Origin: an uncultured Neglectibacter sp.
GTDB lineage: Bacteria > Bacillota > Clostridia > Oscillospirales > Acutalibacteraceae
Assembly (NCBI GenBank): GCA_946554335.1
Contig: CAMNSA010000017.1
Coordinates: 1 to 49,538, forward strand
Direction: 5' to 3'
Length of the DNA: 49,538 nucleotides
Made by a program: the position numbers and the translations under genes. Positions within the stretch are counted from its first letter, which is position 1; every line of letters begins with the position of its first letter. Below, one piece after another: positions 1 to 49,538 of the stretch. Below the pieces are notes generated by a model. It saw only the letters and a list, made by a program, of their open reading frames with translations. It searched no databases and was not told the DNA's origin.

Positions 1-34
1 ATCCTCAGATCCAGCTCTCAGATATAAAAACTAC

Positions 35-121
35 CTAAAATGTAAGTGAAAGATTGGCGGAGTTGACAACAGCATCTACCTCCATGGCAGTGATATCCTG
101 CCGGACAATGGTAAGAGGCAT
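35..121 (-). pseudogene. N-terminal fragment of a macrodomain (ADP-ribose-binding) protein
   Basis: The minus strand from 121 reads a 28-residue peptide starting MPLTIVRQDIT and containing DAVVNSAN, then a TAG at 37-35. The opening strand and the VDA-(I/V)-VN-(A/S)-AN loop are the hallmark start of macrodomain proteins, which bind ADP-ribose or hydrolyse its adducts. A good ribosome site (AAGGAGGGAG) sits about nine bases before the ATG, so the start is probably genuine. Right after the Asn-rich loop, where the glycine-rich segment (GGGGVxGAI) should follow, the frame runs into the stop. The remaining 34 bases to the window edge do not restore it. It lies downstream of, and in the same direction as, the ZIP transporter gene. 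It is either a truncated or frameshifted gene, or was interrupted by something beyond the left edge. Confidence 0.55.
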
Positions 122-199
122 GGCGGTTCTCCCTCCTTCTGCCGCTTTCGGGCAAAACTTGCCTATTGGAAATGATTTTCCACAGCATATGTACAGTCC

Positions 200-985
200 T
201 TATCCTAACGCAACATCCAACACCATCATCACTGTAAATCCCAAAGCAAACATAATTGTCCCGATATTGGAGTGTTCGCCCTCTGACATTTCCGGGATCA
301 ATTCCTCAACGACCACATACATCATAGCACCGGCTGCAAGGCTGAGAAGATACGGCAGGATCGGGATCACGAACCTTGCCGCAAGTATGGTCAGAAAGGC
401 GGCGATCGGTTCTACAACACCGGACAGAACTCCAAGCGTCAACGCTTTAGACTTTTTCATGCCTTCGGCTTTCAGCGGCATGGAAATAATTGCGCCCTCA
501 GGGAAGTTTTGTATTGCAATTCCGATGGAAAGCGCCATTGCGCCCGCCAAAGTAAGCCCTGTGTTTCCGCTTGCGTAGCCGGCGTACACTACTCCGACCG
601 CCATTCCCTCCGGAATGTTATGCAATGTTACTGCCAATACAAGCATAGTCGTTTTCTTAAAGGATACCTTCGGTCCTTCCGGCTCTTCACTGTTTTGGTG
701 CAGATGCGGAATAATTTTGTCCAATAAAAGCAAAAGCAAGATGCCCAGCCAAAATCCGACAGCAGCAGGAACGAACGCGAACAGTCCCATATTTTCCGAT
801 TGTTCCATTGCAGGGATCAACAAGCTCCAGATCGAGGCTGCCACCATGACGCCCGCGGCAAAGCCCGTTAACGCCCTTTGTATGGCGGCGTTAAGCTGGT
901 TTTTTACAAACAGCACACAGCCTGCCCCAAGTGCCGTCCCTAAAAAAGGAATGAGCAAACCCTGTATCACATCCCAACTCATCAT
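200..985 (-). CDS. ZIP family metal transporter (ZupT-like)
   Basis: This 261-residue membrane protein has about eight hydrophobic segments and the ZIP family signatures: HNIPEG in transmembrane segment 4 (about residues 122-127) and QNFPEG in segment 5 (about 158-163), whose His, Asn and Glu residues line the metal path. The loop before segment 4 holds a short His-containing stretch (HLHQNSEE). Proteins of this type carry Zn2+ and other divalent cations such as Fe2+ or Mn2+ into the cytoplasm; the exact metal cannot be read from sequence. The first of two adjacent ATG codons is used because a GGGGAGAAGG ribosome site lies just upstream. It appears to have its own promoter at 1057-1085 and is followed by the macrodomain fragment. 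Confidence 0.9.
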   Translation of the reverse strand: MMSWDVIQGLLIPFLGTALGAGCVLFVKNQLNAAIQRALTGFAAGVMVAASIWSLLIPAMEQSENMGLFAFVPAAVGFWLGILLLLLLDKIIPHLHQNSEEPEGPKVSFKKTTMLVLAVTLHNIPEGMAVGVVYAGYASGNTGLTLAGAMALSIGIAIQNFPEGAIISMPLKAEGMKKSKALTLGVLSGVVEPIAAFLTILAARFVIPILPYLLSLAAGAMMYVVVEELIPEMSEGEHSNIGTIMFALGFTVMMVLDVALG

Positions 986-1056
986 GTACCTTCTCCCCTA
1001 ACCATAAGATCAAATGAAAGAGATTCGAAGCTTTTCCTGTCGAATTCTACAAGTGA

Positions 1057-1085
1057 ATCTTACCACACTCTTCAGATAATAACAA
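1057..1085 (-). promoter_or_regulatory. Probable sigma-A promoter of the ZIP transporter gene
   Basis: On the minus strand TTGTTA (1085-1080) and TAAGAT (1062-1057) are separated by 17 bases, about 70 bases upstream of the ZIP start codon. Both boxes deviate from consensus, so this is a moderate call. Confidence 0.4.
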
Positions 1086-1135
1086 CCAATCGCTATTACC
1101 GGAATTTGCACATCACTCGTATGTCCTAAAACAGT

Positions 1136-1155
1136 GAGCGATGAAATGAGCGATG
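1136..1155 (+). repeat. Direct-repeat element upstream of the fic promoter
   Basis: GAGCGATG occurs twice, separated by AAAT, ending three bases before the -35 box of the fic promoter. The identical 20-base string recurs inside fic at 1975-1994. Its position, just upstream of -35, is typical of an activator or autoregulator site. Alternatively it is a scrap of another gene that carries the same SDEMSD-coding linker. Confidence 0.6.
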
Positions 1156-1157
1156 TA

Positions 1158-1186
1158 TTGCTTTCTTTGCGCCGGATTGGTATAAT
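1158..1186 (+). promoter_or_regulatory. Sigma-A promoter of fic
   Basis: TTGCTT (1158-1163) and a perfect TATAAT (1181-1186) with a 17-base spacer, 30 bases before the fic start codon. A GAGG ribosome site lies at about 1207-1210. Confidence 0.65.
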
Positions 1187-1216
1187 AACGGCAACAACTG
1201 ACTTGCGAGGAACACC

Positions 1217-2188
1217 ATGAAAAATCCACCATTTGAAATGACAAATTCCATGATCAACTCTACAGCAGAGATCGCGGAGCTTTTGGGACAGCTAACCACC
1301 ATGAACAAGCTGTCGAGCAATCCCGTTTTACGGCGGACCAACCGGATCCGAACGATCCATGGGTCGTTGGCCATCGAGCAGAACACCTTAAGCCTGGAGC
1401 AGGTCACCGCTGTCTTAAACGGAAAGCAGGTGCTGGCTCCGCTCAAGGATATTGCCGAGGTCAAGAATGCCTATGAAATCTACGAACGGCTGAACGAGCT
1501 GGACCCCTACTCGGTGGATGATCTGCTGACTGCCCATGGGATCATGACGAGAGGGCTGACAGTGGAATCCGGTGTGTTCCGCTCCCGCCCGGTGGGCGTA
1601 GTAGATCAAAAGGGGCGTGTTCTGCATTTTGGCACGCTGCCGCAGTATGTTCCAAAGCTTGTCATGGAACTGCTGGACTGGGTGAAAACCAGTGATGTGC
1701 ACATGCTGATCCGCAGTTGTGTATTCCACTATGAGTTTGAGCTGATTCACCCCTTTGCCGATGGCAATGGCCGAGTGGGACGGCTGTGGCATACGCTGCT
1801 GCTTTCCCGCTGGAATCCCGCCTTCGCCTGGCTCCCGGTTGAGTCCATCATTCATGACCGGCAAGAGGAATATTACGCAGCAATCAACGCTTCCAACAAT
1901 GCGGGAAACTCCACGATTTTCATTGAATACATGCTTTCAGCTATCAAAGCATCGCTCATGGACGCTATCAAAACGAGCGATGAAATGAGCGATGGAAAGG
2001 TAGATAAGGCCACCCTCCGCTGGAAGCAGATCCATAAATTCCTAAAGAGCCACGACTGCATCATGAACGCTGATGTACGGGAATTGTGCGGAGTATCGGC
2101 AGCAACGGCAAATCGAATTCTTTCAGGTCTGGCAGCAGATGGGAAGCTTGTAAAATACCGTAAAAATGGCCATTGGGCATACAAATAG
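1217..2188 (+). CDS. Fic family protein (class II AMP-transferase type)
   Basis: A 323-residue protein with the complete Fic core HPFADGNGRVGR (His178 to Arg189), matching the HxFx(D/E)GNGRxxR signature of enzymes that transfer AMP (less often other groups) to a hydroxyl on a target protein. Upstream, SLAIEQN (residues 50-56, Glu54) matches the (S/T)xxxE inhibitory helix that blocks the ATP site, so the enzyme should be self-inhibited. A linker with a tandem SDEMSD (about 254-259) leads into a C-terminal winged-helix domain (about 268-323), suggesting DNA binding and possibly autoregulation. No antitoxin gene is adjacent, which fits an inhibitory helix in cis. The target is unknown. The linker-coding bases repeat exactly in the promoter. 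Confidence 0.9.
   Translation: MKNPPFEMTNSMINSTAEIAELLGQLTTMNKLSSNPVLRRTNRIRTIHGSLAIEQNTLSLEQVTAVLNGKQVLAPLKDIAEVKNAYEIYERLNELDPYSVDDLLTAHGIMTRGLTVESGVFRSRPVGVVDQKGRVLHFGTLPQYVPKLVMELLDWVKTSDVHMLIRSCVFHYEFELIHPFADGNGRVGRLWHTLLLSRWNPAFAWLPVESIIHDRQEEYYAAINASNNAGNSTIFIEYMLSAIKASLMDAIKTSDEMSDGKVDKATLRWKQIHKFLKSHDCIMNADVRELCGVSAATANRILSGLAADGKLVKYRKNGHWAYK
1975..1994 (+). repeat. Intragenic copy of the fic promoter repeat
   Basis: This is the same 20 bases as 1136-1155, here encoding the SDEMSD linker between the Fic and winged-helix domains. CATCGCTCAT at 1950-1959 is the exact reverse complement of its last ten bases, so the coding copy also sits in an inverted repeat. Confidence 0.6.
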
Positions 2189-2286
2189 GGAACTGTCTTT
2201 ACAGCTTTCCCGGCTTCTCCCGCAACTCCAATCCCCTTAGTTCTCCACCCTCCGCCTTGTCACAAAGCTTTTGAGTCTCTGCCCCC

Positions 2287-2979
2287 TTATTTCTCTCCCT
2301 CAAACTCTTTTCTCAGCTTTTCCAGGGCTTTCTTCTCGATTCGTGACACATAGCTGCGGGAGATCCCCAGCTTTTTTGCCACCTCCCGCTGGGGAGTGGG
2401 ATCCTTCCCCATAAGCCCGTAACGCATCAGGATGATCTCCCGCTCCCGGGGAGTGAGGGCCTTGTTGATGAACCCGTAGAGACTTTCACTTTTCATTTTC
2501 AGGTCGATATGGTCGACGATGGTATCGTCCACGGCCATGGTGTCCATAATGGTCAGGGCATTGCCGTCCTTGTCGGTGTCAATGGGCTCGTTGATGGAAA
2601 CATCCTGGGCGCTTTTTCTGCCGCTTCTGAAAAACATCAGGATCTCGTTTTCGATACACTTGGAGGCATAGCTGGAAAGCCGGATCCCCTTTTTGGCGTC
2701 AAAGCTGTCGATGGCCTTGATCAGTCCAATAGTCCCAATGGAGATCAGATCCTCCTGATCGTTCTGGTTGGCGTAGTATTTCTTGATGATATGAGCCACC
2801 AGGCGCAGATTGTGCTCGATCAGCTTCTGCCTTGCCTTACGGTCTCCCTCGGCCATCCGTTTGAGACATTCTCTCTCCTGGGCGGCGGAAAGAGCCTTGG
2901 GAAAGGTTCCGCTGCCGGTGACATGAAGGATCAGGTACACGATCCCAGACAAAAAGTTGAGTATCGATAAAAAAGCCAT
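2287..2979 (-). CDS. sigK: RNA polymerase sporulation sigma factor SigK (pro-sigma-K)
   Basis: A 230-residue sigma-70 family protein. The first ~20 residues form a hydrophobic pro-sequence (MAFLSILNFLSGIVYLIL), the part removed by the SpoIVFB intramembrane protease in known systems to release active sigma-K in the mother cell. Region 2 follows (IEHNLRLVAHI, DLISIGTIGLIKAIDSF, CIENEILMFFR), then region 4 with its helix-turn-helix (TQREVAKKLGISRSYVSRIEKKAL is represented here as residues near the C-terminus). I start at 2979 because a GGGAGATGGGAG ribosome site precedes it and homologs begin with the pro-sequence; an in-frame extension upstream is not supported. The gene is one uninterrupted frame, with no skin-like insertion. 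It converges with fic and diverges from dcd. Confidence 0.93.
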   Translation of the reverse strand: MAFLSILNFLSGIVYLILHVTGSGTFPKALSAAQERECLKRMAEGDRKARQKLIEHNLRLVAHIIKKYYANQNDQEDLISIGTIGLIKAIDSFDAKKGIRLSSYASKCIENEILMFFRSGRKSAQDVSINEPIDTDKDGNALTIMDTMAVDDTIVDHIDLKMKSESLYGFINKALTPREREIILMRYGLMGKDPTPQREVAKKLGISRSYVSRIEKKALEKLRKEFEGEK

Positions 2980-3007
2980 GCTCCCATCTCCCTTGGTGGT
3001 AATGGAA

Positions 3008-3038
3008 ATATATATGAGAAAAAAAGGGAGAATGTGCC
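3008..3038 (-). promoter_or_regulatory. Possible sigma-E-type sporulation promoter of sigK
   Basis: On the minus strand GGCACATT (3038-3031) and CATATATAT (3016-3008) are 14 bases apart, about 30 bases before the sigK start. The spacing and the CATAtAnaT-like -10 resemble mother-cell sigma-E promoters, which drive sigK in Bacillus. The match is partial. Confidence 0.3.
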
Positions 3039-3068
3039 TGTACTCTTCCGGAAACACGGGAAAACAAG

Positions 3069-3097
3069 TTGCAGCTTGCCTTAATTTCCAGTATAAT
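3069..3097 (+). promoter_or_regulatory. Sigma-A promoter of the dcd-HAD pair
   Basis: TTGCAG (3069-3074), a 17-base spacer and a perfect TATAAT (3092-3097), followed by an 83-base leader and an AGAGGAGG ribosome site before dcd. Confidence 0.55.
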
Positions 3098-3180
3098 ATT
3101 CTCACGCTGTATCCCAAAGCCCCGAAGAACCAGGCTTTTGACAGCTGAGAGAATAGTGTTTCAGAGGAGGAATCCGCTTT

Positions 3181-3714
3181 ATGATCCTTTCCGGAAAAGA
3201 GATCGCCCGGCGCATGGGTAAGGAGATCGTCATCGAGCCCTACCAGCCGGAGCGGCTCAATCCCAACAGCTACAATCTCTCCCTTCACAACGAACTTCTG
3301 GTCTATGAGGCTTCCCAGCTGGACATGAAAACGCCAAATCCCACAAGGAAGCTGACGATCCCGGAAGAAGGACTGCTTTTAGAGCCCGGGAAGCTCTACC
3401 TGGGGCGCACCAACGAATACACTAAGACCAAAGGGCTTGTCCCCATGCTGGAGGGGCGCTCCTCCATCGGGCGGCTGGGGCTCTTCATCCATGTGACCGC
3501 CGGCTTCGGCGATGTGGGCTTTTCCGGCTACTGGACCCTGGAGATCTTCTGCGTCCAGCCTATCAGGATCTATCCCAATGTAGAGATCTGCCAGATCTAT
3601 TACCACGATATTCTGGGAGACTACGAGGAATACAACAGCGGGAAATACCAGAATAATTCCGGAGTGCAGCCCAGCCTTTTATATCTGGATTTTCAGAAAG
3701 ATCAGGATAAGTAA
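3181..3714 (+). CDS. dcd: dCTP deaminase
   Basis: A 177-residue protein of the dCTP deaminase/dUTPase superfamily. The signature EGRSSIGRLGLFIHVTAGFG (about residues 91-110) contains the trimer active-site motif and the catalytic Glu region (TLEIF follows at about 118), and NPNSYNLSLHNELLVY at the N-terminus is also family-typical. It converts dCTP to dUTP and ammonia, feeding dTMP synthesis. Whether it is the monofunctional enzyme or the bifunctional dCTP deaminase/dUTPase cannot be decided here; no dUTPase gene is in view. A strong AGAGGAGG ribosome site precedes the ATG. It lies 31 bases before a HAD phosphatase gene, probably in one transcript ending at 4514. Confidence 0.92.
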   Translation: MILSGKEIARRMGKEIVIEPYQPERLNPNSYNLSLHNELLVYEASQLDMKTPNPTRKLTIPEEGLLLEPGKLYLGRTNEYTKTKGLVPMLEGRSSIGRLGLFIHVTAGFGDVGFSGYWTLEIFCVQPIRIYPNVEICQIYYHDILGDYEEYNSGKYQNNSGVQPSLLYLDFQKDQDK

Positions 3715-3745
3715 GCTTCTCAAAGCTTCGCAAAGGAGGAACCCC

Positions 3746-4465
3746 ATGAGATGTCCGAAAATGATCCTGTTCGATTACGGCCAGACTCTTGCTGACGAGG
3801 AAAAATTTGACGGATTGAAGGGGACCGCGGCCGTTTTGCGGTACGCAGTGAAAAACAAGTATCATTTGTCAGCGGAGCAAGTGCAGGCCAAGGCCGATGA
3901 AATCAACCGGGAGCTGGGGCGGTTTGGCCCCGAGAAACGGCACCTGTCTCAGGTGGAGATCCCCAACAGTATGTTTTCGCCATATCTTTATGAATCGCTT
4001 GGGATCGAAATTGCCCTTGACAACGAGGAGCGGGACAAAGTATTCTGGGACGCCTCCGCTCCGGGAGTACCCACGAAAGGCGTCCGGGACTTTTTAGAAT
4101 ATTTAAAAGGCAGGAAGATCCGCACCGGCGTGATCAGCAATATCACTTATGCTCCCGCCGTGGTCAAACAGCGTATCAACGATCTGCTGCCGGAAAACGA
4201 GTTTGAATTCGTGATCACTTCCAGCAATTATGTCTTCCGGAAGCCAAACAAAAGGCTCTTCACTCTGGCTTTGGAAAAGGCCGGGCTGCAGCCGGAGGAG
4301 GTCTGGTATGTGGGAGACCGGTATGACTGTGATGTAGAGGGCGCTCAAAACGCCGGGTTGTTTCCGGTGTGGTACATAGGGGCCATCGATCCGCCTGACA
4401 CAAAGGATCCCCACATTCTGACCGTAAAAAGCTGGGAAGAGCTAAAAAAGCACCTGGAAACCTGA
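3746..4465 (+). CDS. HAD superfamily hydrolase
   Basis: A 239-residue HAD-fold protein with a helical cap (about residues 20-110). Motif I is FDYGQTL (Asp9 the likely nucleophile), motif II is the VISN at about residue 129, motif III includes the Lys near FRKPNKRLF, and motif IV is VGDRYDCDVEGAQNAG with paired Asp. Unusually, motif I has Gly where most phosphatases have the second, acid/base Asp (DxDxT); this DYGQT form occurs in a Firmicutes subfamily whose activity I do not know. Its position 31 bases after dcd, with its own AAAGGAGG ribosome site, hints at a nucleotide phosphatase, but that is inference from context only. Confidence 0.85.
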   Translation: MRCPKMILFDYGQTLADEEKFDGLKGTAAVLRYAVKNKYHLSAEQVQAKADEINRELGRFGPEKRHLSQVEIPNSMFSPYLYESLGIEIALDNEERDKVFWDASAPGVPTKGVRDFLEYLKGRKIRTGVISNITYAPAVVKQRINDLLPENEFEFVITSSNYVFRKPNKRLFTLALEKAGLQPEEVWYVGDRYDCDVEGAQNAGLFPVWYIGAIDPPDTKDPHILTVKSWEELKKHLET

Positions 4466-4473
4466 CCGATACA

Positions 4474-4514
4474 AAAACGGTGTGGCTTTGTAAAATGAGC
4501 CGCACCGTTTTTAT
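4474..4514. terminator. Bidirectional terminator between the HAD and pentapeptide genes
   Basis: AAAACGGTGTGGCT (4474-4487) pairs with AGCCGCACCGTTTT (4498-4511) with a single G-T wobble, bracketed by A and T runs on both sides. It serves the converging dcd-HAD and sod-pentapeptide transcripts. Confidence 0.8.
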
Positions 4515-4536
4515 CAAAATTTCCCGATCCCGCGTT

Positions 4537-5130
4537 TTACCCTTCGTCCCCGATCAAAATTCCCATCGCGGAAAGCAGATTGACCGCCTCCGGCAGAGAG
4601 AACCTGGCCTTTGCCGCCCGGTTGTTCTCCAGAGAGAAAAGATACCCCTCGGCTCCTCGAAAATCCGCCGAACGCATATCGTTATGAGAAAATCCGGTTT
4701 CCTTTAAAACGGTGTTTCGGAAATCCGTCTCTAAAAGGCAGCAGTCCTCAAAGTAAGAGCCTGTGAAATCACAGCCGGAAAAGTCCTGTCTCTTCAGGTC
4801 CAGCCCGAAAAACACGCAGTGCAGAACATTCGAGCTCCGGATCGCGTCAAAGGGGAGAAATCCCATCTCCCGCTTTTTGGCGTCCAGCAGCTCCGCCCAG
4901 TCGATCCCCAGGAGAGAACAGTCCTCAAACCGGTTGTCCATGGCTTCGATCCCCTTTGGGTGAAGCTCTGAGATTCTGCACCCTGAAAAGCGGCAGCCGG
5001 TAAACCGGCAGCTCTTGAGAACGAGCCCCTGCATTTTACAGTTTTCAAACAGGCAGTCCTCAAATATCGCGCCGGAAAGCTCTTTGCCGATATATTCTTT
5101 CCTGGAAAAGACTTCGCCGATATACTCCAT
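4537..5130 (-). CDS. Pentapeptide-repeat protein
   Basis: A 197-residue protein built largely from A(D/N)Lxx-like pentapeptides, in which every fifth residue is a small or aromatic hydrophobe (for example FEDCLFENCKMQG, FTGCRFSGC, FSGCDFTGSYFEDC, FRNTVLKETGF). Two blocks (about residues 18-55 and 108-160) are separated by a non-repeat segment with an MGFLPFDAIRSS stretch. Such repeats fold into a right-handed quadrilateral beta-helix; some members (Qnr, McbG) mimic DNA and protect gyrase, but most have no known role and nothing here singles out gyrase. The repeats are rich in Cys. The start at 5130 is chosen for the AAGGGAGG ribosome site. It lies 97 bases downstream of the sod-like gene. Confidence 0.82.
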   Translation of the reverse strand: MEYIGEVFSRKEYIGKELSGAIFEDCLFENCKMQGLVLKSCRFTGCRFSGCRISELHPKGIEAMDNRFEDCSLLGIDWAELLDAKKREMGFLPFDAIRSSNVLHCVFFGLDLKRQDFSGCDFTGSYFEDCCLLETDFRNTVLKETGFSHNDMRSADFRGAEGYLFSLENNRAAKARFSLPEAVNLLSAMGILIGDEG

Positions 5131-5227
5131 GCTGTTTCCTCCCTTGAAAAGCCGCCGGGGCTCCCGGCAAAAGCTTAACATAGAGAAAGCAGAATTGCAA
5201 ATCACCTTCTCCCGGCAAAAGGCAGGA

Positions 5228-5731
5228 TCAGCAGCTTTTTTCAATGACGCCGCAGGCGATTTTCCTGCCGGAATTGCCGGAGGGCTGGGTCGTAAAATCG
5301 TCGGGCTTGTCGTGGATGACGACCACCTTACCCAACACCTCATTTGCGGAAAACCGATTGGTCAAAAACAGAGAAAGCGCAAATCCGTCATTTCCAAACA
5401 AAACCGGCAGATCTCCGGCGTGATCGGGATGCTCGCACCCTCTGGGGTTATAGTGCGTCATTGCGCCCGCAAAGGGATCCTCCCCATCGCCTTTGCACTC
5501 GGTTCCTCCATGGATATGAAAGCCGAAAATTCGCCCGCCGCAGGCTCCCGCTTCCTTAGGCAGACCAGAAATTTGAGCCCACACCAGCACGCCCCGGCCC
5601 GTTTGGTAAAACCGAACCATACCGGACAACTCCGGATGCTCTTCCCCGCCTGAAATACGGGCAATAGCCTGAGGCCGGCCGCGTAAAATCGCCGGAAGAT
5701 TCATTCTATTGCTGCAAGACCGTCTGTTCAT
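5228..5731 (-). CDS. Copper/zinc superoxide dismutase family protein
   Basis: A 167-residue protein of the SodC family. The copper ligands are present: HIH (about residues 71-73), the His of THYNP (about 91) and the His of VVIHDKPDD (about 138). The zinc loop HYNPRGCEHPDHAGD supplies three His and one Asp, but is shorter than in the classic enzymes. A Cys just after the HIHGG segment and one near the C-terminus could form the usual disulfide. The role is dismutation of superoxide to peroxide and oxygen. Notably no signal peptide is visible, although bacterial SodC is normally exported. I begin at 5731 because GGGAG lies seven bases upstream; the further ATG at 5749 lacks a ribosome site. Confidence 0.85.
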   Translation of the reverse strand: MNRRSCSNRMNLPAILRGRPQAIARISGGEEHPELSGMVRFYQTGRGVLVWAQISGLPKEAGACGGRIFGFHIHGGTECKGDGEDPFAGAMTHYNPRGCEHPDHAGDLPVLFGNDGFALSLFLTNRFSANEVLGKVVVIHDKPDDFTTQPSGNSGRKIACGVIEKSC

Positions 5732-5846
5732 AAAGCCGCTCCCTACCATTCAGTTTGAGATATTCCAATTCTATGCGGGAAAGCTGCCGGGCGTTCTCCC
5801 ATTCTCTGCTTCGACAGCTTCGCAGCGACTGAAATTTGCGTATTAC

Positions 5847-5885
5847 AAAAGCCCTCGAAAGGAGTTGCGCCTTCCGAGGGCTTTT
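5847..5885. terminator. Bidirectional terminator, possibly the original tRNA-Thr terminator
   Basis: AAAAGCCCTCG (5847-5857) pairs perfectly with CGAGGGCTTTT (5875-5885), with an inner AAGG/CCTT helix. It directly adjoins the tRNA-like sequence at 5888-5898. In minus-strand orientation it would follow the tRNA 3' end, as expected if it terminated the tRNA before an element inserted. Confidence 0.75.
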
Positions 5886-5887
5886 GG

Positions 5888-5898
5888 GGAGCTACTGA
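5888..5898. repeat. Candidate att site, displaced tRNA-Thr 3' end copy
   Basis: GGAGCTACTGA is identical to 7066-7076, which is the 3' acceptor end of the tRNA-Thr gene. The two copies flank the integrase gene and lie 1178 bases apart. Both are preceded by a CTTTT-type terminator tail. Confidence 0.5.
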
Positions 5899-5913
5899 AC
5901 CATTTTTCCTGTT

Positions 5914-6993
5914 GTGGATCAAGCTAAAGCTTTTAGCCGCCGAGATACATCAGCGCTCTCCGCGCCCCGCACAGAAGAAAAGGATCGCCCCACCGCCGAA
6001 GTCAACCAGGCTGTAGATGCAGTACGGGATCAGGATCGAGCCGGTCTTGTGGTTGGGGATAATACCACCGTGGGCGAGTGGGCAAAGATATGGTTTGATA
6101 CCTATAAATCCAGCCTGCGGGACAGCACCAAGCGCATGTACCGCACTGCTTATAATGTACATATTCTCTCTCACCTTGCCACCCTAAAGCTGCGGGATGT
6201 ACGCCCCGTCAATATCCGTAAAGTCATGCAAGCCGTATCAGAGCAATCGGAATCTCTGCAGCACAAGGTATTGATTACCATGCGGCAAATTTTTGCCTCC
6301 GCCAGGCAAAACGGCCTCATACTATCCGATCCTACAGAAGGAATTAAAACAACCCCACATGCTAGGCCAAACCGCAAAGAGTATCTGGATCTGGATGAGC
6401 AAGAAGCCTTAATAGTCTCTTTGGCAGATACAGACCATCGTGCCAGGAGCTTTGTGGGGTTGTGCCTATACTGCGGTTTGCGCCGTGAAGAAGCGCTTGG
6501 ATTACAATGGGGAGATATCCAAGGCGATAAGCTTACAGTCAACCGGTCACTAACCTTTTTAAAAAACAACCAGCCTGACCCAAACCAGGATCTGAAGACA
6601 AAAGCATCTCACCGCACAATCCCAATTCCCAGGCGCTTGCAGGATATCCTAAAGAGTACGCCTCACACTGGAATGTATTTGCTGACTTGTTCAGATGGCA
6701 GCCCCATAACTCAATCCGCATTCCGACGGCTATGGGACAAGGTAACAAAGGTTTCTCCCTGCTATGTTCACCCCCATATGCTCCGTCATACTTACGCTAC
6801 CAACCTCTACCGGGCAGGTATCGATCTAAAAACCGCTCAGTATCTGCTGGGGCACTCCACGATCCAGATGACTGCTAATATTTATACCCACATGGAAAAA
6901 GAAGACGCTGCTACCTCTATCGTACAGTTGGAGCAATACCTTGCAGGCAGCAACCAAACATCCGGAAGTATTGAAAAAGTAGTCAAAAAGTAG
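5914..6993 (+). CDS. Tyrosine recombinase/integrase
   Basis: The catalytic domain carries the full tyrosine-recombinase set: Arg in CGLRREEALGL, a basic residue before the beta-turn (KTKASHRTIPIP), HMLRHTYAT, LLGHSTIQMT and the nucleophile Tyr in IYTHME. A core-binding SAM-like domain (TTVGEWAKIWFDTYKSSLRD onward) precedes it. The N-terminus is unusual: before that domain there are only about 50 polar residues, not the usual arm-binding domain, and the only start is a GTG at 5914 without a recognisable ribosome site, just after a stop inside the repeat at 5888-5898. The enzyme may be N-terminally reduced. It points towards the 3' end of tRNA-Thr, 72 bases away, the usual arrangement for tRNA-targeting elements. 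No other element genes are present. Confidence 0.88.
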   Translation: MDQAKAFSRRDTSALSAPRTEEKDRPTAEVNQAVDAVRDQDRAGLVVGDNTTVGEWAKIWFDTYKSSLRDSTKRMYRTAYNVHILSHLATLKLRDVRPVNIRKVMQAVSEQSESLQHKVLITMRQIFASARQNGLILSDPTEGIKTTPHARPNRKEYLDLDEQEALIVSLADTDHRARSFVGLCLYCGLRREEALGLQWGDIQGDKLTVNRSLTFLKNNQPDPNQDLKTKASHRTIPIPRRLQDILKSTPHTGMYLLTCSDGSPITQSAFRRLWDKVTKVSPCYVHPHMLRHTYATNLYRAGIDLKTAQYLLGHSTIQMTANIYTHMEKEDAATSIVQLEQYLAGSNQTSGSIEKVVKK

Positions 6994-6996
6994 TCA
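6974..6996 (+). repeat. Two overlapping 12-base repeats at the integrase 3' end
   Basis: AAAAAGTAGTCA occurs at 6974-6985 and again at 6985-6996, an 11-base period that spans the integrase stop codon. The place and the helical spacing suit arm-type integrase binding sites; this is inference. Confidence 0.45.
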
Positions 6997-7010
6997 ATAT
7001 GAATTTTTCA

Positions 7011-7065
7011 CAAAAAAAGAACCGCATCGAAAGCCCAAAAACGGCTTTACAGTGCGGTTCTTTTT
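7011..7065. terminator. Bidirectional terminator between integrase and tRNA-Thr
   Basis: AAAGAACCGCA (7016-7026) pairs with TGCGGTTCTTT (7053-7063), with an inner AAAGCC/GGCTTT helix and A/T runs on both sides. It can end both the integrase and the tRNA transcripts. Confidence 0.8.
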
Positions 7066-7140
7066 GGAGCTACTGATGTGACTCGAACACACGACCTGCT
7101 GATTACGAATCAGCTGCTCTACCAACTGAGCTACAGTAGC
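7065..7140 (-). tRNA. tRNA-Thr (anticodon CGT)
   Basis: The minus strand folds into a full cloverleaf: acceptor GCTACTG/CAGTAGC, D arm with AGCTCAGTTGGTAGAGC, anticodon arm GCTGA-TTCGTAA-TCAGC giving anticodon CGT (Thr, codon ACG), T arm GTGTG-TTCGAGT-CACAT, discriminator T and an encoded CCA. The 76-base gene is complete, so any integration event restored it. The 3' end at 7065-7076 doubles as the candidate att site. Confidence 0.95.
7066..7076. repeat. Candidate att site inside the tRNA-Thr 3' end
   Basis: GGAGCTACTGA, identical to 5888-5898, covers part of the CCA end and acceptor stem of the tRNA gene. Confidence 0.5.
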
Positions 7141-7180
7141 AAGGCTGAACAAGGTTTAGCAAGGCTAAGCTACGGGAGCT

Positions 7181-7209
7181 ATTATACTAAAAAATTTTCT
7201 TACAGTCAA
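7181..7209 (-). promoter_or_regulatory. Promoter of tRNA-Thr
   Basis: Minus strand TTGACT (7209-7204), 17-base spacer and perfect TATAAT (7186-7181), about 40 bases before the tRNA 5' end. The near-consensus strength fits a stable-RNA gene. Confidence 0.8.
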
Positions 7210-7242
7210 GGCAAAGTTCCACTTTTCTCTGTTTTGAATCTG

Positions 7243-7251
7243 TGTTACAAT
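7243..7251 (+). promoter_or_regulatory. Extended -10 promoter of the dnaD-like gene
   Basis: TG at 7243-7244 followed by TACAAT (7246-7251) forms an extended -10; the -35 region at 7223-7228 is weak. It is back-to-back with the tRNA promoter and about 64 bases before the dnaD-like start. Confidence 0.4.
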
Positions 7252-7314
7252 AGAAAGAAACTGCGAAAACGATTTTTCGTAAAATAGTCTTCCTGAATTT
7301 CCGGGAAGTAAGGG

Positions 7315-8310
7315 ATGAAAATGATGGGATATCAAATAGATCTGGGCGCGTGGAATTCTGTGTTTGCCGTTCCCTGCGCCCTGGTGGACCGCCATTTACG
7401 ACTGGCGGAAAAGGAGCAGCTTCAGGTGCTGCTTTGGGCGCTGCGCCACGCGGGAGAGGCCTTTGACGAAAAGACCGTCTCCGATGCGCTGCGCCTTCAC
7501 CCTGACACGGTGCTGGACGCGCTGGATTACTGGACGCAAAACGGTCTTCTCAGAAGAAGCGGCGATACCCTTTCCCCCGCTCCCGAAAAGGAAATGAACG
7601 CCCCTGTGATCGTTCAGCCGGAAAAGCAGCCGCCAAAGGAGCCTGTCCTTCCCCCCAGGCAGGACAGAATGGTCCGGCCGGACAGCCTTCATCTGGCAGC
7701 CCGCATGAAGGAGTCGGAGTCCATCCGCTACCTGATGCAGGAGGCTGAGCTCACCCTGGGGAAAACCATCTCCCCCGCTCTCTCCGCGATCTTGGTCTCT
7801 TTGTGCGACGATTACGGCCTTCCCGCGGAGGTGATCGCCATGATCCTGCACTACTGCAAGGATGTGGGAAAAACCGGCACCGCCTACATTGAGTCTGTAG
7901 CGCGTGACTGGGCACAAAGCGGGGTTTTGACGCTGGAGGCAGCCGAGGAGAAGCTGCAGGAATTAAGCGAACGCCGGCTTGCCTGGACAAAGGTTTCCTC
8001 CGCCGCCGGATTGCCGCGGCGCTCCCCCACAAAGAAGGAGGAAGAGGCAGCCTTCCGCTGGATCAGGGAATGGGGTTTTTCCCAGGAAATGATCAGCGCG
8101 GCCTATGAGCGCTGCGCTGATCACACCGGGAAATTCAGCGCAAGCTATCTTAATAAGATTTTAGAGCGCTGGCACAAGCAGGGCTTTACCCAGGTCTCAC
8201 AGGTGGAAGAAGAGGAGCGGCAAAAGCAAAACAAGCAGGATTCCTCCAAAAGCTACGATATTGACGAGCTCAGCCGCCTGAGCTTCTTCGATGTTCCGGA
8301 TAAATTATAA
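7315..8310 (+). CDS. DnaD-domain replication initiation protein
   Basis: A 331-residue protein with an N-terminal winged-helix region (about residues 1-85), a Pro-rich linker (about 90-120), then two DnaD/DnaB_2 modules (about 125-205 and 230-290). The second ends in the FSASYLNKILERWHKQGF stretch, matching the YIxxILxxWxxxGI signature of the family, and the first contains GTAYIESVARDWAQSGV. In Bacillus, DnaD and DnaB recruit the replicative helicase with its loader to the origin or restart sites. The next gene is a DnaC/DnaI-type loader, supporting that role. ATG codons at 7315 and 7321 are both possible; AAGGGA suits the second slightly better. Probably the first gene of a plus-strand operon running to 14325. 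Confidence 0.88.
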   Translation: MKMMGYQIDLGAWNSVFAVPCALVDRHLRLAEKEQLQVLLWALRHAGEAFDEKTVSDALRLHPDTVLDALDYWTQNGLLRRSGDTLSPAPEKEMNAPVIVQPEKQPPKEPVLPPRQDRMVRPDSLHLAARMKESESIRYLMQEAELTLGKTISPALSAILVSLCDDYGLPAEVIAMILHYCKDVGKTGTAYIESVARDWAQSGVLTLEAAEEKLQELSERRLAWTKVSSAAGLPRRSPTKKEEEAAFRWIREWGFSQEMISAAYERCADHTGKFSASYLNKILERWHKQGFTQVSQVEEEERQKQNKQDSSKSYDIDELSRLSFFDVPDKL

Positions 8311-8363
8311 GCTTATGTTAGTCCGGCAGGCGTCGGACTTTAGGAAGGGTCAGGTGTTTTTCC

Positions 8364-9338
8364 ATGGGATACGGAAAAAAGATTTATGACGCCGCCCGGG
8401 AAGAGCTGAGAAGCCGCCGGGTTTTCGCCGAGGAATCGGCTCAGCGGCAGCTTTCTCAATTTCTCGCCAAGTGTCCACGGGCGGGAGAGATCCGCCAGGA
8501 GATGGCCTCCAATGCCGCCAAGGCGGCCAGAGCCGTGCTTTCCGGAGGAAACGCCCGGGGAGAACTGGAAAAGCTGAAAAGCACCGGTTTAGCCCTACAG
8601 AAAGAGTTTTCCCGGCTGCTCTCAGAGCATGGCCTGACAAAAAGGGATATTGAGCCTCGCTACTCCTGCGAGCTTTGCAAGGATACGGGCTTTCAGGACG
8701 GCAAAATGTGCGGCTGCCTGAAGCGCCTCCAGCGCCAGATGGCTTATGACCGTCTGAGCCTTTCCGTGCCCCTCTCCCAATGCACCTTTGAACGGTTTTC
8801 TCTGGACTACTATCAAAAGGACCCCGCCGTGCTCAGGCAGATGGAGGGGATCCTGAACACCTGTAAAGAATATGCGAAACAATTTCGGAAGGACTCCTCC
8901 AGCCTTCTTTTCTGGGGCGGGACAGGCCTGGGAAAGACCCACCTCTCTCTGGCCATCGCTAACGAGGTGTTAAATAAGGGCTTCGGCGTGATCTACGGTT
9001 CTGCCCAGACCTTTGCCGCCGCCCTGGAAAAGGAGCGATTCCGGCAGGAGGACGAGGAGGAAAGCACTCAGTCCCAGCTTCTCTCCTGCGATCTTCTGAT
9101 CCTGGACGATTTGGGCACTGAGGCCGCCACCCCCTATGTGTGCGCGGCGCTTTATCACATTCTCAACACCCGCATGATGGCGACTCTCCCCACCGTTATC
9201 AGCACGAACCTGGACATCAAAGGACTGGAAAGCCGGTACGGCGCTCCTTTCGCCTCCCGGATCAGCGGGTATTATGGGAAATTTGCCTTTATGGGCGACG
9301 ATGTCCGGGTACAGGGACTAAAAACCAGAACAAATTGA
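8364..9338 (+). CDS. DnaC/DnaI-like helicase loader ATPase
   Basis: A 324-residue AAA+ protein. The N-terminal half is helical and ends in a small zinc-finger-like cluster CELCKDTGFQDGKMCGC (about residues 101-117), as in DnaI-type loaders. The ATPase core has Walker A GGTGLGKTHL (about 190-199) and Walker B LLILDDLGTE (about 247-256), with a sensor Ser/Thr/Asn at VISTN and an arginine-bearing C-terminus (ASRISGYY). It should load the replicative helicase in partnership with the DnaD-like protein encoded just upstream. Length and order fit the clostridial primosome loader. Confidence 0.9.
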   Translation: MGYGKKIYDAAREELRSRRVFAEESAQRQLSQFLAKCPRAGEIRQEMASNAAKAARAVLSGGNARGELEKLKSTGLALQKEFSRLLSEHGLTKRDIEPRYSCELCKDTGFQDGKMCGCLKRLQRQMAYDRLSLSVPLSQCTFERFSLDYYQKDPAVLRQMEGILNTCKEYAKQFRKDSSSLLFWGGTGLGKTHLSLAIANEVLNKGFGVIYGSAQTFAAALEKERFRQEDEEESTQSQLLSCDLLILDDLGTEAATPYVCAALYHILNTRMMATLPTVISTNLDIKGLESRYGAPFASRISGYYGKFAFMGDDVRVQGLKTRTN

Positions 9339-9358
9339 AGGAAAAGAGGCATTGGCCT

Positions 9359-10129
9359 ATGGATCATGCCAGCGCGCTGGAACTTTCCTTTGCGATGGGA
9401 GAAACCTTGCTGCGAAACGGGGCGGAGATCTCCCGGGTGCAGGAGACCATGGAACGGGTGGCCCGCTCGTATCAGGTACCGGAATTTGATGTCTATGTCC
9501 TCACCAACGCCATTTTCGCCAACGGAGTGGAGAACGGAGTCAGGCACACCACCCAGCTCAAGCATATTCCCTCCACGACCATCCATTTCGGCCGTATTTC
9601 GGCGGTGAATCAGCTTTCCAGAGAGATCGCGGAGGGGAAGCACACCGTGGAAGAGGCTTTTGCGATTTTGGAGGAGGCAAAGAACCTCTCTCCCTCCAGG
9701 CTTCCTTTGACGCTTTTTGCCTGTGCCGTGGGCAGCGCCTGCTTCTGTTATCTTTTCGGCGGCGGTCTTCTGGATTCCATCGCGGCTTTTTTCTGCGGCT
9801 TTCTGTTGGAGGCTTTTCTCTTCTTCTGTGAGAGGCAGAAGCTTTCAAAATTTCTCAAAAACCTGCTGGCCAGCGTCCTTGCCGCTTTTCTGGCCGCCTT
9901 TTTTCTCCTTCTGGGCCTGGGAAACGATCTGGACAAGATCATCATCGGCTCTATCATCCGCCTGGTTCCCGGCGTTTCCCTCACCACCTCGATCCGGGAT
10001 TTCTTCAACGGAGATTATCTCAGCGGCGCCATCCGCATGATCGACGCCGTTTTAGTAGGCGGCTGCATAGCCGTGGGCGTGGGCGTGGTGGTCAAGGTGA
10101 TCTCATTTTTCCCGGGATTTTTTATGTGA
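9359..10129 (+). CDS. Threonine/serine exporter family protein, N-terminal part (DUF1212/ThrE-like)
   Basis: A 256-residue protein. A soluble N-terminal region (about 1-115) holds the conserved SFAMGETLLRNGAEISRVQETM segment and ends before five or so membrane helices (from LPLTLFACAVGSACFCYLF onward) with the IRLVPGVSLTTSIRDFFNGDYLSG motif typical of the family. In Corynebacterium ThrE exports threonine and serine as one protein; here the C-terminal half is the next gene, a split common in Firmicutes. The substrate in this organism is not shown. The ATG at 9359 is chosen because family members begin close to this point; a longer frame starts inside dnaC and is not supported. Confidence 0.85.
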   Translation: MDHASALELSFAMGETLLRNGAEISRVQETMERVARSYQVPEFDVYVLTNAIFANGVENGVRHTTQLKHIPSTTIHFGRISAVNQLSREIAEGKHTVEEAFAILEEAKNLSPSRLPLTLFACAVGSACFCYLFGGGLLDSIAAFFCGFLLEAFLFFCERQKLSKFLKNLLASVLAAFLAAFFLLLGLGNDLDKIIIGSIIRLVPGVSLTTSIRDFFNGDYLSGAIRMIDAVLVGGCIAVGVGVVVKVISFFPGFFM

Positions 10130-10145
10130 AAGGAGAAGCTTTTTT

Positions 10146-10604
10146 ATGCTGTCGCTGCTCTTGTCCTGGTGTATTCAAACCGCAGTGGCCTTCCTCGCCA
10201 CCATCGCTTTCTCCATCATTTTTCACACGCCGAAAAAGCAGTGGATTTTCACCGGCATCACCGGAGGCGCAGGGTGGCTGTGCTATTTGATCTGTATCCA
10301 TTTTCACTCCGGCGTTACCGCCGCTTCCTTTTTCGCCGCGGTGGTCCTGACGCTGCTTTCCCGCTGCTTTTCCATTCACAGAAAAGAGCCTGTCACCGTG
10401 TTTTTGATCTGCGGCATTTTCCCCATCGTGCCGGGTGCGGGCATTTACTACACAGGCTATCACTTTTTCATGAGTCAAAATACCCTGGCGTTGGACAAAG
10501 GCTTGGAAACCATCAAGATTGCCATCGCCATTGCGTTGGGCGTGGGCATTGTGCTCTCTCTGCCCCGCTTTTTCTTCACCCTGGAAAGGAGAACCCGCCC
10601 GTGA
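10146..10604 (+). CDS. Threonine/serine exporter family protein, C-terminal part (DUF3815/ThrE_2-like)
   Basis: A 152-residue integral membrane protein with four or five helices and the conserved segments FHTPKKQWIFTGITGGAGW and CGIFPIVPGAGIYYTGYH. It corresponds to the C-terminal half of ThrE and probably forms the exporter together with the product of the preceding gene, 16 bases upstream. AAAGGAG precedes the ATG. Its stop codon overlaps the GTG start of the pseudouridine synthase gene by four bases (GTGA), implying coupled translation. Confidence 0.85.
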   Translation: MLSLLLSWCIQTAVAFLATIAFSIIFHTPKKQWIFTGITGGAGWLCYLICIHFHSGVTAASFFAAVVLTLLSRCFSIHRKEPVTVFLICGIFPIVPGAGIYYTGYHFFMSQNTLALDKGLETIKIAIAIALGVGIVLSLPRFFFTLERRTRP

Positions 10605-11623
10605 AAACAGTTCTCATCTCGGAAAACGACGCCGGTCAGCGGCTGGACAAGTTTCTGACAAAGGCCTATCCCAATCTGCCGGGGTCTATGCTTTACAAAA
10701 GCATCCGAAAAAAGGATATCAAATTGAACGGAAAGCGCTGCGGGATCTCTGACCGGCTGAAGACAGGCGATGTGCTCACCCTGTATCTCAAGGAGGAATT
10801 CTTTCAAAAATCTCCCCGGGAATACGATTTTATGAAGGCCCCCAACAAGCTTTCCATCCTCTATGAGGACGAGAATATCATGATCCTGGATAAAAAGCCG
10901 GGGCTGATCGTCCACCCGGACGAAACCTATCACTTTGATTCCCTCATCGCGCGCATCCAGCGCTATCTCTTTGAAAAGGGGGAATACCTCCCCTTTCAGG
11001 AAAACTCCTTTGCCCCCGCCCTCGTTAACCGGATCGATCGCAACACCGGGGGTATTGTCATGGCCGCCAAAAACGCTCAGGCCCTGCGGATCATGAATGA
11101 AAAGGTGAAAAACAGAGAGCTGCGAAAGCTGTACCTGTGCTTAGTACACGGCTCCCTTTCCCAAAAGGAAAGCCTGCTCTCCGGTTATCTGGAAAAAAAC
11201 GAAGCCCAGAACCGGGTGTATATCAGCGCTCATCCCTCTGAAAACAGCAAAACGATCCGTACCAAGTACCGCGTGCTGGAGGAACGGGGCGGACTTTCCC
11301 TTTTGGAGGTCGAGCTTTTGACAGGGCGCACCCATCAGATCCGGGCCCATTTCGCCTCCATCGGCCATCCCTTGGCGGGAGACGGGAAATATGGAAAGAA
11401 TGCAGACAACAAGCGCTTTTCCTTCCCCTATCAGGCCCTTTATTCCTACCGCCTCAAGTTCACCTTCTCCGCTCCGGCCGGAGAGCTGGAATACTTAAAC
11501 GGAAAAGAGTGGAAAGCCCAGGATGTGTGGTTTCTGCCGGAATTTTACCGGCTGCCCGTCTATCAGGGAACGGCGCCCATAAATAAAAAGGAGGTCGCTT
11601 CCCATGAAAAGAAAAGAAACTGA
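10601..11623 (+). CDS. RluA family pseudouridine synthase
   Basis: A 340-residue protein with an N-terminal S4-like RNA-binding domain (GQRLDKFLTKAYPNLP at about residues 12-27) and the RluA catalytic domain. The motif VNRIDRNTGGIVMAAK (about 141-156) carries the catalytic Asp, and LLTGRTHQIRAHFASIGHPL (about 240-259) is the other family signature. It isomerises specific uridines in rRNA or tRNA; the exact site cannot be assigned from sequence. The start is GTG at 10601, within the stop codon of the previous gene. The last ~20 codons overlap the start of the next gene. Confidence 0.9.
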   Translation: MKTVLISENDAGQRLDKFLTKAYPNLPGSMLYKSIRKKDIKLNGKRCGISDRLKTGDVLTLYLKEEFFQKSPREYDFMKAPNKLSILYEDENIMILDKKPGLIVHPDETYHFDSLIARIQRYLFEKGEYLPFQENSFAPALVNRIDRNTGGIVMAAKNAQALRIMNEKVKNRELRKLYLCLVHGSLSQKESLLSGYLEKNEAQNRVYISAHPSENSKTIRTKYRVLEERGGLSLLEVELLTGRTHQIRAHFASIGHPLAGDGKYGKNADNKRFSFPYQALYSYRLKFTFSAPAGELEYLNGKEWKAQDVWFLPEFYRLPVYQGTAPINKKEVASHEKKRN

Positions 11624-12062
11624 GGCTCCCCTTTCCTGGAAGCGCCTGCTTCTGCGCACGCTCAGCTGTGTTATGGCAAGCATGATGCTGACGGCTTTTC
11701 TCTTCTTCCTGTTTCGGGGGATCCCTTTTTTCGGCCTTCCGAAGGTCTCTGAGGTGACTGCCGTCTCTGTGAAATACTCGGACAAAGGAGAAAAGGAATT
11801 CCGGGATGAGGAAAAGATCCAGCAGGCTTTGAACCTCTGTTCCTCTCTCACCTGGCTTCCCGGGGCCGCGCAGCAGGGAAAGGCCCTTCTCACCTACACC
11901 TTTGTAAAAAAGGACGGGACCCTCATATCCCTGGGCGTGAACGACAACACTATTTTTTTCGGCGGCACGGCCTACCGCCGAAAAAATCACGGCACTTCGT
12001 TTCAGAAGCTTTCGGAGGCGGTCTTCTTTTGGGAAGAAGCCGCTCCCGATCGAGCGCCCTGA
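11604..12062 (+). CDS. Small membrane-anchored protein of unknown function
   Basis: I do not recognise a family. The 152-residue product has a basic N-terminus, one hydrophobic segment (about residues 15-40, CVMASMMLTAFLFFLFRG) that can act as an uncleaved signal anchor, and a ~110-residue extracytoplasmic domain with a predicted mix of strands and helices (SEVTAVSVKYSDKGEKEF; LLTYTFVKKDGTLISLGVND). The pattern of a strand pair plus an amphipathic helix is reminiscent of small substrate-binding or inhibitor domains, but that is speculative. A strong AAGGAGG ribosome site lies before the ATG, and the gene overlaps the end of the pseudouridine synthase gene by 20 bases. Confidence 0.7.
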   Translation: MKRKETEAPLSWKRLLLRTLSCVMASMMLTAFLFFLFRGIPFFGLPKVSEVTAVSVKYSDKGEKEFRDEEKIQQALNLCSSLTWLPGAAQQGKALLTYTFVKKDGTLISLGVNDNTIFFGGTAYRRKNHGTSFQKLSEAVFFWEEAAPDRAP

Positions 12063-12093
12063 AACTCACCGCAGGAAAGGAAGGTTGATCCTT

Positions 12094-14325
12094 ATGAAAG
12101 TGATCCATCTCATCGGCGGCGGCGACACCGGCGGCGCCAAGACCCATGTTCTCAATCTGCTGAAGGAACTGAATCAACACATTGATGCGAGACTGGTCTG
12201 TTTTCGCAAGGGCGAGTTTTCCGAAGACGCGGAGAAGCTGGGAATTCCCATTGACGTCATCGAGTCCGGAAACCCTGTGGTAGGACTTCGGGAACTGAAA
12301 AAGCTGATTGGAGATCAAAAGGTGGATATTCTCCACTGCCACGGCGCTCGGGGAAACCTGATGGGAAATCTCATCAAGAAGCATGTGAACGCCCCGGTAG
12401 TCACCACCGTACACAGCGACTACCGGCTGGACTATCTGGGCCGCCCGGTGGCCCGGCTCTCCTACGGCACTACCAATATGCTGGCTTTGAGGCGGGTAAA
12501 CTACTATATCGGCGTGTCCGACCCCATGACGGATATCCTCATTGAGCGGGATTTCCCCGCGGACCGGATCTACACCATCTATAACGGCATCGACTTCAAA
12601 ACTCCCATCTCCTGCGTCCCCAAGGAGGAATATCTCGCCTCTCTGGGCGTGAAGTATCAGGAGGGAGACATTCTGGCGGGCATCGCGGCCCGGCTCAATC
12701 CGGTCAAGGATTATCCCACCCTGCTCAAAGCCATGAAGCTTGCCTGTGAAAAGGAGCCCCGCCTGAAGCTCGTTTCCGCCGGGGACGGCGAGGATCTGCA
12801 AAAGCTTCAGGAGCTGGCCAAGACTCTGGGAATCGAAGACCGCGTCTTTTTTGCCGGATGGGTAAAGGATATGAATTCCTTTTACCACGCCATCGACATC
12901 AACCTGCTCACCTCCCTTTCAGAGACCTTCCCCTATGCCCTGACAGAAGGGGCCAGGATGCACCGGGCCACCATCGCTTCCCGGGTGGGCGGCGTCCCGG
13001 TGCTCATCGACGACGGGAAAAACGGGCTGATCTTCACGCCGGGAGACGAGAAAGAGCTTTCAGAACACCTGCTCACTCTCGCGCAGAATGAAGAGCTGCG
13101 CAAAGAAATGGGTGAAAAGCTTTTCGAAAAGGCCTCCCGGGAGTTCTCCATCGACCGTATGGTAGAGCACCAGCTGGAAATCTATGAAAGCATTTTACAG
13201 CGGGAAGCGCGCCGCAGGGAAACCGGAAAAAAACGGGACGGCGTGATCATCTGCGGCGCCTATGGCTACGGAAACGCCGGCGACGACGCCATTTTAAAGT
13301 CTATCATTCAGTCCGTGCGGGATCTGGACCGGTACATGCCCATCACGGTGCTGGCCAAGAATACCCAAAGCATCAAAAAGCGCTATCAGATCAACTCCAT
13401 TTACACCTTCAATGTGTTCCGGATGATCCGTGCCATGAGGAGGTCCCGGCTCTATATCAACGGAGGCGGCACGCTGATCCAGAATGCCACCAGTCACCGG
13501 AGCTTGTGGTACTATCTGTTCACTCTGCGTCTGGCAAAGCTTTTAGGGAATAAGGTGGATATGTACGGCTGTGGGATCGGCCCGGTGCTGGGCAAAAGCA
13601 GTACGAGGCTGGTAAAAAGGGTGCTGGAGCACTGCGTGGACACCATCACCCTCAGAGAGCCGGACTCCATGGAAAAGCTCCAAAGCATGGGGGTAAAAAG
13701 TCCCAATATCATTTTGAGCTCCGACCCCGCCCTTTTGCTTTCCCCCGCCCCTGAGGAGGACGCCGTTTTATACCTGCAAAAGCACGGTCTTTCCTCTGAC
13801 GGGAAATATCTCTGCCTGATGCTTCGCACCTGGTACGGCTTCGAAGAAAAGACACAGGCCTTTGCCGCCTGCTGCGCCTACGCTCAGAAAAAATACGGCC
13901 TTACCCCCGTGTTTCTCTCCCTCAATGTCTTTCACGACACCAAAGCAGCCAATCAGGTGCTCTCCCATATGAAGGCCTCCGCTGTCATTCTGGAGGAGCC
14001 CGCCGATCCGGAGCTGCTCATTTCCGTGCTTTCCCATATGAGCGCAGTCATCTCCATGCGCCTGCACGGCCTGATCTTCTCCTCCATCACGGCGGTGCCC
14101 CTCATCGGCGTCTCCTATGACCCGAAGATCGTTTCCTTCCTGAGCTACCTGGGCAGCGGGGAGTGCATTGACCTCAAAGAGGTCACAAAGGAAAACCTGT
14201 GCGCCGCCATCGACGCTGCCGTCTCCTGGATCCCCCGGAAGGAAAAACTGTTGGAAAAGGCCCAGCCCCTAAAAAGCGTGGAGGAAAGAAATATCGAAGC
14301 AGTGAAAAAGCTTTTAGACTCCTGA
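12094..14325 (+). CDS. Fused GT4 glycosyltransferase and CsaB-type polysaccharide pyruvyltransferase
   Basis: A 743-residue two-domain protein. Residues 1 to about 375 are a GT-B glycosyltransferase of the GT4 type (GGDTGGAKTHVLNLL; HCHGARGNLMGNL; IAARLNPVKDYPTLLKA; donor-site ETFPYALTEG). Residues about 385-740 form a CsaB-like pyruvyltransferase (ICGAYGYGNAGDDAILKSII; INGGGTLIQN; GCGIGPV; SMRLHGLIFS). CsaB adds pyruvate ketal to a secondary cell-wall polysaccharide so that SLH domains can bind. Carrying both activities on one chain suggests that sugar addition and pyruvylation of the same polymer are coupled. The ATG at 12094 has GGAAGG nine bases upstream; a TTG at 12085 is less likely. 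An SLH protein is encoded 2.4 kb downstream. Confidence 0.88.
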   Translation: MKVIHLIGGGDTGGAKTHVLNLLKELNQHIDARLVCFRKGEFSEDAEKLGIPIDVIESGNPVVGLRELKKLIGDQKVDILHCHGARGNLMGNLIKKHVNAPVVTTVHSDYRLDYLGRPVARLSYGTTNMLALRRVNYYIGVSDPMTDILIERDFPADRIYTIYNGIDFKTPISCVPKEEYLASLGVKYQEGDILAGIAARLNPVKDYPTLLKAMKLACEKEPRLKLVSAGDGEDLQKLQELAKTLGIEDRVFFAGWVKDMNSFYHAIDINLLTSLSETFPYALTEGARMHRATIASRVGGVPVLIDDGKNGLIFTPGDEKELSEHLLTLAQNEELRKEMGEKLFEKASREFSIDRMVEHQLEIYESILQREARRRETGKKRDGVIICGAYGYGNAGDDAILKSIIQSVRDLDRYMPITVLAKNTQSIKKRYQINSIYTFNVFRMIRAMRRSRLYINGGGTLIQNATSHRSLWYYLFTLRLAKLLGNKVDMYGCGIGPVLGKSSTRLVKRVLEHCVDTITLREPDSMEKLQSMGVKSPNIILSSDPALLLSPAPEEDAVLYLQKHGLSSDGKYLCLMLRTWYGFEEKTQAFAACCAYAQKKYGLTPVFLSLNVFHDTKAANQVLSHMKASAVILEEPADPELLISVLSHMSAVISMRLHGLIFSSITAVPLIGVSYDPKIVSFLSYLGSGECIDLKEVTKENLCAAIDAAVSWIPRKEKLLEKAQPLKSVEERNIEAVKKLLDS

Positions 14326-14372
14326 TTTCTTTCAGAGGAGTTTGCATACAAGAGAACTGAAAGGAAAGCTCT

Positions 14373-15326
14373 ATGAATATTGTGGATTTTGAAAACCATC
14401 ACATCGAGGAAGCTACTGCTCTCGCCCTTGACAATTATCAAAAGGAACGGCAATTTGTGGGAGCGCTTCCCAAGCTTTCTCCGGTTCATGATTTAACCCA
14501 ATTTGCCGAAAACGGATTGGGAGTAGCCGCCTTTGAGGGCGGCAGAATGATCGGTTTTTTATGCTGCTATGAACCATTTGATCACGCGTTTCGCTCCACG
14601 GATGTAAAGGGGGTCTTTTCCCCGATGGGTGCAAACGCCTCCGTTTCCGAAAACCGTTCTCAAATTTATGCCGCCATGTATCAGGCCGCAGGGGCAAAGT
14701 GGGTGCGCGCCGGAGCAGTTTCCCACGCGGTGTGCCTGTACGCTCACGATGAAGAGCTGCAACGGCAGTTTTTTCGCTATGGCTTTGGTTTACGCTGTGT
14801 GGACGCCATCCGCCTCATGGAACCCATCGATTGCGAGCCCTGCGAGAGCTATGAGCTTTTCGAGGCTTCAACGGCTGAGTGCCATTTGATCTATCCCCTC
14901 GATCTGGCGCTTTACCGGCACTACCGCAGCAGTCCTTTCTTTATGAACCGCACGCCCGAGACAGCGGAAGAATTCGAAACGGATTTCAGAAAAGACGATG
15001 TACGGTACTTTGCGGCCAGGAAAAACGGCAAGCTTTGCGCGCATTTGAAAATCTCGTCTACCGGCGAGACCAGCGCCGCGGCGGGAAATACCTACCGGCA
15101 TATTACCGGCGCCTATTGCCTCCCGGAGCACAGAGGGATAGGCGTCTACCAGAATTTACTGAACTTTGTCATATCCACGCTGAAAAGAGAGGGCTATTCC
15201 AGACTGGGTGTAGACTTTGAAAGCATCAATCCGGTGGGCAGCAGATTCTGGCTGAAGTACTTTTCCCCCTACACCAGCGGCGTCGTGCGGAGAATTGATG
15301 AGCGAATTACACAGTGCATGGGATAA
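14373..15326 (+). CDS. GNAT family N-acetyltransferase
   Basis: A 317-residue protein with two GNAT-like halves. The C-terminal half has the clear acetyl-CoA loop YCLPEHRGIGVYQNLLNFVI (about residues 249-268), the (Q/R)xxGx(G/A)-type motif, followed by a typical strand and helix. The N-terminal half (about 1-150: GLGVAAFEGGRMIGFLCCYEP) resembles a degenerate GNAT fold without a good pyrophosphate loop. The substrate is unknown. It lies 47 bases after the glycosyltransferase gene and may share its transcript; a GAAAGGAAAG ribosome site is present. Confidence 0.82.
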   Translation: MNIVDFENHHIEEATALALDNYQKERQFVGALPKLSPVHDLTQFAENGLGVAAFEGGRMIGFLCCYEPFDHAFRSTDVKGVFSPMGANASVSENRSQIYAAMYQAAGAKWVRAGAVSHAVCLYAHDEELQRQFFRYGFGLRCVDAIRLMEPIDCEPCESYELFEASTAECHLIYPLDLALYRHYRSSPFFMNRTPETAEEFETDFRKDDVRYFAARKNGKLCAHLKISSTGETSAAAGNTYRHITGAYCLPEHRGIGVYQNLLNFVISTLKREGYSRLGVDFESINPVGSRFWLKYFSPYTSGVVRRIDERITQCMG

Positions 15327-15554
15327 GGTTCAGCCTACCATGTGCTCAGCCGGAAACCCGGGAGGAAGGGAAAGCGGCTTTTTGCCTGGAAGATAAAAAG
15401 ACCGATTCGGCACGATATGCTCCCGCAGCCGCAGTTTCCGGTAAGTTTTAATAAAAAAGGCTTGCTGCTTTCCTCTGAGAATAGACGGTGTCATATCATG
15501 ATCCAAAGTGGATATACTATACTATATCACCGTTTATCGAGGGAGGCTTTATTC

Positions 15555-16583
15555 ATGATGGAAAAAATCAGGGTCGTACAGTATGGCTGCGGCAAAATGT
15601 CAAAATACACCCTGCGTTATCTTTACGAAAACGGCGCGCAGATCGTGGGCGCCATCGACGTAAACCCCGAAGTGGTGGGCATGGATGTAGGCGATTATGC
15701 CGGGCTGGGGTTAAAGACCGGCGTGCTCATCTCCAAGGATGCGGATAAGGTGCTGGACGAATGCGACGCTGATGTGGCTATTGTCACTCTGTTCAGCTTT
15801 ATCGGCGACATCTACGAACATGTGGAGAAGTGCGTGAGCCGCGGTATCAATGTAATTACCACCTGCGAGGAGGCCATCTACCCCTGGACCACCAGCTCCG
15901 CTCAGATCAACCGGCTGGACGCCCTGGCGAAAGAGAACGGCTGTACCATCACCGGCTCCGGGATGCAGGACATTTTCTGGATCAATATGGTGGCCATGGC
16001 CGCTGCCGGATGCCACAAAATTAAAGAGATCAAGGGCGCGTACAGCTATAATGTAGAGGAGTACGGCCTGGCGCTGGCCGAGGCCCATGGCTGCGGCCTG
16101 ACGCCTGAAGAATTCGAGAAGAAGATCGCCCATCCGGAGGAGTTCGAGCCTTCCTACGCCTGGAATTCCGCCGAGGCCATCTGCAATAAGCTGGGTCTCA
16201 CCATAAAATCCATTGACCAGAAGCATGTGCCCTGTATCATTGACAAGGATATCTACTCTGAGACCTTGGGCAAGGCCATCCAGGCTGGCAGGTGTATCGG
16301 CATGTCCGCCGTGGTGACCATTGAGACCGTACAGGGGATCACGGTAGAGGAAGAGACGATCGGCAAGGTGTATGGTCCGGAGGACGGCGACCAGTGCGAC
16401 TGGTGGATTTCCGGCGAGCCTAACACCGAATACCATGTGGTAAAGCCCGCCACGGTAGAGCACACCTGTGCCACCGTAGTAAACCGTATTCCCTCTTTAC
16501 TGACCGCCCCCGCCGGTTATGTGACCGCCGACCAGCTGGATCCGGTGGAGTATCTGACCTACCCGATGGAATACTATCTGTAA
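15555..16583 (+). CDS. DapB-like NAD(P)-dependent amino-acid dehydrogenase
   Basis: A 342-residue oxidoreductase. The N-terminal Rossmann domain opens [11 protein letters not shown], with Ser in place of the third Gly, and continues as in dihydrodipicolinate reductases ([35 protein letters not shown]). The C-terminus ends in [20 protein letters not shown]. At this length and with this C-terminus it resembles 2,4-diaminopentanoate dehydrogenase, from clostridial ornithine breakdown, more than true DapB (about 250 residues). However, no other ornithine-degradation genes are near, so the substrate stays open. The start is the first of two ATG codons behind GGGAGG. It has its own terminator and a 228-base upstream gap, so it is probably monocistronic. 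Confidence 0.75.
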
Positions 16584-16629
16584 TTTTTGAAACGGGGTCA
16601 ACGCCGGGATTCAAATACCGTATCATCAT

Positions 16630-16664
16630 AAAGGGCAGCCGCCTCCCAGCGGCTGCCCTTTATT
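16630..16664. terminator. Bidirectional terminator between dehydrogenase and SLH genes
   Basis: AAAGGGCAGCCGC (16630-16642) pairs with GCGGCTGCCCTTT (16649-16661) around a six-base loop. It lies between the convergent dehydrogenase and SLH-protein genes. Confidence 0.85.
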
Positions 16665-16702
16665 CAACACTCTGTTTTTTTAGTCCTTCAGACACACTCA
16701 AA

Positions 16703-18148
16703 TCAATCATAGAGGCCGGGAATGATTGGGGGCCAATCCCAGCGTTTTTGTTCGTAGCGCTGCAGGAATGTCACGATCTGCCCCCTGGTGCAAATGCTGT
16801 TCGGGCTGAATTTCGTCGCGCTGGTTCCCTGGGTGAGCCCTGCTTTCACCGCCCAAGAAACCGCTTTTGCATAGTAAGCGTCGGGACTCACATCTGTAAA
16901 CGAATTGCCGGATGCCCTGCGCTCCCCTGCCGCTCTCCAAAGGAAGGTGACGATCTGCGCTCTGGTACATTTCCCGTTAGGGTTGAATTCTGTCTCGCTG
17001 ATTCCGTTGGTAATGTCATTCCTCACCGCCCATCGGACAGCATATTTGTAATAAGCGTTCTCCGGCACATCGCTGAACTGATCCCATCCGGATTCAGGGT
17101 CGGGAGATCTGTAGGTTCTCCACAGGAAAGTCACCGCCTGGGCACGGGTGCAGCCTTGATCGGGGCTAAAGTGGGTATCATCTGTCCCGGCGGTGATGCT
17201 GCGCAGGGCAGCCCATATCACGGCGTCGGTGTAATACTTTCCGGCGGAAACATCCTTAAACCGTGCGAGAACGCTGTCGGAAGTGGGGATCTTCCCGGCG
17301 GCAAAAGGAATACCGTTTTCCTTTGCAAAGGTCTCCGCATAGCTTCCCTTTTCCCCGTAAATCGTAAGCCATTCGTCACTGTCAAAAGCGGTGGCATCGA
17401 TCCGCTCCACACTTTTGGGCACCTCTACGGCATACAGATTGCGATTGCCGGTAAAAGCGGCAAGCCCCAGTGAGGTGACCCCCTCCGGGATCACTACGGT
17501 AGTCAGATTATGACAGCTGCCAAACCCGGATAATTCCTCGACCCCTGCCGGGATCTCCACAGAACTCAAGGCAGAACCATTAAATGCCCACACGCCGATT
17601 TTCTTTAAGCCCTTAGAGAGCTTCACGGAAGCTAAGCGATGACAAGACCAAAACGCCTGACCGCCGATCTCAACCACGCTGTCTCCCATTTCCACAGAGG
17701 CCAGGTGATCACACATATCAAACGCACCGTTGCCAATAGACTCCACTCCCTCGGGGATCACCACCGCTGGCAGCTTGTAACAGCTGCCAAACGCACTGTC
17801 GCCGATTCTTTTTACGCTGCCCGGAATACTCACAGCGGTACACACCTGGAACCCTGCAAATGCGCAAGCCCCGATAGAGGTAATACCCGGGTTGATGATG
17901 ATCGTTTTTACATACTCGAATAAGTAGTTATAGGGCGAGGCGGTTTCCTTATAATTTGCCATATCTCCTGTACCGGAAATGGTGAGGGTCGCTGTTTCCG
18001 CGTCGTAGCTCCAGGTGGCATTTTCTCCGCAGGTTCCCGAAGCAGATTCCGGCGCCGCAGGTTCTTCCGCTCCCGCCGTCATCGGCATACAGCCTATCAG
18101 CAAACAGAAAACCAGCAGCCAGCACAGAAAACGATTTTTCTTTCTCAT
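16703..18148 (-). CDS. Surface protein with BspA-like leucine-rich repeats and three SLH domains
   Basis: A 481-residue exported protein. Residues 1-28 are a signal peptide (basic MRKKNR, hydrophobic core, cleavage near TAGAEE). A short beta-rich region follows (ENATWSYDAETATLTISGTG), then roughly seven BspA-type (LRR_5) repeats of about 23 residues (pattern ..IPxGVxxIGxxAFxxCxxLxxV), about residues 90-290. Three SLH domains (about 300-475) each have the F.DV....YY..AV.WA.....T.GT....FSP...CTRAQ.VTFL pattern, including the Thr-Arg-Ala motif that contacts pyruvylated cell-wall polysaccharide. The protein should thus be held on the wall non-covalently, with the LRR domain exposed for adhesion or binding. 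The start at 18148 follows AAGGGG. The CsaB fusion encoded nearby could provide its anchor. Confidence 0.9.
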   Translation of the reverse strand: MRKKNRFLCWLLVFCLLIGCMPMTAGAEEPAAPESASGTCGENATWSYDAETATLTISGTGDMANYKETASPYNYLFEYVKTIIINPGITSIGACAFAGFQVCTAVSIPGSVKRIGDSAFGSCYKLPAVVIPEGVESIGNGAFDMCDHLASVEMGDSVVEIGGQAFWSCHRLASVKLSKGLKKIGVWAFNGSALSSVEIPAGVEELSGFGSCHNLTTVVIPEGVTSLGLAAFTGNRNLYAVEVPKSVERIDATAFDSDEWLTIYGEKGSYAETFAKENGIPFAAGKIPTSDSVLARFKDVSAGKYYTDAVIWAALRSITAGTDDTHFSPDQGCTRAQAVTFLWRTYRSPDPESGWDQFSDVPENAYYKYAVRWAVRNDITNGISETEFNPNGKCTRAQIVTFLWRAAGERRASGNSFTDVSPDAYYAKAVSWAVKAGLTQGTSATKFSPNSICTRGQIVTFLQRYEQKRWDWPPIIPGLYD

Positions 18149-18270
18149 ATAGTCACACCCCTTTTTCATGTGTTGTAAATACGCAAGCACGAGCTTATAC
18201 AAACACTTTCATGGGTTTTGCCGATGCTTTCCGTTCCCTGTCCGTAGTCCGCATCGTCAAACCCAGCTTC

Positions 18271-18300
18271 AGTATAGCATAATACACCTAGATAAAACAA
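18271..18300 (-). promoter_or_regulatory. Possible promoter of the SLH-protein gene
   Basis: Minus strand TTGTTT (18300-18295), 18-base spacer and TATACT (18276-18271), leaving a leader of about 115 bases. The -35 overlaps the hairpin that ends the upstream DUF3795 gene. Confidence 0.4.
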
Positions 18301-18325
18301 GGGGCGGCAAATTTTGCCACCCCTT
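18299..18325 (-). terminator. Terminator of the his-methyltransferase-DUF3795 transcript
   Basis: AAGGGG-GGCAAA pairs with TTTGCC-CCCCTT with one C/A mismatch. Read on the minus strand it is followed by GTTTTATC, a modest U-tract. Confidence 0.6.
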
Positions 18326-18425
18326 AGCTTCGCATAAATTCATTCCTCGTTCGCAATCCCTCTGCCCCGCCGCGCTTTTAAACGGTACAGATTCTTCCAA
18401 CGCGGGGCACAAGAACCGGCAAACC

Positions 18426-19121
18426 TTACTCTTTCAAACAGGCTTCCAGAAGCGCCAGCGCTCCTTCTAAGGACTTTGCGTTTCCGGGGTACTTCTCTCC
18501 CCTCTCCTCCAGAAGACGATGAACCTTGCTGTAAGCTTCCTTTCCGTGCTTTTGGAGAAACAATGCCGCCGCCTTTGCCGTGTAAAAGTCGTCTGCACCG
18601 TAGTAGCCCTTTTTACATTCGGAAAGCTCTTCGCAGGCAAAGCAGCCCTCAAGTCCCCTTTCCCGGGAGCAGGAAACATTGGGGCAGACGCCGTCCTCAA
18701 ATAAACCGGCAAAAGAGCAGTGAGGGTACACACTGCGGCAGCCGCCGCACCACTGCCCCAAAAAGCAGTGATCGCAGTGATGCCCGCAGGGAGAGATGGG
18801 GTCGACCCCCTTTCTCGCCTCTTGCACCAAGGCCGCTTTCAGTTCTTTACAACGCTCGATTCTCATTCCCTTTGGGGTATCTCCGTGGGTCTCGTCATTG
18901 GAGTAGCTCTGCAGCAGCTCACAGGGAAAGCTTTCACATTCCCCGCAGAAGCCTCGCTTCTTCTCTATTGCGCAGCTTGCCACCGCGCATTCTCCATGGA
19001 AGGGGCGGCCCTTTGTGGCGATACAGCCCTTGCAGCCCGTTTTCTCCCGGTATTCGCAATCCTCGCAGCTCAGGCCGCAATAGGTATCTATTTTCTTTCT
19101 GAGCTCTTCAAACTTTGTCAT
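18426..19121 (-). CDS. Cysteine-rich DUF3795-type protein
   Basis: A 231-residue protein with about 24 cysteines in clusters: YCGLSCEDCEYREKTGCKGC (about residues 14-33), CAVASCAIEKKRGFCGECESFPC (spanning about 45-67), and CGHHCDHCFLGQWCGGCRSVYPHC (about 111-134). Such clusters suggest metal binding (zinc or iron-sulfur). The first block resembles DUF3795, a widespread clostridial family without an assigned function; the second Cys block repeats the pattern. The C-terminus (about 175-231) is helical. It lies 26 bases behind the methyltransferase gene with a GGGAGGG ribosome site, so it is probably the last gene of the his transcript, though a link to histidine synthesis is not evident. Confidence 0.75.
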   Translation of the reverse strand: MTKFEELRKKIDTYCGLSCEDCEYREKTGCKGCIATKGRPFHGECAVASCAIEKKRGFCGECESFPCELLQSYSNDETHGDTPKGMRIERCKELKAALVQEARKGVDPISPCGHHCDHCFLGQWCGGCRSVYPHCSFAGLFEDGVCPNVSCSRERGLEGCFACEELSECKKGYYGADDFYTAKAAALFLQKHGKEAYSKVHRLLEERGEKYPGNAKSLEGALALLEACLKE

Positions 19122-19147
19122 TTCCCGATTCCCTCCCTAAACAATTT

Positions 19148-19915
19148 CTATGCCTTTTTGGCCACCAAAAAGAAGCGGTGCTCTTCCATTTGGAGAAAGC
19201 CCAGAGCCTCCCGCCGCGCTTCCAGCCCTAACAGCTCTCTGAAAAAGCCTTCAACAGAAAAGCCGGGGAACAGGCCTGCGCGCCTCTTCAGGTAAAAGCA
19301 CAGCGCCCCTACATCCGAAAATCTCACCTGCGGGTAAGCTTCGTCCGCCGTGCGGATCCGAAAGCCCGTCTGTTTGAGCTTTGGCAGCTCATTTTCCAGA
19401 TTAAAATCCGGTCTGACGCCCCATAGGCTTTCTCCGGCTTTTTGAAAAAGCCGTCCTCCGTTTTGCCCTCCGGCCTGCTGCGTGATCAAAAAGCCACCGG
19501 GCTTTAACACCCGTCTGACCTCATTGAGCTCATAGGCGTCCTCAAAGCAGATCACAACCTGAAAGCTTTCGTCTTCAAAGGGAATCGGCTCGCCTTTCTC
19601 AGGAGAGTATTCCCTTCTTTCGATCCCTCGAAAGGCAAGCCCTTTCTGAAGGGATGTCCCACAGGAACCGGGCCGCCCCGCGGCGCTTAAGAGCCTGCCC
19701 GGATGGTTGAGGGTGAGCAGAAAGCTCCCGCCGTCGGCGGAAAGATCCAAAATCCTGGAGCCCGGCTTCAGGAAGTCCTTCACCTTTTCTTCAAAGCTCC
19801 AGGGCAGAGGCTCGCTTCTCCTGCGTTCCAGAAGGTAAGCGTCTTCCCGAATGGCGAAGTTCAGAGCCTTATCTTCCTCTTCCTTCCAAAGCTTTTTCAG
19901 CTCTGCTCTGTTCAT
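19148..19915 (-). CDS. Class I SAM-dependent methyltransferase
   Basis: A 255-residue protein with a methyltransferase fold: motif I region RILDLSADGGSFLLTL (about residues 54-69), motif II/III around PFEDESFQVVICFEDAYEL (about 113-131) and the post-motif RRVLKPGGFLITQ (about 135-147). Motif I is degenerate (LSADGG instead of LGCGxG), so SAM binding may be altered. The PFxDxSFD-like stretch and the ERxxRVLKPGG element are typical of UbiE/YcgJ-type enzymes acting on small molecules. Its ATG overlaps the hisE stop (ATGA), so translation is coupled to the histidine operon. The substrate is unknown. Confidence 0.8.
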   Translation of the reverse strand: MNRAELKKLWKEEEDKALNFAIREDAYLLERRRSEPLPWSFEEKVKDFLKPGSRILDLSADGGSFLLTLNHPGRLLSAAGRPGSCGTSLQKGLAFRGIERREYSPEKGEPIPFEDESFQVVICFEDAYELNEVRRVLKPGGFLITQQAGGQNGGRLFQKAGESLWGVRPDFNLENELPKLKQTGFRIRTADEAYPQVRFSDVGALCFYLKRRAGLFPGFSVEGFFRELLGLEARREALGFLQMEEHRFFLVAKKA

Positions 19916-20238
19916 GTGTTGTGATCCACCTGATGAAAGGTTTTCAAATTCCCGGTTTTCCCGCTGCGCAAAGCGAGCTCGGCCTCTACCGACTCCAGGG
20001 GAATATTCTCATTCACCATCAGCACCACCAGGTGATAAAGCAGGTCGCTGAGCTCTCCCACCGTGTCCTCCTGCTTTCCGTTTTTCGCGGCGATGATCAC
20101 CTCGCTGCATTCCTCCCCGCACTTTTTGAGGATCTTGTCCAGTCCCTGCTCAAAGAGATAGCAGGTATAGGAGCCCTCCGCCTTCTCCGATTTCCGGGAA
20201 AGCACGGTGTCATAAAGCTGATGAAGCACGTCTTCCAT
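19912..20238 (-). CDS. hisE: Phosphoribosyl-ATP pyrophosphatase
   Basis: A 108-residue all-helical protein with the MazG-like motif KCGEECSEVIIAAKN (about residues 34-48) and ELSDLLYHLVVLM (about 58-70), whose Glu and Asp residues bind Mg2+. It releases pyrophosphate from phosphoribosyl-ATP, step 2 of histidine synthesis. It is separate from hisI here (hisI is fused to hisA), 30 bases downstream of that fusion, and overlaps the methyltransferase gene by four bases. Confidence 0.93.
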   Translation of the reverse strand: MEDVLHQLYDTVLSRKSEKAEGSYTCYLFEQGLDKILKKCGEECSEVIIAAKNGKQEDTVGELSDLLYHLVVLMVNENIPLESVEAELALRSGKTGNLKTFHQVDHNT

Positions 20239-20268
20239 TGTACCATTTCCTTTCCTGAAAGGGCCTTT

Positions 20269-21339
20269 TCAGCCCTGGAGTTTTTTAAAGAAACAGCTGT
20301 GGCTGCCGGTATGACAGGCGCTGCCGGTCTGGTTCACCCGAACGAGCAGGGTGTCGTCGTCGCAGTCTGCCGAAATGCTGACGATCTCCTGGAAATTTCC
20401 GGAGGTCTCGCCCTTGTTCCAAAGCTGCTTTCTGCTTCGGCTGTAAAACCAGGTTCTGCCTGTTTCCATAGACTTTAGCAGGGATTCCCGGTTCATATAG
20501 GCAAGCATCAGCACCTCCCCCGTGGCGTCCTCCTGAATAATGGCCGGGATCAGATCGGACTTGAGAAAATACCGTTCCAGTTCATCGTCTACCCCGTTCC
20601 GGTTCTTCGCGGCCTTCCCGGAGATCTTCTGACAGGCGATAATGGCGTTGCGCAGATCCAGCGCCCCCTCGTAAACGGATTTCCCGGCAATGGCGCCGTA
20701 AAGGCCCAGATCATATAAGGCTACGATATCCAGAAGACTGCTGACTCCGCCGCTTGCGATAATATTGCAGCTCACCGCTTGATTCAAACGGTCCAGCATC
20801 GCGAGGTTCGGCCCGCCCATGGTGCCGTCCTGCCGGATATCCGTACAGATGAGATACTGTACCCCGATCTCCTCCATGCGTTTCGCAAGCTCGAGATAAT
20901 CCACCTCGCTCTGGTTGGTCCAGCCATCCGCCGCGATCTTGCCGTCTACGGCGTCGATCCCTACCGCGATCTTCTTCCCATACTTCTTTACAGCCTCTTT
21001 TACAAACTCCGGATCCCGAAGGGCGGCGGAGCCTAAAATCACGCGGCTGACGCCCCGGCTCAGGTAATATTCCACCGTCTTAAGATCCCGGATCCCTCCC
21101 CCCACCTCAATGTGGAGATCCACGCTCTCCCGAACCTCAAAAATCAGCTGGGAGTTCTGGGGCTTCCCGCTTTTGGCCCCGTCCAGATCTACCATATGCA
21201 GCCATCTCGCGCCCTCTGCTTCAAATCGCCGGGCCGTCTCCACAGGGCTTTTAGCCACCACCTTGGCGGTGGAATAGTCCCCTTGAAACAGGCGGACGCA
21301 TTTCCCCTCATGCAGGTCGATCGCCGGTAAAATGATCAT
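20269..21339 (-). CDS. hisA-hisI: Fused HisA (ProFAR isomerase) and HisI (phosphoribosyl-AMP cyclohydrolase)
   Basis: One continuous 356-residue frame. Residues 1 to about 240 are HisA, a beta/alpha barrel: [15 protein letters not shown] with catalytic Asp8, [21 protein letters not shown] with the second catalytic Asp, [14 protein letters not shown], and IIASGGVSS. Residues about 250-356 are a complete His[39 protein letters not shown] and [10 protein letters not shown] with metal-binding Cys and Asp. The chain therefore catalyses steps 3 and 4, which are consecutive: opening of PR-AMP to ProFAR, then isomerisation to PRFAR. HisI is more often fused to HisE; this pairing is uncommon to my knowledge. 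No hisH or hisF gene accompanies it in the operon. Confidence 0.92.
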
Positions 21340-21379
21340 AGGTCCTCCTCCTTTTACAAACCCCGCAGCTTCCGGGGCC

Positions 21380-21961
21380 TTACAGGCTTCCCTTGGAAGA
21401 GAGAATAAAATCTCCGTTTTCCACAGAAGCCGCCTTAGACAGGGCGTGTGCCGCCGCCTTGAAAAGCGCCTCCACCATATGGTGAGAATTTTTCCCGTAT
21501 TTACATTCCAGGTGCAGGGTAACGCCGCTGTTCATGGCAAAGGCCCGGAAAAACTCTTCCGTCATGCAGGTGTCAAAATCCCCGATACGCTCCTGGGGAA
21601 AATCCGCGTGGAACACCAAAAAAGGCCTGCCGCTGATGTCAGCCGCCGCGAATCCCAGCGCCTCGTCCATAGGGATGAACACACTGCCGTACCGGCAGAT
21701 CCCGCCTTTATCGCCCAACGCCTCCTCAAAGGCCTTTCCCAAAACGATCCCGGTATCCTCCACGGTGTGGTGGCAGTCCACATGCCAGTCCCCCACCGTC
21801 TTGACCCGCAGGCCAAAGCCGCTGTGGACGGCAAAGGAGGTGAGCATATGGTCAAAAAAACCTACCCCGGTGGAGATCTCGATCTGACCGCCGTCCAGAG
21901 AAAGCTCTACCGAAACCTCCGTCTCCTTGGTCTTTCGTTCCAAAAATGCGCTGCGTTCCAT
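21380..21961 (-). CDS. hisB: Imidazoleglycerol-phosphate dehydratase
   Basis: A 193-residue monofunctional dehydratase of the usual length. The manganese-binding duplicated motifs are present: FFDHML (about residues 35-40), CHHTVEDTG (about 63-71) and NSHHMVE (about 160-166). It makes imidazole acetol phosphate from IGP. It lacks the histidinol-phosphatase domain of enterobacterial HisB, so a separate phosphatase is needed, and none is recognisable in the operon. It lies 40 bases upstream of the hisA-hisI fusion. Confidence 0.94.
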
Positions 21962-22007
21962 AAGATCCTCCCTTTCCCTCTCTGCGCTTCGACAAAGATA
22001 TTTGATA

Positions 22008-23060
22008 TCAAAGGCCGCAATACTCCTCCAGGGCCTTTAAAAAGGCGGCATTTTCTTCCTTCGTGCCGCAGGTCACCCGCACAAGCCCCCCGGTAAATCG
22101 CACAACGATCCCCTTTTGGTCCAGAAATTCGCAAAGCTTTTGGGGGTTTTCCAGCACGAAGGCGAGAAAGTTGGTCTCTCCCGGCAGTAGGGTAAAAATC
22201 CCCGGATAATTCCGGCCGATCTTCTCCACCCCTGCCCGCAGCTCGTCCCGAGACCGCAGGATCGTCTCAAGGGCCTCCTTCAGAAGCCGTTTCCGATTTA
22301 AGACCTGCGTACCCAACGCCTGTGTGACAGCGTTCACATTATAAGGGGATTTCACCGCTTTGATGGCGTCGATCACCGGATGACCGGCAACGGCGAAACC
22401 CAGGCGAAGCGCCGCCATGCCGATCGCTTTGGAACAGGTGCGCAAAATCACCAGATTGTCATAGCGCTGAAATTCCGGCAGCATGCTCTCGGTGCTAAAA
22501 TCCATATAGGCTTCGTCCAGCACCACCAAGGCCTTGACCCCGGAAACCAGCCTTCTCACCTCTTCTCTGGGAAGCACCAGCGAGGTAGGATTGCAGGGGT
22601 TGCTGAAAATCAGCAGCTTTACTTTCTCATTGTTGCAGATTTCAATGGTTCTGTCAACATCCAGCGTAAAGTCCTTTCCTTTAGGGATCGCCACATGGCG
22701 CGCCTCCTGAATTTCCCCGTTCACAGCATACATGGAGAAGTCCGGCTCTATCGTTGCAAAGGCGTCCCCCTTTTCCAGGAAGCCGGAAAACAGCACGGTG
22801 ATCAATTCATCTGAGCCGTTTCCCGCCGCCGTATTTTCAGCAGGGATCCCATAATGATCCGCAAAGGCCTGGCAGACCAGCCGCGCCTCGGGGTCCGGAT
22901 ACCGGTGAAAGGGGATCTCCCCCATCGCCTTTTGAAATTCCTCAAGAAGCTTTTGAGGCACAGGCAAAAAAGACTCATTGGCGTCCAGATGGATCTTTTC
23001 CCCCGCCCCCACCGGTGAATAGGGCTTCAGGCCCTTTAATTTGTCATTTAAGCTGTACAG
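22008..23060 (-). CDS. hisC: Histidinol-phosphate aminotransferase, likely CTG start
   Basis: A PLP-dependent fold-type I aminotransferase: LDANESF substrate loop, GNGSDELI, NPCNPTS, LDEAYMDF, and the PLP Lys in RTCSKAIGMAALRLGF. It converts imidazole acetol phosphate and glutamate to histidinol phosphate. The first ATG/GTG/TTG-type start is a GTG at 23012, but the frame continues upstream as YSLNDKLKGLKPYSPVGAG, exactly the conserved HisC N-terminus. The only plausible initiator for that is CTG at 23058-23060, eight bases after AAGGGG, giving 350 residues; an in-frame stop lies seven codons further up. I therefore start at 23060. The gap to hisD is 53 bases. Confidence 0.9.
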   Translation of the reverse strand: MYSLNDKLKGLKPYSPVGAGEKIHLDANESFLPVPQKLLEEFQKAMGEIPFHRYPDPEARLVCQAFADHYGIPAENTAAGNGSDELITVLFSGFLEKGDAFATIEPDFSMYAVNGEIQEARHVAIPKGKDFTLDVDRTIEICNNEKVKLLIFSNPCNPTSLVLPREEVRRLVSGVKALVVLDEAYMDFSTESMLPEFQRYDNLVILRTCSKAIGMAALRLGFAVAGHPVIDAIKAVKSPYNVNAVTQALGTQVLNRKRLLKEALETILRSRDELRAGVEKIGRNYPGIFTLLPGETNFLAFVLENPQKLCEFLDQKGIVVRFTGGLVRVTCGTKEENAAFLKALEEYCGL

Positions 23061-23113
23061 AAAAACCGCCCCTTTTTAAGGGAAAAGGCGTTTGAAGAAA
23101 AACGCCCTTCCTT

Positions 23114-24400
23114 CTATTTTTTCCGAACCTTGATAGAATTGGCGTGAGCGGTCAGCTCCTCCGTCTCCGCCAGGCGGATGATGTCGTCCGCAGCCTTTAG
23201 CAGCTCCTCCTTGGGATAGTAGACAAAGCTCATTTTCTTCACAAAATCATCTACAGACAAAGGAGAGAAAAACCGTGCCGTTCCGCCGGTGGGCAGCACA
23301 TGGTTGGGCCCCGCGAAATAGTCCCCCAAGGGCTCCGGTGAGTAATGCCCCAAAAACAAGGAGCCCGCGTTGTGAAGCTTCCCGAGATAGTCAAAGGGGT
23401 TATCGCAGCAGACCTCCAAATGCTCCGGGGCCAGGTCGTTTGCGAACTCCACCGCCTCTTCCATACTGCCGCAGACAATCACCGCGCCGAAGCGCTCCAA
23501 AGAGTCCTCGATGATCTCCCGGCGGGAAAGGGTCTCGATCTGGCGGGAAAGGGCCGCTAAAGTATCCCCGGCCGTTTTCTTCGAGGTGGTAATCAGAATG
23601 GCGCTTGCGAGCCGGTCGTGCTCCGCCTGGCTCATGAGATCCGCCGCCAGATATTCCGGATCGGCGGACTCGTCCGCCAGGATCAGGATCTCACTGGGGC
23701 CGGCGATCATATCGATGTCCACCACGCCGTACAGCTGCTTTTTCGCCGTGGCCACAAAGATATTGCCCGGGCCCACGATCTTGTCCACCTTGGGCACGGT
23801 CTGCGTGCCGTAGGCCAAAGCCGCCGCCGCCTGGGCGCCGCCCACCAAAAACAGTCTGTCCACCCCGGCGATCAGCGCCGCGGCAATAATATTTTTATCC
23901 GGTTTTCCTGCTCTTCCGGGAGGCGTAGCCATGACGATCTCCTTCACGCCTGCCACCTGTGCGGGAATCACATTCATCAAAACGGAGGAGGGGTATCCGG
24001 CCGTACCTCCCGGCACATAGACCCCCACCCGATGAAGACCGCGCACCCGCTGGCCGGTGATGATCCCGTTTTCCATGGGGTCGATGCGGCTCTGCTGCTT
24101 TTGGCGGCTGTGAAAGGTCCGGATGTTCTCCGCCGCCTTTTTGAGTGACTCCAAAAAGGCGGGGTCGCACTGCCCGCAAAGGTCTTCCATCTCTTTTCTG
24201 GAAAGCTCCAGGTTTTCCGGCGTCCAGCCGTCGAACTTTCTGGAATACTCCTTCACCGCCTCATCCCCTCTGAGCTTTACCCCCTGAAGGATCTCGGCTA
24301 CCGCCGTCTCTACGGCCTGTCCTGTCTCTCCTACCCGGGCCTTCAGCTCCTCGATAAAAGCGAGGCAGGTTTTCCGGTCTCCGTTTACCATTCTCATCAT
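23114..24400 (-). CDS. hisD: Histidinol dehydrogenase
   Basis: A 428-residue enzyme of normal length. Visible features: HRVGVYVPGGTAGYPSSVLM (NAD and substrate loop), GPGNIFVATAKKQLYGVVDID, MIAGPSEILI, the QAEHD motif with zinc ligand and the LAPEHLE segment, and the C-terminal GPNHVLPTGGTARF. It oxidises histidinol to histidine in two NAD+-dependent steps, the last of the pathway. The ATG at 24400 has GGGGAG seven bases before it; an upstream in-frame TTG is not supported by homology. Confidence 0.94.
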   Translation of the reverse strand: MMRMVNGDRKTCLAFIEELKARVGETGQAVETAVAEILQGVKLRGDEAVKEYSRKFDGWTPENLELSRKEMEDLCGQCDPAFLESLKKAAENIRTFHSRQKQQSRIDPMENGIITGQRVRGLHRVGVYVPGGTAGYPSSVLMNVIPAQVAGVKEIVMATPPGRAGKPDKNIIAAALIAGVDRLFLVGGAQAAAALAYGTQTVPKVDKIVGPGNIFVATAKKQLYGVVDIDMIAGPSEILILADESADPEYLAADLMSQAEHDRLASAILITTSKKTAGDTLAALSRQIETLSRREIIEDSLERFGAVIVCGSMEEAVEFANDLAPEHLEVCCDNPFDYLGKLHNAGSLFLGHYSPEPLGDYFAGPNHVLPTGGTARFFSPLSVDDFVKKMSFVYYPKEELLKAADDIIRLAETEELTAHANSIKVRKK

Positions 24401-24472
24401 ATTCGTTCTCCCCGGCGTTCGGCTGCCTTCCAAAGCCTCGCCGCTTCCTTTCCTGGTTATTTTGTCCTGTTG

Positions 24473-25111
24473 TCACACCTTTTCCCTGATTGCCTGTTCC
24501 AGGCTTCCGGCCAGGGCTTCGATCTCGTCCTTTCGCAGCTTCATACTGGCAGAATTCACAATGAGCCGAGCGGAGATGTCAGAAATGCGCTCCGCAATCT
24601 CCAGGCCGTTCTCTTTTAAAGTAGCTCCTGTCTCCACGATATCCACAATGCCGTCCGCCAGCCCCAGCAAGGGGGCCAGCTCCACGGAGCCCTCGATCTT
24701 GATAATGCGTACATCCATCTGACGGCTCTCAAAAAAGCGCCTCGACACATTGGGATATTTGGAGGCTACCGTCTTACCCTCATAGCCTTCAAAGAAGTTT
24801 ACGCCCTTTGGAACGGCCAGGGCAAAGCCGCAGCGGCCAAAGCCCAGGTCCAGAATTTCAAAGAACCGGCTGCCCTGCTCCATGATGGTGTCCTTCCCCA
24901 CCACGCCCAGATCACACACGCCATGCTCTACATAGGTGATAACATCAGGCGCTTTGGCAAGCACCGCCTCTAAAGAGCCGTCTCCCACAGGGAGGATGAG
25001 CCTTCTCCCCTTCTCCCGCAGGCTGGAGCAATCCAGGCCGATGCGTTCCAATAACTCCACGGTAGCTTTCTCCAGGCGCCCCTTGGTCAGGGCGATCCGC
25101 AAGGGTTTCAT
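24473..25111 (-). CDS. hisG: ATP phosphoribosyltransferase, short form (HisG-S)
   Basis: A 212-residue catalytic subunit: LRIALTKGRLEKATVELLE at the N-terminus, the GVCDLGVVGKDTI region and the PRPP-binding stretch EGSVELAPLLGLADGIVDIVETG. It lacks the C-terminal regulatory domain of long HisG, so it needs HisZ for activity and histidine feedback, and hisZ is the gene directly upstream. The ATG shares one base with the hisZ stop (TGATG). It catalyses the first, committed step, from ATP plus PRPP to PR-ATP. Confidence 0.95.
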   Translation of the reverse strand: MKPLRIALTKGRLEKATVELLERIGLDCSSLREKGRRLILPVGDGSLEAVLAKAPDVITYVEHGVCDLGVVGKDTIMEQGSRFFEILDLGFGRCGFALAVPKGVNFFEGYEGKTVASKYPNVSRRFFESRQMDVRIIKIEGSVELAPLLGLADGIVDIVETGATLKENGLEIAERISDISARLIVNSASMKLRKDEIEALAGSLEQAIREKV

Positions 25112-26298
25112 CAGAACTCCACCTCCCGCACTTCTTCTCCCACGGCCAACAGCTTCTCCGCTTTGACTGCGCGGGCGTAGCTTTTGACCTCTTCCAGGGT
25201 ATCAAATAAAGAGGCTTCGCACATCTGCCCCTCGTCAGTGAGGTGAGAGACCAGCCGCTGTGCCTCCGGCTCAAAGCCCGGCTCTCCGTGCACGACCGTA
25301 AGGGAAACTTGCTGCTTCTTCACTTCTTCCGGCAGCAGGGCGGCCAAAGCCTCCAGATCCGCCCCAAAGCCCACTGCTGGCATGGGACACTGGAAGAGCC
25401 CATAGAGGCTGTCATATCTTCCCCCCAGCAGGACCGCGTCTCCTCTATTATGTACATAGGCGCTGAACACGATCCCGGTGTAATAGTCGTTGCGCTGCAC
25501 AAGCCCCAGGTCCACCATCAGCTTTTCTCCCAGACCCAGCTGCCGCAAGGCCCCGTAGAGCCGCTTGAGATATTGAAGCACCTGAGAGGTCTCCTCGTCC
25601 GTGCAGAAAGCCTCCGCCTCTTCCAGAGCCTCTTCCCCACCGAAAAGCCGAGGCAACCGCTTTACGGCCTCCACCTCCGGAGAGTCCCCAAGAGGATCCA
25701 GAAGCTCACTTAAGGCCGCATAATTCTTCGCCTCGATGGTGGCCCGGATCTCCTCCTTCTGCTGGGAGGAAAGAGGAAGGCGGTTCAAAAGGGCGGAAGA
25801 AAATCTGGCGTGCCCCAACTCCAGCCGGAATTCCTGTGTGCAGGAGGCCATGGCGCTTACTGCCAAAGTGATCGCCTCCAGGTCGGCCCGCAGGCCCCCC
25901 GCGCCCAGCAGCTCGATGCCCATCTGCACCGCCTCGTCGTTTCTGCCGGAGAAATCCGGGCGGTTGCGGTAAACATTCTGGTGATAATAGAGCCGTAAAG
26001 GCTTGGGCCTGCCCTGTAGGCGGGAGGCCGCCATTCTGGCGATAGGCAGGGTGGAATCCGGCCGGAACACCAGAAGACGCCCGTGGTTATCCGTGGTTTT
26101 ATACATCTCCTGTTGAGGAATGGCTGCGCCGGGCAGGCGAAACACATCGTAGTATTCCAGCCCCGGCGTCATCACTTCCTGATAGCCTCTGAGAGAAAAC
26201 ACCTGGGAAAGGCGGCTCTGGACCTTCCGCTGGGCGCGGCACTGCTCAAAAAGAATATCCCTGGTCCCCTCAGGTGTGAGATTGCTGTAGGTCTTCAT
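25111..26298 (-). CDS. hisZ: ATP phosphoribosyltransferase regulatory subunit
   Basis: A 395-residue paralogue of histidyl-tRNA synthetase lacking the anticodon-binding domain's function. It retains class II motif-2 and motif-3-like segments (FRPDSTLPIARMAASRL; GGRYDSLYGLF) and TPEGTRDIL at the N-terminus. It forms a complex with short HisG and carries the histidine-responsive site. A GGAGGG ribosome site precedes the ATG. It is the first gene of the operon, about 30 bases from a strong promoter, leaving no room for a T-box or attenuator leader. Confidence 0.93.
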   Translation of the reverse strand: MKTYSNLTPEGTRDILFEQCRAQRKVQSRLSQVFSLRGYQEVMTPGLEYYDVFRLPGAAIPQQEMYKTTDNHGRLLVFRPDSTLPIARMAASRLQGRPKPLRLYYHQNVYRNRPDFSGRNDEAVQMGIELLGAGGLRADLEAITLAVSAMASCTQEFRLELGHARFSSALLNRLPLSSQQKEEIRATIEAKNYAALSELLDPLGDSPEVEAVKRLPRLFGGEEALEEAEAFCTDEETSQVLQYLKRLYGALRQLGLGEKLMVDLGLVQRNDYYTGIVFSAYVHNRGDAVLLGGRYDSLYGLFQCPMPAVGFGADLEALAALLPEEVKKQQVSLTVVHGEPGFEPEAQRLVSHLTDEGQMCEASLFDTLEEVKSYARAVKAEKLLAVGEEVREVEF

Positions 26299-26326
26299 GA
26301 CATACCCTCCACTTTAGTGTGCTACT

Positions 26327-26355
26327 ATAGTAAACTATCAAGAGCGCTTTGTCAA
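26327..26355 (-). promoter_or_regulatory. Promoter of the his operon
   Basis: Minus strand perfect TTGACA (26355-26350), 17-base spacer and TACTAT (26332-26327). The expected transcription start is only about 20 bases before hisZ. An overlapping near-palindrome (GATAGTTTACTATAGT) at the -10 could be an operator, but this is not firm. Confidence 0.8.
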
Positions 26356-26471
26356 GCCCTAAAGGAAAGGGGCTGAAAATCACGCCGTACCGCTTTCCAG
26401 TATCGTAAGCCACACTTTCTCGCAGCCGATTCCCGCCATAGTCCGGAGAGGCCACGGGAGCATAGAAAGCC

Positions 26472-29400
26472 TTAAAACAGCGTTGTCTGGCTGCTTTCCG
26501 GCAGATCGTGAAGGGCTCCGACAGAGCGCAGCGTATCCAGAACGGCGCTGCTCACCTTTGTTCTTCCCTGTAAATCGTCGATGGAGATATATTCCTCTCC
26601 GGACTGCCCCGCCTCCATCAAGCTCAGGGCGGCCGCCTCTCCCACTCCGCTTAAAGAACAGAAGGGAAGCCGGATCTTTCCCTCCTCCACCTGAAATTTT
26701 ACCGCGTGAGAACGGTAGAGATCCACCGGAAGAAGCTCGATCTTTCTCAAAAGCATTTCATTGATGATCTGTAAAGTAGAAAACTCCGACTCCTCTTTCG
26801 CAGAGGCCTCCCTGTTTTTGATTTTCAGATCCAGATCCTTCATCTTTTTCGCCACCGCCTCCTGACCCTGAATGGCAGTTGCACCGTCAAAGTCGTCACT
26901 GCGCACGGTAAAATAAGCCGCGTAGAACTCGGTGGGACGGTGGACCTTATACCACCCCAGGCGCAAGGCGGCGATCATATAGGCAGCCGCGTGGGCCTTC
27001 GGGAACATGTATTCGATCTTAAAGCAGGAATCGATATACCACTGCGGTACATCGTGCTCCTTCATGGCGGCGATATGTTCTTCTGTCAGCTGTTTTTTTG
27101 CCTTTCCCTTTCGCACGATTTCCATGATTTTAAAGGCCATTTTCGGCTCCAGGCCCTTGTTGATCAGATAGACCATGATACTGTCTCTGGTACCGATCAC
27201 CTCAGAGATGGTGCACACCTTATTCTGGATCAGCTCCTGGGCGTTTCCCAGCCATACAGCCGTGCCGTGAGAAAGGCCGGAGATCTGCAAAAGGTCCGAA
27301 AAGGTTTTAGGCTGAGATTCCTCCAGCATGCCCCGCACAAAATTCGTGCCCAGCTCCGGCAGGGAAAGGGTGCCGCTTTTTACGCCGTCCAGGTCTTCCG
27401 GAGTAAGTCCCAGTGCCTGAGGGGAATGAAACAGGCTCATCACCTCCGGATCGCTCATGGGCACCTGCATCACCGGGATCCCGGTATAGTCCTCCAGATA
27501 CCGGTAGATGGTGGGCACGTCGTGTCCCAGCTCGTCCAGCTTACACACATTGTCGTGAATGGAATGGAAATCGAAGTGGGTGGTGATATTATCTGACTTC
27601 TGGTCGTTTGCCGGGTGCTGCACCGGACAGAAATCATAGACCTCCATCCCCCTCGGGATGACGATCATGCCTCCGGGATGCTGCCCGGTGGTGCGCTTGA
27701 TCCCGGTACAGCCCAAAGCCAGACGCTTTTCCTCTGCCTTGTGGAAGGTGATTCCCCGCTCTTCTCCGTATTTTCTCACATACCCGATGGCCGTCTTGTC
27801 CGCCACCGTGGCGATGGTGCCGGCCTTGAACACATTGTCTCTGCCGAACAGCACTTCCGTGTAGCGATGAGCCCCGCTCTGGTATTCGCCGGAGAAATTC
27901 AGGTCAATATCCGGCACCTTGTCCCCGTCAAAGCCCAGGAAGGTCTCGAAAGGGATGGTGTGGCCGTCCCGGTCCATGGCGGCGCCGCAGTGGGGACAGT
28001 CCTTGGGGGGGAGGTCAAAGCCGGAGCCTATGCTGCCGTCCGTAATGAATTCGCTGTGCTTGCAGTTGGGGCACACATAGTGAGGCTCCAAGGGGTTCAC
28101 TTCGGAAATGCCGGACATGCTGGCCACAAAGGAGGATCCTACAGAGCCTCGGGAGCCCACCAGGTAGCCGTTGGCTTCAGAATCCTCCACCAGCTTCTGC
28201 GCCGTCATATAAAGCACAGAGAAACCGTGTTTATTGATGGAGCCCAGCTCCTTTTCCAGGCGTTTGGAAACGATCTCCGGCAAGGGGTCTCCGTACTTCT
28301 CCTTTGCCCGCTCCCAGGTGATGGAATTGAGCTGCTCCTCGGCTCCATCGATAAAGGGCGGAAAATTGCCCATGGGCACCGGGCGTACCTGCTCTATCAT
28401 ATCCGCAATCCTATTGGGGTTCTTCACCACCACCTCAAAGGCCTTCTCTTCTCCCAGATAGGAGAACTCCTCCAGCATTTCCGGGGTAGTGCGCAAATAC
28501 AGCGGCGCCTGCTCGTCCGCATCGGAAAAGCCTTTGCCCGCCATGAGGATCCGGCGGAAATCCGCGTCCTTCGGGTCTTTGAAATGCACGTCACAGGTGG
28601 CCACCACCGGCTTTTGAAGCTTTTCACCGATTTTGACGATCGTGCGGTTATACTCCTTGAGCCCCTCGATATCGGTATCGCCGTTTCGCACCATGAACAT
28701 ATTGTTGCCCAGAGGCTGGATCTCCAGATAGTCATAGTACTCCGCGATCTTGCAGAGATTTTCAAAGGATTCTCCCCGGACGATCGCCCGGAACAGCTCT
28801 CCCGCCTCGCAGGCGCTGCCCAGGATCAGCCCCTCCCGGTATTTGTCCAGCAGGCTTTTGGGCGTTCTGGGAGTGCGGTAGAAGTAATTCAGGTGTCCTT
28901 CGGAGATCAGCCGGTAAAGGTTCTTCAGCCCCGTCTGGTTTTTCACCAGAATGATTTGATGATAGGCGGGAAGCTTCTTCGGGTCTCCCCCCGCCAGAGC
29001 AGAATTGATCTGCTCCACCGTTTTGATCCCCTGATCCTCCTTCAGCCGGGAGATGAGATTTAAAAAGATCTCCCCCAGCACAGCTGCATCGTCCTGGGCT
29101 CTGTGGTGCTGGAAGGGCTTCAGCTTCAGGTAAGAGGCCACAGTGTCCAACTTGCAGTTCTTGATGTCCTTGAGCAGGGTGCGGGACATGGGCACCGTAT
29201 CGATATAGGTGTTGGAAAACTCCCTTTCGCACCGCTCACAGGCCGCCCGCAGAAAGGCGGTGTCAAAGCTCGCGTTATGGGCGACTAAAACGGCGTTTTC
29301 TCCCCCACAGAACTCAAAAAACGCCTGCAAAGCCTCCTGCTCTGAGGGGGCGTCCTGTACCATTTCATTGGTGATCCCGGTAAGCTCGGTGATCTTCGGG

Positions 29401-30830
29401 GGAATGGACATCTGAGGGTTTACAAAGGTATCGAACCGGTCCGTGATCTCCCCGTCATGCAGGCGCACCGCGCCGATCTCCGTAATGCGCTCTTTTTGGG
29501 CGGAAAGCCCGGTGGTCTCCAGGTCAAAGCAGATGAAGTCCCCGGAAAGAGGCGCGTCATTTTTCCCGAACACCGCGGGGACCAGGTCGTTGACAAAATA
29601 GGCCTCCGTCCCGTAAATCACCTTAAAGTCGGGATCCTCCTTCCGAATGGCCTCCGCCGCGTTCATCGCTTCCGGAAAAGCCTGCGCTACCCCGTGGTCG
29701 GTGATGGCCACTGCCTTGTGCCCCCAGCGATGGGCCTGCTGGATCAGATCGGTGGCGGTAGACATACCGTCCATATCCGACATATTGGTGTGAAGGTGCA
29801 GCTCTACCCGCTTTTGCAGGGCGTCGTCCACGATCTCCACCTGCTCCACCTTGGCGATGGCTCTGGGACGCATCACATTTTCCCTGTCGTATTTATCGTA
29901 GGAAAGCTCTCCCCTCACCAGGATGGACATGCCGTTTTTCAGGTTGTCCAGCGCCTTGCACTGGGAAATATCCTGAATAATCTTTAAGGTGAGAGAACCG
30001 GTATAGTCTGTGATATCCACACTGTAGATCTTTCTGGACTTGTCCCTGGTCTCCTTGCTCTCCAGGGAGAAGATCTCCCCCCAAACCGTCACGCTGCCGT
30101 TTTCAATGGTGACCTCACGGATGGGCACAGGCTTTGCCTTCGGGATCTGCCCCAGAACCTCTCTGGCCGTTTCCGGCAAAATACAGGGAAGCAGGGTCTC
30201 CTCCTTCCGGATGCTGACCCGCCTGCGGCTGTTCTGCTCCTTCATGCTCTCGTCGTAGCGCTCCAGCTCTTCCTGAACAGCCTCCCGCTTCTTCTTTTCC
30301 TCCTCAATGCGGATCTTTTCCATCAGGGATTCATCGGCGCTGTCCACACTGAGCTTCCCGGTAAACTCCACCTGACAGTCCAGGGAAAACCAATCCTTGA
30401 TCAGGCTCTTGAGCTTGAGGTCCATGTTTTTAGCCGCCAGCAGCTCATACCCTCCATGGGCAAGGGCGATGGAAAGCTTTCCGTCCTTTAATTCGCTTTG
30501 GGCATGGCGGAAGGTTCCGTTGAGGGAGGCGTCCATCTCCTTCAGGGCAGCCGCCAGGGAAGGAAGACAGTCGTCTGAAAAACAGCTTTCCGGAAAATGG
30601 GGCAGGATACGGATCCGGTTTTCCCCGGTCCTCTGCCCCTCCAAAGCTTTTTCCAGCTTTTTCAGCTCTTCAAATTCCACAAAACCGGGAAAAGCGGCGT
30701 TCACCTTTACAAGCCTCTCCTTCCGGCTGATGGCCAGATTCACGATTTTCCCAGCTGTAAGCTCGGAGGAAAACAAGTCCTCCCCCAATTCCTTTTGAAA
30801 AAAACTGCCCAGTGTATTCAAAGCATCCAT
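26472..30830 (-). CDS. polC: DNA polymerase III alpha subunit, Gram-positive PolC type
   Basis: A 1452-residue replicase. Domains in order: N-terminal region, an OB fold (about residues 225-300), the first part of a PHP domain (ELHLHTNMSDMDGMS at about 340), an inserted DnaQ-like 3'-5' exonuclease (DFICFDLETTGL, with further acidic motifs and HNASFDTAFL), the rest of PHP, then the polymerase palm with PDIDLNFSGEYQ, a zinc-binding Cys cluster (CPNCKH and CPHCGA), the fingers, and the C-terminal helix-hairpin and tau-binding regions. It is the main leading-strand polymerase with its own proofreading. I start at 30830 (GATGCTTTG after AAAAGGTGAG); a TTG at 30908 would add 26 residues. It ends the pyrH-polC gene run. 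Confidence 0.95.
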   Translation of the reverse strand: MDALNTLGSFFQKELGEDLFSSELTAGKIVNLAISRKERLVKVNAAFPGFVEFEELKKLEKALEGQRTGENRIRILPHFPESCFSDDCLPSLAAALKEMDASLNGTFRHAQSELKDGKLSIALAHGGYELLAAKNMDLKLKSLIKDWFSLDCQVEFTGKLSVDSADESLMEKIRIEEEKKKREAVQEELERYDESMKEQNSRRRVSIRKEETLLPCILPETAREVLGQIPKAKPVPIREVTIENGSVTVWGEIFSLESKETRDKSRKIYSVDITDYTGSLTLKIIQDISQCKALDNLKNGMSILVRGELSYDKYDRENVMRPRAIAKVEQVEIVDDALQKRVELHLHTNMSDMDGMSTATDLIQQAHRWGHKAVAITDHGVAQAFPEAMNAAEAIRKEDPDFKVIYGTEAYFVNDLVPAVFGKNDAPLSGDFICFDLETTGLSAQKERITEIGAVRLHDGEITDRFDTFVNPQMSIPPKITELTGITNEMVQDAPSEQEALQAFFEFCGGENAVLVAHNASFDTAFLRAACERCEREFSNTYIDTVPMSRTLLKDIKNCKLDTVASYLKLKPFQHHRAQDDAAVLGEIFLNLISRLKEDQGIKTVEQINSALAGGDPKKLPAYHQIILVKNQTGLKNLYRLISEGHLNYFYRTPRTPKSLLDKYREGLILGSACEAGELFRAIVRGESFENLCKIAEYYDYLEIQPLGNNMFMVRNGDTDIEGLKEYNRTIVKIGEKLQKPVVATCDVHFKDPKDADFRRILMAGKGFSDADEQAPLYLRTTPEMLEEFSYLGEEKAFEVVVKNPNRIADMIEQVRPVPMGNFPPFIDGAEEQLNSITWERAKEKYGDPLPEIVSKRLEKELGSINKHGFSVLYMTAQKLVEDSEANGYLVGSRGSVGSSFVASMSGISEVNPLEPHYVCPNCKHSEFITDGSIGSGFDLPPKDCPHCGAAMDRDGHTIPFETFLGFDGDKVPDIDLNFSGEYQSGAHRYTEVLFGRDNVFKAGTIATVADKTAIGYVRKYGEERGITFHKAEEKRLALGCTGIKRTTGQHPGGMIVIPRGMEVYDFCPVQHPANDQKSDNITTHFDFHSIHDNVCKLDELGHDVPTIYRYLEDYTGIPVMQVPMSDPEVMSLFHSPQALGLTPEDLDGVKSGTLSLPELGTNFVRGMLEESQPKTFSDLLQISGLSHGTAVWLGNAQELIQNKVCTISEVIGTRDSIMVYLINKGLEPKMAFKIMEIVRKGKAKKQLTEEHIAAMKEHDVPQWYIDSCFKIEYMFPKAHAAAYMIAALRLGWYKVHRPTEFYAAYFTVRSDDFDGATAIQGQEAVAKKMKDLDLKIKNREASAKEESEFSTLQIINEMLLRKIELLPVDLYRSHAVKFQVEEGKIRLPFCSLSGVGEAAALSLMEAGQSGEEYISIDDLQGRTKVSSAVLDTLRSVGALHDLPESSQTTLF

Positions 30831-30929
30831 CCGTCTCTCACCTTTTCGGGGGATCAGCTCCCCTGACTTCTTTTTACCGGTCGCTTCATAGGCCCGGCTT
30901 TCTTTCAAGCAGCGGAAAGCTTCCCACTG

Positions 30930-31979
30930 CTACAACTTCTCGATTTCACTGAGCAGCGCCCGCAAAAGCTCCCTTTCCGGCACCTTTCTCAGGATCCTTC
31001 CCTTTTTGAACAGAAGGCCCTCGCCCACGCCTCCGGCAATTCCGATATCCGCTTCCCGGGCCTCTCCCGGGCCGTTGACCGCACAGCCCATCACTGCCAC
31101 GGTAATGTCCTTTTGGCAGGAGGCTAAGGCCTTGTCCACCTGATTTGCCAGAGGGATCAGATCGATCCTGGTCCTTCCGCAGGTGGGGCAGGCGATCAGG
31201 CGCACGCCCTTTCTCAGGCCCGCCGCCTTCAAAATGTCGATCCCCGCGCGCACCTCCTCCACGGGGTCGGCTGTCAGCGATACCCGGATCGTGTCGCCGA
31301 TCCCTCTGCACAGCAGCCCTCCGATGCCCATGGCGGACTTGATAAGCCCCATGCGGGCCGTCCCCGCATGAGTGATCCCCAGATGAAGGGGATACTCACA
31401 TTTTTGAGCCGCCAGCTCATAGGCCTCCATGGTGCGGTCCACGGAGGAAGCCTTCATGGAGAGGACGATATCCGTAAAGTCAAATTTTTCCAGAAGCCCC
31501 GCGTGGTACAGGGCGCTTTCGCAGAGCGCTTCCGCCGTGGGATGACCGTATCTTGCCAGAATATGCTTTTCCAGCGACCCATCGTTGACGCCGATACGGA
31601 TGGGGATCTTCTTTTCCCGGCAGATGTCCGCCACCGCCTTGACCCGGGAATCCTCTCCGATATTTCCCGGGTTGATCCGGATTTTATCAATTCCCGCATA
31701 GGCAGACTCCAAAGCCAGCCGGTAATCGAAATGAATATCGGCTACTAAGGGGATCCCGATCTTCTCCTTGATGGCGGGAATCAGCCCTACGGCCTCCCGG
31801 TTGGGGATCGCCACCCGCAGAATGTCGCAGCCCGCCTGCTCGAGAACCACCGCCTCGCGCACATTTCCTTCCACATCGTCAGCCGGTACGCTGAGCATGG
31901 ACTGCACCAAAACGGGGGCATTTCCCCCCAGGGTGAGCTTTCCCACCTTGATTGCCTTTGCCCTTCTTCTTTCCCTCAT
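30930..31979 (-). CDS. ispG: (E)-4-hydroxy-3-methylbut-2-enyl-diphosphate synthase
   Basis: A 349-residue GcpE-type enzyme: TIM-barrel part with VQSML near the start and VADIHFDYRLAL, then a C-terminal domain whose [4Fe-4S] ligands are the Cys pair in CPTCGRTRIDL (about residues 265-275) and the Cys in MGCAVNGPGEA (about 299-309), with the conserved Glu. It makes HMBPP from MEcPP, the penultimate step of the MEP isoprenoid pathway. dxr, for an early step of that pathway, lies two genes upstream, and uppS uses the product. Confidence 0.95.
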   Translation of the reverse strand: MRERRRAKAIKVGKLTLGGNAPVLVQSMLSVPADDVEGNVREAVVLEQAGCDILRVAIPNREAVGLIPAIKEKIGIPLVADIHFDYRLALESAYAGIDKIRINPGNIGEDSRVKAVADICREKKIPIRIGVNDGSLEKHILARYGHPTAEALCESALYHAGLLEKFDFTDIVLSMKASSVDRTMEAYELAAQKCEYPLHLGITHAGTARMGLIKSAMGIGGLLCRGIGDTIRVSLTADPVEEVRAGIDILKAAGLRKGVRLIACPTCGRTRIDLIPLANQVDKALASCQKDITVAVMGCAVNGPGEAREADIGIAGGVGEGLLFKKGRILRKVPERELLRALLSEIEKL

Positions 31980-32019
31980 TTTCTGTCTTCTCCTCTTTTG
32001 CGGGCCGAAGCCCCTTCTG

Positions 32020-33090
32020 TTATCCTCCGGTGATCAGCCTGAAAATATCGTTTCCGGTGATCACGACCATCAGGCCGATCAGCAGCACAAAACCAACGGC
32101 GTGAATATACCCCTCATATTTCTGGGGAACGGGCTTGCGGGTAATTCCCTCCCAGATCAGGAACAAAAGCCTTCCTCCGTCCAGCGCGGGCAGCGGAAGC
32201 AAATTGACGACGCCAAGGTTTACCGTGATCATGATCATCATCATGATGATATTGCTCACCGCAGCGGAAAAGCTCTGCTTTAAGCCTTCCCCCGCCGCCT
32301 GGGTGATCACCTGGGCCGTGCCCACGGGCCCTGCCATATCGTTGAGTCCAAAGCGGCCGGTCAGGATCCCTTTCAAGCTTTCGATCACTATGCGCACCAT
32401 AGAAAAGGTGTCCGCCGCCGAACGGGCGATCAGCCTCCAGGGGGTAGGTTTTACACCCACCACGCGGAAATCATACTGGACCACGCGTGTGCCGTCCTCC
32501 CTGGTTTCATAGGAAAGCTTCACCTTTCCAAGATCGATGGATTTGCCATCCCTTTTGACCACTAACTGCACGGCGTCCGGATCAGCCATGCTTAGGGCAA
32601 AGCCAACATCCCGGTCTGTGTAGATGCTGTAGCCGTTGATCTTTGTCAGATAGTCCCCTTCCTGCACGCCTGCCGCCTGTAAAGCAGAGCCGGGAAGGAA
32701 GCCGGAGATCTGGTTTGTGGCAAACAGTTCCTGCCCGCCCTGCATAAACAGCATCAGGATAAAGCCCAGGATAATATTGAACACACCGCCGGCGATCACC
32801 ACCAGGATCCGGCGCCACACCGGCTTGTTCCCAAAGGCGCGTTCGTCGTCACTCTCCTCATCTTCCCCCTCCATGGAGCAAAATCCGCCGATGGGCAGCA
32901 GGCGCAGTGTGTACTGCGTTTCACCCTTCTTGAACCCAAACACGCGGGGACCCATTCCCAGGGCGAATTCATTCACCCGGATTCTGGACGCTTTTGCCAG
33001 AAGGAAATGGCCCAGCTCATGGAAGAAAATGATAAATCCAAACAGCAGCACTCCGATCAGGATCAAAAGGATCACCATCATTATCTGCAA
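32020..33090 (-). CDS. rseP: RseP/RasP family intramembrane zinc metalloprotease
   Basis: A 356-residue site-2 protease. HELGH in the first membrane helix (about residues 25-29) and NLLPLPALDGGR (about 292-303) give the two His, Glu and Asp of the zinc site. A central PDZ domain (about 125-195: FLPGSALQAAGVQEGDYLTKING) selects substrates, and FxxKPxWxR-like NKPVWRRILVVIAGG is also family-typical. Such proteases cut anti-sigma factors or leftover signal peptides inside the membrane. The frame begins with TTG at 33090 (AGAGG ten bases upstream); ATG at 33081 is the alternative. It sits between dxr and ispG, its usual place. Confidence 0.92.
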   Translation of the reverse strand: MQIMMVILLILIGVLLFGFIIFFHELGHFLLAKASRIRVNEFALGMGPRVFGFKKGETQYTLRLLPIGGFCSMEGEDEESDDERAFGNKPVWRRILVVIAGGVFNIILGFILMLFMQGGQELFATNQISGFLPGSALQAAGVQEGDYLTKINGYSIYTDRDVGFALSMADPDAVQLVVKRDGKSIDLGKVKLSYETREDGTRVVQYDFRVVGVKPTPWRLIARSAADTFSMVRIVIESLKGILTGRFGLNDMAGPVGTAQVITQAAGEGLKQSFSAAVSNIIMMMIMITVNLGVVNLLPLPALDGGRLLFLIWEGITRKPVPQKYEGYIHAVGFVLLIGLMVVITGNDIFRLITGG

Positions 33091-33126
33091 GCTACTTCAA
33101 CCTCTTTTCCAGAAAAAATAGGAAGG

Positions 33127-34293
33127 TCACCCATTGGCGTTTTGTTCCGTCAGCTCCCGTGCCCGGCGGTCCGCCTCCAGAATTCCTTCCAGCGTTACCG
33201 CATCTGAGGGATCCTGCAGTGAAAGGGCCTCCTCCACCAGCTGAGGGATCTCCAGAAATCTGATCTTCCCTGCCAAAAACAGCTCCACTGCCTTTTCGTT
33301 CGCCCCGTTCACCGCCGCAGGAACCAGACCTCCCAGTGTCTGCGCCTTGACGCAGAGCGCCAGACAGGGAAACGCCTCTTCGTCCGGTTTCCCGAAAGTG
33401 AGGCTGGGACGCTCCCAGAGATCCAGCTCCTTTACCGGGGAAGGATACCGCTTGGGAAAGCTCAGGGCGTACTGGATGGGGATGCGCATATCCGGGCAGC
33501 CCAGCTGGGCGATAATACTGTTGTCCTGATATTCTATGAGGGAATGGACGATGCTTTCCCGGTGCACCACCACCTGGATCTGCTCCGGCGGCACATCGAA
33601 AAGCCAGGAAGCCTCTATGACCTCCAGCCCCTTGTTCATCATGGTGGCAGAGTCAATGGTTATTTTCGCGCCCATGGACCAGTTGGGGTGCTTGAGGGCC
33701 TGGGCAGGGGTGACATTTTGAAGTTCTTCCCGTGTTTTTCCGTAAAAAGGACCGCCGGAAGCGGTGAGGATCAGCTTTTTCAGCGCTTTTTTCTCGGGAC
33801 AGCCCTGCAGGCACTGGAAAATGGCGGAATGTTCGCTGTCCACCGGAAGAATCTCTACCTTATTCTTCCTTGCCTCTTCCATCACCATACGCCCGCCGGC
33901 CACTAAAGTCTCCTTGTTGGCAAGGGCCACCGTCTTTTTTGCGCGGATCGCGGCTAAGGTAGGGCGCAGCCCCACCATTCCAACCACGCTGTTCAGAGTG
34001 ATATCAGCCTCTTCCCAGGCGGCCGCCTCACACAGACCCTCCATTCCCTCCAAAACAGGGATGGACAGATCCCGAATCCGCTCTCGAAGATTCTTTGCCG
34101 CCGCCGGATCAAACAGCACCGCGGCATGGGGGGAAAATTCCCGGATCTGCTCTTCCAGAAGCTTCGCGTTGGAATGGGCACAGAGCACCACCGGAGAAAC
34201 CGGAAGCCTCCCTTGCCGGTTCAGGCTTCGGACCACCTCCAGCGTCTGGGTACCGATGGACCCGGTAGAGCCCAGCAGAGAGAGCTTTTTCAT
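33127..34293 (-). CDS. dxr: 1-deoxy-D-xylulose 5-phosphate reductoisomerase
   Basis: A 388-residue enzyme: NADPH-binding LLGSTGSIGTQTL at the N-terminus, ANKETLVAGG, PVDSEHSAIFQCL with metal-binding Asp and Glu, TASGGPF and the MGAKITIDSATMMNKGLE stretch with further acidic ligands. It commits DXP to the MEP pathway as MEP and is the target of fosmidomycin. An AAAGGA ribosome site precedes the ATG. A terminator-like hairpin lies immediately upstream, between cdsA and dxr. Confidence 0.95.
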   Translation of the reverse strand: MKKLSLLGSTGSIGTQTLEVVRSLNRQGRLPVSPVVLCAHSNAKLLEEQIREFSPHAAVLFDPAAAKNLRERIRDLSIPVLEGMEGLCEAAAWEEADITLNSVVGMVGLRPTLAAIRAKKTVALANKETLVAGGRMVMEEARKNKVEILPVDSEHSAIFQCLQGCPEKKALKKLILTASGGPFYGKTREELQNVTPAQALKHPNWSMGAKITIDSATMMNKGLEVIEASWLFDVPPEQIQVVVHRESIVHSLIEYQDNSIIAQLGCPDMRIPIQYALSFPKRYPSPVKELDLWERPSLTFGKPDEEAFPCLALCVKAQTLGGLVPAAVNGANEKAVELFLAGKIRFLEIPQLVEEALSLQDPSDAVTLEGILEADRRARELTEQNANG

Positions 34294-34341
34294 AACTATG
34301 ACCGTCCTTTCTAAGGAAGACCTGTTTCCCTTCTTCCGCTC

Positions 34342-34376
34342 AAAAAACAGAAATCCCGGAGTTTACGCCTCCGGGA
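34342..34376 (-). terminator. Terminator-like hairpin between cdsA and dxr
   Basis: Minus strand TCCCGGAG (34376-34369), seven-base loop, CTCCGGGA (34361-34354), then TTTCTGTTTTTT. This is a textbook intrinsic terminator in the middle of a co-directional gene run. Confidence 0.75.
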
Positions 34377-34390
34377 AAAGTCCGCTTCCG

Positions 34391-35215
34391 TTACCCCACC
34401 ACTACGGGGAGGTATTCCACCAGGAGATAGACAAAGGGCGCAGTAAAAATCACACTGTCAAACCGGTCCAAAATCCCGCCATGACCGGGGATCACCTGGC
34501 CGAAGTCCTTGATATGGCAGCTGCGCTTGATCACGGAAAAGCTCAGATCCCCCAGAATGGAAATAAAGGTGCCGAAAAAACCGATCAAAAAGAGAGAGAA
34601 ATAGGAGACCGTTTTCGTTCCGCCGTAGTACACCTGGGAAAAGAAGAGCCCACACAAAAGCATGGCCGCCACATTGACGATAAGCCCCCCGATCATCCCC
34701 TCCACCGTCTTTTTCGGGCTGATCTCAGGACAGAGCTTGTGTTTTCCGAAAAAGGTCCCCGCAAAAAAAGCTCCCACGTCCGCAACCCAAGCAGAAAGTA
34801 CCGCAAGCAGCACATAGAACATACCGTGATGCTCGCTGAGAGACCTTAGGGTCACCAGAGACTGCAGGGCGCAGGGAATCAGCACCACCATGCTGTAAAG
34901 CACCGCCACCTCTTTAAAGCTGGTCTCCCTATGGTAAAGAATCATCGCGGAAAAGAGCAAAAGAGTGAACAGGCAGTAGACGAGAAAGCGAAGATCGCCG
35001 GTTCCGGAAAAGGGCACTGCCGCCGCGGTCAGCAGGGCGGGTGCAAGCAAAAACCATTTCTTTTCTAGAGAAAGCGCCTTAATCAGCTCATAGACCGCCA
35101 CGGCGGAGATCACCGCCACGGCGATATTCAGCGCCAAAGGAAAGGATTGATTGAACACAATGATAGCGGCGAAGAAAACCGCCAGCACCGCTCCGGAAAC
35201 AATTCTCTGCTTCAT
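34391..35215 (-). CDS. cdsA: Phosphatidate cytidylyltransferase
   Basis: A polytopic membrane protein of about 274 residues with seven or eight helices. The C-terminal signature IKRSCHIKDFGQVIPGHGG followed by ILDRFDS matches the CDP-diglyceride synthetase motif (SxxKRxxxxKDxxxxxPGHGGxxDRxD). It makes CDP-diacylglycerol from phosphatidate and CTP, the precursor of phosphatidylglycerol and cardiolipin. A GTG nine bases earlier (35224) is an alternative start; the ATG has GGTGA upstream. Order uppS-cdsA-dxr-rseP is conserved in many Firmicutes. Confidence 0.92.
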   Translation of the reverse strand: MKQRIVSGAVLAVFFAAIIVFNQSFPLALNIAVAVISAVAVYELIKALSLEKKWFLLAPALLTAAAVPFSGTGDLRFLVYCLFTLLLFSAMILYHRETSFKEVAVLYSMVVLIPCALQSLVTLRSLSEHHGMFYVLLAVLSAWVADVGAFFAGTFFGKHKLCPEISPKKTVEGMIGGLIVNVAAMLLCGLFFSQVYYGGTKTVSYFSLFLIGFFGTFISILGDLSFSVIKRSCHIKDFGQVIPGHGGILDRFDSVIFTAPFVYLLVEYLPVVVG

Positions 35216-35267
35216 AGAAATCACCGTTTCTCACTGAATTTCAACGATCCGCTTGTTCTCGATCCTC

Positions 35268-36005
35268 TCAAACGCCTCCAAAGCGGCGCTTTCGGGAGGA
35301 ATATATGGAAATGGCCCGTTCCAGATCCCGCGGCCGGAAATCTGGCCAGAGAATATCAAAATAGACGAATTCCGCGTAGGCGCTCTGCCACAGGAGAAAA
35401 TTGGACAGACGCTCTTCCCCGCTGGGACGGATGATCAGGTCCGGGTCCGGCTGTCCGGCCGTGTAAAGATACCCGGAAAAGATCTTTTCGTCCACCTCTT
35501 CTTCCCGGACTTTTCCAGCCTTCACATCGGAGGCGAGAAGCTGGGCTGCCCTTGCGATCTCCGCCCGGCCTCCGTAATTCATGGCGAGGTTTAACACCAT
35601 GCCGGTTTTCGGGGCGGAGGCTTCCTCCACCTCCCGGATCAGCTCCCGCAGCTCTTCCGGAAAACGGGAGACATCGCCGATAAAGCGTACCCGGATATTC
35701 TCGTCCATAAAGTCCCGCAGGGCTTCCTCCAGGTACTGTCGGAAAAGAGTCATCAAAGCCCCCACCTCTTCCTGAGGGCGCCGCCAATTCTCTGTGGAAA
35801 AGGCATAGACCGTCAGGTACTTGACGCCGATCTGGGAGGCGTAGCGGGTGATGGTTCGAAAGTTTCCGGCTCCGGCGCGATGGCCTGCCGAGCGGGGCAG
35901 CCCCCGCTTTTTGGCCCATCTGCCGTTTCCGTCCATGATGATACCAATATGAGCGGGAAGCACGCGAGACTGCTCTGCCGCCTTTTTCTGAAACAACAAG
36001 GACAA
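35268..36005 (-). CDS. uppS: Isoprenyl transferase (undecaprenyl diphosphate synthase)
   Basis: A 245-residue cis-prenyltransferase: GIIMDGNGRWAKKRGLPRSAGH (catalytic Asp of DGNGRWA at about residue 26, pyrophosphate-binding Arg), LTVYAFSTENWRRP, and the C-terminal DLIIRPSGEERLSNFLLWQSAY stretch given here as separate DLIIRPSGE and SNFLLWQ motifs. It elongates farnesyl diphosphate to undecaprenyl diphosphate, the lipid carrier for peptidoglycan and wall polysaccharides. The start appears to be TTG at 36005, with AAGGGGGG four bases upstream. Confidence 0.94.
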   Translation of the reverse strand: MSLLFQKKAAEQSRVLPAHIGIIMDGNGRWAKKRGLPRSAGHRAGAGNFRTITRYASQIGVKYLTVYAFSTENWRRPQEEVGALMTLFRQYLEEALRDFMDENIRVRFIGDVSRFPEELRELIREVEEASAPKTGMVLNLAMNYGGRAEIARAAQLLASDVKAGKVREEEVDEKIFSGYLYTAGQPDPDLIIRPSGEERLSNFLLWQSAYAEFVYFDILWPDFRPRDLERAISIYSSRKRRFGGV

Positions 36006-36029
36006 AAGCCCCCCTTCCTCCCAAGGCCG

Positions 36030-36593
36030 TCAGATCTCCAGAATCTCCTTTTCCTTACGGGAGAAACATCCCTCTACCTTTTCGACATACTTATCCGTAA
36101 GCGTTTGCGTTTTTTTCTCCGACTGCTTCAGATCGTCCTCAGTGATATCGCCGGCCTTTTTCATATCCTTCAGCTTTTCGATAGCGTCCCTGCGCACCGC
36201 GCGGATGGCCACCTTGGCCTCCTCCGCCATCTTGCTGATCTCCTTGGCCAGTTCCTTTCTGCGCTCCTCATTCAGGGGCGGGAATACCAGACGGATGATC
36301 CGCCCGTCGTTCTGGGGATTGACGCCCAGATCAGAGGTCTGGATCGCCTTTTCGATCCCTTTGAGCACGGAGGCGTCCCAAGGCTGGATTACCAGCACCC
36401 TCGCCTCGGAGACGGAAACCGCCGCCAGCTGATTGATGGGCGTGGGAGTGTTGTAGTAATCCACCATGATCTTATCCAGCACCGCGGGGTTCGCCCTGCC
36501 AGCCCGCACAGCGGCATACTCCTCCTCCAGATGGTCCACGCTTCTGCCCATCTTATATTCTGTGGTTTCAAATACTTCTTTCATCTCTGCCAT
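36030..36593 (-). CDS. frr: Ribosome recycling factor
   Basis: A 187-residue protein of the standard length with the two RRF regions: VRAGRANPAVLDKIMVDYYN (N-terminal coiled-coil, about residues 29-48) and LNEERRKELAKEISKMAEEAK (split by a hinge, about 128-148, residues quoted as NEERRKEL and ISKMAEEAK), ending VEKVEGCFSRKEKEILEI. With EF-G it splits post-termination ribosomes. It follows pyrH by 44 bases, as in most bacteria. Confidence 0.95.
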   Translation of the reverse strand: MAEMKEVFETTEYKMGRSVDHLEEEYAAVRAGRANPAVLDKIMVDYYNTPTPINQLAAVSVSEARVLVIQPWDASVLKGIEKAIQTSDLGVNPQNDGRIIRLVFPPLNEERRKELAKEISKMAEEAKVAIRAVRRDAIEKLKDMKKAGDITEDDLKQSEKKTQTLTDKYVEKVEGCFSRKEKEILEI

Positions 36594-36637
36594 TGTCCTT
36601 CATCCTTTCCGGCTTATGCCGCTTGTTTGCGCCATTT

Positions 36638-37342
36638 TTACTCCACCAGAGTGCCTACCTTTTCGCCTGAGACGGCACGCACGATGTTCTGGGGATCTTC
36701 GATACTGAACACTAAAAAGGGAATGTTCCTGTCCTTGCAGAAGGAGGCCGCCGTCATATCCATCACAGCCAGATTCTTATTGAGTACATCCATATAGGTG
36801 AGCCTGTCAAATTTTACCGCGTTGGGGTTCTTCTTCGGATCACTGTCGTACACGCCGTCCACCATAGTGGCCTTCAGGATCACATCCGCGTCGATCTCGG
36901 CGGCACGCAGGGCGGCGCCGGTATCGGTGGAGAAAAAGGGATTTCCCGTTCCGCACCCAAACACCACTACCCGGCCTTTTTCCAGATGCCGCACGGCGCG
37001 GTTGCGGATATAGGGCTCCGCCACCTCCTGCATGGCAATGGCAGTCTGCACCCGCACATCCAGCCCCAGCTGTTCCAGGCCGTCCGCCACTCCCAGGGCG
37101 TTGATCACCGTAGCCAACATTCCCATATGATCCGCCCTGGTGCGGTCCATGTTTCCGCTGCTGCGGCCCCGCCAGAAGTTTCCTCCTCCTACTACAATGG
37201 CTACCTCCGCCCCAAGCTCCACGCAGGTTTTCACCGGCTCGCAGATGTTCAGCACCGTGTCAAAATCAATGCCGTGAGAAGCGCTTCCCGCCAAGGATTC
37301 TCCGCTGAGCTTGAGTAAAACTCTTTTGTATTTCAACGACAT
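36638..37342 (-). CDS. pyrH: UMP kinase
   Basis: A 234-residue amino-acid-kinase-fold enzyme: [14 protein letters not shown] at the N-terminus, [13 protein letters not shown] with the phosphate-binding glycines, [34 protein letters not shown], and [16 protein letters not shown]. It phosphorylates UMP to UDP, feeding RNA, UDP-sugars and wall synthesis. It has its own promoter at 37381-37409 and heads the operon. The usual upstream neighbours rpsB and tsf are not here. Confidence 0.95.
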
Positions 37343-37380
37343 ATCATTTCCCCCGTTCCAGAGAGATTAATCTTACCTGT

Positions 37381-37409
37381 ATTTTACATGATATCCCCCT
37401 CTTTGTAAA
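37381..37409 (-). promoter_or_regulatory. Promoter of the pyrH-frr-uppS-cdsA operon
   Basis: Minus strand TTTACA (37409-37404), 17-base spacer, TAAAAT (37386-37381), about 38 bases before pyrH. Confidence 0.65.
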
Positions 37410-37452
37410 GCTATCTTTTCCACCTTTTGGGAAGAGGATTTTGGGAAAGGCA

Positions 37453-37484
37453 GAGCGCCGAAGGGGAAAAGCCCTTCAGCGCTC
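37453..37484 (-). terminator. Hairpin downstream of glgP
   Basis: GAGCGC-GAAGGG pairs with CCCTTC-GCGCTC (one C/A mismatch). No strong U-tract follows on the minus strand, so termination is plausible but unproven. Confidence 0.45.
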
Positions 37485-37511
37485 CGTGAAAAATTATTCA
37501 GAAAATTCCGG

Positions 37512-39767
37512 TCAGGAAAGATGCCAGATCTCCTCATTATACTGAGAAACCGATCGGTCCGAGGAGAAAAATCCGGCTTTTGCGATATTGGTAAGCATTT
37601 TCTTAGCCCAGCTTCTCCGATCCTCAAACTCATGCAATGCCTGCTCCTTCTTCTCAATATAAGCCTTCACATCCAGAAGGGCCATAAACCAGTCCTTCCG
37701 GGTCATGTCCTTGTAAAGGCGGGCAAGATTCTCCGGGTCTCCCATGCGCATAAGCTGGGGGTCGATGATGAAATCCACAAGCTTCGAGATCTCCGGGTCC
37801 TTCCCGTAATAGTCAGAGGAATGGTAAGCGCTTTTTTCGTAAAGCCCGATCACCTCTTCACTGGAGCGGCCGAAAATATAGATATTCTCCTCCCCCACCA
37901 GGTCGTGGATCTCCACATTGGCGCCGTCCATGGTGCCCAGGGTCACCGCGCCGTTTAACATGAATTTCATGTTTCCGGTGCCGCTTGCCTCCTTGGAGGC
38001 AAGGGAGATCTGCTCGGAGATGTCGCAGGCCGGGATCAGCTTCTCCGCCTTTGTCACATTGTAGTTTTCCACCATGACCACCTTCAGCCAGGGGCTCACC
38101 TGGGGGGCGTTGTTGATTAGGTCCTGCAGGCACAGGATCAGGTGAATGATGTCCTTCGCAATGATATAGGCAGGAGCGGCTTTCGCGCCGAAAAGCTGGG
38201 TGATGGGCCTTTGGGGGATGTTTCCCGCCTTGATCTGCAAATACTTCCAGATAAGATACAGGGCGTTCATCTGCTGGCGCTTGTACTCGTGCAGGCGCTT
38301 GATCTGCACATCGAAGACAGAATCCTCCCGGACCGTGACCCCCTCTGTCTTTTCCAGATACCGGCAAAGGTCCCGCTTGTTTTCCAGCTTGATCGCAAGC
38401 AGCCGGTCAAGAACTTCTTCGTCCTCCCGGAAGGCGAGAAGCTTTTGAAGCTCCTGGGCGTCCTTTTTCCAGCCGTCGCCCACAAGCTCCGTGATCAGCC
38501 CGGAGAGCCGGGGATCGCAGTGCATCAGCCACCGGCGGAAGGTGACTCCGTTTGTCTTATTGTTAAATTTCTCCGGATAGATCTGCGCGAAGTCCCTCAG
38601 TTCCGAGCTCTTCAGGATCTCCGTATGCAGCGCCGCCACCCCGTTTACAGAAAAGCCGTAATGGATATCCATATGGGCCATATGAACGAGGCTCTGCTGA
38701 TCGATGATGGCAAAACGGGGATCCGGATACTTTTCCTTGACGCGTCTATCCAGCTCGCGGATGATGGGCAGCAGCTGGGGGACCGCCTCTTCCAGATAGT
38801 CGATAGGCCATTTTTCCAGAGCTTCCGCCAGAATGGTGTGGTTCGTATAGGCGCAGGTGTTGGTGACAACCTCAATAGCTTCACTCATGGGAACGCCCTC
38901 GTTCGTCATCAGCCGAATGAGCTCCGGGATTACCATGGAGGGGTGCGTGTCATTGATCTGGATCACCGCGTATTTAGAGAGCTCCCGGCAGGAGTGTCCT
39001 TTTTCCTTCAGCTCCTTCAAGATCAGCTGAGCCGCATTGCTCACCATAAAATACTGCTGGTACACCCGCAAAAGGCGTCCGGCCCGATCGCTGTCGTCCG
39101 GGTAGAGGAACAAAGTCAGGTTGTGGCGGATATCCCTCTTGTCAAACTCGATGCCGTCGTGGACGATCTCCTCATCCGGCAGGGAAATGTCAAAGAGATG
39201 AAGCTTGTTTTTTCCGTTTTGATAGCCCGCCACATCGATATCATACATTTGGGAGCGCAGGGTGAAATCCCGGAAGGGGACCTCAAAGGAAATCCCTGTA
39301 TCCTGAAGCCACCCGTCCTGTTCTATCCAGGGATTGGGAAGCTCGTGCTGCTTGTGGTCACGGTACTGCTGTAAAAACAGGCCGAAGTGGTAATTGAGCC
39401 CCACGCCGTCCGCGGGCAGGCCCAAAGTGGCGGCAGAATCCAAATAACAGGCGGCAAGGCGGCCCAGACCTCCGTTTCCCAGGGAGGGCTCCGGTTCCAG
39501 CTCTTCTATTTCGGAAAGCTGTTTCCCGGACTCCTCCAAAGCGCTTTTGACCTCTTCAAAAAGACCCAGATTGATCAGGTTATTGGAAAGCAGCTTTCCC
39601 ATCAGAAACTCCGCGGAGATATAGTAGAGCTTTCTCTCGCCGGAAAGCCGGGGGACCTTTTCCATTCTCTCCTTTACAAAGGCGGTCAAGGCCTGATAAA
39701 TCTCCTCGTTGGAAGCTTCACAAATGGGCTTATGAAGCTTCTCCGCCAATTCTTCTTTCGCTGTCAT
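37512..39767 (-). CDS. glgP: Glycogen/alpha-glucan phosphorylase
   Basis: A 751-residue GT35 phosphorylase. Visible are the N-terminal [10 protein letters not shown] and [18 protein letters not shown] motifs, the NGVTFRRWL segment, and the PLP site [10 protein letters not shown] with the Schiff-base Lys at about residue 600. It releases glucose-1-phosphate from the non-reducing ends of glycogen or maltodextrin. It is slightly short of the classic ~800 residues, as in many bacterial enzymes without allosteric sites. It lies 11 bases after malQ; the two form a maltodextrin/glycogen breakdown unit. Confidence 0.95.
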
Positions 39768-39778
39768 AGCAGCACCTC

Positions 39779-41284
39779 CTACTTTCCTCTGTATCTTCCG
39801 TAAAGCTTAGCCATGCGGTTCATTCTTTCCGCCAGCTCCCTGGTGGGCTGATCCTTGGTCATGCGCCAGCGCCAGTTGTTTCCGCCCAGTGTGGAGGGGG
39901 TGTTGATCCTCGCCCCGCTGCCCAGGTCCAGATAGTCCTGCATGGGCACGATGGCAAGATCCGCCACGCTGCTGAGAGCCGCCCGGATAAAGGCCCAGTT
40001 CCCATCCTTGTCATCCTTGAGGCCCAGATACTCCAAAGCGGTGGCCACATCCTCCTTGGCAGCGGAGGAAAACCAGCCGCGCACCGTGTCGTTGTCGTGA
40101 GTACCGGTGTACACCACGCAGTTATTCTGATAGTTATGGGGCATATAATCGCTTTCTTCTCTGGAATCAAAGGCGAATTCCAGCACCTTCATGCCGGGAT
40201 AGCCGCTGCTTTTCAAAAGGCGCTTCACCGCCGGAGTGAGATAGCCCAGGTCTTCCGCAATGATATTCGCCTTCCCCAAAGCGCCGTTGATCGCCCGGAT
40301 AAAGGCCATACCCGGGCCCTTTTTCCAGCGACCGTTTCGCGCGGTCTCGTCCCCATAGGGGATGGCGTAATAGCTTTCCAGCCCCCGGAAATGATCGATG
40401 CGAAGCACATCCACCATAGTGAGGTTGGCTTTCAGCCGCTTGATCCACCACTGGAAGCCGTCCTTTGCCATTACATCCCAGCGATACAGCGGGTTCCCCC
40501 AAAGCTGGCCGTCCGCGGAAAAGGCGTCGGGCGGGCAGCCCGCCACCTCGGTGGGCACATTGTTCTCGTCCAGCTGAAAGAGTCCCGGGTTCGCCCACAC
40601 ATCCGCGCTGTCCATGGCCACATAGATGGGCGCGTCCCCGATGATGGAAACTCCTTTTTTATTGGCATACTTTTTCAGCGCCTTCCACTGGTCGAAGAAG
40701 AGATACTGCACAAAGATATGGTAATCCACATCCTGGGCGCATTTCTTTCTCCAGGCCTTCAAAGCCTCCGGGCGGCGCATCCGGATGTCCTCGTCCCACT
40801 CGTTCCAGGCCTTCAGGCCCATCTTTGCCTTCACAGCCATGTAGAGGGCGTAGTCCTCCACCCAGGCGGCGTTTTTCTTACGGAACTTTTCCAGGGCCTT
40901 CCGGTCGTCAAAATGGGAGAAGGCCTTTCTCAAAAGCTTTTCCCGATGGTCATAGATGGCGCCGTAATCCACCTGAGCGTCACTTTCTCCCCAAAGGATC
41001 CGCCTGCACTGCTCTTTTTTCAAAAGGCCTTTCTCGCACAGCAGCTCCAGATCCACAAAATAGGGATTGCCCGCAAAGGCGGAAAAGCTCTGATAGGGAC
41101 TGTCACCGTAGCTGGTAGGCCCCAAAGGCAGCACCTGCCAATATTGTTGCCCCGCTTTGCGGAGAAAATCCACCCACTTGTAAGCGGCCTTCCCAAAGGT
41201 TCCGATCCCGTATTTGGAAGGCAGACTGCTGACAGGAAGCAGCACTCCTGCCCCACGGGTCATCCAGGATTTTACCATGATCAT
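39779..41284 (-). CDS. malQ: 4-alpha-glucanotransferase (amylomaltase)
   Basis: A 501-residue GH77 enzyme. Key residues: nucleophile Asp in [19 protein letters not shown], acid/base Glu in [12 protein letters not shown], and the third Asp in [26 protein letters not shown] and the [20 protein letters not shown] region at the N-terminus are also diagnostic. It transfers alpha-1,4-glucan segments, lengthening short maltodextrins so that glgP can use them. The start at 41284 follows AAGGAG closely; the third codon is also ATG, with better spacing. Confidence 0.94.
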
Positions 41285-41347
41285 CGATCTCCTTCTTTTC
41301 ATTTCTTTTCGAAACAAAAGGCAATACACAAGGGTTTTCCAAAGTTT

Positions 41348-41377
41348 AGTATATCATTTCTCTTTCGGGAAAGACAA
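41348..41377 (-). promoter_or_regulatory. Promoter of malQ-glgP
   Basis: Minus strand TTGTCT (41377-41372), 18-base spacer, TATACT (41353-41348), about 64 bases before malQ. No catabolite-repressor palindrome was recognised beside it. Confidence 0.55.
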
Positions 41378-41450
41378 GACCTCAACCGCGATTGGGGTAC
41401 AAAATGCCATCTCCTCAAAAAAATCATATGAGTTTTTGACCTTTCCCGGC

Positions 41451-42077
41451 TCAGCCGTCCTCACGATCCTTCTCCGGATATTTCCGGACCCCGCACCCGG
41501 CGTCCAGCCGCCTTTGCCAGGCTCCGCTTTCGTATTCTTCCCGCAGAATCGAATAGCACTCGTCGTCAAACACCGCGCCGTCATACCGGCAAAAAGCATG
41601 TCGGATCGTGCCCTCATGCACGAATCCGCATTTCTCGATGACCCGGCGGGAGCGCTCGTTCACCGTAAAGTGGGCGATCCCCAAAGCCTCCGCGCCTCTC
41701 TGTTCAAAGGCGCGGCGGACCATGGCGGCAAGCGCCTCCGGCATAAGGCCCTGACCCCAATACTCCCGGGAAAGCTCATAGGCGATGGAAAGGGAATCCA
41801 CCCGATACCGGCGGATATCCTTCTGGAACTTGATCTGCCCGATAGGGGCGTTTGTCTTCTTGAGTACGATGGCATAGCAGCCGCTGTCCCGCCGGGCCCG
41901 CCCAAAGAGCTTTCCCGCCTCCTCCGAATCCCCGGCCGGCTTTGCGCCGGAGGCCAGCATGACCTGAGGGTCTGAAGCAAACTTCAAAAAATCCTCAAAG
42001 TCAGAGGATCTCCACTTTCTCAGCAGCAGGCGCTCTGTTTCCATAGGCCGCTGTAAAAGGGAAAACAGCTTTATCAT
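41451..42077 (-). CDS. GNAT acetyltransferase (RimJ/RimL type)
   Basis: A 208-residue protein beginning with the family-typical METERLLLRKWRSSDFEDFLKF (quoted as METERLLLRKW and DFEDFLKF) and containing IAYELSREYWGQGLMPEAL, the acetyl-CoA loop, then VNERSRRVIEKCGFVHEGTI near the end of the fold. RimJ/L relatives acetylate protein N-termini, but many act on small molecules or antibiotics; the substrate is unknown. The ~25-residue tail is basic. ATG at 42077 is preferred (GAGGTGG upstream); the METER Met, 11 codons later, is possible. It is the last gene of the araC-methyltransferase run. Confidence 0.83.
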   Translation of the reverse strand: MIKLFSLLQRPMETERLLLRKWRSSDFEDFLKFASDPQVMLASGAKPAGDSEEAGKLFGRARRDSGCYAIVLKKTNAPIGQIKFQKDIRRYRVDSLSIAYELSREYWGQGLMPEALAAMVRRAFEQRGAEALGIAHFTVNERSRRVIEKCGFVHEGTIRHAFCRYDGAVFDDECYSILREEYESGAWQRRLDAGCGVRKYPEKDREDG

Positions 42078-42101
42078 CTCTCCCACCTCTGTTCCCGGCT
42101 T

Positions 42102-43223
42102 TCATTTAAAGAACTGGTAAAACTGGCATTTGATCATTCCGTTATAAAGCTTTCTGCGCTTATCCGCCCTTCTGCCGAAGAGCTTCTCAAAGTCCTCGTC
42201 CGGTGTGATCACGCTGTAGCTCCAGCCCTTTTTGGGCACGAATACCTTCCCCATCGCCCGGTAGATTTCCTCGCTTTCCCTCAGGTCCAGCAGGCGCTCT
42301 CCATAGGGAGGGTTGCACACCACGCAGCCGTAAGGGGAGCTTTCCGCAAACTCCTCCACTCTCCGCACCCGGGCCCCAACATGGGCGATCACCCCGGCCT
42401 TTCTGGCGTTTTCCAAAGTCAGCTCCACCGCGGCAGGGTCGATGTCGTACCCCGTGGCCTGGAAAGAGACCTCCGGGCGCGCCAAAGCCCTCAGGCGCTC
42501 CCTCTCGTCTTTCCACACCGCCCGATCGCTTTGAGCCCACTGCTCCGCTTCAAAGGAGCGGCATAGGCCCGGCTTGAGATTCATCGCCAGCATGGCCGCC
42601 TCGATCAAAAGCGTCCCGGAGCCGCAGAAGGGGTCAAAAAAGGTCCCATCGCTTCGCACTCTCGAAAGCTTTACCATGCTTGCGGCCAGGGTCTCCTTGA
42701 TGGGGGCTTCCGCCGAGTTCCGGCGATAACCCCGCTTGTGCAGGCCCTGTCCGCTGGTGTCGATCATCACGCTCACCTTGTCCTTCAGGATCCGGAAACG
42801 GATCTTGTGCAAAGGCCCGGTCTCCGGGAACCAGGAAAGGCGGTACTTTCCTTCCAGCCGCTTGACAACGGCCTTCTTGATGATCGCCTGACAGTCCGGG
42901 ACGCTGTGCAATGCGCTTTGCAGACTGCTTCCGGAAACCGGGAAGGTGTCTTCTTTAGAAAGGTATTCCTCCCAGGGCAGCGCCCGCACTCCTTCAAACA
43001 GCTCTTCAAAGGAAAGGGCTGTAAACTCGCCCAACAAAATCAGGATCCGCTCCGCGTATCGGGAGCCCAGATTGGCTATTGCAAGAGTCTCCTCATTCCC
43101 CTCAAAGAGCACCCGGCCGTTTTCCGCCTCCACCTTTTCGCACCCCAGCTCCCGTAACTCATTGGCCGCAAGGCCCTCCACCCCCATGAGACAGGGGGCG
43201 CAGAATTTCATTTTGTCAGTCAT
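42102..43223 (-). CDS. THUMP-domain 23S rRNA methyltransferase (RlmL/YpsC-like)
   Basis: A 373-residue protein: a ferredoxin-like/THUMP RNA-binding N-terminus (about residues 1-155, starting FCAPCLMGVEGLAANELREL) followed by a Rossmann methyltransferase domain with FFDPFCGSGTLLIEAAML (motif I, about 206-223) and VVCNPPYGERL (motif IV, N-P-P-Y, about 306-316). The NPPY motif and domain order mark N2-guanine methyltransferases of the RlmL group, acting on 23S rRNA. It has only the RlmL half, as in Firmicutes YpsC. The start at 43223 follows GGAAGGA. It lies 39 bases downstream of the AraC gene. Confidence 0.9.
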   Translation of the reverse strand: MTDKMKFCAPCLMGVEGLAANELRELGCEKVEAENGRVLFEGNEETLAIANLGSRYAERILILLGEFTALSFEELFEGVRALPWEEYLSKEDTFPVSGSSLQSALHSVPDCQAIIKKAVVKRLEGKYRLSWFPETGPLHKIRFRILKDKVSVMIDTSGQGLHKRGYRRNSAEAPIKETLAASMVKLSRVRSDGTFFDPFCGSGTLLIEAAMLAMNLKPGLCRSFEAEQWAQSDRAVWKDERERLRALARPEVSFQATGYDIDPAAVELTLENARKAGVIAHVGARVRRVEEFAESSPYGCVVCNPPYGERLLDLRESEEIYRAMGKVFVPKKGWSYSVITPDEDFEKLFGRRADKRRKLYNGMIKCQFYQFFK

Positions 43224-43262
43224 TTCGTTCCTTCCCAGAGGCGGCGGTTTTCGCCGCATTTT

Positions 43263-44102
43263 TCAATGATATTGGCCGTTTTTCTGTTCTCCCGCCCTGC
43301 GATAAGCAAAGGGCGAAAGCCCATAACAGGCCTTGAAGTGTCTGGCAAACAGCGACGCTTCTCTATACCCGCAGGAAAAGGCGATCTCCGTTACGGAAAG
43401 CCCTGTTCCCCGAAGCATACCGGCGGCTGACTTCAAGCGAAGCTGCGTCAGATATTCCTTGGGAGAGCGTCCCGTCTGCTGCCGGAACAGCCGGTAGAGA
43501 TAGGTTCGGTCGATCCCCACGGTACGGGCAATTTGTCCCACGCTGATCTCGTAGCTGAAGTTTCGGTGAATGAAATCCAGCGCCTTGTTTACATAAGTTT
43601 TTTCCGTTTCTCCCCCTCGCTTTCCCTTTTGCGCCATGTGAGAAAAACAGAGATAGAGCCGTCCCAGGAGCGTATAGCGATTATCCCCCTGGTCGCCGAA
43701 GGAGTCGATGAGCCGCAGCAGCTCCTCCTTGAGAAGGCCGCCGCTTTGGTCTTCGTAGATGGGAGCGTCCCGATTGAGTCCACATTCCTTTAGGATCTCG
43801 ACCGCCTCGGTGCCGTCAAAGCCGATCCAGCAGTATTCCCAGGGGTCCTTCTCCTGAGCGCCGTACCGGGTGGACTCCCCGGGAAAGATCAGAAATCCTT
43901 CTCCCGCGCCCAGCTCCCAGCGCCTCCCCTCCTTTTCAAAAAAGCCTTTTCCGGAGAGGATAAAATGAAAGAGAAAATGGGGCCGCACCGCCGGGCCGAA
44001 GGTGTGGCCGGGCGCGCACTTTTCCCAGCCGCAGAAATGAAAGGCCAGCGCGCCGCCGGAGTGGACCTCCCGCACATATTCTCTCATCCGCTCATCCGCC
44101 AT
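43263..44102 (-). CDS. AraC family transcriptional regulator
   Basis: A 279-residue regulator. The N-terminal half is a cupin-like sensor domain (PHFLFHFILSGKGFFEKEG; GEGFLIFPGE), typical of AraC/XylS proteins that sense sugars. The C-terminal ~100 residues hold two helix-turn-helices, with VGQIARTVGIDRTYLYRLFRQ (split here into VGQIARTVGIDR and TYLYRLFR) and the second-HTH signature VTEIAFSCGYREASLFARHF (about 241-260) ending in GLSPFAYRR. Targets could be the adjacent malQ-glgP genes, the divergent secreted-protein gene, or genes elsewhere; the sequence does not decide. Ribosome site AAAGGAGGGG. Confidence 0.9.
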   Translation of the reverse strand: MADERMREYVREVHSGGALAFHFCGWEKCAPGHTFGPAVRPHFLFHFILSGKGFFEKEGRRWELGAGEGFLIFPGESTRYGAQEKDPWEYCWIGFDGTEAVEILKECGLNRDAPIYEDQSGGLLKEELLRLIDSFGDQGDNRYTLLGRLYLCFSHMAQKGKRGGETEKTYVNKALDFIHRNFSYEISVGQIARTVGIDRTYLYRLFRQQTGRSPKEYLTQLRLKSAAGMLRGTGLSVTEIAFSCGYREASLFARHFKACYGLSPFAYRRAGEQKNGQYH

Positions 44103-44125
44103 GACCCGCCCCTCCTTTTGCTTTC

Positions 44126-44154
44126 AGTATACCTTTTTTTCGTCCTCTCTTCAA
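44126..44154 (-). promoter_or_regulatory. Promoter of the araC-type gene
   Basis: Minus strand TTGAAG (44154-44149), 17-base spacer, TATACT (44131-44126), about 24 bases before the start codon. Confidence 0.6.
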
Positions 44155-44275
44155 GCGGAGAATGGCGGCCCCATCCCAGAGCCCCTTCCCGCAGCACACC
44201 TGTTTCCCTCCCCTTCTCGCCTTTATCGTTTTTGCTAATTTTTTAAAGTAATTTCACAAAAATCTGGGCATTTCA

Positions 44276-44304
44276 TTGACAAGCAATTACTGTTGGCGTA
44301 CAAT
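44276..44304 (+). promoter_or_regulatory. Promoter of the large secreted YD-repeat gene
   Basis: Perfect TTGACA (44276-44281), 17-base spacer, TACAAT (44299-44304), 53 bases before the start codon. This is one of the strongest promoters in the window, and it is divergent from the araC promoter. Confidence 0.8.
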
Positions 44305-44357
44305 CACACTATAGCCCATGGCAAAAACCGGAAGCGGGCACAGAAAAGAGGGTTATT

Positions 44358-47300
44358 ATGAAAAAGAAGAATTTAAAGCGGCTCCTCTCACTTGTACTTG
44401 CTCTCACCCTGCTGGTGGAAGCGTGTCCTCTGTCAGCGTCGGCGCAAAGTGACTCGTCCGTTCCCTCCGTTTCGGAGGACCTGCTTCTCCCGGAAGACTA
44501 CATAGAGGAAGATACCTCCTCTCCTCAAATGGCTTATGAAATTCCGGAGGAACGCGGCGCGGCCGAAAAGCGTTTCCGTTTAAGCGACGGCTCCTTTGTC
44601 TTAGCCTCCTATCCCACCGCCGTGCATTATCAGGCCGAAAACGGCGAATATGAGGATATCGACAACACTCTGACTTTGGCATCTTCCCGGACAGGCCGTC
44701 AGTCGCTTTCCTCCTCCGCCCAAAAAAGCGGCGTAGTCTATCAGGCGGAAAACGGCGAAGAGACAAAGTATTTCACCTCCGTTTTGTATCCGGACTCCCC
44801 GGTCATCGGGCTGCAAAACGAGGCGCTGGGACTTGCCATGTCCCTTCTGCGTCCGGAAACGGCCCAGGCGCTGATCGATTCTAAAGCGCCGGAAGGCAGC
44901 CTGCTGGATGAGAAAATTACAGTCTCTTCAGAAGTTTCCTCCGAAATACCGGAAGAAACGCCTGACGCCCTTCTCTCCTCCCCGGATTTGCCGGAAGAAA
45001 GCGAAGACTCCCCTGTCTCTTCATTAGACCGCGAGGCGAAAAGGGAGGAAAGTTCTCCTGCTCTCTCTGCGGCCTCCTCTCAAGGCACTGAGATCATCGA
45101 GGAAGCCTCCGGTTTGGAGGAAGAGCCCGCTTCCGGTCTTCCCTCCGAAAGCTCCGATATCAGCGCTCTCCCTTCCCTTGACCCGGAGCCTTCTCCCGTC
45201 CTTCCCGCCCCAACTCTTACGCCGGACACTCCGGTAGAAGCAGAGAAGGATTCTCTCATGGCTTCTTCTGTGCCCGCAAAGGTGGAAAACCCCCAAAAGG
45301 CCAATCGGCCTATGGGTATTGCCTCCTCCGGGCCCGCTTCTATCCCTCCGCTGGAGGAGCAGGTACAGCCTCAGAAAATTTCCTCAAAGGTCACCTATGA
45401 AAACGTGTGGCCCGGCGTTGACCTGCAATATCAAACCTACGGCTACAACATCAAAGAAAGCATCATCCTTCAAAACCCGCAGGAAACCTACCGCTACAGC
45501 TTCCTTCTGAATCTGCAGGGCCTTTCCCCCGTGCTGCTGGAAACCGGCGAGATCGACCTGAAAAACGAAAAGGGCGAAACCGTATATGAAATTCCGGCCC
45601 CTTATATGACGGACGCCGCCGGGGCAGCCTCCTTTGACGCCCATTATGAGCTTCACGAAGCCTCTGAGGGCTATGTGCTCACCATTGAAGCGGAAAAGAA
45701 ATGGATCGAAGAGGAAGAGCGTCTTTTCCCGGTGACCATCGACCCCTCGCTGATCCTCATTGGAAGCGATTTCGGCACCAGCTTCACTGCCTCCTGCCCG
45801 TCCCCAGACAATCCCGACCAAACCGCCTTTGGAGGAGAAAGCCTCTATATCGGACATCGCCAGGATGGAAATGATCTAGCAGCCTTTTTCCAGTTTGGCT
45901 CCCTTCCCACCTTGCCGGACAATTGCAGCATAACTAATGCGACCTTAAACCTGTATCAATACAAATACGACCCTGTGGGGGGAATGGACCGGTTGTTTGC
46001 CCGGGTCCATGAGGTCACCTCTACCCGGCCCGCAAGCTATGCAACCGACGCGGACTGGATCCGCGGGATCACCTGGAACACAAAGCCCGCCTTCGACAAA
46101 AATACCGCCGAGGTCTTTGCCCGCTTAAACGCCGGCAAAACCAACAGCTATGTCTCCTGGGACATTTCCCGCCTGGTGAGCAAATGGTATGAAACCAGCC
46201 CCCAAAGCCGTATGCTGGCGATCGACGCCATAGGCCCCTCCGCCTTCAGCTACTCTTACTGCGCTGCAAGCGTGTTCTGGATGAATATAAACCAGCAGCC
46301 TTTCTTTCTGATTCATTACCGGAACACGGTAGGCCTGGAGAGCAGGTTTACCTATCAGACGGCTTCCGCCGGAAAAGCTGGCACGGTAAACGTCAGCGAT
46401 TACTCTGCCCAAATGACTCTTGCAAACACGCTGTTTTCCTCCAACAGCGAAGTGCTTCCCTTTGACCTGACGCTTTACTATAACTCTCCTTATGCCGGAA
46501 AGTACTTTACCGCCAATACTGCTGCAGGGATCCACACCGCCAATTATACCAACATGAAGCTGGGCACAGGCTGGAAGCTTTCCGCCCAGGAGACCGTGGT
46601 GAAAACGACGGTAAAAACCCAGGACGAGTCTCTGGATTACTATGTCTATACCGATGAGGACGGCACCGAGCACTATTTCCAGATTGACCCCTCCAAGAGC
46701 AGCTATCCGGATGAAGACGGGCTGGGGCTTACGCTGTCTGCCTCCGGCGTGACCCATACCCTGAAAGATGAGAAAAATAACCGGAAGGAGTTTTATAACG
46801 GCTATCTCTATAAGTACACAGACCGCAACGGAAACTGCATCTATTATCTCTATAACGACACAACCGCCTATTCCTCTTCAAATCCCTTCTCTCTTTCCTC
46901 CACCACATGGAGGCCGTCGGCGGGAGGCTCCAACAAACTGACACAGATTTATCAGATCAACGACAACGGCAGCGCAGCCGATGTCTTGACCCTGCTGTGT
47001 AAGCTGAATTATTCCGGCAGCAACCTTTCCAGCGTCACAGACACTGCCGGACGGGCCTATACCTTTGACTATTCCACTGTTTCCGGGAAGCTTTTGCTGG
47101 ACTATATCAATTTCCCGGACGGTATGGACGCGGAATATCTCTATGACGACAGCGGGCGGATGACGATCCTCCACGATCAGGAATCGTGGCACGGTATTGT
47201 TCTGGAATATAACCGGACGGGAGTCAAATCTCTGCGGGAAAATAGCGGGGAAACCGCATATGAGAGTCCTCTTGAGCAGGGGTTTGCCTGGCACAGCTAT

Positions 47301-49538
47301 TCCCCCAGCCTCCAGCAGCGGCAGTACCGCTTCTATGGCTTAGACGGCACAAGAGACACGGAAGACGACGTGGTTACCCATTACGCCTTTGACCTTGAGG
47401 GGCGTACCACCAATATCGTTTCCCACAACACGGACCGCACCAAGGTACTGGGCACCTCCGCCGTCTCCTATACACAAAACACAAAGGGCTCCAAAAAGAA
47501 TAACCGGGTCACTGGCTCCTCCGGCTCCGGGATCATGGCCGTCAATCTGATCCACAACAGCGGCATGGAAACTCTCCCGGACAGCAACTATATGTGGACC
47601 TCTCAATCCACTGTTTCCACAGGCAGCTCCGTGTTCCGGCCCAATATGACAGAGGGCGGATATACCACCCTTCCCAGAACCGGCGGCTACCTGATGAAGA
47701 TGTACCTTCCCTCCGCCTCCGGAAAGGTCATGCAGCACCAGACCGTCTACCTGCAGGCCGGAAAAACCTATGTCTTCTCCGGCTATGCCAATTCCGCCAA
47801 AATCACAAGCTTTTCGGGAACCGGCGGCTTGAGCCTGAGCTTCCAGAACACCGCGGGAACCGTTTTGGCCAAAAGCCGTGTTTTGAATTACGCCACCTCC
47901 CGGAATGTGGAATCCGGCTGGAGCAGGCTGGAGGTGGCCTATACTCCCTCCTCCAGCGGAAGCTACCGGGTCTGTGCGGCACTGGAAAACGCCTCCAAAT
48001 ACGCAGCCTTTGACGATTTCCAGCTGGAGGAAAGCGTCACAAGGGCAGCGGCCATGCCCGCGGAACGCTCCGCCTCTGCCAGTGGGGTCAACCTTCTCCA
48101 GCTGGGCTCCTTCGATGTTCCCGTGGCCTCCGGGTTCAGCAAATCAGAGCTTGCGAAATACTGGAGCTATAACTCCAACGCCTCCGTTCCCCTGGCCTCC
48201 GGAGAGGACGCCGGACGCGGCTATATCATGCAGATCCCCGGCCATCCGGACGCCTCCCGCCGGGCCTCTCAGACCGTCACCCTGAACCGCAGCTCCAATT
48301 CCACCTATATGCTGTCCGCCTGGGGAAAGGCCCGCTCTGTACCCGACTGCGCTCCCGCTTCGGAGCTTTCAGGAGACAACATATACTATAAGCGCTTTTT
48401 CGGAATGATTGCAAAGCTTGTCTATTCCGACACCACCACGCCGGAATACCAGTATGTGGCCTTTGAGCCCCAGTATGACGGCTGGCAGTACACCTCCGGC
48501 TTTATCGTTCCCAAGCGAGCGGGGAAAACGGTCTCCACCATCACGGTGTCTTTAGCTTATGACTTCAATGTAAACACCGCCTGGTTCGACCAGGTCTCTC
48601 TCACGGAAGAGCCTGCCCAGACCTATACCTATGACGACAACGGCAAGCTGACCTCCGTCACCTCCTCTGCCAAGGGGACCGAAACCTATACCTACACCGG
48701 AGCGGACCTTACCAAGTATGTCTCCCCCGCCTCCGGCACCTTTACCTATACCTATGACGGAAGCCACAATATGACAAAGGCCTCCAATGACGGGGTAAAT
48801 ATGACCGCCTCCTATGACGGGGCCGGAAACGGCACCTCGTCCAAGCTGCAAAAGGGGACCTCCGGCATCTATATGCAGTCAAGCTCCACCTATACGGCGG
48901 ATCAAAATCACACTGCCTCTTCCACCGACGCCTCCAACCTGACTACCCAGTATGTCTATGACAATCTGGGCCGGACAAGCGAGGTGAAGACCCCCTATGA
49001 GGGCGGGACCCTTACGGTAAGCAGGCGGTATGTAGCAGGGTCTCAGGCCCTCCCCTCCTCCACCTATGTTTCCGGCACGATCTCCCTGGGCAATTCCTAC
49101 AGCAAAGGCGTGCTTGCCTCCACCACCCGGAAATCCTACCGGAGCGGCACCACCAAATGGCTGAAATATTCCACCCCCACGGACAAGTGGAGAAACGTCA
49201 CCTCCATCAATGTCTCAGGCGGCAGCGGGACAGACAGTGAGGCCAATGTCTCCTGGAGTACTCCCATCACTTTAGCCTCCTACCAGTATCTTCCCAAGAA
49301 CGGCCCCATGAGCCGGGCCACCTTCGGAAACGGAAGCTATGAGGATTACAGCTATGACCTTTACGGCCGCCTCGCCTCCACCCAGCACCATAAGAGCGCC
49401 AGCACTCTGGGTAACAAGGAAGCCTATACCTATGACGCCTGGGGCAATATCTCCCATGTGGCGGTCACCACCTCCGGGGGCAATCTTACCGAAAGCTATT
49501 TCTATGAGTACGACACCCTGGGAAGGCTCATCCACAGT
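44358..49538 (+). CDS. Large secreted DNRLRE and YD-repeat (RHS-like) protein, 3' end outside the window
   Basis: An open frame of 1727 codons runs from ATG 44358 to the last base without a stop. Residues 1-30 are a signal peptide (MKKKNLKRLL, hydrophobic core, ASAQ). Residues about 190-320 are a Ser/Pro/Glu-rich spacer. About 490-630 resembles a DNRLRE domain (ITNATLNLYQYKY; GITWNTKPAF; YVSWDISRLVSKWY). Two carbohydrate-binding-like jelly-roll segments start near 1063 (NLIHNSGMETLPDSNY) and 1244 (NLLQLGSFD). YD-type repeats appear from about 770 and densely from about 1420 (YTYDDNGKLTSV; YVYDNLGRTSEV; YSYDLYGRLAST; YTYDAWGNISHV). RHS/YD repeats form a hollow shell that often ends in a variable toxin; that end lies beyond the window. 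GAGGG precedes the ATG. Confidence 0.88.
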   Translation, partial: MKKKNLKRLLSLVLALTLLVEACPLSASAQSDSSVPSVSEDLLLPEDYIEEDTSSPQMAYEIPEERGAAEKRFRLSDGSFVLASYPTAVHYQAENGEYEDIDNTLTLASSRTGRQSLSSSAQKSGVVYQAENGEETKYFTSVLYPDSPVIGLQNEALGLAMSLLRPETAQALIDSKAPEGSLLDEKITVSSEVSSEIPEETPDALLSSPDLPEESEDSPVSSLDREAKREESSPALSAASSQGTEIIEEASGLEEEPASGLPSESSDISALPSLDPEPSPVLPAPTLTPDTPVEAEKDSLMASSVPAKVENPQKANRPMGIASSGPASIPPLEEQVQPQKISSKVTYENVWPGVDLQYQTYGYNIKESIILQNPQETYRYSFLLNLQGLSPVLLETGEIDLKNEKGETVYEIPAPYMTDAAGAASFDAHYELHEASEGYVLTIEAEKKWIEEEERLFPVTIDPSLILIGSDFGTSFTASCPSPDNPDQTAFGGESLYIGHRQDGNDLAAFFQFGSLPTLPDNCSITNATLNLYQYKYDPVGGMDRLFARVHEVTSTRPASYATDADWIRGITWNTKPAFDKNTAEVFARLNAGKTNSYVSWDISRLVSKWYETSPQSRMLAIDAIGPSAFSYSYCAASVFWMNINQQPFFLIHYRNTVGLESRFTYQTASAGKAGTVNVSDYSAQMTLANTLFSSNSEVLPFDLTLYYNSPYAGKYFTANTAAGIHTANYTNMKLGTGWKLSAQETVVKTTVKTQDESLDYYVYTDEDGTEHYFQIDPSKSSYPDEDGLGLTLSASGVTHTLKDEKNNRKEFYNGYLYKYTDRNGNCIYYLYNDTTAYSSSNPFSLSSTTWRPSAGGSNKLTQIYQINDNGSAADVLTLLCKLNYSGSNLSSVTDTAGRAYTFDYSTVSGKLLLDYINFPDGMDAEYLYDDSGRMTILHDQESWHGIVLEYNRTGVKSLRENSGETAYESPLEQGFAWHSYSPSLQQRQYRFYGLDGTRDTEDDVVTHYAFDLEGRTTNIVSHNTDRTKVLGTSAVSYTQNTKGSKKNNRVTGSSGSGIMAVNLIHNSGMETLPDSNYMWTSQSTVSTGSSVFRPNMTEGGYTTLPRTGGYLMKMYLPSASGKVMQHQTVYLQAGKTYVFSGYANSAKITSFSGTGGLSLSFQNTAGTVLAKSRVLNYATSRNVESGWSRLEVAYTPSSSGSYRVCAALENASKYAAFDDFQLEESVTRAAAMPAERSASASGVNLLQLGSFDVPVASGFSKSELAKYWSYNSNASVPLASGEDAGRGYIMQIPGHPDASRRASQTVTLNRSSNSTYMLSAWGKARSVPDCAPASELSGDNIYYKRFFGMIAKLVYSDTTTPEYQYVAFEPQYDGWQYTSGFIVPKRAGKTVSTITVSLAYDFNVNTAWFDQVSLTEEPAQTYTYDDNGKLTSVTSSAKGTETYTYTGADLTKYVSPASGTFTYTYDGSHNMTKASNDGVNMTASYDGAGNGTSSKLQKGTSGIYMQSSSTYTADQNHTASSTDASNLTTQYVYDNLGRTSEVKTPYEGGTLTVSRRYVAGSQALPSSTYVSGTISLGNSYSKGVLASTTRKSYRSGTTKWLKYSTPTDKWRNVTSINVSGGSGTDSEANVSWSTPITLASYQYLPKNGPMSRATFGNGSYEDYSYDLYGRLASTQHHKSASTLGNKEAYTYDAWGNISHVAVTTSGGNLTESYFYEYDTLGRLIHS

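Follow-up and report, generated by a model that had tools for sequence, protein, structure and literature searches.

Introduction

Faecalibacterium phage Roos (PP479939.1) has been described as an active phage with a homologue of the lambda integrase, and in the portion of the same report drawn on here the integration sites of four phages are placed in intergenic regions, with no mention of tRNA in that text (PMC11792537). Prophages can also become grounded (cryptic), a state in which, according to the sections of PMC6379469 used here, lesions in the att sites and the recombinase stop excision and deletions then follow. In Oenococcus, prophage remnants of 5.2-19.5 kb occur at tRNA sites with one att site degenerate, as given in the part of PMC8074189 consulted.

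The locus considered here, in a gut bacterium, lies in a window of 49,538 bp, by which the whole stretch of DNA analysed is meant. An earlier note on this DNA had recognised a lone integrase between two copies of a tRNA-Thr 3′ end and had read it as attL-int-attR without cargo, leaving it undecided whether this was a self-standing mobile integrase or the scar of a larger element. Comparison with intact relatives indicates that the locus is very probably a scar left when a prophage at tRNA-Thr(CGT), whose integrase was akin to that of Roos, was deleted.

Results

The 11-bp sequence GGAGCTACTGA was found in exactly two copies in the window, at 5888-5898 and 7066-7076, the right copy being the 3′ end of tRNA-Thr(CGT). 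The tyrosine integrase gene is the sole recognised gene between the copies, which are about 1.2 kb apart, and no structural or packaging genes were found in this interval. Prophage body genes were not seen anywhere in the window, int being the only phage gene there. To the right of tRNA-Thr lies a gene with a DnaB_2 domain, presumably dnaD and called so here for short, while genes for a Cu/Zn superoxide dismutase and a pentapeptide-repeat protein lie to the left of the attL remnant. The features of the locus are as follows:

5228-5749, minus strand: Cu/Zn superoxide dismutase gene (sodC), between the pentapeptide-repeat gene and the attL remnant
5847-5885, minus strand: hairpin terminator, read as the original terminator of tRNA-Thr, which the insertion would have displaced
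5888-5898, no strand assigned: attL remnant, which retains 11 bp from the tRNA-Thr 3′ end, about one quarter of the relatives' core, an exact repeat of 7066-7076
5899-5985, no strand assigned: filler at the putative deletion joint, 87 bp, origin unexplained, matching nothing convincingly
5986-6993, plus strand: tyrosine integrase gene without its first 24 codons (Pfam Phage_integrase, E 3.1e-28; SAM_3)
6979-6996, plus strand: arm-type repeat pair GTAGTCAAAAAGTAGTCA at the int end, a position in which it recurs in G008, G020, G027 and Roos
7015-7064, minus strand: putative element-borne terminator behind the tRNA, which can also fold on the plus strand, behind int
7065-7140, minus strand: tRNA-Thr(CGT), intact (ARAGORN and Rfam), its 3′ half belonging to attR

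That the repeat arose by chance, with the integrase arriving by another route, is scarcely credible: 11 bp is admittedly short, and the repeats of relatives are four times longer, but only 0.02 matches were expected from shuffles, none of 100 shuffles contained two copies, and the left copy adjoins a terminator, which is where attL sits in the same-genus genomes G008 and G020. The repeat was thus confirmed above chance. Both copies are accompanied by hairpin terminators, as had been noted earlier, and both fold strongly, the minus-strand fold of 5846-5890 giving -27.8 kcal/mol (z -6.5) and that of 7014-7064 giving -26.2 kcal/mol (z -6.4), with -22.8 kcal/mol for the plus strand of the latter.

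A search of 60 relatives with window positions 5000-8300 returned G008, with 73% identity over window positions 6040-7135, a match that covers the integrase core and nearly the whole tRNA, as well as integrase matches in G020, adjoining tRNA-Val, and in G027, adjoining tRNA-Arg. At the protein level, homologues were present in five of 29 genomes of the genus set at E ≤1e-60, own genome included (G000, G008, G012, G020, and G027), and in five of 398 genomes of the family set at E 1e-90, own genome again included; the family-set matches exclude G008, which may not have been drawn into that set. A plasmid search gave 25-35% identity among the matches listed (8 of 5000). Both element ends were located, among the genus-set homologues, for G008 and G020 only. 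The G008 element occupies the same tRNA-Thr(CGT) (contig C189, 5694-38235) and is bounded by an exact 45-bp repeat of the tRNA 3′ half with its copies 32,541 bp apart, and the G020 element, at tRNA-Val, is bounded by a 48-bp repeat with copies 52,581 bp apart. Both repeats extend, as read from the sequence, to the anticodon loop or slightly beyond it. Beside these homologous integrases tRNA 3′-end repeats are present too and are longer, so that the refuting case named in the earlier note, an 11-base match without counterpart next to homologous integrases, does not apply, and the 11-bp repeat of the window is probably the leftover of a core of about 45 bp rather than a full core. The arm pair GTAGTCAAAANGTAGTCA stands at the int end of the intact elements, and a second pair lies 96-97 bp inside the attL core (G008 and G020). 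Pfam searches with ten frames of the G008 element identified a terminase large subunit, two DNA methylases, a helicase, a Band 7 protein, a helix-turn-helix regulator, and a HicB-like antitoxin, with nothing recognised for three. The putative link to phages comes from the terminase gene of the G008 element and from Roos being a phage, the window having kept int only. In Roos, int is followed by the arm pair, the hairpin, and a tRNA-half-like core, and a variant arm pair lies 93 bp beyond this core. The Roos core (L099, 7065-7112) reads by eye as a tRNA 3′ half, as against the intergenic sites given in the part of PMC11792537 used here.

Several further members of this integrase group were observed. 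In G027, a second tRNA-Arg copy was not found in the stretches examined, and contig C5 of this genome (L065, 7926-9587, minus strand) holds a damaged second member of the group, in which the matching pieces are out of one frame, an internal stop is present, and residues 25-48 are matched twice. In G299, which belongs to another genus of the family (L109 and L114), a 55%-identical integrase adjoins tRNA-Thr(CGT), the arm pair and the terminator type again being the same, and no second tRNA copy was found up to the contig end. Directly outside the attL of the G008 element lies another integrase of distant similarity (23-26% identity; L057, 4538-5529, plus strand), which suggests that two elements may stand in tandem at the tRNA-Thr of this genome.

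Loci without the insertion were provided by the same genus. A tRNA-Thr(CGT) beside dnaD was found in nine same-genus genomes besides the window, and the integrase was present there in G008 only, the other eight comparable loci (G007, G012, G013, G015, G016, G019, G021, and G025) showing no integrase, a result that supports insertion at the tRNA 3′ end. These eight loci were judged from frame listings over 0.9-4.5 kb downstream, seven of them also by tblastn, the G012 locus being judged by the frame listing alone (942 bp). Among the other 19 same-genus genomes, the scanned dnaD stretch contained no tRNA-Thr in 15, and G004, G011, G020, and G024 fell outside the scan. In G007 and G019, a pentapeptide gene follows directly after tRNA-Thr. 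The sodC gene was not found at the locus in the stretches of 20 relatives; as far as these stretches indicate, the left flank is not fully conserved. The arrival of sodC on this flank is a matter separate from the element; sodC-like DNA occurs elsewhere in several genomes of the genus.

The same comparison accounts for the two terminators. In G008 and G020 a hairpin lies directly outside attL, in the same place as 5847-5885 in the window, which agrees with the earlier proposal that the left terminator is the tRNA's own, displaced. A second terminator was said to follow the tRNA now, and it is probably element-borne, as the sequence type of 7015-7064 recurs behind the homologous integrases of G008 and G299.

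On its right side the window matches the intact relatives feature for feature, namely in the integrase from codon 25, the arm pair, the terminator, and the tRNA. The integrase aligns with that of G008 from residue 25 onward at 74% identity over 335 residues, the start of homology varying with partner and method within 5983-5995. An N-terminus KKRKDGRYQ[KR]KVTL is common to all five relatives compared (G008, G020, G027, G012, and Roos), whose first 24-25 residues are 76-92% identical to one another and 4-8% identical to the window; beyond these residues, the window is 49-74% identical to the same five. The lone integrase of the earlier note is indeed the only recognised gene between the repeats, but it is incomplete, its first 24 codons having been replaced by unrelated sequence. 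The open frame itself runs from 5914 to 6993 (359 codons), reaching back across the filler to a GTG at 5914. As the G008 integrase has 360 residues, a diverged or frameshifted N-terminus was considered, and it was rejected because the filler aligned no better than shuffles: local alignments of its first 86 bases with five intact start regions, each reaching from 250 bp ahead of the start to 78 bp beyond it, showed no similarity to the integrase starts or to the DNA preceding them (p 0.18-0.73 relative to shuffles). A frame on the reverse strand (5950-6174), which might have been the tail of another gene, was also rejected, as the DNA from 5986 onward aligns with plus-strand integrase DNA and no NCBIfam match was obtained for the frame. 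No convincing match to the filler was found in its own genome, in the prophage stretches compared, or, for the region 5887-6000, in 200 family genomes. Searches of viral contigs gave no matches to the filler, with one exact 22-mer as query, and none to the terminator or integrase DNA patterns.

On the left side, the window lacks, relative to the intact elements, the left arm sites, the int start codon and N-terminus, and most of the attL core, whose anticodon-loop end is gone as well. No arm-like site was found in 5881-6120 at up to six mismatches, and the arm pair GTAGTCAAAAAGTAGTCA occurs as a single copy in the whole assembly, with at most one mismatch allowed. These losses bear on the suggestion that the locus is a minimal element mobile by itself, in which a lone integrase flanked by attL and attR would move nothing but its own unit. 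Although the direct repeats, the single gene, and a catalytic region intact and free of stops would suit such an element, the N-terminus and core are truncated, the left arm sites and start region are gone, the genome has one copy, and the homologous integrases of G008 and G020 ride large elements; we consider it very improbable.

An assembly artefact, in which the cell would carry the full prophage and the contig would misjoin its two ends, was also considered. The genome is a draft of 37 contigs, which would allow for this, but no other position for the 87-bp joint was found in the assembly, nor was a second arm pair, and, with the full-length G008 integrase as query, no other place in the assembly matched residues 1-24. 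A search for the missing prophage body elsewhere in the assembly gave one match to the terminase large subunit, on contig C18, and as this is just 31% identical to that of G008, C18 was rejected as the source of the missing body. An artefact is accordingly also very improbable, if somewhat less so than an autonomous mobile integrase. The C18 gene (L111, 8651-10123, minus strand) probably forms part of another prophage.

Apart from the truncation, no decay of the integrase was seen. Its frame has no stop and no frameshift, and changes at otherwise invariant columns (six of 107) show no unusual excess when set beside those of G008 (5/106), G020 (7/108), G027 (4/105), Roos (19/120), and G012 (35/136). 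This undecayed core leaves a small chance of domestication, in which the fused frame from GTG 5914 would be made and would serve the host. The 359-codon open frame and the invariant columns are in keeping with such a role, yet no ribosome site is visible before GTG 5914, with nothing like AGGAGG close by, while AGGAGG precedes the start of the G008 integrase, and the fused frame was seen in one genome only. A recombinase of this kind serving the host is very doubtful, and it is equally doubtful that the fused frame is expressed and has been kept to act, still, on attR beside the tRNA.

Discussion

The reading preferred here is a prophage that inserted at tRNA-Thr(CGT) and was then lost almost entirely by deletion. 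As judged from the intact relatives, the attP core would have re-supplied the tRNA 3′ half upon insertion, and the incoming phage terminator would have landed behind the tRNA, the original tRNA terminator being pushed out next to attL. A later deletion, reaching from 11 bp inside the attL core to int codon 25, would have removed nearly the whole element and left an 87-bp stretch at the joint. Such a joint is not what a simple two-end deletion would leave behind, and this counts against the locus being a scar, as do the absence of prophage body genes from the window, the integrase core without decay beyond the truncation, and the left flank, which is not fully conserved. The insertion is supported by comparison; the loss of the body we infer from the truncated attL and integrase. 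The absence of stops and of any excess of changes in the integrase core suggests that the loss may be recent.

Integrases that target tRNA genes are expected to cross over at the anticodon-loop end of the core. As this end of the attL core is gone, excision would not be expected. With the core, the arm sites, and the int start and N-terminus missing, the remnant should neither excise nor yield a normal integrase; movement of the scar thus seems unlikely, and tRNA-Thr is the only part expected to work. Among the readings offered earlier, the one upheld is that of a larger element stripped of its cargo, given the large elements of the relatives and the truncated attL and integrase N-terminus of the window. 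A working attL-int-attR does not agree with relatives whose cores measure 45 and 48 bp, lie 32.5 and 52.6 kb apart, and are accompanied by left arm sites, and a self-standing mobile integrase finds no support, both attL and the N-terminus being truncated. A repeat-int-repeat layout may therefore mimic a tiny mobile element, where intact relatives reveal the stranded end of a larger one.

The element of G008 resembles the window in its tRNA, its 74%-identical integrase, its terminator type, and the arm pair at its int end, and differs in its 32.5-kb length, its terminase and regulator genes, its 45-bp repeat, its left arm pair, and its full integrase N-terminus. That of G020 shares a 69%-identical integrase, the arm pair, and integration at a tRNA 3′ end, but it uses tRNA-Val, has a 48-bp repeat 52.6 kb apart, and has kept its left arm pair; it would itself be a phage, going by an IMG/VR record in which a relative of equal identity occurs. 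Roos provides the best phage-protein match, its integrase being 55.7% identical from residue 25, and it has int, arm pair, hairpin, and tRNA-half-like core in the order of the window, although it is a complete phage with arm pairs flanking the core on both sides. Taken together, the comparison yields an att anatomy in which arm pairs flank a 45-48-bp tRNA-half core and the terminator is element-borne, which applies to the Roos-like integrase group within this bacterial family. As in the grounded prophages, in the part of their description used here (PMC6379469), the att site and the recombinase of the window are damaged relative to intact homologues. The Oenococcus remnants, as far as the consulted part of their description goes (PMC8074189), are likewise located at a tRNA with one degenerate att site, although they measure 5.2-19.5 kb as against about 1.2 kb here. 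The locus looks like an ordinary stranded prophage remnant, of a kind already known.
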